A stretch of DNA of 40,807 bases from Candidatus Methanophagaceae archaeon GoMg1 (GTDB lineage Archaea; Halobacteriota; Syntropharchaeia; Alkanophagales; Methanospirareceae). The notes beneath the pieces are model-generated. The model was not told where the DNA came from. It saw only the letters and a program-made list of their open reading frames with translations, and did not search any database. Of the stretch, positions 1 to 40,807 are shown piece after piece. The stretch's first letter is position 1, and every line of letters starts with the position of its first letter. The stretch spans positions 1 to 40,807 of the forward strand of contig QBUL01000181.1 of assembly GCA_013180605.1 (NCBI GenBank). The letters run 5' to 3'. Position numbers and translations under genes: made by a program.

Positions 1-754
1 CTTCCTGAAGCGCTCCTTCTGCTTCCTCTACGGTCATGTCTTCTCCACCCGTCACGTTTACCAGTGCGGATTTCGCTTCCGACACGTCAACTTCAAGTAA
101 TGGAGAGCTTAGCGCCCTTCTCACTGCTTCGACTGCTTTGTTCTGACCGTCCGCTTCGCCAAAACCTATCATTGCCATTCCACCATCTTTCATCACCGTG
201 CGCACGTCAGCAAAGTCGAGATTTATAAGACCCGATTTGGTTATCAGCTCGGTTATCCCCTTGACTGCACGCATCAACACATCATCGGCGACTCGGAACG
301 CATCATTTAAGGGCAACCGTGGAACGGTATCCAATAACTTGTCATTTGGTATAACGATAAGCGTATCGGTATTTTCACGTAGTGCTTCAAGTCCCATATT
401 GCAATTTTCCCTTCTTACCTCGCCCTCCGCGTGAAAAGGCAAGGTAACCACACCAATGGTAAGAGCACCCGCGTCTTGCGCCGCTTGTGCGACTATGGGC
501 GCTGAACCCGTCCCTGTACCGCCACCTAATCCGCAGGTTACAAATACCATATCCGCATCATCCACGATTGATTTTATGTCGTCTTCGTTTTCCCTCGCCG
601 CTTCCTCCCCTAACCTCGGAATGCTTCCCGCGCCAAGCCCTCGCGTTGTCTTCTTCCCTATCAATAGTTTTCGCTCCACTTTTGAGAACAGTAAATGTTG
701 TGCATCGGTATTCAGAGCAAACAGATCCGCTCCAAAAATGCCCTCCTCGGTCAT
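1..754 (-). CDS. ftsZ: Cell division GTPase FtsZ (FtsZ1-like), partial: runs off the left edge and lacks its N-terminal P-loop segment
   Basis: Minus-strand translation from 754: [43 protein letters not shown]...[21 protein letters not shown]...[11 protein letters not shown]...[22 protein letters not shown]. It has the GGGTGTG signature and the T7 NLDFAD loop. No GGAG(N/C)N motif occurs upstream in any frame. Confidence 0.9.
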
Positions 755-923
755 CCGCTGTATTGAGTTAGAGGAGTATGTAAGAATACTGAAGTTGGCG
801 AAGCGACCAAAGAGAGATGAATTTTTCAAAATTTCTAAAATCGCGGGTGCCGCAATGGGACTGATCGGCATTATTGGATTCTCTATCTATCTTTTGATGT
901 CGGTTTTGCCCAAGGGGATTTGA
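739..923 (+). CDS. secE: Preprotein translocase subunit SecE (start uncertain)
   Basis: [52 protein letters not shown]: a basic segment plus a single TM typical of archaeal SecE, immediately upstream of spt5. The 456..738 part of the ORF is antisense to ftsZ. Confidence 0.8.
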
Positions 924-929
924 ATAATC

Positions 930-1394
930 ATGGATAATAGTGTATACGTAGTAAAAACAACGGTTAATCAGGAACGAGCAGTTGCAAATTTAGTTGAGAG
1001 CACGATAAAAGAGAAAGAGAAAAGTGAGCATGGAATAAAGGCGATTTTAGTGCCTGAGGAGCTAAGAGGATATGTGCTGATAGAAGCTTCTTTTTCCGAC
1101 GCCATAGAGCAACTAATTCAAGATATCCCCCACGCACGAGGGTTAATCAAGGGGGAACTGAGCTTAGAGGAGGTGGAGCATTTCCTCACGCCTAAACCCT
1201 CCGTAACAGGAATGGTAGAAGGCAGCATAATAGAAGTAATATCCGGGGCGTTTAAGGGTGAACATGCGCGGGTGAAAAAAGTTGACGAGGTGCATGAGGA
1301 AATCACCATTGAATTACTTGAGGCAATGGTCCCGATACCAATCACCGTTAGAGGCGACAGCGTAAGGGTACTGAGCAAAGAGGAAAAGAGCTGA
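930..1394 (+). CDS. spt5: Transcription elongation factor Spt5 (NusG family, NGN plus KOW)
   Basis: VYVVKTTVNQERAVANLV...GYVLIEA...HARGLIKG...VEGSIIEVISGAFKGEHARVKKVDE (KOW). Follows secE. Confidence 0.92.
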   Translation: MDNSVYVVKTTVNQERAVANLVESTIKEKEKSEHGIKAILVPEELRGYVLIEASFSDAIEQLIQDIPHARGLIKGELSLEEVEHFLTPKPSVTGMVEGSIIEVISGAFKGEHARVKKVDEVHEEITIELLEAMVPIPITVRGDSVRVLSKEEKS

Positions 1395-1422
1395 GACACA
1401 GATAAATAACGAGAAAGGATAA

Positions 1423-2352
1423 ATGACAAACGAAGACGTCTGCATCTTAATACCGACGTTGAATGAGGAAAAAGCAATAGGAGAAGTCATAAGGGGTTTT
1501 AAAAGCGAAGGGTTTGAAAATATCTTTGTCATTGATGGAAATAGTGAGGATTCAACGAGGGAGATAGCAAAGAAAGAAGGAGCAAGGGTAGAAGTTCAGC
1601 AGGGAAAAGGCAAAGGGTCTGCAGTTAAGCAGGCTTTCGAAGTCATAGAAGACGAAATAATTGTGATGATTGACGGCGATGGGACTTATTCGCCTTTAGA
1701 GGTAAGGAAATTACTTGACCCAATACGCAACGGCGAAGCGGAGCACGTTATAGGTAACCGATTTGCTTATGGCGGTGCGTTTGCAATACTGCATAGAATA
1801 GGAAACTGGGTGCTGAACAAGGTCTTTGGCTTTGGCTATGGCGTAAAATTGAATGATATATTATCGGGCTATCGAGCACTTACGCGAGACGGTATGAAAA
1901 AGATGAATCTCGAGAGGAAGGGGTTTGAAATAGAAGCAGAGATGGCAATCGAGTCGGTAAAGAGGGGCATTCGGATAAAGGAAGTTCCTATAGAATATAA
2001 AAAAAGGGAAGGGCAGTCAAAACTCAATTTTCTACGCGATGGCACAAAAATAGTCTATACGCTGTATGTGCTTGCGAGGACACATAACCCCGCCTTCTAT
2101 TTCGGCGTCATCGGCTCCTTGTTTATCGCTGTTGGCATCCTAACAGGCATTTACGTTGTGGTAGATTGGTTCAAGGGGATAACACGCGTGCCTCTTACGG
2201 TGTTTACAGCTCTGATGGTTATTTCAGGTGTGCAGTTCCTCATATTTGGATTATTTGGTGATTTGCTTGTGACGCTGCAGAAAGAAACGATAGAAGCGTT
2301 AAGAGGTAAAGATATAGGTAAGGGTAAGAGCAAGGGAGAGGGAAAGAAGTGA
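1423..2352 (+). CDS. Family 2 glycosyltransferase, dolichyl-phosphate/AglJ-like
   Basis: [16 protein letters not shown]...[14 protein letters not shown]...[10 protein letters not shown]...GNRFAYGG...; two C-terminal TM segments. Confidence 0.85.
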
Positions 2353-2726
2353 AGGAGAAAGAGGGGAAAGAAGAAAAGGAATTGAAGTCTGCAATAGTAC
2401 AGGATTACGAAACGGGAGAGGTTCTCATGCTTGCGCACATGGATGAAGAGGCGCTGAGACTTAGCAGAGAGACGGGGAAGGCGCACTACTGGAGCAGGAG
2501 CAGGAGAAAACTGTGGCGTAAAGGGGAGATTTCGGGTAATGAGCAGATAATAAAAGATATTCTGATAGATTGTGATGAAGATGCGGTGCTGTTGAAGGTC
2601 AAACAGATCGGCGGGGCATGTCATACAGGATACCGATCGTGCTTTTACCGGAAGATAAACGGGGAGATAGTAGGGGAGAAGGTGTTTGAGCCCGAGGAGA
2701 AATACGGTAAGGGGGCAGATAAATGA
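2349..2726 (+). CDS. hisI: Phosphoribosyl-AMP cyclohydrolase
   Basis: [46 protein letters not shown]...[28 protein letters not shown]; 4-bp overlap with the upstream CDS. Confidence 0.95.
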
Positions 2727-2770
2727 GGGGTTTAGCGGTTTAGAGATTTAGGGGATTAGAGGTTTGGATA
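2726..2770 (+). repeat. Degenerate telomere-like GGTTTAG/GATTTAG short tandem tract
   Basis: ggggtttagcggtttagagatttaggggattagaggtttgg directly after the hisI stop. Confidence 0.5.
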
Positions 2771-2868
2771 AGCGAAAGAATAAGAATAAGGCGCTAAAAG
2801 GCGGAATTATAATTCTAAGCATCCAACACGCTCTATATCTAAAAGGATATTCACTGATTATCTAAGAT

Positions 2869-2882
2869 GCCTTTTTATATAG
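2869..2882 (+). promoter_or_regulatory. Archaeal TATA-box promoter for alba
   Basis: gcctttttatatag about 32-45 nt upstream of the alba GTG. Confidence 0.5.
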
Positions 2883-2913
2883 TAATGTACTATATACAAA
2901 ATGGTGATGCAAA

Positions 2914-3192
2914 GTGCCAGAAGACAACGTGATATATGTCGGAAACAAACCTGTGATGAGTTATGTCCTGGCGGTAGTGACGCAGTTCAACAACGGCTTC
3001 GACGATGTGGTGATAAAAGCGAGAGGAAGAGCGATCTCAAGGGCTGTAGATACCGCAGAAGTGGTGAAGAACAAGTTCATGCCGAACGTAGAAATAAAGG
3101 ACATAAAAGTAGGGACAGAAGTGATAGAGGGAGAAGGAGGAGACAAAGCAAACGTTTCCTCTATGGAAATAACAATGAAGACAAAGGCGTGA
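2914..3192 (+). CDS. albA: DNA/RNA-binding protein Alba (GTG start)
   Basis: [51 protein letters not shown]: classic Alba fold sequence. Confidence 0.95.
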
Positions 3193-3252
3193 ATGGAGAG
3201 AAAGTGAAATTACATCAAGAAAAGCAAGTCTTTTTCTCCTATTTTTATTTTT

Positions 3253-3277
3253 TTAATTAATTAATTAATTAATTAAT
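3253..3277. repeat. (TTAA)n microsatellite-like tract
   Basis: ttaattaattaattaattaattaat between alba and pyrB. Confidence 0.8.
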
Positions 3278-3297
3278 GATCTATTTATACTGTTGTT

Positions 3298-4230
3298 ATG
3301 TTCACCAAGCGGCATCTTATTTCGACACGTGAGTTCTCAAAGGAAGAGATAGATTATATATTAAGTAGAGCAGAGGAGTTGGAGGCATATGCCCGTGGGA
3401 ATGGGAAAGAAGGAAAGGGTAGAAAAAGCGACCTATTGAAGGGCAAAATACTTGCCAATCTCTTCTACGAACCCAGCACCAGGACAAGGTTTTCATTTGA
3501 AACTGCGATGAAGCGGTTGGGTGGAGAGGTAATAAATCTGTCATCAATAGAAGCAAGTTCGGTGGCAAAAGGCGAAAATTTAGCTGATACCATAAGGACG
3601 GTGTCGGGCTATTGTGACGTAATAGCGCTCAGGCATCCGCGGGAAGGTGCATCGCGAATGGCTGCTTCTTTCTCTTCCGTCCCGATAATAAATGCGGGTG
3701 ACGGTGCGGGACAGCATCCTACGCAGACCCTGCTCGATTTGTACACGATAAAGAGGGAAGGGCTGATTGACGACCTCCGGATTGCGCTGATAGGTGACTT
3801 GAAATATGGAAGGACGGTGCATTCTCTGGCTTATGCATTGTCGTTATACCATGCGAAGCTATTCTTTGTATCGCCGGAAGCATTAAAGATGCCAACGGAA
3901 ATAAAGTTGGACTTGAAAGAAGCAGGTGCCGAGATTTTCGAATCTACGGATATACAGGATGTGATAAAGGAAGTGAACGTTTTATATGTAACGAGGATAC
4001 AAAAGGAACGGTTTCCAGACCCTGCGGAATATAGCAAAGTTGCCGGGACTTATCGTATAAACACGGACCTTATAAAGGATAACGAGAATGTGATAATCAT
4101 GCATCCGCTTCCAAAAGTAGATGAAATAGATGCTGCGGTGGACGGAACGAAAAATGCGAGGTATTTCCTCCAGACTTTCTATGGCGTTCCCGTGAGAATG
4201 GCTGTTCTTTCTATACTGTTAGGGGAATAG
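3298..4230 (+). CDS. pyrB: Aspartate carbamoyltransferase catalytic subunit
   Basis: LANLFYEPSTRTRFSFETAMKRLGGEVINLSS...ALRHPREGASRMAA...NAGDGAGQHPTQTLLDLYTI...HPLPKVDEID. Confidence 0.97.
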   Translation: MFTKRHLISTREFSKEEIDYILSRAEELEAYARGNGKEGKGRKSDLLKGKILANLFYEPSTRTRFSFETAMKRLGGEVINLSSIEASSVAKGENLADTIRTVSGYCDVIALRHPREGASRMAASFSSVPIINAGDGAGQHPTQTLLDLYTIKREGLIDDLRIALIGDLKYGRTVHSLAYALSLYHAKLFFVSPEALKMPTEIKLDLKEAGAEIFESTDIQDVIKEVNVLYVTRIQKERFPDPAEYSKVAGTYRINTDLIKDNENVIIMHPLPKVDEIDAAVDGTKNARYFLQTFYGVPVRMAVLSILLGE

Positions 4231-4267
4231 GATTTCGAGTTTATGGGCATTCCGAAAAGTATTTTAA

Positions 4268-4375
4268 AACCACAAGATTACACAGATTTCCACGAGATTA
4301 TTTATTAATTTAAAACTTTTTTTTTGTTTTTTCTTTTAGCACCGGTTTTCTTTTTGTAAAAAAGAAAAAGTGTTT
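4268..4375. repeat. Intergenic repeat family A (copy 1)
   Basis: accacaagattacacagatttccacgagatta ... tcttttagcaccggttttctttttgtaaaaaagaaaaagtgtt; modules shared with the copies at 7482, 14311, 20200 and 31376. Confidence 0.75.
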
Positions 4376-4394
4376 TTTATAATATCACGGAGAT

Positions 4395-5684
4395 ATGGTA
4401 AATATGCAAGAAGGGATAGAAACGGTTATAGGTGCGGTGAGGAAGCATCACGAACTGTATAAAAATGCATTACCGCTTATAGCGAGCGAGAACATCACAA
4501 GTCCTACGGTAAGGGTGCTCCTGGCTTCGGACTTTTCACACCGATATGCTGAAGGGGACGTTGGGAATCGGTTTTACCAGGGTTGTAAATACATAGATAC
4601 GGTAGAGGCGCTCGCGATAAGGTATGCGAAGGAGCTGTTCGAAGCGGAGCATGTGAATGTAAAGCCGATTTCAGGTGTAAATGCGAATATAGCTGCTCTT
4701 TTTGCGCTTACGTCGCCGGGAGATAAAATAGCTGCACTGTCGGTGCCTGATGGGGGACATATAAGCCATTCGCGTTATTCGGTGCCTGCAATAAGGAATC
4801 TAAAACTGGACGAGCTTCCGTTTGACCAAAACGAGATGAACATAGATATCAATAAGATGGTGAAGGGGATAAAAGAAAAGAAGCCAAAGCTAATATTGCT
4901 TGGTGCCAGTCTATTTCTTTTCCCTCATCCAGTTCGGGAGGCGCGGGAGGCTGCGGATGAAGTGGATGCGAGGATAGTGTACGACGCCTCTCACGTATTA
5001 GGTCTCATTGCAGGTAAGCAGTTTCAAGACCCGCTAAGAGAGGGAGCCGACGTAGTCACGAGCAGCACGCATAAAACATTTCCAGGTCCTCAAGGCGCGA
5101 TAATACTGTGTAAAGAGACGTTGAAAGGCGAAATAGACAAAGCCGTGTTCCCGGGGACAGTGAGCAATCATCATCTGCATCACGTTGCCGGTCTGGCAGT
5201 CACATTAGTGGAGATGAAGCATTTTAGCGCGGAGTATGCATCGCAGATACGGTCAAATGCAAAGGCATTAGCGCAGGGTTTATACGAGGAAGGATTCAAC
5301 GTTTTATGTGAGCATAAAGGCTTCACCGAGTCACATCAAATTGCAGTTGACGTCCGTGGTGGCTATGGAGGAGGGGATGCGGTTGCAAAGAAATTGGAAA
5401 AGGCAAATATAATAACAAATAAGAACATGCTGCCGTTTGATAAAACGCCTGAAGAGCCATCGGGAATCCGATTGGGTGTGCAAGAACTCGCTCGGCTAGG
5501 GATGAAAGAGTCGGAGATGAGGGAAATAGCATCTTTTATAAGAAGAGTGGTGATAGAGGAAGAAGACGAAACAAAGATAAAAGAAGAGATAAAGGAGTTA
5601 AGAAAAGATTTTCAGCGTGTGCAGTATTGTTTTGATGATAAAAAAATAGAAAGTATTTATAAAGAACAGGAACAAGGGATATAA
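4395..5684 (+). CDS. glyA: Serine hydroxymethyltransferase (archaeal type)
   Basis: LIASENITSPTVRVLLASDFSHRYAEGDVGNRFYQGCKYID...VTSSTHKTFPGPQGAIIL. Confidence 0.96.
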   Translation: MVNMQEGIETVIGAVRKHHELYKNALPLIASENITSPTVRVLLASDFSHRYAEGDVGNRFYQGCKYIDTVEALAIRYAKELFEAEHVNVKPISGVNANIAALFALTSPGDKIAALSVPDGGHISHSRYSVPAIRNLKLDELPFDQNEMNIDINKMVKGIKEKKPKLILLGASLFLFPHPVREAREAADEVDARIVYDASHVLGLIAGKQFQDPLREGADVVTSSTHKTFPGPQGAIILCKETLKGEIDKAVFPGTVSNHHLHHVAGLAVTLVEMKHFSAEYASQIRSNAKALAQGLYEEGFNVLCEHKGFTESHQIAVDVRGGYGGGDAVAKKLEKANIITNKNMLPFDKTPEEPSGIRLGVQELARLGMKESEMREIASFIRRVVIEEEDETKIKEEIKELRKDFQRVQYCFDDKKIESIYKEQEQGI

Positions 5685-5690
5685 ACAGGA

Positions 5691-6557
5691 ATGCTTGAGG
5701 AATTAGTTGAACGGAGAGCGGAAGTAATAAAGAGAGCAGAGGAATATAAGAGGAGAAGGACCGAGTTAAATATCGAAGCGAACAAATGGTCGGGGTTACG
5801 GGACGAGTTGAATGGCCGAATAAAAGAGGCAGTAGAGCGTGCGAAGGGTTTTAAGAAGCAAAGAGAAGAATATGAGAAGCTGATAGAGGAGAATAAGGCA
5901 AAACGAGGCGAATTGAACAGAAAAGCATCTACGTATTATTCGAAGGTCGAGAAGTTGCGGAAGAAGAATGACTTGAAGAGCATACAGGTTTTTGAAAATC
6001 TCAGGGTAAGGATAGACGAGTTAGAGCTGAAACAGCAGGTGGAGGTGCTTAGCAAGGACAAAGAGCGGAAATTAGTGGCGAGGATAACGGAGTTGAGGAA
6101 GGAATTCGAGAAAATGGAAAAGGAATTGGAGAAGGACAAAAAGTCGAAGGAATTGCTGCGAAAGGCACAGAAATACCGTAAAGAAGCGGATAAATACCAT
6201 GAAGATGCGATAAAATACGTGAAACTTTCTCACGAATGCCATGATGAGATGGTCAATGGATTTAAAGAAGCAGATAGGGTAAGGGAGAAGGCGGATGAGG
6301 CGCACAGGCTTTTTTTAGAGGCGCAAGAGGAAGCTGATGATGCACATCGGCTATTCCTGAGATATGGTCGGGACATAAAAGACTTTAATCATGTGATAAA
6401 CGGATTGAGGCGAAAAGTAAAGGATGATTTAGGATTCCGGGAGCGAGTGGAAGCGAGGAAGAGTGCGAAAGGGATTTATGAAAAATTCCGAGATGGCGAA
6501 AAATTGAGCACCGAAGATTTGTTGCGACTTCAAAAATCCGAGATGATGCTAAAGTAG
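5691..6557 (+). CDS. Archaeal coiled-coil protein (COG1340-like)
   Basis: Charged heptad-rich sequence (Glu/Lys/Arg) throughout, no TM, ending LSTEDLLRLQKSEMMLK; starts 7 nt after glyA. Confidence 0.75.
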   Translation: MLEELVERRAEVIKRAEEYKRRRTELNIEANKWSGLRDELNGRIKEAVERAKGFKKQREEYEKLIEENKAKRGELNRKASTYYSKVEKLRKKNDLKSIQVFENLRVRIDELELKQQVEVLSKDKERKLVARITELRKEFEKMEKELEKDKKSKELLRKAQKYRKEADKYHEDAIKYVKLSHECHDEMVNGFKEADRVREKADEAHRLFLEAQEEADDAHRLFLRYGRDIKDFNHVINGLRRKVKDDLGFRERVEARKSAKGIYEKFRDGEKLSTEDLLRLQKSEMMLK

Positions 6558-6686
6558 AGGTTTGGGAATTTAGGAGGATTTCAAGACTTTATTGGTAGGC
6601 TACTCACATAGAACAACTGAATAATATGGCATATTTCTTTGGTAAAGCTTTTCTTTCTAAGAAAAGGTTTAAAGAAATGTTTGGGG

Positions 6687-7472
6687 GTGATTAAAATCAT
6701 AGACATACACTGTCATCTAACGTTTGAGCAGTATGATGAGGATAGAGAGCAAATAATAGAGGAAGCGAAGCAGGTATTAAAAGGCGTGGTAACAAGTGCT
6801 GTAGAGCCTGAAGACGCAAAGGCTGCGTTAGAGCTCGCGGAATTGCATACAGACTTCGTTTTCGTTACGCTCGGGCTGCATCCGATACACGTGGGCGGGA
6901 AAACGGACCAAGAGATAGGCGAGTATGAAGAGTTCATATCAGACAACAAGCGAAGAATTGTAGGTATTGGCGAGATAGGGCTTGATTACCACTGGATAAG
7001 GGACCCGTTAAAGATAAAGAGGATGAAGGAGGTATTTGTGGAGTTTCTTGCGTTGGCGAAGGAGCTTGATTTGCCGGTTGTACTTCATTTGCGTGGTACG
7101 GGTAGCGAGGCAATAGCAGAAGGATTGAAAATCATCACCGATGAGGACATAAGGAAAGCGGTATTTCATTGTTTCACGGGAAAGCCACAGCTTGCGGAGC
7201 AGATATGCGAAGAGGGATACCTCATTTCGCTGCCTGCATCTATCGTGCGAAGCAAGAGCATGAGGAAGGTGGCGAGACGAGTACCGATTTCGCATTTACT
7301 TACCGAGACGGATGCACCCTATCTCTCGCCTATCGAAGAGGAAGAGAGGAACGTTCCACAGCACGTAAAAGCGGTGTATGAAGAGATTTCAAGGCAAAGG
7401 AAGATTGAGTTCGCAGAAACGGAAGAGGAAATAGAGCGGAACTTTGAGCGGTTGTTTGGGGTTGAGCTGTGA
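6687..7472 (+). CDS. TatD-family metal-dependent hydrolase
   Basis: IIDIHCHLTFEQYDEDR...GLHPIHVGG...GIGEIGLDYHW...VVLHLRGTG...VFHCFTGKP...LLTETDAPYLSP. The start is likely GTG 6687; the 6639 start lies in repeat-derived sequence. Confidence 0.93.
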   Translation: MIKIIDIHCHLTFEQYDEDREQIIEEAKQVLKGVVTSAVEPEDAKAALELAELHTDFVFVTLGLHPIHVGGKTDQEIGEYEEFISDNKRRIVGIGEIGLDYHWIRDPLKIKRMKEVFVEFLALAKELDLPVVLHLRGTGSEAIAEGLKIITDEDIRKAVFHCFTGKPQLAEQICEEGYLISLPASIVRSKSMRKVARRVPISHLLTETDAPYLSPIEEEERNVPQHVKAVYEEISRQRKIEFAETEEEIERNFERLFGVEL

Positions 7473-7481
7473 TACTTTTAT

Positions 7482-7612
7482 AACCACAAGATTACACAAC
7501 ACTTTTTCTTTTTCACAAAAAGAAAACCTGTGCTAAAAGAAAAACGAATAAATTCTTTTGGTAAAGTTTTTCTTTCTAAGAAAAGGTTTCTTGTGAAATC
7601 TCGTGGTTTTTT
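7482..7612. repeat. Intergenic repeat family A (copy 2), terminal inverted repeats
   Basis: taaccacaagattacacaacactttttctttttcacaaaaagaaaacctgtgctaaaagaaaaa...ttttggtaaagtttttctttctaagaaaaggtttcttgtgaaatctcgtggtttttta. Confidence 0.8.
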
Positions 7613-7646
7613 ACCTGCAAATACCCATCTTCATCTCATCAACCAG

Positions 7647-9416
7647 TTAAAGTCCCTCCACCTCCCTCACCTGCACCGCCATACCCTTCCGCGACTCCAC
7701 CATCTCCCACCCGCTCATTTTCGCTCTACCCACACCAAACGCCTTCTCGCCGCAGAACACGACCTCATCATTCACTCTTATTTGTTCACCCGCGTTTACA
7801 ACCCCTGGTGCTAATATCGAACCTCGTGGAACAAAATCGCCTATCTCCACCCTGTAAGAAGAAAGCAAATTTTCAATTCTTCGTGCTCCTTTCACCGTAA
7901 GAGTTAAAAGCCCGTATGCAGGCACGATTCTCGCAAGAACGTCGCCCTTTGAGCTGAGTTTGTAAGAAGGGAACTTACCGTTTATTTTTAGTCTTTCTCC
8001 TCCTCCTTCTTTGCCCAGTAGTTGCCTTCCCGCACCGAGCCCAAACTGAAAATCAGCCATTGCTTTTATCATGCTCATTTTCATCTCAAATCCCGATAAT
8101 CGCTGTTTATCACCGCACAACCCGGCTATTCGTTCCTTCAGCCTGTTCAAAGCCTCTTTTGAAGTTGTCCCTTCATTGGCTTCGCACGTGTATGCGATTT
8201 CTATGCCTGAATCTTCCGCAACCGATGCGCATATCTCGCTATACGCACCGCTGAGATGCGCAACCACCACGTCATAATTCTTCATTTTCCGCTCAATGTA
8301 TGCACGCAAGCATGAAGAGACCCATTCCCGCTCCTCCGCATCCCAGTAGCCCGTTACGGGAATGTCGTAGAATGCTGCGGGATAAACCGCTTCCAGCTCT
8401 CGTGGCACTACACCCAGTGGCGACGTTAAAATCAACTCATGTATCTGACCCCTATAACCCGCAATCGCATCTATGAACCTCGTGTGAGACGGTGACGTAG
8501 AATAAGGCTTCCTCGCAGAACACGGTAATATCAGCAATATTTTCCTCGTCGGCGGTTCATACAGTTCCAAAACCCTGCTCGCAAACCGCTTTACTTCTAT
8601 CCTTTTCAGCGATTCCATTGTATTTGCCATCATACTGCAATTTCGAGCGACGGGCGTTCGACGTTCAAAATACTCTTCTTCTTCGAGGTCTAAAATACGA
8701 AGCACAGCGGTCAAAAAAGGTGACGACCTGACTCGCATCTCCACGTACTCACGCAAATTACCTGCTCTGATGCACGCTCTTGCTTTTTTTACCTCCTTAT
8801 CCAGCACCAGCGTATTGTGCTTTGCTAATAACGAAGCCCGTTCCTTGTTATTCTTCTGCTTTAACTCATCTATACTTAAAGAAGTGCAAACACGGCAATT
8901 ACACGGCAATTCGTCTAATTCATTTAATCTTACTTCCCCTTCTTCCATGAGATAAATACCCTGGCAGCCTTTTACCACCGCGTTCGTATCGTCTATTACG
9001 TCCACGCCCATGTAAAACATAAGCGCGGCATTCTCCGCCGTCGCTATCGCGGGAACCCATAATGCTGCATCTGGCGGTATTGCGTTCCTCGCATCAATTA
9101 TCCTGCGGGTAAAATCCCGTGGGCTGTTCAGCATCGCCGAAGCGAAGGAGAGTACGAAAAAGTCGGCAAACATTGGAGCTTCTTTCACCTTCGTGAACAG
9201 AGGGTGAACTTCGGGCAAGAGGACTGCGCCTCGTGGAACGTCCCACGTTTCTTCCGAAGATAAATCGTTAAAGTTTGAATCTTCCGCAGTTATCACTTCG
9301 AGTTCTTCTTCACTCTCTACCCGGAGCATCAGCGGTGTTTTCACAACCTCATTTAGCTGTAATTTCCCTATTCTTGCCGCTCCATCTCTCCTTTTTACTT
9401 CGTAGAATTTGGTCAT
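7647..9416 (-). CDS. arcS: Archaeosine synthase / TgtA2-type tRNA-ribosyltransferase homologue with C-terminal PUA domain
   Basis: TGT-like N-terminus; CNCRVC; LLILPCSARKPYSTSPSHTRFIDAI (ArcS PCSxxKPYSxSxSH motif); PUA-like C-terminus. Met at 9416 preferred. Confidence 0.85.
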   Translation of the reverse strand: MTKFYEVKRRDGAARIGKLQLNEVVKTPLMLRVESEEELEVITAEDSNFNDLSSEETWDVPRGAVLLPEVHPLFTKVKEAPMFADFFVLSFASAMLNSPRDFTRRIIDARNAIPPDAALWVPAIATAENAALMFYMGVDVIDDTNAVVKGCQGIYLMEEGEVRLNELDELPCNCRVCTSLSIDELKQKNNKERASLLAKHNTLVLDKEVKKARACIRAGNLREYVEMRVRSSPFLTAVLRILDLEEEEYFERRTPVARNCSMMANTMESLKRIEVKRFASRVLELYEPPTRKILLILPCSARKPYSTSPSHTRFIDAIAGYRGQIHELILTSPLGVVPRELEAVYPAAFYDIPVTGYWDAEEREWVSSCLRAYIERKMKNYDVVVAHLSGAYSEICASVAEDSGIEIAYTCEANEGTTSKEALNRLKERIAGLCGDKQRLSGFEMKMSMIKAMADFQFGLGAGRQLLGKEGGGERLKINGKFPSYKLSSKGDVLARIVPAYGLLTLTVKGARRIENLLSSYRVEIGDFVPRGSILAPGVVNAGEQIRVNDEVVFCGEKAFGVGRAKMSGWEMVESRKGMAVQVREVEGL

Positions 9417-9567
9417 CTTGCAATTCTTAAAAGTTTTTATCGCTTTTGAATCTTCAAATCTAACATTAACCACCGTTCTAACCAAAAGATCAATTTTAGA
9501 CTATTTTTGAACAAAGCATTCCCTTGATGAGCGGACACCTGAGAAGTTTAATGGTAAAGAAGAATAA

Positions 9568-9597
9568 CCACCTGTATGTAATAAAAGATGTAGGTGG
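9568..9597. repeat. Small inverted repeat
   Basis: CCACCT-gtatgtaataaaagatgt-AGGTGG. Confidence 0.4.
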
Positions 9598-9715
9598 CTT
9601 GGCGTGATGTAAAGTGATTTTTATATACATGAAATAATTGCAAATATACTCTAATAATTGTCCTATAATTATTTATACGAGGTAGGAAATAATAGAATAA
9701 AGATAAAAAGCAATG

Positions 9716-10768
9716 TTATGTTTTCACATAGTGTGAGATAGTAAGCAGATAAATCGGTGAGCAGATAAGGATTTATTGTCATTCATGAAGAAGAGAAAAC
9801 AGCATTATGTTTGGAGGTACTACTTAAGATCTTGGTCTGAGAATGAAAAAATATTCTGCTTAAGAGATGGCAAAATCTTTGAGTCCAATTTGATGGGAGT
9901 TGCTAACAAAAGAGATTTTTACAGGCTTAAAGAGTTAAACCTAGATGATATTAAATTCATTAAAAAGTTTGCCATAGATCCCTCGCCACCACATCTTCAA
10001 AAATTACATTATAATTTGATAAAGCAATTCAACTCTATATTTGAGTTAAAAAGTCATGTTGATTCTAAAGGTATTGATGACTCGAAATTAAATGGAGAAA
10101 TAGATAAAGCAATAAATAATCTTGAAGAAGACCTTCACGGTGGAATTGAATCAAGCGCAATAAAATATATCGAATCCATCCTGAAAGAAGATATTTCCTT
10201 TTATACTACTGATGAAGGTTGCAGGGACTTTATATATTACTTATGTGTTCAATATATGAGAACGCGAAAAATAAAGTCGCGTGTACTCTCAGCCGTTAGC
10301 GGTATCAATTCAATAGACATATCAAAAATATGGAATGTGATGAGTCATATATTTGCAACAAATATGGGGTGGAGTCTCTATGCAGGTAGAAAACAATTTA
10401 GAATGGTCCTTCTGAAAAATAAGTCATCCATAGAATTTATTACAGGAGATCAGCCTGTAATTAATACATATGCCTCAGGCGTCTTGAACCTAACGCCGCC
10501 CGAGAAGCTTGAATTTTATTACCCTGTTTCACCTGCTTTAGCTATTTTAATAACAGAGAAAGAAAACCATAAGAAAAGCAATCGTTTGGCATTAAATGAA
10601 AAGGATGTGGTTTTATATAATAAGCTGATAGTAAGGAATTCGTACGATCAGATATATGCAGCATCTAAAAGCATTTTGGAAGAGTATAGGCAGAAATGTG
10701 AGAATCAAAAAGAAACATAACAATCTCTTCCAGCGGAGCGCAAAAAGCCGCGCCCGCTGAAGAGCGCG
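9716..10768 (+). mobile_element. Putative single integron-type gene cassette (TTATGT...DUF4238-like ORF...attC...G)
   Basis: Left boundary GTTATGT (9715-9721) is the exact reverse complement of the attC R'' heptamer ACATAAC (10715-10721), as expected for a cassette. One ORF fills the cassette. The attC-like hairpin starts at the stop codon. Base composition is AT-rich relative to the flanks. Confidence 0.6.
9785..10720 (+). CDS. DUF4238-family protein (function unknown), cassette cargo
   Basis: MKKRKQHYVWRYYLRSWSENEKIFCLRDGKIFESNLMGVANKRDFYRL..., N-terminal HYVxxxYLRxW motif, ...FITGDQPVINTYA...YYPVSPALAILITEKE. ATG at 9785 preferred. Confidence 0.7.
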   Translation: MKKRKQHYVWRYYLRSWSENEKIFCLRDGKIFESNLMGVANKRDFYRLKELNLDDIKFIKKFAIDPSPPHLQKLHYNLIKQFNSIFELKSHVDSKGIDDSKLNGEIDKAINNLEEDLHGGIESSAIKYIESILKEDISFYTTDEGCRDFIYYLCVQYMRTRKIKSRVLSAVSGINSIDISKIWNVMSHIFATNMGWSLYAGRKQFRMVLLKNKSSIEFITGDQPVINTYASGVLNLTPPEKLEFYYPVSPALAILITEKENHKKSNRLALNEKDVVLYNKLIVRNSYDQIYAASKSILEEYRQKCENQKET

Positions 10769-10774
10769 TTCCGC
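10715..10774 (+). other. Putative attC recombination site
   Basis: ACATAAC-AAT-CTCTTC(C)AGCGG(A)GCGC-AAAAAGCC-GCGCCCGCTGAAGAG-CGC-GTTCCGC: 15-bp stem with two extrahelical bases (C, A) on the same arm, flanked by AAC/GTT. Same geometry as textbook aadA-type attC (TTCAAGCCGACGC / GCGTCGGCTTAA type arms). Confidence 0.6.
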
Positions 10775-10890
10775 GTACATAACGCACAATCGCTACATCT
10801 CCTGTATTGACCCTGCAATCTGCTTGCTCATTGGTGCTTCAGATCATTCCTATAAAATACTCTCACGCAGCCTTGTTGACGTATTTCTAT

Positions 10891-11994
10891 CTATCCTTCA
10901 AAATACTTATCCACACCCTTGTAATCAAACTCCTCCGCTTCAAGCACATTCCGTATAAAGTTGAACAATTTCCTTCGCGTATCCATTGAGATATTAGGAT
11001 ACCACACAGGCGAAGCAACTACAAGCCCGCGAAACGCATAAAACGGCTGTATTACCTCCAGTAACTCGTAATCACCCGTCTTTTCAAGATACACATCAAA
11101 AAACAAGTCATATAACTTCTTAAACCCACGGTCAATCGCATTGCCCTCTGTCTTGAGCAGCCCGAAGAAGAGATAATTTATGGTCATCGCGGAGACGTCA
11201 TCAGCGGCTTCCCCGTATTCTCCTCGACTGCGGTCAAGCACCGTAAAATCGGTCCCTTCCCTGAACATAACATTCCAAGGATGGAAATCGCCATGAACCA
11301 TGCACAACCTTTTTGCTCTCTCCTTCAGCTTCCATCTCCAGTCTATGCTTTTCTTCTCTATTTCCTTCAGCTCTTCGCTCGCTATGAACTCATTTCGAGG
11401 TGGATAACTGTCCGTAAGCCCAAATATGCATTCGCTATGCCCCACCAATTCCCTTATCCTCCGCACATAAAGTTGCGCATCGTCTCTTTTGACCGCGTGA
11501 ATATCAGCCAAATAGGCAGCCAGAGCAGATGCCCTTTCCTCATCCTCGCTTCTCACTTCTCCACCGTCCCTTAGCCTATCCAGGTCTTTAACGTATTCGA
11601 CGCCTTCTACTTTATCGCATGTAATGAAATATTCCTCCGCATCACTCGCGGATTCCATCCTCCCATCTCGCGTAAAGTAACCGACATCGAGTGATTTTAC
11701 GTGTTTCGGCAGCGTATTAAACGCATGATGCTGCCATATCAGTATTTGCGCACGGTCAGCGAAATGGTCATGCCCAAATTCATCCCCCCGCATCGATGAG
11801 ATAACCACTTCTTTTATTTCTCCCGCGCCGCCCGTCTGAAACTTCACGAAATATGGTTTGCCATATCCAAACCCTTTTATTTCTCCTAAACCTTCCTTTT
11901 GTTCTTGCGACTCCAATCCCAACTCCTTTACACTCAGTACACGCAACGGCGTTTCGTACTTAGTCTCCAAATATTCCTTTATTTTTTCGTTCAT
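10891..11994 (-). CDS. Aminoglycoside phosphotransferase (APH)/choline-kinase-like protein
   Basis: KRLCMVHGDFHPWNVMFREGTDFTVLDRSRGEYGEAADDVSAMTINYLFF (HGDxHPxNV and following D motif). Met 11994 preferred. Confidence 0.85.
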   Translation of the reverse strand: MNEKIKEYLETKYETPLRVLSVKELGLESQEQKEGLGEIKGFGYGKPYFVKFQTGGAGEIKEVVISSMRGDEFGHDHFADRAQILIWQHHAFNTLPKHVKSLDVGYFTRDGRMESASDAEEYFITCDKVEGVEYVKDLDRLRDGGEVRSEDEERASALAAYLADIHAVKRDDAQLYVRRIRELVGHSECIFGLTDSYPPRNEFIASEELKEIEKKSIDWRWKLKERAKRLCMVHGDFHPWNVMFREGTDFTVLDRSRGEYGEAADDVSAMTINYLFFGLLKTEGNAIDRGFKKLYDLFFDVYLEKTGDYELLEVIQPFYAFRGLVVASPVWYPNISMDTRRKLFNFIRNVLEAEEFDYKGVDKYFEG

Positions 11995-12041
11995 CGTCCC
12001 TCCGTTCTGCATATAGCCTGTCGGTGCAGGCAAGACAAGCG

Positions 12042-12054
12042 CTCCAGTAGAAAC
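12042..12054 (+). promoter_or_regulatory. Possible mini-ORB-like origin recognition element upstream of cdc6
   Basis: ctccagtagaaac resembles the ORB core CTCCAGTGGAAAC with one mismatch. Only one copy seen. Confidence 0.25.
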
Positions 12055-12153
12055 ATACCTGAAACAATACTTTTATTATATCCTATTACCTTCACATTCT
12101 TATTGAAATTAGTTTACAAAGATAAAATATAAAAAGAGGGGTAGAGAGAAGAT

Positions 12154-13371
12154 ATGGAAAACCTGTTCGATGGCCTGATGGGCGAGGGCAAGATATTTAC
12201 AAGCCGCGAGGTGCTTCGCCCCACCTATGTCCCTGAGAATTTACCGCATCGGAAGAAGCAGATAATAGGTTTAGCAGATACGTTATCGCCCGCGTTAAAA
12301 GGGGGAACACCTTCTAATATTGTGATATATGGTAAGACTGGAACAGGTAAGACCGCTACGGTGAAACATGTAAGCAAGGAATTAGAAGAGATGGCGGGGA
12401 AAAGGGGCAGCAAATGTATTATGCTATATATCAACTGTGAGGTATTTGATACGCAGTATCGGATTTTTGCTTACCTTGCACGGGCATTTAATCAGCAAAT
12501 TCCGATGATCGGATGGCCGATGGATATGATGTATTCAGAGTTCAAGACCGCGGTAGATACGGAAGATAGATGCGTAATTGTGGTATTGGACGAGGTGGAC
12601 AGGTTAGCAGGCAAAGGAGAGGGGGCATTATATAATCTCTCAAGGGTAAACAGCGAGCTAAATCACGCAAAAATAAGCATGATAGGCATCTCAAATGACC
12701 TGACCTTTACTGACCTATTAGACCAAAGAGTGAGGTCGTCGTTAGGTGAGGAAGAAATAATATTTCCGCCTTACAATGCGAACCAGTTGCAGGATATTCT
12801 AGGTGAACGGGCGGAAATAGCGTTCAACGAATCGGCGTTAGATGGCTCGGTGATACCGCTTTGCGCGGCTTTCGCTGCTCAGGAGCACGGTGATGCGCGG
12901 CGTGCTCTTGACCTGCTACGCGTATCAGGGGAAATTGCAGAACGCACGGGGTCCGAGCGGGTAACGGAAGAGCATGTGCGGCTCGCAGGTAAAAAGATAG
13001 AAGCGAATAGAATAGTTGAAGTGGTAAAAACGCTGCCGCTACAGTCAAAAATCGTGTTAAGTGCTGTGCTCCAGCTACACCGGGAAAAGAACAAAAGCCG
13101 CTTCTCCAGCGGAGAAGTCTATAACATGTACCGGAAATTGTGTGGACATCTGGGCATGGAGGCGTTAACGCAGCGGCGTGTTACCGATTTGGTCTCGGAA
13201 CTGGACATTTTAGGATTGATAAATGCCGCGATAGTGAACAGGGGCAGATATGGCCGTACAAAGGAGATTTCACTGAGTGTGCCAGTCGATAGTGCACAGC
13301 CTGTCCTGTTTGAAGACTATAAGCTTAAGGCGATATCTAATATCAAAGTAAAAGCGCAGATGACATTGTAG
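12154..13371 (+). CDS. cdc6: Orc1/Cdc6 replication initiator
   Basis: LRPTYVPENLPHRKKQI...IVIYGKTGTGKTATVKHV (Walker A)...VIVVLDEVDRLAGKGEGALYNLSR (Walker B)...GISNDLTFTDLLDQRVRSSLGEEEIIFPPYNANQLQDIL; C-terminal wHTH. Confidence 0.97.
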   Translation: MENLFDGLMGEGKIFTSREVLRPTYVPENLPHRKKQIIGLADTLSPALKGGTPSNIVIYGKTGTGKTATVKHVSKELEEMAGKRGSKCIMLYINCEVFDTQYRIFAYLARAFNQQIPMIGWPMDMMYSEFKTAVDTEDRCVIVVLDEVDRLAGKGEGALYNLSRVNSELNHAKISMIGISNDLTFTDLLDQRVRSSLGEEEIIFPPYNANQLQDILGERAEIAFNESALDGSVIPLCAAFAAQEHGDARRALDLLRVSGEIAERTGSERVTEEHVRLAGKKIEANRIVEVVKTLPLQSKIVLSAVLQLHREKNKSRFSSGEVYNMYRKLCGHLGMEALTQRRVTDLVSELDILGLINAAIVNRGRYGRTKEISLSVPVDSAQPVLFEDYKLKAISNIKVKAQMTL

Positions 13372-13389
13372 GTTTAGGGGGGATGAAAG

Positions 13390-13806
13390 ATGAGCAAGGA
13401 AGAAAAAGAAAAAAAAGAAAAGACAAAGGGAACTGCAAATATGCCAGTGTACGTAAAATTCGAGGTCCCGGAGGAGTTACAAAGTACGTCGTTAGAGGCA
13501 TTGGATCTGGCAAGGACTACGGGTAGCGTAAAGAAGGGGACAAATGAAACCACAAAAATCATAGAAAGGGGAATGGCAAAGTTAGTGCTGATTGGTGAGG
13601 ATGTTACGCCAGAGGAGATATTAATGCATCTTCCACCGTTATGTGAAGAGAAAGGTGCTCCTTACGTGTATATAAAAAGCCAGCGTGATTTAGGCGCTGC
13701 TTGTGGTATAAATAAAGGTTGTGCCTCTGCTGCCATCGTTGACCCAGGGAAAGCAGAAGAAGCGGTTGAGGGGATTATAGAGGAGCTGGAGAAACTAAAG
13801 GGGTAA
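13390..13806 (+). CDS. rpl7ae: Ribosomal protein L7Ae
   Basis: [69 protein letters not shown]. Confidence 0.97.
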
Positions 13807-13857
13807 TGTTGTACTGTAATGTAATGTGACTAAACCAAATAGGAGACGATAATTATA

Positions 13858-14070
13858 ATGAGCGAAGAGATGGGAATACCTGCAGAGGTAATAGAAATAG
13901 TAGGCAGGACAGGAATGCATGGCGAATCCACGCAGATAAAGTGTAAGGTACAGGAAGGGAGGAATAAAGGGAGAATTATAACGAGGAATTGCAGGGGACC
14001 TATAAAAACAGGCGACATTATTGTGCTGCTGGAGACAGATAGAGAAGTGAGGAAATTACTGAGGAGGTAA
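13858..14070 (+). CDS. rps28e: Ribosomal protein S28e
   Basis: [62 protein letters not shown]. Confidence 0.97.
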
Positions 14071-14082
14071 TTTATAGAAATA

Positions 14083-14286
14083 ATGGAGAAGAAATGTTCG
14101 TTTTGTGATTCGCCAATAGAGCTGGGTCGTGGGAAGATGTATGTAAAGCGAGATGGAACAGTTTTTTATTTCTGCAGTTCTAAGTGCGAACGAAATATGA
14201 TAAGACTGGGGAGAAAAAGAAGGAAGGTGAAATGGGCGGTGGCAACTACGAAATCAACGGCTAAGGCCAAAGTTAAAGAGAGCTAA
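14083..14286 (+). CDS. rpl24e: Ribosomal protein L24e
   Basis: CSFCDSPIELGRGKMYVKRDGTVFYFCSSKCERNMIRLGRKRRKVKWA. Confidence 0.96.
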   Translation: MEKKCSFCDSPIELGRGKMYVKRDGTVFYFCSSKCERNMIRLGRKRRKVKWAVATTKSTAKAKVKES

Positions 14287-14310
14287 AGAAAAATCACATT
14301 TGTTTAGCTA

Positions 14311-14449
14311 ACCGCAAGATTACACAACACTTTTTCTTTTTTACAAAAAGAAAATTTAGCCTGTGCTAAAAGAAAAACAAATATGTTCTTTTCGTAAAGC
14401 TTTTCTTTCTAAGAGAAGGTTTCTTGTAAAATCTCGTGGTTTTTTACAT
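14311..14449. repeat. Intergenic repeat family A (copy 3)
   Basis: accgcaagattacacaacactttttcttttttacaaaaagaaaa...cctgtgctaaaagaaaaa...cgtaaagcttttctttctaagagaaggtttcttgtaaaatctcgtggttttttac; closely matches copy 2. Confidence 0.8.
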
Positions 14450-14452
14450 CGG

Positions 14453-15229
14453 CTATATATCCACAAAAATCTTCTCTTTTAGCCTTTTTATATGCTCAAC
14501 CGCTTCTCCACCTACGTCTAATGGTGCTTTACTCTCCATATCTGCTTTTATCAATGTCAGTTCATAAGGTATAATACCCAGTAGAGGAATCCCTATCTCA
14601 TCCAATTTAGTTTCTATCTTTTTCGCCATCTCGGAATTCATAACCTTGTTTATCACTGCCGCTATGTTGTGTATGCCTATGTCCTCCCCGAGCTTCTTTA
14701 TTCTGCTTGCGGTCTCCACCGACCTCATCCCGGGTTCTACTACCGCGAGCATCAAGTCTACCCCTCTTGCAGTTCCTCTGCCTAAATGCTCTATTCCTGC
14801 TTCCATATCCAGAATGACCGTATGCTGTTTGAACAGGACATGCTGCAGCAAAGCCCGAAGGAAAGCATTCTCAGGACAAACACAGCCGCCACCACCCCCT
14901 CCTATCGTTCCCATTACCAGCAGCGTTACACCATCAGGTCCTTCTGCACCGTATTTCGCGATTATGTCATCTACCTTTGGATTCAGTTTGTAGACACCCG
15001 TCCCGAAATACGCATCCGTGCGTTCAAAAATCAGGTCTTTTAACGCGGATATGGGTGTAGGATTCTCTTTTATGCCCAATGTAGACTTCAAGTTCATTGC
15101 AGGGTCGGCATCTACGGCAATTACGGAATGCCCTTCTCTCGCAAGGAGACGGGCAAGCGTACCTGCAATGGTCGTTTTACCCACACCCCCTTTTCCGGCA
15201 ATTGCTATTTTTAGCTTTGTTCTCTCCAT
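14453..15229 (-). CDS. CooC-like nickel-insertion/CODH maturation ATPase (ParA/MinD-type P-loop)
   Basis: KIAIAGKGGVGKTTIAGTLARLLAREGHSVIAVDADPAMNLKSTLG...GGGGGCVCPENAFLRALLQHVL...VILDMEAGIEHLGRGTA. Confidence 0.88.
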   Translation of the reverse strand: MERTKLKIAIAGKGGVGKTTIAGTLARLLAREGHSVIAVDADPAMNLKSTLGIKENPTPISALKDLIFERTDAYFGTGVYKLNPKVDDIIAKYGAEGPDGVTLLVMGTIGGGGGGCVCPENAFLRALLQHVLFKQHTVILDMEAGIEHLGRGTARGVDLMLAVVEPGMRSVETASRIKKLGEDIGIHNIAAVINKVMNSEMAKKIETKLDEIGIPLLGIIPYELTLIKADMESKAPLDVGGEAVEHIKRLKEKIFVDI

Positions 15230-16212
15230 GTGACTTCCACCTCGTCAGGTCGGTAATTCTGCTTAACCGCGGATTTATCTATTGGCGTTGTATCGCCGGT
15301 TTTGAAGTGAAGCAGACCGAGATAAGCAATCATTGTGCCGTTATCCTTTAAATATTTATTTTCCGGAACGTAAAATTTTGCTTCTCGGTCGTGGCACATC
15401 GTTTGCAGCATTTGCTGTAATCTCCTGTTCGCACCTACGCCACCAGCTAACAGCATCTCATCTTTACCGAGATGTGCCATTGCTCGCTCGGTTACCTCAG
15501 TGAGCATAGCAAAAGCCGTCTCCTGAAAGGAATAGCAGACATCCTCTGTTTTATGATGATGTACATTTATAGCGTCTTTAGCAGCAGTGGTGAGCCCGGA
15601 AAAAGACAAATCCATTCCCTTTATTACATAGGGCATATAAACGTATTCAGTGCCTTTGGAAGCCAGCTCTTCTATCTTTGGTCCTCCGGGATGGCTCATC
15701 CCTAAATAGCGAGCAAACTTGTCCAATGCATTCCCTATACCTATATCCAGCGTTTCTCCCAGGATGCGATACCTGCCGGCACGGTATGCAAGAACTTGAG
15801 AGTTAGCTCCACTTACGTACAGCACCACCGGGTCTTTCGTTCCGCATTGCCATCTGCCGATTTCTATATGAGCGATGCAGTGATTAACGCCAACAAGAGG
15901 TATTTTTAAAGATATAGCGAGTGCTCTCGCTGCCGTAGCTACTGTTCTGAGACAGGGACCCATACCCGGCCCCTGCGAGAATGCAATTGCATCTATGCTA
16001 TCCAGCGAAAAAACTCCTTCCTCTGCGCCTCTAAAAACACGCGAGACGACATTTTTTATTTCGGATGCGTGATGCTGCGCAGCTTCTCTTGGATGAATAC
16101 CACCATGTAAAGGTTTATAAGTTGATTCCGCTTCACATATTGTCTTCTCTTCGCTGACCAGCGCAGCGCTGAGGTTCCATGCCGTTCCTTCGAGACCTAA
16201 GATGAGAGTCAT
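15211..16212 (-). CDS. kae1: tRNA N6-threonylcarbamoyladenosine synthase subunit Kae1
   Basis: MTLILGLEGTAWNLSAALV...GGIHPREAAQHHAS...AFSQGPGMGPCLRT...GVNHCIAHIEIGR...YVSGANSQVLAY...HPGGPKIEELA...LLAGGVGANRRLQQML. Met 16212 preferred; overlaps the cooC-like start by 19 bp. Confidence 0.95.
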   Translation of the reverse strand: MTLILGLEGTAWNLSAALVSEEKTICEAESTYKPLHGGIHPREAAQHHASEIKNVVSRVFRGAEEGVFSLDSIDAIAFSQGPGMGPCLRTVATAARALAISLKIPLVGVNHCIAHIEIGRWQCGTKDPVVLYVSGANSQVLAYRAGRYRILGETLDIGIGNALDKFARYLGMSHPGGPKIEELASKGTEYVYMPYVIKGMDLSFSGLTTAAKDAINVHHHKTEDVCYSFQETAFAMLTEVTERAMAHLGKDEMLLAGGVGANRRLQQMLQTMCHDREAKFYVPENKYLKDNGTMIAYLGLLHFKTGDTTPIDKSAVKQNYRPDEVEVTWREQS

Positions 16213-16262
16213 AACCACGAGATTACACAGATTTTCACACAAACTTTCTTTTAAAGAGAGTT
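16213..16262. repeat. Intergenic repeat family A, half copy
   Basis: aaccacgagattacacagattttcacacaaactttcttttaaag. Confidence 0.55.
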
Positions 16263-16294
16263 TGATGTATAAAAAGTTTGTGATACAAATTTTT

Positions 16295-16537
16295 ATGAAA
16301 CTTAAAGTTAACTGGTCGGAGAAAAGACAAAGGCACATTCTCGATAGAATGCTTTTGAGAGGCATATCGCGGAGAGAGTTCTACGATGCTTTGATTAAAG
16401 GCGAGAGGAGAGAGCAGAAGAAAGACATCTATGAATCCCTGTATCGCTACTTCAGTATTGTTTATGAGGAGCAATTTTTACGTGATAACAATATTAAAAA
16501 GAGTTATCCTATAACAGTTAAGTTGATAAGTAAATGA
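16295..16537 (+). CDS. DUF4258-like small protein, putative toxin
   Basis: MKLKVNWSEKRQRHILDRMLLRGISRREFYDALIKGERREQKKDIYESLYRYFSIVYEEQFLRDNNIKKSYPITVKLISK; overlaps the downstream YgiT/AbrB-like ORF by 4 bp. Confidence 0.6.
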   Translation: MKLKVNWSEKRQRHILDRMLLRGISRREFYDALIKGERREQKKDIYESLYRYFSIVYEEQFLRDNNIKKSYPITVKLISK

Positions 16538-16881
16538 AAGAGAAAGTATTACCTTACAATTGTAGATGCGGAGGCAAACTGGTGGAGGCGATGATCAGTG
16601 TGGAGCATTTAGGCATAGACTTTGGATTGCGAAAAGGCGCTGTTTGCACCTCTTGCGGCGATGAATACATATCCGATGAAGTCTGGGAAGAGGTAGAGAA
16701 GAAAGCAAAAGAACTTGGATTATTTGGCTTGGAAAGAAAAGTCAAAGTTCGCAAATCGGGTGATTCACTGGCAATTACCCTCCCGCCGGATATTGCCGAA
16801 TTTTTAGGTGTTAAAGCACAGACCCTGGTGAGTTTATTACCTTTAGAAAGGGGTAAATTGGAGATCAAAGTATCAGAATAA
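16534..16881 (+). CDS. YgiT-type zinc-finger plus AbrB/MazE-like DNA-binding protein, putative antitoxin
   Basis: CRCGGKLVEA...GAVCTSCGDEYISDEVWEEVE (CxC...CxxC, MqsA/YgiT-like) fused to VKVRKSGDSLAITLPPDIAEFLGVKAQTLVSLLPLERGKLEIKV (AbrB-like). Confidence 0.75.
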   Translation: MKEKVLPYNCRCGGKLVEAMISVEHLGIDFGLRKGAVCTSCGDEYISDEVWEEVEKKAKELGLFGLERKVKVRKSGDSLAITLPPDIAEFLGVKAQTLVSLLPLERGKLEIKVSE

Positions 16882-16948
16882 GGCGAAAAGAAAAATACAG
16901 GGAATATTTTTAGTCAGGGTTTTTACCGAAGGTAAAACATTTGAGGAT

Positions 16949-17383
16949 ATGTTACGAAAGAAAGTGATAGTGGACACGAATGCGCTGCTCATACCCGGTG
17001 AATTTGGCGTTGACATATTTGAAGAACTGGAACGGTTAGGCTATGAACATATAATCGTGCCGGATGCGGTCTTGAGTGAACTGGATAGGCTAAGACGAAG
17101 ACCGAATTTGAAAGGCAAAGAGAAAAGAGCAGCGAAGATTGGGTGTTCTTTGGTGCTTAAACATGTGCAAGAAGAGCATGATGGATGCAGGGTAACGATA
17201 AATAAAGAAGAGGAGGAGGAATCGGGAGGGCGAAAAAGAGATGTTGACGAGCTAATCGTAAAAATGGCATTGAAGCTTAAAGCAGCAGTACTCACGAGCG
17301 ATGAGCAGTTGAGGAGGAAATTATCGAAAGCGGGAATAGCAACGGTGTATTTAAGAGGGAAGAGCAGATTGGAGGAAAAATGA
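16949..17383 (+). CDS. PIN-domain protein (Fcf1/VapC9-like)
   Basis: KKVIVDTNALLIPGEFGVDIFEELERLGYEHIIVPDAVLSELDRL...RDVDELIVKMALKLKAAVLTSDEQLRRKLSKAGIATVYLRGKSRLE. Confidence 0.85.
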   Translation: MLRKKVIVDTNALLIPGEFGVDIFEELERLGYEHIIVPDAVLSELDRLRRRPNLKGKEKRAAKIGCSLVLKHVQEEHDGCRVTINKEEEEESGGRKRDVDELIVKMALKLKAAVLTSDEQLRRKLSKAGIATVYLRGKSRLEEK

Positions 17384-18630
17384 AACTATTTCGTAAACTT
17401 ATTTCGTTGGACGAAGCATTAAAAGCGGTTTTAGCCTATGCGAAGCCAGCAGAAACAGAAGAAATCGGGTTTGGCGATGCGTTGAACCGCGTTTTAGCAG
17501 AAGACGTTTACTCGCTGGCAGATAGTCCTCCTTTTGACCGTGCTGCGATGGACGGTTATGCGATCAGGGCAGAAGACTCTTTTGGCGCATCTCCTAATAA
17601 TCCCGTGCTCTTGAGGCTAATAAAGAGCCAGAGTGAAAAAGGAAAAGAGAGCAGGGTAGGAGTAGAAATAGGAGACGGTGAATGTTTCAGCATACAAACG
17701 GGAATGGCACTGCCAAAGGGCAGCAACGCAGTCGTCATGCTCGAATATACAAAGGAAAGAGGCAGCGAATTGAAAATTTTCAAACCCGTCACACCGGGTA
17801 AAAACGTTTCTTTCAAAGGAGAGGATGTGAAGAAGGGTGTGGTGGTGCTAAGAGAAGGGAAGCTGTTAAGAGCCCATGACGTCGGCATGCTGGCATCTCT
17901 TTTCAAACGCTCGGTGAAGGTGTACAAACGAGCAAAGTTCGGGATAATGTCCACCGGGGATGAGCTGTTGAATCCCGAGGAAGCCGAGCCTTATGAAGGC
18001 GAAAAGAGAATAGCAGATGTAAATAGTTATGTGCTTGCAGGACTGACAGAGCCAATTGCAAGTTCATATAGAATAGGAATCGTGAGGGACAATTACGAGA
18101 GGATAAAGACGGCAATAAGCGAGTCGTTAGCGGTGGATTCCGGTTGCCATTGCGATGGCTTATTAATAAGTGGCGGGAGTTCGGTAGGCAAAAGGGATTT
18201 CATAGCCGATGCGGTAGAAGATTCAGGAGACCTCGTGTTTCACGGCGTGGCTATTCGACCCGGCGAACCAACGGGTTTCGGTATCGTCAATAACAAACCG
18301 GTATTTATTCTACCCGGTTATCCAGTAGCTACAATATCTGCGTTTGAACTGCTCGTCCGACCTTTTTTGTTCGCGGTGCATGGTGTAAAGGAGGGACGCA
18401 AGAAGATTTTTGCGATAGCGCGTAAAAAAATCCCGTCGGCTGTTGGCAGAACCGATTTTGTACGTGTAAGACTGGTTTGCAAGGAGAATGAGTATTTTGT
18501 AGAGCCGATAAGGGTGAGCGGCTCCGGCATATTATCCAGCATGACGAAATCAGACGGATTTGTGGTGATAGAAGAGAATAAGGAAGGTGTGGAGGAGGGG
18601 GAGAAGGTGGAAGTGGATGTGTGGGGGTGA
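17380..18630 (+). CDS. moeA: Molybdopterin molybdenumtransferase MoeA
   Basis: SPPFDRAAMDGYAIRAEDSFGAS...FSIQTGMALPKGSNAVVMLEYT...GIMSTGDELL...LISGGSSVGKRDF...GVAIRPGEPTGFG...ILPGYPVATISAFELLVRPFL. Confidence 0.96.
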   Translation: MKLFRKLISLDEALKAVLAYAKPAETEEIGFGDALNRVLAEDVYSLADSPPFDRAAMDGYAIRAEDSFGASPNNPVLLRLIKSQSEKGKESRVGVEIGDGECFSIQTGMALPKGSNAVVMLEYTKERGSELKIFKPVTPGKNVSFKGEDVKKGVVVLREGKLLRAHDVGMLASLFKRSVKVYKRAKFGIMSTGDELLNPEEAEPYEGEKRIADVNSYVLAGLTEPIASSYRIGIVRDNYERIKTAISESLAVDSGCHCDGLLISGGSSVGKRDFIADAVEDSGDLVFHGVAIRPGEPTGFGIVNNKPVFILPGYPVATISAFELLVRPFLFAVHGVKEGRKKIFAIARKKIPSAVGRTDFVRVRLVCKENEYFVEPIRVSGSGILSSMTKSDGFVVIEENKEGVEEGEKVEVDVWG

Positions 18631-18644
18631 AGTGATTTATTTAT

Positions 18645-18680
18645 CACCGCCGAGAGCGCAGAGACTGCAGAGTTTCTTTT
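18645..18680. repeat. Intergenic repeat family C, half copy
   Basis: caccgccgagagcgcagagactgcagagtttctt. Confidence 0.5.
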
Positions 18681-18682
18681 TT

Positions 18683-18806
18683 GTTGTATATAAAGTATAA
18701 CTTCTACTTATTTAGGACGCAGATTTACATGGATTTACGCAGATTTATTTTAGTTTAACCGTGTTGATCCTTATCATCTGCGTTAATCTGCGTCCCTAAT
18801 TTATTT
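18683..18806. repeat. Intergenic repeat family B (copy 1), palindromic
   Basis: ttgtatataaagtataacttctacttatttaggacgcagatttacatggatttacgcagatttattttagtttaaccgtgttgatccttatcatctgcgttaatctgcgtccctaatttattt; near-identical to 26268-26404. Confidence 0.85.
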
Positions 18807-18913
18807 GACGGTTTTTATTTTTATTCCTGGAGGATGATATTGAACAGGTCTTAAAGGCACCACAATATGGTGAAAAAATCTTATCAACGTATAGGGATTA
18901 GATTCTTTATAAG

Positions 18914-20197
18914 ATGCCAAGTAAAGAGTTTAGAGTAGCGGCGGAGTTAGAAAAAACAGAAGTAATAGAAACAGCACGCAAAATAGTAAAAGAAGGACTT
19001 GGACCTATCTGCGACAACTGTATTGGCAGACAATTTGCAAAGATTTCCTCAGGGCTATCAAACGCTAAAAGAGGGCAAATACTGAAAGAAGCGCTGAGAA
19101 CGAAATGGAATTTAGGCGAAGAAATAGAATTGCAAGGCAAATGCTGGGTATGTAATGGTCTGTTTGAGAATTTGGATGGGTGGGTGTTAAAGGCACTGGA
19201 AGCGCTGAGAGGTTACGAATTTGACTCGTTTCTCGTGGGTACAAAAGTAAGCGGGATGCTGCTGGAGAACGAGGAATTGATATGGGAGATTGCAGGAGCT
19301 TCTTACGCTGAGCCGTTAAAAGCGGAATTGAATAGAGAAATAGGAAAAAGAATAGAGCGAGAAACAGGAAAAGAAGCGGATTTTGAGCGACCTGACCTTG
19401 TAGTACTACTGAATTTATGGACGGAAAAGGCGGAATTACAGGTGAACTCGTGTTTCATTTATGGTAGATACAGGAAGTTCGAGCGAGGAATACCACAAAC
19501 AAGATGGTTATGCCGTGAGTGCCGGGGTAGAGGCTGTGAGAAGTGCAATTACACAGGCAAAATGTATCCAGAATCCGTGGAGGAACTGATAAGCAACTCG
19601 ATATTGGCAGCGTTCAAAGGTGAATACATGGTGCTGCACGGATGCGGAAGAGAGGACATAGATGCACGAATGCTCGGTTCAGGGCGCCCTTTTGTGGTTG
19701 AGATAAAGGAGCCGAAACGGAGGAAAGTGGATTTGCGGATGTTAGAAGATAAAGTGAGAGAAGAGAATGTGGGTAAACTGGAAGTAACGGGTCTTCAATA
19801 CGTGAAACGAGAAATGGTAGCGCAGATAAAAAATGCGAAAGCAGATAAAACTTACAGGGTCGGAGTGCGGATTAAACCAAAGGTGCTTGAAACGGATTTG
19901 GAAAATGCTTTAGATACGCTGACCGGAGCAGTGATAGAGCAGAGGACACCAACAAGAGTATTACATAGAAGGGCGGACATAGTAAGGCGGAGAAAGGTAC
20001 ATAGTGCAAAATTGATATCGTTTGACGAGTCGGTTTTCTTTATGGAGATAAAATGTGATGGTGGTCTGTACATAAAGGAACTCGTATCGGGCGACGGAGG
20101 AAGAACGAATCCGAATTTGAGCGAGTTGCTCGGAACCGAAGTCGAAGCGGAAGTGAAGGAGCTGGACGTGATGGATGTTCTTTATAATTGCAATTAA
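18914..20197 (+). CDS. pus10: tRNA pseudouridine synthase Pus10
   Basis: LGPICDNCIGRQFAK...CWVCNGLFE...GRYRKFERGIPQTRWLCRECRGRGCEKCNYTGKMYPESVEELI...GREDIDARMLGSGRPFVVEIKEPKRR...YIKELVSGDGGRTNPNLSELLG. Confidence 0.96.
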   Translation: MPSKEFRVAAELEKTEVIETARKIVKEGLGPICDNCIGRQFAKISSGLSNAKRGQILKEALRTKWNLGEEIELQGKCWVCNGLFENLDGWVLKALEALRGYEFDSFLVGTKVSGMLLENEELIWEIAGASYAEPLKAELNREIGKRIERETGKEADFERPDLVVLLNLWTEKAELQVNSCFIYGRYRKFERGIPQTRWLCRECRGRGCEKCNYTGKMYPESVEELISNSILAAFKGEYMVLHGCGREDIDARMLGSGRPFVVEIKEPKRRKVDLRMLEDKVREENVGKLEVTGLQYVKREMVAQIKNAKADKTYRVGVRIKPKVLETDLENALDTLTGAVIEQRTPTRVLHRRADIVRRRKVHSAKLISFDESVFFMEIKCDGGLYIKELVSGDGGRTNPNLSELLGTEVEAEVKELDVMDVLYNCN

Positions 20198-20199
20198 TA

Positions 20200-20340
20200 A
20201 ACCACAAGATTCCACGAGATTAACACAACACTTTTTCTTTTTTACAAAAAGAAAACCTGTGCTAAAAGAAAAAACAAAAAAAGTTTTCTTTGGTAAACTA
20301 ATAAATAATCTCGTGAAAATCTGTGTAATCTGGTGGTTAA
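20200..20340. repeat. Intergenic repeat family A (copy 4), terminal inverted repeats
   Basis: aaccacaagattccacgagattaacacaacactttttcttttttacaaaaagaaaacctgtgctaaaagaaaaa...ttggtaaactaataaataatctcgtgaaaatctgtgtaatctggtggtt. Confidence 0.8.
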
Positions 20341-20424
20341 TACTTTTCGTATGCCTTGTGTATAACGAATATATTTATACAGTTATGGTCCTTTATGCGT
20401 ATGTAATGAGGTAAAAGGGATAAA

Positions 20425-21789
20425 ATGAACGCGAAAGAGAAGATATTCCTCGATGAGGAAGAGATCCCAAAGGAGTGGTACAACATACAGGCGGACATGC
20501 CTTCTCCGCTGGACCCGGTGCTAAACCCAGCGACGAAGGAGCCAATAACACCCGATGATTTAGCGGCTATTTTCCCCATGGGGCTGATAAAACAGGAAGT
20601 GAGCACGGAGCGGTGGATTCCTATACCGGAGGAAGTTCGAGAGATTTACCGGCTCTGGCGACCCACGCCGTTGTACAGAGCAAAGCGATTAGAGGAGAAA
20701 CTGAAGACGCCAGCGAGGATTTATTACAAGTGGGAAGGAGTTAGCCCGCCGGGAAGTCATAAGCCAAACACCGCGGTTGCACAGGCATATTACAACATGA
20801 AAGAAGGCGTTGAGAGGATAGCAACGGAAACTGGGGCGGGTCAGTGGGGTTCAGCACTCGCTTTTGGTACCATGCTGTTCGGGTTGAAATCCACGATTTA
20901 CATGGTCGCTGCGAGTTACGACCAGAAACCGTACCGAAGGGTAATGATGGAAACGTGGGACGGCGAAGTATTCCGAAGCCCAAGCAAGAACACGGAATAT
21001 GGGCGTCAATATCTGGAGAAGGACCCGGATACTACGGGTAGTCTGGGTATTTCAATCTCAGAAGCGGTAGAGGATGCAGCCACGCATGACAATACAAATT
21101 ACGCACTGGGTTCTGTTCTGAATCACGTTATATTGCATCAAACGGTAATAGGTCTGGAGGCGAAGCTCGCGTTTAAGCAGATAGACGAATATCCCGATGT
21201 AATCTTCGGAAACGTTGGCGGCGGCAGCAACTTCAGTGGGGCTACTTTTCCGTTCGCAGGTGATAAACTAACAGGTAAAAAGCCGGACTTAAAAATAGTT
21301 GCTTGTGAGCCGATGGCATGTCCAACGCTGACGAAGGGGCTGTATCTATACGATTTTGGCGACTGTGCAGGGATGACGCCTCTGATGAAGATGTTCACGT
21401 TGGGGCATACGTTCGTCCCGCCACCGATTCACGCAGGCGGGCTGAGATACCACGGCGATGCACCGTTGCTCTGCAAGCTGGTGAAGGACGGCTGGATAGA
21501 TGCGGTGGCGTACCACCAGACCGAGATATTCAAGGCTGCGAAATTGTTTGCTGAGACGGAAGGGCATATAATCGCACCGGAATCGGCACACGAAGTGAAA
21601 GCAGTGATAGACGAGGCGTTGCGATGCAAGGAAGAAGGTAAGGAAGAGGTGATATACTTCAATAATTCCGGTCACGGACATTTCGACCTGGGTGCATACG
21701 ATGCTTTCTTGAGTGGAAAACTCGTGGATTACGAGTATCCCGCGGAGTTGGTGAAGCAGGCATTGGCTAATCTGCCGCAGGTGGAGTAG
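20425..21789 (+). CDS. trpB2: Tryptophan synthase beta-like protein TrpB2
   Basis: [42 protein letters not shown]...[15 protein letters not shown]...[16 protein letters not shown]...[18 protein letters not shown]; TrpB2-type N-terminal extension. Confidence 0.95.
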
Positions 21790-21811
21790 ATTGATTTGGA
21801 GGGAATAACAC

Positions 21812-21844
21812 GAGGGGATAAAGTACGCATTTTATTATCCCCTC
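21812..21844 (+). terminator. Stem-loop downstream of trpB2
   Basis: GAGGGGATAA-agtacgcatttta-TTATCCCCTC, followed by actattttatctttt. Confidence 0.6.
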
Positions 21845-21907
21845 ACTATTTTATCTTTTGACGAACAGTCGGGTGAGGATATATGTAAGTGCGCGTGGAA
21901 CGCCCAT

Positions 21908-22237
21908 ATGCAAAAATCTATTTTAGTTTCCGAAATCAAGAAGGCAGTTAAAGAAGGAAGAGTAAGAATCACAGATCATGCAGATGAAGAGATGGCAAAG
22001 GATAAACTTACATATAATGACGTTAAGGAGGCAATATCAAAAGGTGTGGCTATTGAATCTTACGCTGATGATAAACCTTTTCCGAGTTGCTTGGTTTATG
22101 GAAACCATGAAGAAAAGCATGTACATACAGTTTGTGCATATTCCAAAGAGGATAAAATGATGGTGCTAATAACAGTTTATATACCTGATGCAGACAAATG
22201 GATTAACTATAAGAAAAGGAAGAAGGTGGAGGGATAA
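21908..22237 (+). CDS. DUF4258-domain protein, putative toxin
   Basis: KKAVKEGRVRITDHADEEMAKDKLTYNDVKEAISKGVAIESYADDKPFPSCLVYGNHEEKHVHTVCAYSKEDKMMVLITVYIPDADKW: DUF4258 pattern (DHA..EM..., VHVV...LITVYxPD..KW). Confidence 0.8.
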   Translation: MQKSILVSEIKKAVKEGRVRITDHADEEMAKDKLTYNDVKEAISKGVAIESYADDKPFPSCLVYGNHEEKHVHTVCAYSKEDKMMVLITVYIPDADKWINYKKRKKVEG

Positions 22238-22245
22238 AGATAAAG

Positions 22246-22503
22246 ATGTTGACAAAATGCGCTCTTTGTGGTGGAGCGGTCAAACCACAGAAAGTTGAGA
22301 AGGTAATGCGGGTTGAGAACAATGTAGTAATCGTCTCGGTTGAGGCAGAAGTTTGTCAACAGTGTGGTGAGGCTTACTACACACCGAAGACCGTAGAAAA
22401 GTTGCAGGAAATGAGGAAAGAACTGAAAAAAACAATTAAATTAGATGAATTATGCATACCCGCTGGACAAACCTATCTGTATAAAAAAGCGATTGAAGCG
22501 TGA
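22246..22503 (+). CDS. YgiT-type zinc-finger protein, putative antitoxin
   Basis: CALCGGAVKPQKVEKVMRVENNVVIVSVEAEVCQQCGEAYYTPKTVEKLQ (CxxC...CxxC MqsA/YgiT pattern), 8 nt downstream of the DUF4258 gene. Confidence 0.85.
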   Translation: MLTKCALCGGAVKPQKVEKVMRVENNVVIVSVEAEVCQQCGEAYYTPKTVEKLQEMRKELKKTIKLDELCIPAGQTYLYKKAIEA

Positions 22504-22506
22504 AAC

Positions 22507-23637
22507 ATGAAAATAGGTCTCCTTATCAACCCGATAGCGGGCTTGGGCGGCTCGGTAGGACTAAAAGGAACGGACGGACTGGTAGAAGAAGCATTGCAAC
22601 GAGGTGCAAAACCCGTAGCATGTGCAAGGGCGAAGAAATGCATGCAAGAGCTGGAACTTGGCGCTTCCTCGGTTATCTTCACGTGCTCCGCCGAGATGGG
22701 CGAAAACGCGGTGATAAACAAATCGCAGAGATACGAAGTGGTGTATTCGTTTGCGGGAAACAGCACGAGTGAAGACACCAAGAACGCATGCAAGACATTT
22801 CTGGAAGCAGGAGTTGACCTGCTCCTATTCTGCGGTGGCGACGGAACGGCGAGGGACGTGTACAGCGTAGTAGGAAAAGACATTCCAGTGATAGGAATTC
22901 CTGCGGGTGTAAAGATGCACTCTGCGGTATTTGCGATAAGTCCCGGTGGAGCGGCGAAAATAGTCGAGCATTTTGTCGCGGGAAAAGCGGAACTGCGAGA
23001 CGCGGAGATAATGGATACCGATGAAGACGCATACAGGCGAAACGAGCTGCGAATGAAGGTGTTTGGATATGCGCAAACGCCTTACGAGCCTCTTCTGGTT
23101 CAGCAGGGTAAAAGCCTGTTTCAAAGTGTGAGTGAAGAAAAAGCGAAGGAGGAGATTGCGAAATTCGCATGTGAATTTATGGCTGCCGATTCGCTTTACA
23201 TACTCGGTGCGGGAACGACCACGCACAAAATTGCCGAATTGCTGGGTCTGGGCGAAGAGAAGACGCTGCTTGGCGTGGATGCAGTGAAGAACAGGGAGTT
23301 GGTGGGTAAGGATTTGAACGAGCGAGAATTGCTGCGATTGCTGAAGAAGGAAAACGAAAAGAAAAAGAAAGGAAATTTCCTGATAAAACTATTGGTGAGC
23401 CCTATTGGTGCGCAGGGCTTTGTATTTGGCAGGGGGAATCAACAGTTGAGCGCAAAGGTGATAGAAAAAGTCGGTGTAGAGAACGTGATTGTACTTGCAA
23501 CGCCGCATAAGTTGAGTGAAACGGCGTTTCTTCTCGTTGATACGGGCAGTGAGGAGTTAGATAAGCAGTTGAGCGGGTATGTGAGTGTCGTATGCGGCTA
23601 TCGGATGGCGCAGAGGAAAGAAGTGAGGAGGGGGTGA
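22507..23637 (+). CDS. ATP-NAD kinase-like protein (COG3199/AcoX-related)
   Basis: MKIGLLINPIAGLGGSVGLKGTDGL...DLLLFCGGDGTARDVYSVVGKDIPVIGIPAGVKMHSAVFAISPG...GAGTTTHKIAELLG. Confidence 0.88.
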   Translation: MKIGLLINPIAGLGGSVGLKGTDGLVEEALQRGAKPVACARAKKCMQELELGASSVIFTCSAEMGENAVINKSQRYEVVYSFAGNSTSEDTKNACKTFLEAGVDLLLFCGGDGTARDVYSVVGKDIPVIGIPAGVKMHSAVFAISPGGAAKIVEHFVAGKAELRDAEIMDTDEDAYRRNELRMKVFGYAQTPYEPLLVQQGKSLFQSVSEEKAKEEIAKFACEFMAADSLYILGAGTTTHKIAELLGLGEEKTLLGVDAVKNRELVGKDLNERELLRLLKKENEKKKKGNFLIKLLVSPIGAQGFVFGRGNQQLSAKVIEKVGVENVIVLATPHKLSETAFLLVDTGSEELDKQLSGYVSVVCGYRMAQRKEVRRG

Positions 23638-23694
23638 GAGGAAGAAAAGAGAAACTTTAAATATGTGCCTTCACAATTCACTTTAAGTGAACAA

Positions 23695-24033
23695 ATGCTC
23701 GCACAAGAACAAATAGAGAAAATTCTCAATAGAATAGTAAATAGGTATAAACCCGATAAAATCGTTCTTTTTGGCTCTTACGCCTATGGCAATCCTACGG
23801 AAGATAGTGATTTGGACTTATTAGTTGTGAGAAGTAGCAATCTACCAAGGTACAAGAGGGCAAGAGAAATTAGAAAATATCTGTGGGGAATTACCGATGT
23901 GCCAAAGGATATTATTGTTTATACTCCAGAAGAAATTGACGAGTGGAGAGGAGTAGAAGAAGCATTTATTACAAATATAATGAAAAATGGAAAGATTTTG
24001 TATGAAAAAAATAAGAGAGTTTGTGCTAAATAA
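23695..24033 (+). CDS. Nucleotidyltransferase-domain protein (MNT/MntA-like), apparently without a HEPN partner
   Basis: KIVLFGSYAYGNPTEDSDLDLLVV (GSxxxGxxxxxSDxDLLV). Confidence 0.85.
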   Translation: MLAQEQIEKILNRIVNRYKPDKIVLFGSYAYGNPTEDSDLDLLVVRSSNLPRYKRAREIRKYLWGITDVPKDIIVYTPEEIDEWRGVEEAFITNIMKNGKILYEKNKRVCAK

Positions 24034-24090
24034 AATTACTCCTGGGGGCACTGGCTAATTTTATAGTGAAATTGCAATATCCTTAAAATT

Positions 24091-24187
24091 CACCGCAGAG
24101 CACACGGAGAATGCAAAGGCACCAGAAAGCCCAAACAATGATTGGAACCAGTCTTAAAACTCTGCGTACTCGGCGCTCTCCGCGGTG
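24091..24187. repeat. Intergenic repeat family C, full palindromic copy
   Basis: caccgcagagcacacggagaatgcaaag...actctgcgtactcggcgctctccgcggtg: arms are imperfect inverted repeats. Confidence 0.75.
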
Positions 24188-24373
24188 ATAAATTACTAGA
24201 TTTTTAGACAGTGCCCTCCAGGGCTAGGAAGGGTCACAAAAAAATATCACCGATGAAAAATCAAAAAGCTTATCTATCCATCCAACTTTAAATATAAATA
24301 ATATACTCTACCATAATACATTGGTAGTTATTGAAAAATATAGAACAAGAAAAAAAAGGGGAGAAGAGAAAAA

Positions 24374-24769
24374 ATGAGCGAGCAAACGTCGGATGTGGGT
24401 ATGAAAGCGAAAGGGGACAGAATCAATATTTTCCGAATCGGCAGTCTGTGGTGCTTCAAGTATTTCTTCGGCGACCGGGATATCTTCATGGAGTTTGCGG
24501 ATTATTACAACCGTGATAAATACCGGTTTGAGGTGGACAGCGTTGGCGACAGGGATAAAATGGTGAAGTCGCTTGAGGAACGAGGATTTGAAATCAATCT
24601 GGTTGATGATACAGCGGACTATACAGTGAAAATAGACAGGTTTAAGAAGTATGCACCAATTCTGAGGAACTCGATTGACTCCACGGAGGGAGAAAAGGAT
24701 CGAGAGTTCATAATGAAAGATATGGCCTCGGTGGAGGAGGCGATATCAATGGGAGCGAGGAAAAGTTAG
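24374..24769 (+). CDS. Conserved-looking hypothetical protein
   Basis: 131-aa ORF with a TATA-like element upstream (ccaactttaaatataaata); no family recognised. Confidence 0.6.
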   Translation: MSEQTSDVGMKAKGDRINIFRIGSLWCFKYFFGDRDIFMEFADYYNRDKYRFEVDSVGDRDKMVKSLEERGFEINLVDDTADYTVKIDRFKKYAPILRNSIDSTEGEKDREFIMKDMASVEEAISMGARKS

Positions 24770-24845
24770 GCGTTTTAACTTTTCTTTTTACTTTTTTTTT
24801 TCATTTCAAGTCCGATTAACCGTAACGTCGGGAAGGGGATAGCTT

Positions 24846-25658
24846 ATGGGTTACGATAAATTCAAAAAAGAGGTGGAGCAGATACTGGAAGAAAAAGCGA
24901 GACCTCTCACGTGGAAGGAGATAAAAGAGAACTCCACCCAACTGAAACAGAAAGCGCCCTATCATGTGTATGTGCAGAAGTTACAGGGTGATATCGGTCT
25001 GGTGCGGTTCAGGTCTGGGCGTGACAAGAAAACGGTTTGGGCATTAAGGAAATGGTTTGAAAAAGGCAAATTCCGGGACCTCCTGCCTGATAAGGTGCGG
25101 TTTACGATTCTGAATTCCAAAAAGGACCATGCGATTGCCGCGAATGTGTACTGGGAACTGAAAAGAATCTATCCTGTCCCGCATCAGCTAAATAGATGGG
25201 ATGTGATAGAAGCAGAAGTAGATGACTTCTTTCCTGAAGAGGACAAAAGACCGGATAGCATACGGTTAAAGAGCGATGGAATAGAGCATTTACGAACGAT
25301 AGAAGATGAAGAGGAGCGGATAACAATTGCGGAAAAGATATCTGAGAGCGGCGAATTCATGCATACCGATGCGTGGAAAGGGAAGACGCTGGGTATGACA
25401 AAGCCGAGATTCAGATGTTTCTATTTCTACGATAGCAAATGCCAGTTCTTCTGCGACCAGAACGTTTGCGTGGGTCATGATATGGAAGTGGATGAAGAAG
25501 GAGAAGCAATAGAAATAAAAGGCGACCGTGTTTATTTCGTTTTGGAAGCGGTAGAAAGCGCTCGATGCGAGTTTATATGGGAAAAGACACGGGTGGAGTG
25601 GTACATAAAATCGGTGATTTCGTTAACCGATCCGAGGCAGCGGAGACTACATTTTTAG
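24846..25658 (+). CDS. Hypothetical protein with wHTH-like N-terminus and cysteine cluster
   Basis: FKKEVEQILEEKARPLTWKEIKENSTQLKQKAPYHVYVQKLQGDIGLVRFR... and RCFYFYDSKCQFFCDQNVCVGHD...ARCEF. Confidence 0.65.
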   Translation: MGYDKFKKEVEQILEEKARPLTWKEIKENSTQLKQKAPYHVYVQKLQGDIGLVRFRSGRDKKTVWALRKWFEKGKFRDLLPDKVRFTILNSKKDHAIAANVYWELKRIYPVPHQLNRWDVIEAEVDDFFPEEDKRPDSIRLKSDGIEHLRTIEDEEERITIAEKISESGEFMHTDAWKGKTLGMTKPRFRCFYFYDSKCQFFCDQNVCVGHDMEVDEEGEAIEIKGDRVYFVLEAVESARCEFIWEKTRVEWYIKSVISLTDPRQRRLHF

Positions 25659-25690
25659 CGGTTTAGTTTGTTAGAGGTTTAGCGGTTTGG
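25654..25690 (+). repeat. Degenerate GGTTTAG-type tract (second copy)
   Basis: ttttagcggtttagtttgttagaggtttagcggtttgg directly after a stop codon; shares agcggtttag with 2726-2770. Confidence 0.5.
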
Positions 25691-25743
25691 AAAAGTTTTT
25701 ATATTACAGTGAGGGATATATAAAATGGGGGTAAGGACGAAAA

Positions 25744-25926
25744 ATGAGAGTAAAAGAGGAAGTCATTAAGATGATTGAAGAGCTTCCAGAGGATATAACC
25801 GTTTCAGATATTATGGCTGAGTTGTATTTCAGGCAAAATGTTGATGAAGGCTTGAATGAACTCAATGAAGGAAAAGGCATCAGCCATGAAGAAGCCAAAA
25901 AACGGTTGAACCGATGGCTAAAATAA
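25744..25926 (+). CDS. Small antitoxin-like protein (ParE-antitoxin type), no intact toxin downstream
   Basis: MRVKEEVIKMIEELPEDITVSDIMAELYFRQNVDEGLNELNEGKGISHEEAKKRLNRWLK. Confidence 0.6.
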   Translation: MRVKEEVIKMIEELPEDITVSDIMAELYFRQNVDEGLNELNEGKGISHEEAKKRLNRWLK

Positions 25927-26103
25927 TAAGCACTTAAAAGCGCAAGGAAAGGCAGATTACCTCTATTTCACCCTTTTTCTCAGACCACATTCCAGTCCTC
26001 TTGAAGAAAGAAGCTTTACCAAGAAAGGATTATTTTGCTTTGCAAAAATAGTTTAATAAACAATTGTTTTTCATTAAGCCTTTCTTTAAGTGGGGAAGGT
26101 ATC

Positions 26104-26124
26104 GGAAACCCCGAAGGGGGTTTC
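26104..26124. repeat. GC-rich perfect hairpin
   Basis: ggaaaccccgaagggggtttct. Confidence 0.6.
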
Positions 26125-26151
26125 TGATTGTTTTGGCGATAGCCTTGTCAT

Positions 26152-26404
26152 TAACCACAGATTACACAGATTTTCACGAGATTAGGTGTGAGATATGAGT
26201 TGTCAGGTATTAGTAGCACTGAGACCTGAAACCTAAAACCTGACACCTTTTTAATATCGTGTAATCTTGTTGTATATAAAGTATAGCTTCTTTCTATTTA
26301 AGACGCAGATTTACACTGATTTACGCAGATTTATTTTAGATTAACCGTTTTGGTTCTTATCATCTGTGTTAATCTGCATTAATCTGTGTCCATAATTTAT
26401 TTTC
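26152..26404. repeat. Composite repeat island: family A arm, a GGTTTCAGG-like element, and family B copy 2
   Basis: ttaaccacagattacacagattttcacgagatta | ttgtcaggtattagtagcactgagacctgaaacctaaaacctgacacc | ttgtatataaagtatagcttctttctatttaagacgcagatttacactgatttacgcagat...catctgtgttaatctgcattaatctgtgtcc. Confidence 0.8.
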
Positions 26405-26434
26405 TGTTTTCTTGCCCGTGGATGTCCCTATTTC

Positions 26435-28531
26435 CTACTTCCCCACCAGCCTCGCATCCTTCACCACTAATCTCGCCGTATTCTCGTCCTCTTCCACTAT
26501 CTCGCTTTCCTCTATGACAAGTCTTTTCTTGAACATTTGTGCAGGTCCATCCAGCACCAGCGATTCAAATTCGCCACCTTCTCCTGCAATGTTCATTCCT
26601 ATTTTCTTATCCAACGCAACCAATCGGTCAACGTCTTCTTCTGTTATTCTCCTACCAAGCCAGCTCTTGTCTAACCCGTACGCACTGATACCTGTGAAAA
26701 TCAGCTCGAACTTATTTACCACAAGCCGCATCTCCGTTTCCTGATTGACGTGCCACAACGGCGAGAACACCTTGAGGTTTTCTTCCGCGGCAATCCGTTC
26801 TATTCGTTCCTTTTGATAATTACTCCGTAAAGCACCTGTTATGACACCTTCTATCCCGTATTTCGTCTTCGATTCCCTGAATGCCGCTCTTAAATCCCCC
26901 AGTTCCTTTTCCTTTTCCCCTTGCGTTTCTTTCATAATCAGAGGCAAGCTAATTGCTTCGGCTTGTAGCTCTACCAGTTCTATCGCAGGTGTGTGGAACA
27001 TATACGATTCGGGATTAAGGCTTTTCAGCGTGATTAAACATTCTATGGGATAGCCTTCCTTCTGCATAAGCCATAGCGCATAGGTACTGTCCTTCCCGGA
27101 ACTGAAGAGGCAGCCTAACTTCGCGTTTCGTGCAGGGAGAAAAGTTTTCAGGTAGTCTCTCTTATACTTGAACCCGTTTTTCTTTGCCAGCTTTTCTATC
27201 GCTTTGAGAAAATTCGAGCCGTACTGCACCGCTCTCTTTTTTCTACCAGCGACTTCCTCCAGTCCGAGGTCCCGTGCTATGTCCCTTAAAATCAGCTTGT
27301 TCTCCGTCTTATCGAGAGACAATTTATACAAAGCAGGTATTCGCAATGCGTAATCCACAAAATCCGGAGCCAGAAACGGTGCTCGTAACGAAATCGCCTG
27401 TGCTTTCGCTACCAGTTCGTCCCGGTAAAGGTCACGCTCGTGTGTCCTCAACAGACCCGCTAAACATTCCTTATTCAACTCTTCCTTCTTTACTCGTCTG
27501 TGTCTTTCGTAGCCTGTAAATAGCTCCTCCGCGCCCAGTCCGTAAAGAATCGTTTTTATGCCGCAATCTTCTTTCGCAAACTCGCATGCTACGTATAAAG
27601 GCAACGCAACACTCGTCATCATAACGTCCGTATCCTCAATCACGGGAACGACTTCTTTGACATATTTCTCGAGTTCCTTAACCCTCATCTTCTTTAGTTT
27701 CCACTCAACACCCAAATCCGCTGCAAAACGCTCCGCAAATCGTAAATCCTCTGCTTCCTTCATTCCCGGCTCCTCTACCGCCACCGTATAACAGACAAAA
27801 TCAGCACCCAAATCCTTGCATAAATAAGCGATGAGTGTAGAATCCAACCCGCCTGAGAAGAGCACGCCAAATTTATCTCCTGACCGTGAGGGTATCCTTC
27901 TTGAAATACTCTCTCGCAGCAAGTGCAGCAAATCTTCTTTTAGCTTCTCCTTGTCCTCCTTTAGCTCGGGTTCAATGTCAAAAAAATCTCGTTTCTCGAA
28001 ATTCAACCTGTCTTCCCGTAAGTCATATTTTAGCAGCACTCGCGGGTCAAGCACAATTGCATGCGGAAATCCCATCGCTTCCAACCCTTTCTTCTCCGAA
28101 GCAAATGCAAATCCATCGGCATGCGCGAAGCAAACAGGTTTTAACCCTATTATGTCTCGTGCTATGCACAACTCAGCGCTATCGCCTTCACGTATCCAAT
28201 GTGCAAATGCATACGCAGCATCAACCCTTTTCTCGGAAAGAAAAGCTTTTTCGTTTAATTCACCCTTGTTGTAAATTTCCGCATCTGCAACGAGCTTGTC
28301 TTTTGAACCTTCGCTTGAAGCTCTCGGTTCACAGGAGCAACACGCAATACAATTCCTGCTCCTATTCCCCTCCACAACCTGCTTTAATTCTTGCAGGTCT
28401 TTTGAATGCCAATCGCCATTATCCGTGCTAATCCTGAAGTCTGTCTCCCTGCCCTTCTTCAGCACGTTTAAACCAGCGATTACGAGTTCGGTTGACTTTT
28501 CGTTGTTAAAAACGCCGATTATTTCGCACAT
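26435..28531 (-). CDS. Fused asparagine-synthetase-like (GATase plus PP-loop) and Dph6-type diphthine-ammonia ligase
   Basis: MCEIIGVF N-terminus, GVLFSGGLDSTLIAYL (first PP-loop), then GCLFSSGKDSTYALWLMQKEGYPIECLITLKS...GVITGALRSNYQKERIERIAAEENLKVFSPLWHVNQE...GEGGEFESLVLDGP (Dph6/ATPase-of-PP-loop family). Confidence 0.9.
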   Translation of the reverse strand: MCEIIGVFNNEKSTELVIAGLNVLKKGRETDFRISTDNGDWHSKDLQELKQVVEGNRSRNCIACCSCEPRASSEGSKDKLVADAEIYNKGELNEKAFLSEKRVDAAYAFAHWIREGDSAELCIARDIIGLKPVCFAHADGFAFASEKKGLEAMGFPHAIVLDPRVLLKYDLREDRLNFEKRDFFDIEPELKEDKEKLKEDLLHLLRESISRRIPSRSGDKFGVLFSGGLDSTLIAYLCKDLGADFVCYTVAVEEPGMKEAEDLRFAERFAADLGVEWKLKKMRVKELEKYVKEVVPVIEDTDVMMTSVALPLYVACEFAKEDCGIKTILYGLGAEELFTGYERHRRVKKEELNKECLAGLLRTHERDLYRDELVAKAQAISLRAPFLAPDFVDYALRIPALYKLSLDKTENKLILRDIARDLGLEEVAGRKKRAVQYGSNFLKAIEKLAKKNGFKYKRDYLKTFLPARNAKLGCLFSSGKDSTYALWLMQKEGYPIECLITLKSLNPESYMFHTPAIELVELQAEAISLPLIMKETQGEKEKELGDLRAAFRESKTKYGIEGVITGALRSNYQKERIERIAAEENLKVFSPLWHVNQETEMRLVVNKFELIFTGISAYGLDKSWLGRRITEEDVDRLVALDKKIGMNIAGEGGEFESLVLDGPAQMFKKRLVIEESEIVEEDENTARLVVKDARLVGK

Positions 28532-28550
28532 AAACTTTTCTTTTAAAAAT

Positions 28551-30089
28551 TCACACTACCGCTTCTATCACCCTCGCATAAGCAGGTCGCGTAATAAAAA
28601 CCCCGAATAGCAGTCCAACAATGATTACAATAGCGAACCCCCTTAATGTGCCGAGTGCCATAAAAGCAATCGCAAGCATCGCCACGATAGTGGTCGTCGC
28701 AGATACGAATATTATACCAAATGCAAAGTCTATTCGTTTACGATACATTTTCGTGGAAGAACGACCCCCGGAAAGCACTTCGTCCGTTATTATTACCAAC
28801 TGGTCCACTCCCGTGCCGATTACCGCTATTATCCCTGCAATGCTCGGCAAATCCAACTGCCAGTGTATCACCGCTGCGAACCCTAATATCAGTATCACTT
28901 CACTGGAAAGCGCGAAAAACATTGGCAATACTATCTTAGGCTCCCGGTATCGCAGGAAAACGACCACCGTAACGGAAATAAGAGCAAGCAAGCCCGCTAT
29001 TAACGCGCCCTTCTTGAATTTCGCTCCTAAATATGCGGGTACTTCCCCTGAACCTACTATATCCACGTTTACCGGTAACGCACCAGCTTTCAGGTGTATT
29101 ATCAATTCTCTTGCCTTTTTTCTCCCTTCCTCTTCTCTCCCTGTGTTTGCAGTCCACCGGTAAATAACCCCTTCTTTCAGTTTCTTGCATGCTTCGTCCG
29201 CTATCGGGGCACTGTACACCACAACATTGTCAAGCAGCATTGCCAGTTCGTGGTCCCCTGGATTATCTACGGCACCGGACTCAATTGCAGAATCTCGTAA
29301 TGCGGTTGCTCCACCTTCATTCAATGCAAAAGGAGCTCCCCATTCCTCAAACTCCTCGCCTTGCCATTTCCCTATCTCGCTCGTTGGCGTTGTCCCTACA
29401 CTTTCTATTCCCTCGCTGCCATACATGACATGAGTCGTGATATTCTCTATCTCTTCTAACCGCTGCCCTTTCGCTATGTCCCCCCCCGTTCCATTCGTCT
29501 GTATCCGTATCTCAAACTTCCCCGGTTTGCCCACCATGTCCCTCGCCGTTCGGATATCTATGCCGGCTAAGTCTATAATCATGAGGTTATCGCCAACCGT
29601 TCTTATCGTAGTGCTTGCTAATCCCAGCATGTTTATTTTTGTCTCTATTATTCGACGAGTTTCATCCCTTGTTGCCCGAGTTATAGAATCCTCAAAGAAG
29701 TCTTCACCGTTTGGTTTCTTTGCTATACTACCGTTAATCCCTTTTAACACCTCCAACAGCTGCTCTTTTGTAACGCTCTTCCTTATCTCATACACCACTC
29801 CGTCATCAGCCTCGTAAGGCGTCACCTCCGTATCTAACTCCTCTTCAAGAAACTTAACTACTTCCGTATCATTAACAGACGTTGTATTTATCTTGACAAG
29901 AGTCCCTTCTAATTTCAACTGCAACGAACTCCCACCCACTAAATCCAGACCAAATCTCAGGTTGCCGTTTATCCCTGCGTCCGCAGGCGGTGGCGGGTAC
30001 ACATAGATGGCGAGCAAAGCGGCAAAAACGCACAATATCACTGCTATTACCCTTATGTCGCCCAGCAAACCTCCTCCGTTTTTTTTCAT
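28551..30089 (-). CDS. secD: Protein-export membrane protein SecD
   Basis: RFGLDLVGGSSLQLKLEGT...RIIETKINMLGLASTTIRTVGDNLMIIDLAGID...several C-terminal TM segments...GTGVDQLVIITDEVLSGG. Confidence 0.93.
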   Translation of the reverse strand: MKKNGGGLLGDIRVIAVILCVFAALLAIYVYPPPPADAGINGNLRFGLDLVGGSSLQLKLEGTLVKINTTSVNDTEVVKFLEEELDTEVTPYEADDGVVYEIRKSVTKEQLLEVLKGINGSIAKKPNGEDFFEDSITRATRDETRRIIETKINMLGLASTTIRTVGDNLMIIDLAGIDIRTARDMVGKPGKFEIRIQTNGTGGDIAKGQRLEEIENITTHVMYGSEGIESVGTTPTSEIGKWQGEEFEEWGAPFALNEGGATALRDSAIESGAVDNPGDHELAMLLDNVVVYSAPIADEACKKLKEGVIYRWTANTGREEEGRKKARELIIHLKAGALPVNVDIVGSGEVPAYLGAKFKKGALIAGLLALISVTVVVFLRYREPKIVLPMFFALSSEVILILGFAAVIHWQLDLPSIAGIIAVIGTGVDQLVIITDEVLSGGRSSTKMYRKRIDFAFGIIFVSATTTIVAMLAIAFMALGTLRGFAIVIIVGLLFGVFITRPAYARVIEAVV

Positions 30090-30225
30090 TGTGTCCGTCC
30101 CTTATCTCCACTCCTTCCCTTACTCTACTCTACTCTATACTATAATCGCTATGCTATACTTCTATACTTACGAAAGTATATGATTCCTGTACTTTAAAAT
30201 TTAAAAGAATACAATACACTAACAA

Positions 30226-31350
30226 ATGTTTTCAGCAGTAAAAGAGGGAACCACGAAGATATTAATACCGACAGAAACTACAAAGTCAATTTTTTATAAT
30301 CCGCAGATGGAATTGTGCAGGGACATAGACATGGCGGGCATAGCTGCTTTTGTTTCCTCCATGCCTTCACAAAAGATATCTCTGACGTACATAGATGCGC
30401 TTGCAGCTACGGGCGTGAGAGGCGTTAGAGTGGCGAAAGAAGTTGGCCTATGCGTGGTTATTAACGACCGAAGCCGACCCGCTTACGAAGTCATAAACCG
30501 AAACATAAAGCTGAATGCGGTTGAAGGAAGAGCGAAGGCGTATAACGAGAATGCAAATGTGCTTCTACTTCAGAATAAGTATGACCTGGTGGACTTAGAC
30601 CCTTTTGGGTCACCAGTTCCGTTTCTGGATGCCGCATGTAAATCGGTGAAGAAGCTGTTGCTCATTACTGCGACAGATACCGCACCCTTATGCGGAGCGC
30701 ATTCCGGTGGCTTGAGAAAATATGATGCGAAGCCCCTTAACACCGAATATCACAAGGAGATGGCAACTCGTATTCTCTTAGGTAAAGTAACGAGAGACCT
30801 GTGCAAGTATGACAGGGCGATACTGCCACTGCTATCGTATTCCAAGGCGCATTTCGTAAGGGTCATAGCACAAGTGGAAAAAGGGGCGAAAAAAGCAGAT
30901 GACTGTATGAAACGGCTTGGGTTTATCGCGCATTGCTTCTCCTGCGGCAACCGGTTCGCTTTTGCGTGCTCCGACCTGATGGAACTGAAAGTAGAGAAGA
31001 AATGTGGGGTATGTGGTGCTAAAATACGTATTGCAGGTCCTTTATACATAAATACAATAAAACAGAAGGGCTTTTGCGAACAGGTGCATAACGAACTGGG
31101 AAAAAGAACACTGGGTAAAAAGAAAGAAGCAATGAAAATCGTTGAGACTTCTATAAATGAGTTGGATATACCTTTTTTTTATGAGCATCATGCGCTATGC
31201 AAGGCGTTAAAAGTTCCTCCTTCTTCTATTTCGTCGTTAATTAACGCTTTACAGTCAAGTGGGTTTTCTGCAAGCAGAACGCATTTTTCAGATACCGCAT
31301 TTAAGACGAATGCGAGAATGGAAGAGATAAAGGGCATTTTGAAGGAATGA
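30226..31350 (+). CDS. trm1: tRNA (guanine26-N2)-dimethyltransferase Trm1
   Basis: VKEGTTKILIPTE...FYNPQMELCRDIDM...YIDALAATGVRGVRVAKEVG...YDLVDLDPFGSPVPFLDAACK...ITATDTAPLCGAHSGGLRKYDAKPLNTEYHKEMATRILLG. Confidence 0.97.
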   Translation: MFSAVKEGTTKILIPTETTKSIFYNPQMELCRDIDMAGIAAFVSSMPSQKISLTYIDALAATGVRGVRVAKEVGLCVVINDRSRPAYEVINRNIKLNAVEGRAKAYNENANVLLLQNKYDLVDLDPFGSPVPFLDAACKSVKKLLLITATDTAPLCGAHSGGLRKYDAKPLNTEYHKEMATRILLGKVTRDLCKYDRAILPLLSYSKAHFVRVIAQVEKGAKKADDCMKRLGFIAHCFSCGNRFAFACSDLMELKVEKKCGVCGAKIRIAGPLYINTIKQKGFCEQVHNELGKRTLGKKKEAMKIVETSINELDIPFFYEHHALCKALKVPPSSISSLINALQSSGFSASRTHFSDTAFKTNARMEEIKGILKE

Positions 31351-31375
31351 ATTATATAGTCATTCTAAAATTATT

Positions 31376-31511
31376 AACCACAAGATTACACAGATTTTCA
31401 CGAGATACCAAAGAAAACTTTTTTTTTGGCTTTTCTTTTAACAGAGATTTCTTTTTTTTAAAAAAAGAAAAAGTGTTATGTTAATCTCGTGGAATCTTGT
31501 GGTTTTTTTTT
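31376..31511. repeat. Intergenic repeat family A (copy 5), terminal inverted repeats
   Basis: accacaagattacacagattttcacgagat...aaaaaaagaaaaagtgttatgttaatctcgtggaatcttgtggtttttttt. Confidence 0.8.
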
Positions 31512-31563
31512 CACCTCAGGTAATCACATACGGTATTGCTTGGAATTGGGTATTTGGAGTTTC

Positions 31564-32430
31564 TCAATATACGCCTCGTTTTCTTTGCCTTGCTCTATTT
31601 AAAAATACGATCACCACTATTGCAATAATTGCCACTACAGCCAGAGCACTATAATTCATATGCTTTTTAGTGCCAACTGCCGATTCGGCTTTTTGTTTCG
31701 CAAGTTCAGCATAATAAGAAGCATTTGTTGCTGTCTCTATCGACTCTTTTGGCCACCCTTCCCAATAGTCTCTTTCAGCGTTTTCTAAATATACACTTGC
31801 CATTTCAAAAGCCGTATCTGCTTCGGATACGTCAATTCCTTTTTCTGTAGCGTTAGCAATGGTCCAATTCGCACTTTGTAGTTTTTCTCGTGCTTCATTC
31901 ATCGCGATTATAGCGTCTTCTATTATCTCCGATGATACATCCTTTTTTATGCTTTCCACTGAACAATATACCCCTTTTACCTCCTGCGTTATATTTAAAA
32001 AAGTGATATTTTCCCTCTTTTTCACCTCTGGTGCTTTTCCTCTCACTAATATCTTTACTTCTTTATCTCTCCCATGGTTCACCGTAAAAGGACTTTTATA
32101 TTCCTTAGATTTGCCATCTACAGATATAGTCGGCTCTATATTCTCCTTTTCCAAAAAATAAGAATAAAAAGAGAGGTCAGATTTATCTATTGGCTTGCTA
32201 AAATTAGTTAAGACCACTTCTATCGTAACTACACTACCATTTTTTACCATTCCGTATGAATTGAAAAAGTTATAATCCTCATACTCTATCTCTGTTGCAA
32301 CCTCCACGAACTTAGATTCCTGTAAGTTCGCTTGCTCTTTCGCAATAGCACCTACGCTCATGCATATTGACATCAAAAAAAACGCCAATATTAGTGAAAA
32401 TAACAATTTCTTTGTCAACATTATTCTCAT
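31564..32430 (-). CDS. Hypothetical signal-peptide protein with C-terminal TM anchor
   Basis: MLTKKLLFSLILAFFLMSICMSVGAIA signal; extracellular beta-rich then alpha-helical region; YSALAVVAIIAIVVIVFLNRARQRKRGVY anchor. Confidence 0.7.
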   Translation of the reverse strand: MRIMLTKKLLFSLILAFFLMSICMSVGAIAKEQANLQESKFVEVATEIEYEDYNFFNSYGMVKNGSVVTIEVVLTNFSKPIDKSDLSFYSYFLEKENIEPTISVDGKSKEYKSPFTVNHGRDKEVKILVRGKAPEVKKRENITFLNITQEVKGVYCSVESIKKDVSSEIIEDAIIAMNEAREKLQSANWTIANATEKGIDVSEADTAFEMASVYLENAERDYWEGWPKESIETATNASYYAELAKQKAESAVGTKKHMNYSALAVVAIIAIVVIVFLNRARQRKRGVY

Positions 32431-32444
32431 CCTCCTATCTTACC

Positions 32445-33596
32445 TCAGAACAAAGGTTTTATATTTCCGTTTGTATCCATTAATTCCTGATATTCACGCT
32501 CCTTCTCACTTGTCACCTCTTTTAATGTCTCCTGTGCTTCTGCTCCCATTTCCTGTAACTCTTTTATTCTTGGTATATTAGATACACCGGAAAAGAGCAC
32601 AACTGTCGCCACATGTTCACTCTTTACAATCGGGAAATCACCGCCTCTTACTTCCGTTCCTCTTATCATCTCCTCTATCCGTTCCTTCGATTTCTCCATG
32701 CCCTTCCTACTTAACTCCTCTGGTGGTCCCGCTGCTATTACCAAAGCCCTTTCCGCACTTGACAGTTCACAAGGAATCGTTAATCTGCCTGCTACTGCTC
32801 TCCTTGTCAAAGAAGTAATCCTTGTAACTGAATCCAGCTTATCCATCGTTCCCTTCTTCCTAAAAAGCTTCTTTAATCCTCTTTCTCGCTCTATTTCTTC
32901 CGCAGCATAGCCAATTGTGGATATTCCGCCTCCTTTAAGCGTGTTCATTATCTCCGCAGCATCTACTACCATCTGCCCCACTTCGTTCGCTTCCCCCGCA
33001 CCAAACAAAATCCCGAATCGCCTCACTATCTCCTCGTTTATGCCCGCATACGCCTCTTTTACCGTCTCTCCTCCCGTCTTCCACACGTCATTATCGAAAA
33101 GGAAAAGATTGTCAACCTCATTCATGAAAGTCATCAGACTCCGTGCAGCGTTTAAAGAGTATAAACTTCCTTCCCCCTTCGCCGGTAATATCCCCAGCCC
33201 GTAAACCGGCTCTTCATATAATTTCTTCAGCCTCCTTGCCAGCACGGGAGCGCCTCCCGAACCGGTTCCACCTCCTAAACCCGCTATTACCAGAAACGCA
33301 TCCACGTGATGTGTCCCTCGTTTATCTATCTCAGTTTGTATGGTATAAATTTCATCAGTGGCAACCTTCGCCCCTAATTCGTTATCTGCTCCTATCCCAT
33401 GCCCTTTCGTCAATGCCTCGCCTATAAGCACCCGGTCTTCCATTGGGATGTTCTTTAGCCCAATCAAATCGGACTTCGCTGTATTAATGGCCACGGCATT
33501 AATCACAAAATTCTGCCCCGTTCGCTTTGCAAATTCCAAAAACGCATCTGCAACTCTTCCTCCCGCTTGTCCATAGCCTATTATAAATACCCTCAT
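32445..33596 (-). CDS. cetZ: CetZ-type tubulin/FtsZ-like GTPase
   Basis: MRVFIIGYGQAGGRVADAFLEFAKR...AINTAKSDL...VLIGEALTKGHGIGADNELG...FLVIAGLGGGTGSGGAPVLARRLKKLY. Confidence 0.9.
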   Translation of the reverse strand: MRVFIIGYGQAGGRVADAFLEFAKRTGQNFVINAVAINTAKSDLIGLKNIPMEDRVLIGEALTKGHGIGADNELGAKVATDEIYTIQTEIDKRGTHHVDAFLVIAGLGGGTGSGGAPVLARRLKKLYEEPVYGLGILPAKGEGSLYSLNAARSLMTFMNEVDNLFLFDNDVWKTGGETVKEAYAGINEEIVRRFGILFGAGEANEVGQMVVDAAEIMNTLKGGGISTIGYAAEEIERERGLKKLFRKKGTMDKLDSVTRITSLTRRAVAGRLTIPCELSSAERALVIAAGPPEELSRKGMEKSKERIEEMIRGTEVRGGDFPIVKSEHVATVVLFSGVSNIPRIKELQEMGAEAQETLKEVTSEKEREYQELMDTNGNIKPLF

Positions 33597-33689
33597 TTTA
33601 TTCCCCCTCTCTTTCTCCTTTTTAATTTATATTTTGTATCTTTCATTAATATGTTATTTTGCAGATAGTGTCTTATTATATATAAGTAC

Positions 33690-34415
33690 TCATTTATAGC
33701 TCGAATATTTTAGAACGACATTCTTGCTGTACATATTTAAACGCACATCGTGCATGGATATTCTGCCCTTTTCCAAATTCATGCCTGCGCCTTTTTGTTT
33801 TTGCTGATTTATTATTAACCCGCCTATATTTCCCGTTTCAATTTCAAAAACAATATCTCCCACGTTCCCTATGTACTCCCCTCCTGCCGTTATAATCTTT
33901 CTATCTAAAATAGATGTACCAAACATCTTCATCGCTCGTTTTTTGCGATCGGATATTAAATTCCTGATAAACAACTCACTTCTTCTTATCTCTTCTATAT
34001 CATGCCCTAATAGATCGCCTATCGCTTTTACATCCACTACATCTTCCAGCTCGAGTCCAAGTCGGTATAAAATAGTATGCACCAAACATTGGGCGAACGC
34101 AAAGGGGTAGCTAACGGCATATTTACCGTGCGCCTTTGTCATATCCCCATCATCTACATCAAATAGGTACTCGTTCACTGCCTCTTTTACCTCCTTTGTA
34201 ATCAATTCCTTTACGTCATCTTCCGTGACGGGTACGGGTATCGTCCCCTTCTCTATTCCCTTACCCTCACAAATTTGGATTGCATAGGTGACAAAATGTT
34301 TTATCGCATCCTCTTCAATCGGCTCAAAAACGAAATTCCAGGGAAATAGACGTGATCGTGAGTAGGCAACGGCTTTTTCCCTTCCTTCTTTTTCCTTCCC
34401 CTGCTCCGCTCTCAT
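33690..34415 (-). CDS. PRC-barrel-domain protein (CdpB-like possibility)
   Basis: C-terminal MFGTSILDRKIITAGGEYIGNVGDIVFEIETGNIGGLIIN... is PRC-barrel-like; N-terminal domain not recognised. Confidence 0.65.
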   Translation of the reverse strand: MRAEQGKEKEGREKAVAYSRSRLFPWNFVFEPIEEDAIKHFVTYAIQICEGKGIEKGTIPVPVTEDDVKELITKEVKEAVNEYLFDVDDGDMTKAHGKYAVSYPFAFAQCLVHTILYRLGLELEDVVDVKAIGDLLGHDIEEIRRSELFIRNLISDRKKRAMKMFGTSILDRKIITAGGEYIGNVGDIVFEIETGNIGGLIINQQKQKGAGMNLEKGRISMHDVRLNMYSKNVVLKYSSYK

Positions 34416-34457
34416 CTCTTCTCCCCTCTCCTTTTCTTTATTTTTTTATTTTTTTTT

Positions 34458-35354
34458 TCACTTCTTAAAAAATTTCAGCATCTTATGAATATTCAAGCTT
34501 GAATCGGAAATACTTTTTCTTTTCCCTTCCCCTTCCTCTTTGCTCACCTCGATATTACAAATTCGCCATACCCATTCGCCAAAATCTGTCGCTTCGTATT
34601 CACCGTCATATTCCTTCGCCAAGTTATACCCTCTCTCACCGCTTACTAAATATACAACGCCATTAACAAGCTCTTTGTCGTAGGTATCATCACTTACAAG
34701 CTCTTTATATTCCTTGTCTTCGTGGTGAGAAATATCTTTTATTTCCTTTATCCGCAGTCTTCTCCCCTCTTTAATCAACGTTTCCAATGCATTAAGAGCG
34801 TATCCATTCTGTTTGAGCAGCATATAGCTCTTGCCTATTTTGTTTTCCATACCGAGCATGTGCTTCGCTGCCTCCTGTATTATCATTATTATATAACCCA
34901 GAACCTTCAAAGGCGATTTCTCCTTAGTGTGAATTTCTATGCCAGCCGTAGAGAAAGTGGCTTCTTTAAATTGAATACTTGGCTGTGGTTTGCCAAAAAA
35001 GATGCCAGTAAGAACAGAGAAATAAGCTTCAGAAATCGGCTCATGTTCGCTATCGTAGGGAAAGCGAGTCCCATCAAAGGAGTCAAGATTGGGAGCAAAA
35101 TCTGCAGTTAGCTCTAATATCTCACTTTTAACCTCTTCTACCTTCAAAACGGCACTGCTTCTGTCTTCCTTCTCCCTTCTCAGCTGCTTCGCTTCGGCAT
35201 CCAACTTCTCCCTTAGCTTTCCCCCTATCCCCTTTTCCAATAGCTCTTCTATCTCGTATAACTTGTCCTCACTCGCTTTATCAGCGTTTATTCCTTCTAA
35301 TCGCCAACATTCAGTGGCTAATACATTTGCATTTTCATTGAATTTATCCACCAT
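34458..35354 (-). CDS. Hypothetical protein, partly coiled-coil, in operon with cetZ
   Basis: MVDKFNENANVLATECWRLEGINADKASEDKLYEIEELLEKGIGGKLREKLDAEAKQLRREKED...; 42-nt gap to the PRC-barrel gene. Confidence 0.65.
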   Translation of the reverse strand: MVDKFNENANVLATECWRLEGINADKASEDKLYEIEELLEKGIGGKLREKLDAEAKQLRREKEDRSSAVLKVEEVKSEILELTADFAPNLDSFDGTRFPYDSEHEPISEAYFSVLTGIFFGKPQPSIQFKEATFSTAGIEIHTKEKSPLKVLGYIIMIIQEAAKHMLGMENKIGKSYMLLKQNGYALNALETLIKEGRRLRIKEIKDISHHEDKEYKELVSDDTYDKELVNGVVYLVSGERGYNLAKEYDGEYEATDFGEWVWRICNIEVSKEEGEGKRKSISDSSLNIHKMLKFFKK

Positions 35355-35466
35355 TTTCTCTTTTCCCCTCTCCCCCAAGGGCGGCAAATTTCTATTTCTA
35401 TTACTATTCTCTTCTTTCTTTCTTTCTAAAAACTTATTCTGAAAACTATTTATGTCCTTATTTAAC

Positions 35467-35482
35467 CGAAAGCTTTATATAA
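35467..35482 (+). promoter_or_regulatory. Archaeal promoter (BRE/TATA) of ftsZ paralogue
   Basis: cgaaagctttatataa, about 65 nt upstream of the ATG at 35546. Confidence 0.5.
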
Positions 35483-35545
35483 CCCTTCCTTCCTAAGGAA
35501 ACAACTACCAAGAAAAATTGTACGTAAATGATGTAAAAAAGGGGG

Positions 35546-36673
35546 ATGGATGATAAGATGGATACAATATTTGGGCATAGTCCCGAGGAAATAGATGTGA
35601 ATGAAGAAGCAGAGGAAGATTGGTTTGGCGTGCCGAAGATAGCGATCGTTGGTGTGGGCGGAGCAGGTAACAACTCTATGAACAGGTTAGAGCGCTTAGG
35701 GGGTCTGGAGGGAGTAGATAGAATAGCTATAAATACAGACAAACTGCACCTGGATTCGATAAGTTGCGAAAAGAAGGTATTGATAGGGAGGTCCCTTACC
35801 AGGGGGTTAGGAGCCGGAGGGTCTCCAGAAGTAGCGAGGAAAGCCGCGGAAATAGACAGAAACGAATTAGAAGGGTTGTTGGGAGATAAGAACTTTGTGT
35901 TCCTCACTGCGGGAATGGGCGGAGGAACAGGCACAGGGGCTTCACCCGTTATTGCAGAGATAGCAAAGGAAGCGGGCGCGATTGTCGTTGCTATGGTCTC
36001 GTTCCCGTTTGGGGTGGAGCGGAAAAGGAGAGACAGGGCAGCAGAAGGGATAGAGGAATTGAGAGAAGCAACAGATACGGTTATCGTATTGGAGAACGAC
36101 AAATTACTAAAATACGCAGGGAACCTCTCGGTGAATGATGCGTTTAAAACAATGGACATGTTGATTGCAAGTACAATACAGGGCATAGCGGGGACGGTAA
36201 CACAACCTTCTCTGGTTAATCTCGACTTTGCAGACCTCAAGGCAGTAATGGCAGAAGGCGGTGTCGCGGTGATGCTCGTCGGCGAGACGACAAAAGCGGA
36301 GAACAAACCCGAAGCGGTGGTGTCGGATGCGCTCAGCCATCCGCTGCTCGAAGCGGACTATCGAGATGCAAAAGGTGCTCTTATACACATCACAGGCGGC
36401 TCGGACCTTACAATGATCGAGACAAACGACATCGTGGAGTTGCTCACCTACGACTTGAATCCTGATGCAAACGTGATATGGGGAGCGAGAATAGATAACG
36501 ATTACGCGGGAAAAGCAAAGGTAACGGCGATAATTACCGGTGTAGAGCCAACATGGGTATTTGGCGGAAGATACGAAGACCGAAAAGAGGGTATAAACCA
36601 GAAGGTAAAGAATGTAGGTGCAAGTGCAGGTCGTAGAGGAGGAATCGGAGATATTATACCCATTATTCGCTGA
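35546..36673 (+). CDS. ftsZ2: FtsZ paralogue (FtsZ2-like)
   Basis: KIAIVGVGGAGNNSMNRL...AINTDKLHLDSISCEKKVLIGRSLTRGLGAGG...GMGGGTGTGASPVIAEIA...VNLDFADLKAVM: complete GTPase and T7 loop. Confidence 0.93.
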   Translation: MDDKMDTIFGHSPEEIDVNEEAEEDWFGVPKIAIVGVGGAGNNSMNRLERLGGLEGVDRIAINTDKLHLDSISCEKKVLIGRSLTRGLGAGGSPEVARKAAEIDRNELEGLLGDKNFVFLTAGMGGGTGTGASPVIAEIAKEAGAIVVAMVSFPFGVERKRRDRAAEGIEELREATDTVIVLENDKLLKYAGNLSVNDAFKTMDMLIASTIQGIAGTVTQPSLVNLDFADLKAVMAEGGVAVMLVGETTKAENKPEAVVSDALSHPLLEADYRDAKGALIHITGGSDLTMIETNDIVELLTYDLNPDANVIWGARIDNDYAGKAKVTAIITGVEPTWVFGGRYEDRKEGINQKVKNVGASAGRRGGIGDIIPIIR

Positions 36674-36717
36674 GTAACCGAACAGAAGAAATATATTGCA
36701 ATAGAACAATCTAAATA

Positions 36718-36992
36718 TAGGGGAGAGAGGAAGGGCAGCTGCCGGTCTTCCTTTGTAAGAAGGCTGAGGAAAGTCCCTCCACCGCGAAAACACGAATGCC
36801 GTGAGGGCATAAGGCGAGAGTCTTGGCTATGGTATAGAAACGATACCGTGTCATATCAATGCAATGATTCCGTAAGGATGAGGTCGTATGGCACGGATGG
36901 AACGACCAACCTCGTGGGTGCAAGCCTCAATTTGAGAAGGCGCGCAGATAAATGCTGCCGAAACAGAAGGGGGCTTACTCTCCTCACTCCCC
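36718..36992 (+). ncRNA. rnpB: RNase P RNA (archaeal)
   Basis: Conserved regions gctgaggaaagtcc(ctcc) near the 5' end and acagaa(g)gggggcttactc near the 3' end; intervening stem-loops such as cgtgagggcataaggcgagagt. Ends approximate. Confidence 0.85.
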
Positions 36993-37910
36993 CTCAACTC
37001 TATAAGGAATTTCTATCGTCATTAACTCTCTTGCAACTTCGGTGTTCTCAAACACACGCCGTGCTTCTTCTTCCAGCTTGCTCGCACCGCCTAAATCGGA
37101 ATACCTCGCGCTGAGGTGCGTCAGGATAAGTTTTCTTACGCTCGCTTTCTTCGCAACTTCCGCAGCTTCCGTAGCAGTCGAATGCATGTAATCGATCGCA
37201 TATCGTTGCGTTTCCTCCGATAAAGTACCTTCATGTATTAATAAGTCTGCGTCCCTGCTCGCTTCTATCACGCTTTCGCAGGGTCTTGTATCGCCGGTAT
37301 ATACGATTTTCCTGCCTTTTCGCGGCGGTCCTAAAACCTGTTCCGGTCGTATCTCTTTTCCATTTACCGAGATGGAATGCCCTGATTGAAGTTTGGAAAA
37401 TAAAGGACCGGGTTTGATGCCGAGCTCTATTGCTCTTTCTCGATTAAATCTCCCTGGTCGCATTGCCTCTTCCAACACGTATCCTATACTTACTATATTG
37501 TGCACCGTTTTTATCGCTCTTATCTCATACTTCGGTCTTTTTACCACGTCCCCTGGTTTCAGTTCTATCGCTTTTACTTCAAAACTCCTTCCTGCATAAC
37601 CCAAAGCCAGAAGATGGTACAGGAATTTATCCACCTGTCTTGGACCGTATATCTCCAGCGGCTCTTTCCGACCCTGCAACGCCATTGTTTGTAGCAGACC
37701 TGGAATACCGAGCACATGGTCAGCATGGAAATGCGTGATAAAAATGGAGTTTAGTGTCATTCCGGTCTTTGCGCGCATCATCTGCCGCTGCGTGCCTTCT
37801 CCACAATCAAATAGCATTAGTTCCCCCTCTCTATTTACCGCTATTGCAGATGGATTCCTGTTCGGCGTTGGTGTCGAGCCACCGGTTCCTAAAAACGTTA
37901 TTCGCAGCAT
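36984..37910 (-). CDS. rnz: Ribonuclease Z
   Basis: MLRITFLGTGGSTPTPNRNPSAIAVNREGELMLFDCGEGTQRQMMRAKTGMTLNSIFITHFHADHVLGIPGLLQTM...VYTGDTRPCESVIE...LIHEGTLSEE...HSTATEAAEVAKKA...LTHLSARY. Met 37910 preferred. Confidence 0.97.
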   Translation of the reverse strand: MLRITFLGTGGSTPTPNRNPSAIAVNREGELMLFDCGEGTQRQMMRAKTGMTLNSIFITHFHADHVLGIPGLLQTMALQGRKEPLEIYGPRQVDKFLYHLLALGYAGRSFEVKAIELKPGDVVKRPKYEIRAIKTVHNIVSIGYVLEEAMRPGRFNRERAIELGIKPGPLFSKLQSGHSISVNGKEIRPEQVLGPPRKGRKIVYTGDTRPCESVIEASRDADLLIHEGTLSEETQRYAIDYMHSTATEAAEVAKKASVRKLILTHLSARYSDLGGASKLEEEARRVFENTEVARELMTIEIPYRVEGE

Positions 37911-37945
37911 AAACCTTTTCTTAGAAAGAATGCTTACCAAAAGAA
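37911..37945. repeat. Family A internal module, reverse orientation
   Basis: aaaccttttcttagaaagaatgcttaccaaaag matches the reverse complement of cttttggtaaagcttttctttctaagaaaaggttt (6640, 7555, 14390). Confidence 0.6.
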
Positions 37946-37976
37946 ATAAATAAACAATCAGAATAATGGATTAATC

Positions 37977-38786
37977 ATGGCAATAAAAGTAGCAGTTGCG
38001 GGAGCAAGAGGTAGAATGGGCGGTCAGGTGGTGGGGAGCGTCCTGGAAACCGATAATATGGAACTGGTGGCGGGTTTTGATTCCCGTGGTGTAGGAGAAG
38101 AAATAGCACCGGGAACGGGAGTGAAAATATCGAGCCCAGAAGAACTGGAGCACGTGTTAAACCGGGTCGAGCAGGATGTATTTGTGGATTTTACGAACGC
38201 TGCAGCAGCAGTTGAAAACGTTAAAGTCGCCGCTCGTAACAAACTAAAGCTCGTGGTTGGCACCACAGGATTCTCGGAGGAGCAGTTCAAAGAGATGGAA
38301 AACGCTATAAAAGACCATGCCCCTGCCATTATTTCCCCTAACTTCTCTATCGGTGTGAACGTCTTCTGGAAATTGATTGCCGAGGCGGCACGGCATTTTT
38401 TGCCATATCGGTACCACATGGAGATTATAGAGATGCACCACTCGCATAAAAAGGACGCTCCAAGCGGGACGGCGGTAAAAGCCGCGGGAATCCTCGCTGA
38501 TTGCCTCGGAGAAAAAACCACATTTGTCTACGGCAGGCAGGGCATCACAGGAGAGAGAACGGATGAGGAGATAGGGATACATGCAATCCGTGCAGGGGAC
38601 ATCGTTGGCGACCACACGGTATTATACGCGGGCAAGGGAGAGCGACTGGAGATAACACATCGTGCACAGAGCCGAGAAGCTTTCGCTCTGGGTGCGATAA
38701 AAGCCATTGAATGGATTAACAGGAAAGAGGAAGCGGGGATATACTCGATGGAAGCGATGATGGCGGAATTGGAACGAGGCAAATGA
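37977..38786 (+). CDS. dapB: 4-hydroxy-tetrahydrodipicolinate reductase
   Basis: IKVAVAGARGRMGGQVV...DFTNAAAAVENVKVAARNKLKLVVGTTGFSEEQ...SPNFSIGVNVFWKLIAEA...EIIEMHHSHKKDAPSGTA. Confidence 0.97.
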   Translation: MAIKVAVAGARGRMGGQVVGSVLETDNMELVAGFDSRGVGEEIAPGTGVKISSPEELEHVLNRVEQDVFVDFTNAAAAVENVKVAARNKLKLVVGTTGFSEEQFKEMENAIKDHAPAIISPNFSIGVNVFWKLIAEAARHFLPYRYHMEIIEMHHSHKKDAPSGTAVKAAGILADCLGEKTTFVYGRQGITGERTDEEIGIHAIRAGDIVGDHTVLYAGKGERLEITHRAQSREAFALGAIKAIEWINRKEEAGIYSMEAMMAELERGK

Positions 38787-39769
38787 GCGAAATTTCAAAA
38801 AAGGTGAAAGATTTAAGGGCAGGTAGCACCGTTGAGTCCACTTTTCTGATACTGGAGAAGGAACTAAAAGAATTTATCAGAAAAGAAGGATACTACCTGC
38901 AGGTGCAATTAGGAGATGGCTCGGGCAGTATATGGGCGAAGTGCTGGAATAACGCGGAAGAAGTCGCATCTCGGTTCGACCCCGGCGACGTTGTTCGTAT
39001 AAAGGGCGTGGTGGAATCCTTCAAAGGTCGTTTACAGTTAATCTTCACGTCTGAAGGGCTTGAAAGAAGTACTGAACCATGCGACATCGCCGAATATCTG
39101 CCAATAACATCGAAAAACATAGACTTTTTGGTTGATGAGCTACTAAAAACAGCGGAGAGTATGGAGAACGAATATCTTAAGCAACTGGTTTTTTCTTTTC
39201 TCCACGACCCTTCCTTTGTGAATTCGTTTAAGAGGGCTCCAGCCGCTAAATTTCATCACCATAATTACACCGGCGGGTTGATCGAGCATACGCAGTCGGT
39301 TATGGCGATATGCAAAACCATCTGCGGGTTATATCCCGAACTCGACAGGGATTTGTTACTTGCGGGTGCCATCCTGCATGACGTAGGGAAAACAGCGGCG
39401 TATGAATATTCGTTTCGGATAGACGTAACAGAAGAAGGCGGGCTGGTAGACCATGTCGTTCTGGGTTACCGAATGGTGAGGGGAAAAATAAAAGAGATAA
39501 AAAGTTTCCCTGAAGAACTTGAGCTCAGGTTGCTGCACCTTATCCTGAGTCATCATAATTACGGTGACTGGGGCTCTCCGGTGAAGCCCTTGTTTGCAGA
39601 AGCGCAGGCATTATGTTATGCCGACCTGCTCGATTCTCAGCTCAAGGAATTCATGCAGATACAGAAACAAGAGGAATCGAAAGGAAAAGAAGGCGTCTGG
39701 AGTGACTACAGCCGCAGCTTAAACCGTTTCTTTTATCTGGGCAGAGGAAAAATACATTCTAATAAATAA
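38783..39769 (+). CDS. OB-fold plus HD-domain nuclease (YhaM-like)
   Basis: GSTVESTFLILEKELKEFIRKEGYYLQVQLGDGSGSIWAKCWNNAEE (OB) and AAKFHHHNYTGGLIEHTQSVMAICKTI...LLAGAILHDVGKTAAY...HLILSHHNYGDWGSPVKPLFAEAQALCYADLLDSQL (HD). Confidence 0.9.
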   Translation: MSEISKKVKDLRAGSTVESTFLILEKELKEFIRKEGYYLQVQLGDGSGSIWAKCWNNAEEVASRFDPGDVVRIKGVVESFKGRLQLIFTSEGLERSTEPCDIAEYLPITSKNIDFLVDELLKTAESMENEYLKQLVFSFLHDPSFVNSFKRAPAAKFHHHNYTGGLIEHTQSVMAICKTICGLYPELDRDLLLAGAILHDVGKTAAYEYSFRIDVTEEGGLVDHVVLGYRMVRGKIKEIKSFPEELELRLLHLILSHHNYGDWGSPVKPLFAEAQALCYADLLDSQLKEFMQIQKQEESKGKEGVWSDYSRSLNRFFYLGRGKIHSNK

Positions 39770-39773
39770 AAAA

Positions 39774-40535
39774 ATGAACGAAACTAATTTTTCTGACGAG
39801 AGCATTTTAAAGTTAATAAAACTGCCTGATTTACTCTCGGTCATCAATGCCCTGTTCGGCTTCACTGCGATACTATTTGTACTTCGTAAAGTGAATGCGA
39901 GCGCAATTGAAAATGCGCTTATATTGATTTTAGCCGCGGCGGTCGTTGACGGATTAGATGGCGTAGTGGCAAGAAATATGGGAGGTTCGCCCATAGGCAA
40001 ATATCTTGATTCGCTTGCTGATATGCTCTCCTTTGGTGTCGCACCTGCAATTGTCACGTATGTGTTTCTCAATGACTATTTGCATGTTTACGCTTACGCA
40101 TACATTACATTGGCTCTCTGCGGTGCGTATGTGATAAGCGGGATGTTAAGGCTTGCGAGATTCGATGCAAAACCTTCCTTTCAAAAAGACAAAGTGTACT
40201 TCGAGGGATTTCCAATTACATGGGCTGCAATTTCTTTAGCTTCGTTCATGCTTGTGTTCATCGAATTTCCCTTGTTTTATCCCTATTTTTTCCTTCTGAT
40301 TGTGTTAATGGGTGTTTCATGTGGCTTGATGACCAGTAGAATAAGGTATAGAAATAGAAGGGACAAGCGGATAGCGATACCCATAGGGATTATCTTTTTC
40401 ACACTGTTCTTTTTCTATGCATTCTCTCTGCCGTTCGTTTACCCAGCAGCCATTATTTTTGTGTTAACGGCGTCCTATATCCTCAGCCCTTTTTTTCGTT
40501 ATGACTCGCTCTCCCCCCCTGTCGGCACAGTCTAA
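39774..40535 (+). CDS. pssA: CDP-alcohol phosphatidyltransferase (archaetidylserine/phosphatidylserine synthase-like)
   Basis: KLPDLLSVINALFGFTAIL...DGLDGVVARNMGGSPIGKYLDSLADMLSFGVAPA (DGxxAR...GxxxDxxxD); multiple TM segments. Confidence 0.88.
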   Translation: MNETNFSDESILKLIKLPDLLSVINALFGFTAILFVLRKVNASAIENALILILAAAVVDGLDGVVARNMGGSPIGKYLDSLADMLSFGVAPAIVTYVFLNDYLHVYAYAYITLALCGAYVISGMLRLARFDAKPSFQKDKVYFEGFPITWAAISLASFMLVFIEFPLFYPYFFLLIVLMGVSCGLMTSRIRYRNRRDKRIAIPIGIIFFTLFFFYAFSLPFVYPAAIIFVLTASYILSPFFRYDSLSPPVGTV

Positions 40536-40546
40536 AAATCAAGTCT

Positions 40547-40807
40547 GTTGACAAGAAGTTGCATCGCGGATTGCCCTTGTGGCTACCCACTCCATTCGGG
40601 GTAATCCTACTGCGGAACACGCCGGGGGTAACGCTTGCGTGGTATGCTCGCAGGACAACGTGGAAAATCCGAGAACCCAGCTTGGACTAACTGCCAGGAT
40701 AAGAACGCTCTGAAGAGTGTAATGCGAACCATTGTAAGAGTCGTAAATTAGAATAAGCGAAATTGGGTTGATACGCTTAGACCAAAAGGTGCGGAATCAG
40801 ACCATAA
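40547..40807 (+). ncRNA. Structured non-coding segment, possibly the 5' part (domain I) of a group II intron; truncated by window edge
   Basis: No ORF; mixed-GC stem-rich text gtctgttgacaagaagttgcatcgcgg...ggaacacgccgggggtaacgcttgcgtggtatgctcgcaggacaacgtgg...; begins shortly after the pssA stop. Confidence 0.35.

Follow-up and report, generated by a model that had tools for sequence, protein, structure and literature searches.

Conserved gene order around cetZ in ANME-1 archaea and a candidate link between CetZ and the cell envelope

The window analysed here, a stretch of 40,807 nucleotides, belongs to a metagenome-assembled genome of ANME-1 (Methanophagales), archaea that oxidize methane and have no pure culture. 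It encodes four minus-strand genes, here UNK, PRC, cetZ and TMP, beside a divergent ftsZ (Table 1). An open reading frame check of the sequence, together with Pfam matches, confirmed this arrangement of four genes and a complete ftsZ, as given in a preliminary description, with all five frames at the coordinates in Table 1. Gaps within the four-gene set are 42, 93 and 14 bases. An alternative UNK start, TTG at 35387, would add 11 amino acids.

Table 1 Features of the cetZ locus (positions in the window).
Feature	Coordinates	Strand	Description
UNK gene	34458..35354	-	298-aa protein, ATG start at 35354
PRC gene	33690..34415	-	241-aa protein; helical N-terminal domain, C-terminal PRC barrel
cetZ	32445..33596	-	383-aa CetZ1-type tubulin-like GTPase
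TMP gene	31564..32430	-	288-aa membrane protein, last gene of four
ftsZ	35546..36673	+	Divergent neighbour, judged outside the module; TIGR00065 match, adjacency in part of ANME-1 only
UNK last 11 residues, NIHKMLKFFKK	34461..34493	-	Cationic amphipathic helix, candidate membrane-targeting sequence
CetZ C-terminal peptide, IKPLF	32448..32462	-	PLF-type ending, common among sampled CetZ tails
TMP cytosolic tail, NRARQRKRGVY	31567..31599	-	Counterpart of [WY]D[EKR]LG elsewhere; tail conservation
FtsZ C-terminal GGIGDIIPIIR	36638..36670	+	Contains GID motif

The claim that CetZ is the centre of an operon that also encodes a PRC-barrel protein, an unstudied coiled-coil protein and a signal-peptide/transmembrane protein is upheld by conserved gene order, which a neighbourhood comparison of relatives traced beyond the source genome. 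The order UNK–PRC–cetZ–TMP is kept throughout ANME-1 and recurs in four or more further families of Halobacteriota (f11, f17, f20 and f29), and in two more (f2 and f6) the set is divided cleanly into UNK–PRC and cetZ–TMP pairs. The order is kept in dozens of genomes, and chance is therefore ruled out. UNK accompanies PRC even where the UNK–PRC pair stands apart from cetZ. Among 58 genomes of the class, 39 have both UNK and CetZ, 13 have neither, and 4 and 2 have one only (Fisher P = 7e-8, a significance inflated by genome relatedness). Some ANME-1 genera lack both CetZ and UNK, and these genera without the system are available for comparison.

CetZ proteins polymerize with GTP. The protein in the window carries CetZ_C (230 bits, cut-off 21.6) and Tubulin (114.9 bits) domains in Pfam, scores just 85 bits against the NCBIfam FtsZ model, and contains the GGGTGSGG loop that is invariant in the CetZ alignment. 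It matches Haloferax volcanii CetZ1 (4b46) with 446.9 bits over residues 1-375 and CetZ2 (4b45) with 274.3 bits. CetZ2 and the long deep CetZs fall on branches of their own in a tree built by a quick method and with some long branches; judged by these comparisons, the window protein is CetZ1-type, neither CetZ2 nor a deep CetZ. H. volcanii CetZ1 lies among the TMP-adjacent CetZs in this tree, beside two haloarchaea with TMP downstream. The C-terminal motif of CetZ is [IL]xPLF: a PLF-type ending is found in 100 of 127 distinct tails sampled and [SA]LF in 20 more, and stray paralogues (L037-L039) have lost the PLF-type ending. A PLF tail as a specific mark of TMP is ruled out, since CetZ copies without a TMP neighbour retain these endings (23 PLF, 13 [SA]LF), among them copies of haloarchaeal family f22, in which TMP was not found beside cetZ.

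TMP consists, from its sequence, of a signal peptide, a beta-rich and then helical ectodomain, one C-terminal transmembrane helix and a short tail, with a predicted topology that places the ectodomain outside and the tail in the cytosol. It has no Pfam match above the curated cut-off. DUF4398 is matched weakly in 15 of 29 TMP members, in the window protein over the helical ectodomain only, and the Pfam matches of members (DUF4398, FapA, RIFIN and others) resemble scattered coiled-coil matches. The family, as delimited here, combines a signal peptide, an ectodomain, a single C-terminal transmembrane helix, a conserved short tail and a position directly after CetZ1-type cetZ, and is present in 254 of 388 genomes of the phylum. 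The strongest result of the sequence comparisons concerns the cetZ–TMP pair outside the window, where TMP adjoins CetZ1-type cetZ, directly downstream, in methanogens and haloarchaea. Among genomes with both matches listed, the two genes lie on the same strand with TMP directly downstream in 95 of 95, 74-159 bp separating the profile matches, and in 83 of 84 cases no more than 30 bp separate the stop codon of cetZ from the earliest possible start of TMP, often with the two overlapping. The TMP tail follows directly on the transmembrane helix and usually reads [WY]D[EKR]LG; ANME-1 tails, with RKRGxY, are unlike those of other lineages in sequence. TMP is a candidate tie between CetZ filaments and the cell envelope. 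The earlier suggestion of an envelope tether gains weight from the occurrence of the pair far beyond ANME-1; the physical tether itself we infer only. Observations that count against a tether are the PLF endings of CetZs without TMP, TMP without a CetZ match in genomes of family f12, unlinked TMP copies in family f10 and the divergent ANME-1 tails.

These observations also bear on co-expression without contact, in which TMP would be an envelope- or S-layer-associated protein required along with CetZ for one shape programme, their shared operon serving only to match their amounts. A large, variable ectodomain next to a very short cytosolic tail (alignments A3 and A5) would suit such an arrangement, as would TMP without CetZ in f12 and PLF retained by CetZ tails without TMP. 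However, the cytosolic tail is, phylum-wide, among the best-conserved parts of TMP and takes another form in genomes without CetZ (RAKL, SKL or KKL in f12), and cetZ and TMP overlap or nearly touch in almost all sampled genomes; we consider co-expression alone unlikely, if still a serious alternative.

The PRC barrel (PF05239, 29 bits) occupies residues 164-206 of 241, that is, the last third of the protein, and is found in 20 of 20 family members. It is preceded by a helical domain of about 160 residues with LFPWN and HG-x5-YPFA motifs (alignment A2; AlphaFold2 model, pLDDT 82.3). The nearest solved folds to the barrel are those of CdpB1 and CdpB2 (8onw, 8qzo), at about 20% identity over about 70 residues; the operon protein resembles them in its PRC-barrel fold, archaeal origin and link to tubulin-family filaments. 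It differs in the 160-residue N-terminal helical domain, and two small CdpB-like PRC proteins are encoded on another contig of the same genome. Identification of PRC as CdpB is ruled out by this architecture and these separate proteins. Neither PRC nor UNK matches the CdvA profile in Pfam.

The divergent gene encodes FtsZ (NCBIfam TIGR00065, 372.8 bits, cut-off 295.2), complete with Tubulin and FtsZ_C (102.5 bits) domains in Pfam. The preliminary description had included it in the module, which did not hold: FtsZ is a divergent neighbour in about 18 of the 28 ANME-1 loci that extend far enough to show it, is absent from the surroundings of the module in all other families compared, and has its own SepF-type tail, whose GID motif binds SepF in archaea (PMC8178401). 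The neighbourhood in ANME-1, and CdpB as the closest fold to the PRC barrel, would be expected if FtsZ belonged to a single division and shape machine in which PRC, as a protein of CdpB type, linked it to CetZ. Such a machine is nevertheless highly improbable given the other families without ftsZ nearby, the SepF-binding tail and the presence of SepF in 55 of the 58 genomes of the class, the retention of SepF by ANME-1 genera that lack CetZ and UNK, and the small CdpB-like proteins encoded elsewhere. The frequency of SepF in the class also rules out the idea that ANME-1 lacks SepF and that the operon anchors FtsZ instead; its absence from the source assembly most likely reflects assembly incompleteness.

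UNK is a conserved family (alignment A1) with no Pfam or NCBIfam family and no PDB match by sequence. Its regions are a helical hairpin or coiled coil (residues 5-84), a middle domain, a winged-helix-like region (residues ~172-274), a disordered linker and a short C-terminal helix. In the AlphaFold2 model (pLDDT 82.2), the C-terminal half forms helices and a beta-hairpin in a winged-helix-like topology, and disordered residues precede the C-terminal helix. A Foldseek search of the PDB gave no significant match, with weak MarR-type matches below significance. UNK could be a regulator, its winged helix binding DNA and controlling the operon, and in ANME-1 also the divergent ftsZ, while PRC, CetZ and TMP are mechanical. 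The topology, a Y-x-x-T-x-x-G signature in the same region, the MarR-type matches and the intergenic region shared with the divergent ftsZ in part of ANME-1 are compatible with this role, but the fold search was not significant, the long N-terminal coiled coil and the conserved amphipathic tail behind a disordered linker speak against it, and UNK stays beside PRC also where both are separated from cetZ; we regard a regulator as improbable. The tail, whose hydrophobic moment is among the highest in the protein and whose net charge is +2 to +6 in most lineages, is a candidate membrane-targeting sequence. Counting against UNK at the membrane, the winged-helix region could bind DNA rather than protein or membrane.

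We favour, with little better than even confidence, the reading that all four genes belong to a single operon, which serves a CetZ cytoskeleton linked to the envelope, with TMP as linker and PRC and UNK as an additional layer. CetZ would polymerize with GTP, and the flexible tail with its [IL]xPLF end would serve as a docking peptide, the counterpart of the FtsZ C-terminal peptide. TMP would cross the membrane once, with an ectodomain that extends into the envelope or S-layer on one side and, on the other, a short tail ([WY]D[EKR]LG, or RKRGxY in ANME-1) that may contact the CetZ system directly or via an adaptor, coupling filament position to the envelope. A second, cytosolic layer of PRC and UNK would have been added once, in Syntrophoarchaeia and four related families, with PRC as a scaffold, like PRC proteins for FtsZ, and with UNK, a coiled-coil/winged-helix protein, attached to the membrane through the amphipathic tail; the two may organize or regulate CetZ filaments. 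Our best reading is that CetZ and a single-pass envelope linker are an old pair, later joined once by PRC and UNK. Gene order, family membership, distribution, conserved tails and co-loss are observed; the protein contacts, membrane binding by UNK and the role in cell shape are inferences. The fuller version, in which TMP ties CetZ filaments to the envelope across the phylum via matched C-terminal motifs and a membrane-bound PRC/UNK layer in ANME-1 and relatives completes a two-sided trans-envelope linkage that sets cell shape in these methane-oxidizing archaea, is tentative and rather doubtful.

H. volcanii CetZ1, for which control of cell shape or motility has been shown (PMC10869688), is of the same family and subtype as the operon CetZ, and its near haloarchaeal relatives carry TMP directly downstream, whereas the haloarchaeal genomes searched have no UNK match. 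Published work on cetZ neighbourhoods emphasizes nolA, F420 and nucleotide genes (PMC9856176), and our literature searches found no published description of the CetZ operon or the cetZ–TMP pair, no membrane anchor or partner of CetZ, and no papers on CetZ together with ANME-1 or on HVO_2203. With its gene directly after cetZ1 in lineages from ANME-1 to the haloarchaea, the TMP family provides a concrete candidate for a CetZ partner, testable in Haloferax, and would offer a first genetic handle on cell shaping in ANME-1. The proposed CetZ–TMP contact would resemble archaeal SepF–FtsZ anchoring (PMC8178401) in that the conserved C-terminal peptide of a tubulin-family protein would dock on a membrane-bound partner; the differences are that CetZ has a PLF peptide in place of GID, and that TMP is not of the SepF fold but a transmembrane protein carrying an ectodomain. 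cetZ2 and the Thermococcales cetZ genes found with type IV pilus regulons (PMC9856176) likewise place cetZ beside envelope genes, but the operon described here is without pilus genes and its CetZ belongs to a different subgroup.

Table: Coordinates of the features discussed (window unless a contig or locus is named)
Feature	Position	Strand	Length (aa)	Remark
UNK	34458-35354	-	298	First gene of minus-strand set, 35354 down to 31564
PRC	33690-34415	-	241	Second gene of set
CetZ	32445-33596	-	383	Third gene of set
TMP	31564-32430	-	288	Fourth gene of set
FtsZ	35546-36673	+	375	Opposite direction to UNK-PRC-CetZ-TMP
Second FtsZ	1-871	-		Cut by contig end
Spt5/NusG-like gene	930-1394			Adjoins second FtsZ
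Tubulin-superfamily ORF (L004)	Own genome, C143:10459-11016		≥696 (open frame ~900)	Coiled-coil-like stretch
Tubulin-superfamily ORF (L005)	Own genome, C51:1114-1374		309	Membrane proteins on flanks
Second CetZ (L029)	L029:6579-11146			Ends in APLF; located after TMP of the operon

The genes for the 298-aa protein UNK, a PRC-barrel protein (PRC), the tubulin-like GTPase CetZ and a signal-peptide/single-TM membrane protein (TMP) form one unit, to which the divergent ftsZ is only a neighbour. All ORFs of the preliminary description are present in the window of this MAG (2.34 Mb, 86% complete), and Pfam and NCBIfam confirmed the CetZ, PRC-barrel and FtsZ identities; UNK and TMP had no match above curated cut-offs in either database. 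The proposed operon order is seen in almost all ANME-1 loci that extend far enough to reveal it, and is identical in families f11, f17, f20 and f29, all outside the class Syntropharchaeia. UNK matches occur in 56/394 genomes of the phylum Halobacteriota (1 of the 56 marginal). In families f2 and f6 the set is broken between PRC and cetZ, which makes UNK-PRC and CetZ-TMP two sub-units. UNK and PRC genes overlap in 20/76 cases, the median PRC-to-CetZ distance is 83 bp, and the first possible TMP start lies ≤30 bp from CetZ in 83/84. Class genomes with both UNK and CetZ number 39 and those with neither 13; there are 6 exceptions, 2 of them at contig ends. The ANME-1 genera g12 (6/6 genomes) and g4 (5/7) lack UNK and CetZ and keep SepF, an apparent whole-module loss that offers a natural comparison for cell shape. 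At locus L183 (G032:C186), an opposite-strand ORF of 612 aa takes the place of cetZ after UNK-PRC, and CetZ was not found in that genome (66% complete).

The suggestion that FtsZ belongs to the module did not hold. Its gene is divergent from UNK in about 18/28 ANME-1 loci and, in the neighbourhood comparison, in no other family. The FtsZ C-terminus (GGIGDIIPIIR) includes the GID motif reported as SepF-binding in archaea (PMC8178401), and SepF is encoded in 55/58 class genomes, including genera without CetZ and UNK; FtsZ is thus probably served by its own anchor.

The pairing of TMP with CetZ extends well outside ANME-1. Even a first TMP profile, for which only module-bearing and Alkanophagales lineages were used, picked up the gene immediately after cetZ in methanogens and in a single haloarchaeon (E down to 2e-13); the other haloarchaeal hits to this profile, and a few of those in methanogens, scored weakly or fell short of significance (E 1e-4 to 0.1). 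A second, broader alignment that takes in these weakly matching sequences has matches in 254/388 phylum genomes. TMP and CetZ_C matches were adjacent on the same strand, 74-159 bp apart, in 95/95 genomes, counting only those where both matches were listed and compared. CetZ1 has no adjoining TMP in haloarchaeal family f22 and in some f24 genomes. In family f12 (L227-L231), TMP-family genes occur in genomes without a CetZ match and with no tubulin gene nearby; TMP ends in RAKL, SKL or KKL in five such genomes. In family f10 (L232-L235), TMP copies that are not next to cetZ have tails FDELK, WDELK or WDELR, and two of these copies are followed by another related gene.

A quick CetZ tree, over which TMP adjacency must change state at least 7 times in total, places Haloferax volcanii CetZ1 inside a largely TMP-adjacent group, next to two genomes in which TMP follows cetZ. 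Lineages with UNK share a single branch (SH-aLRT 94) with f3, itself a single 64%-complete genome without a UNK match, so one origin suffices to explain the addition of UNK-PRC to CetZ-TMP.

Protein ends are conserved. CetZ has a flexible tail ending in [IL]xPLF or [SA]LF; three stray CetZ paralogues of ANME-1 that lack the operon around them have lost this ending, and other stray paralogues retain it. TMP carries its end motif ~8-18 residues past the TM helix; among 87 sampled neighbours this is [WYF]D[EKR]L(G) in 44, the ANME-1-type R(G)[IV]Y in 26, W[EG]RL in 5 and others in 12. The UNK model (mean pLDDT 82) comprises a helical hairpin/coiled coil and a middle domain, followed by winged-helix-like helices and a beta-hairpin, with no significant PDB fold match. 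A disordered linker leads into the C-terminal end of UNK, an amphipathic helix of cationic character (window sequence NIHKMLKFFKK) whose hydrophobic moment ranks with the protein's strongest in nearly all lineages; we infer a membrane-targeting role for it. The PRC barrel of the preliminary description stands, but the architecture of the protein speaks against a CdpB: the model (pLDDT 82) has a helical N-terminal domain before the barrel, and two small PRC proteins encoded on another contig of the genome are better CdpB candidates. The closest solved folds are the CdpB1/CdpB2 barrels at ~20% identity over 70 residues. We take the module, whose conserved order, family assignments, distribution, co-loss and conserved tails are direct observations, to be an envelope-linked CetZ cytoskeleton. 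The TMP tail would make contact with that of CetZ or with the PRC/UNK layer, UNK would attach to the membrane, and the outcome would be cell-shape control. The chief rivals to this reading are simple co-expression of the genes and a role for UNK as a DNA-binding regulator.

The survey by Brown and Duggin (2023; PMC9856176) covered the gene surroundings of cetZ in Halobacteria, Thermococcales, Archaeoglobales, Methanomicrobiales and Methanosarcinales. Its main text lists nolA, F420, nucleotide, NAD and pilus genes near cetZ and describes little neighbourhood similarity for the last three orders; it mentions no membrane protein downstream of cetZ and no PRC by name. A TMP-type gene may be among the unnamed uncharacterised entries of its arCOG tables. 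Our literature search, with bioRxiv and most subscription papers outside its scope, found no paper linking CetZ with ANME-1. The family is known, the arrangement appears new and the phylum-wide cetZ-TMP gene link is strong, with the mechanism a proposal; that link puts the question of how CetZ acts on cell shape within direct experimental reach.

Other tubulin-like proteins were also observed. Stray CetZs similar to the second copy of L029 occur at L015, L017, L023 and L034. Deep-branching CetZ-like proteins of ~590-710 aa (L179, L180 and L195), from three non-haloarchaeal families (f9, f19 and f25), have no adjoining TMP. The L004 and L005 ORFs may be members of the divergent FtsZ-like families that have a probable role in membrane remodelling.
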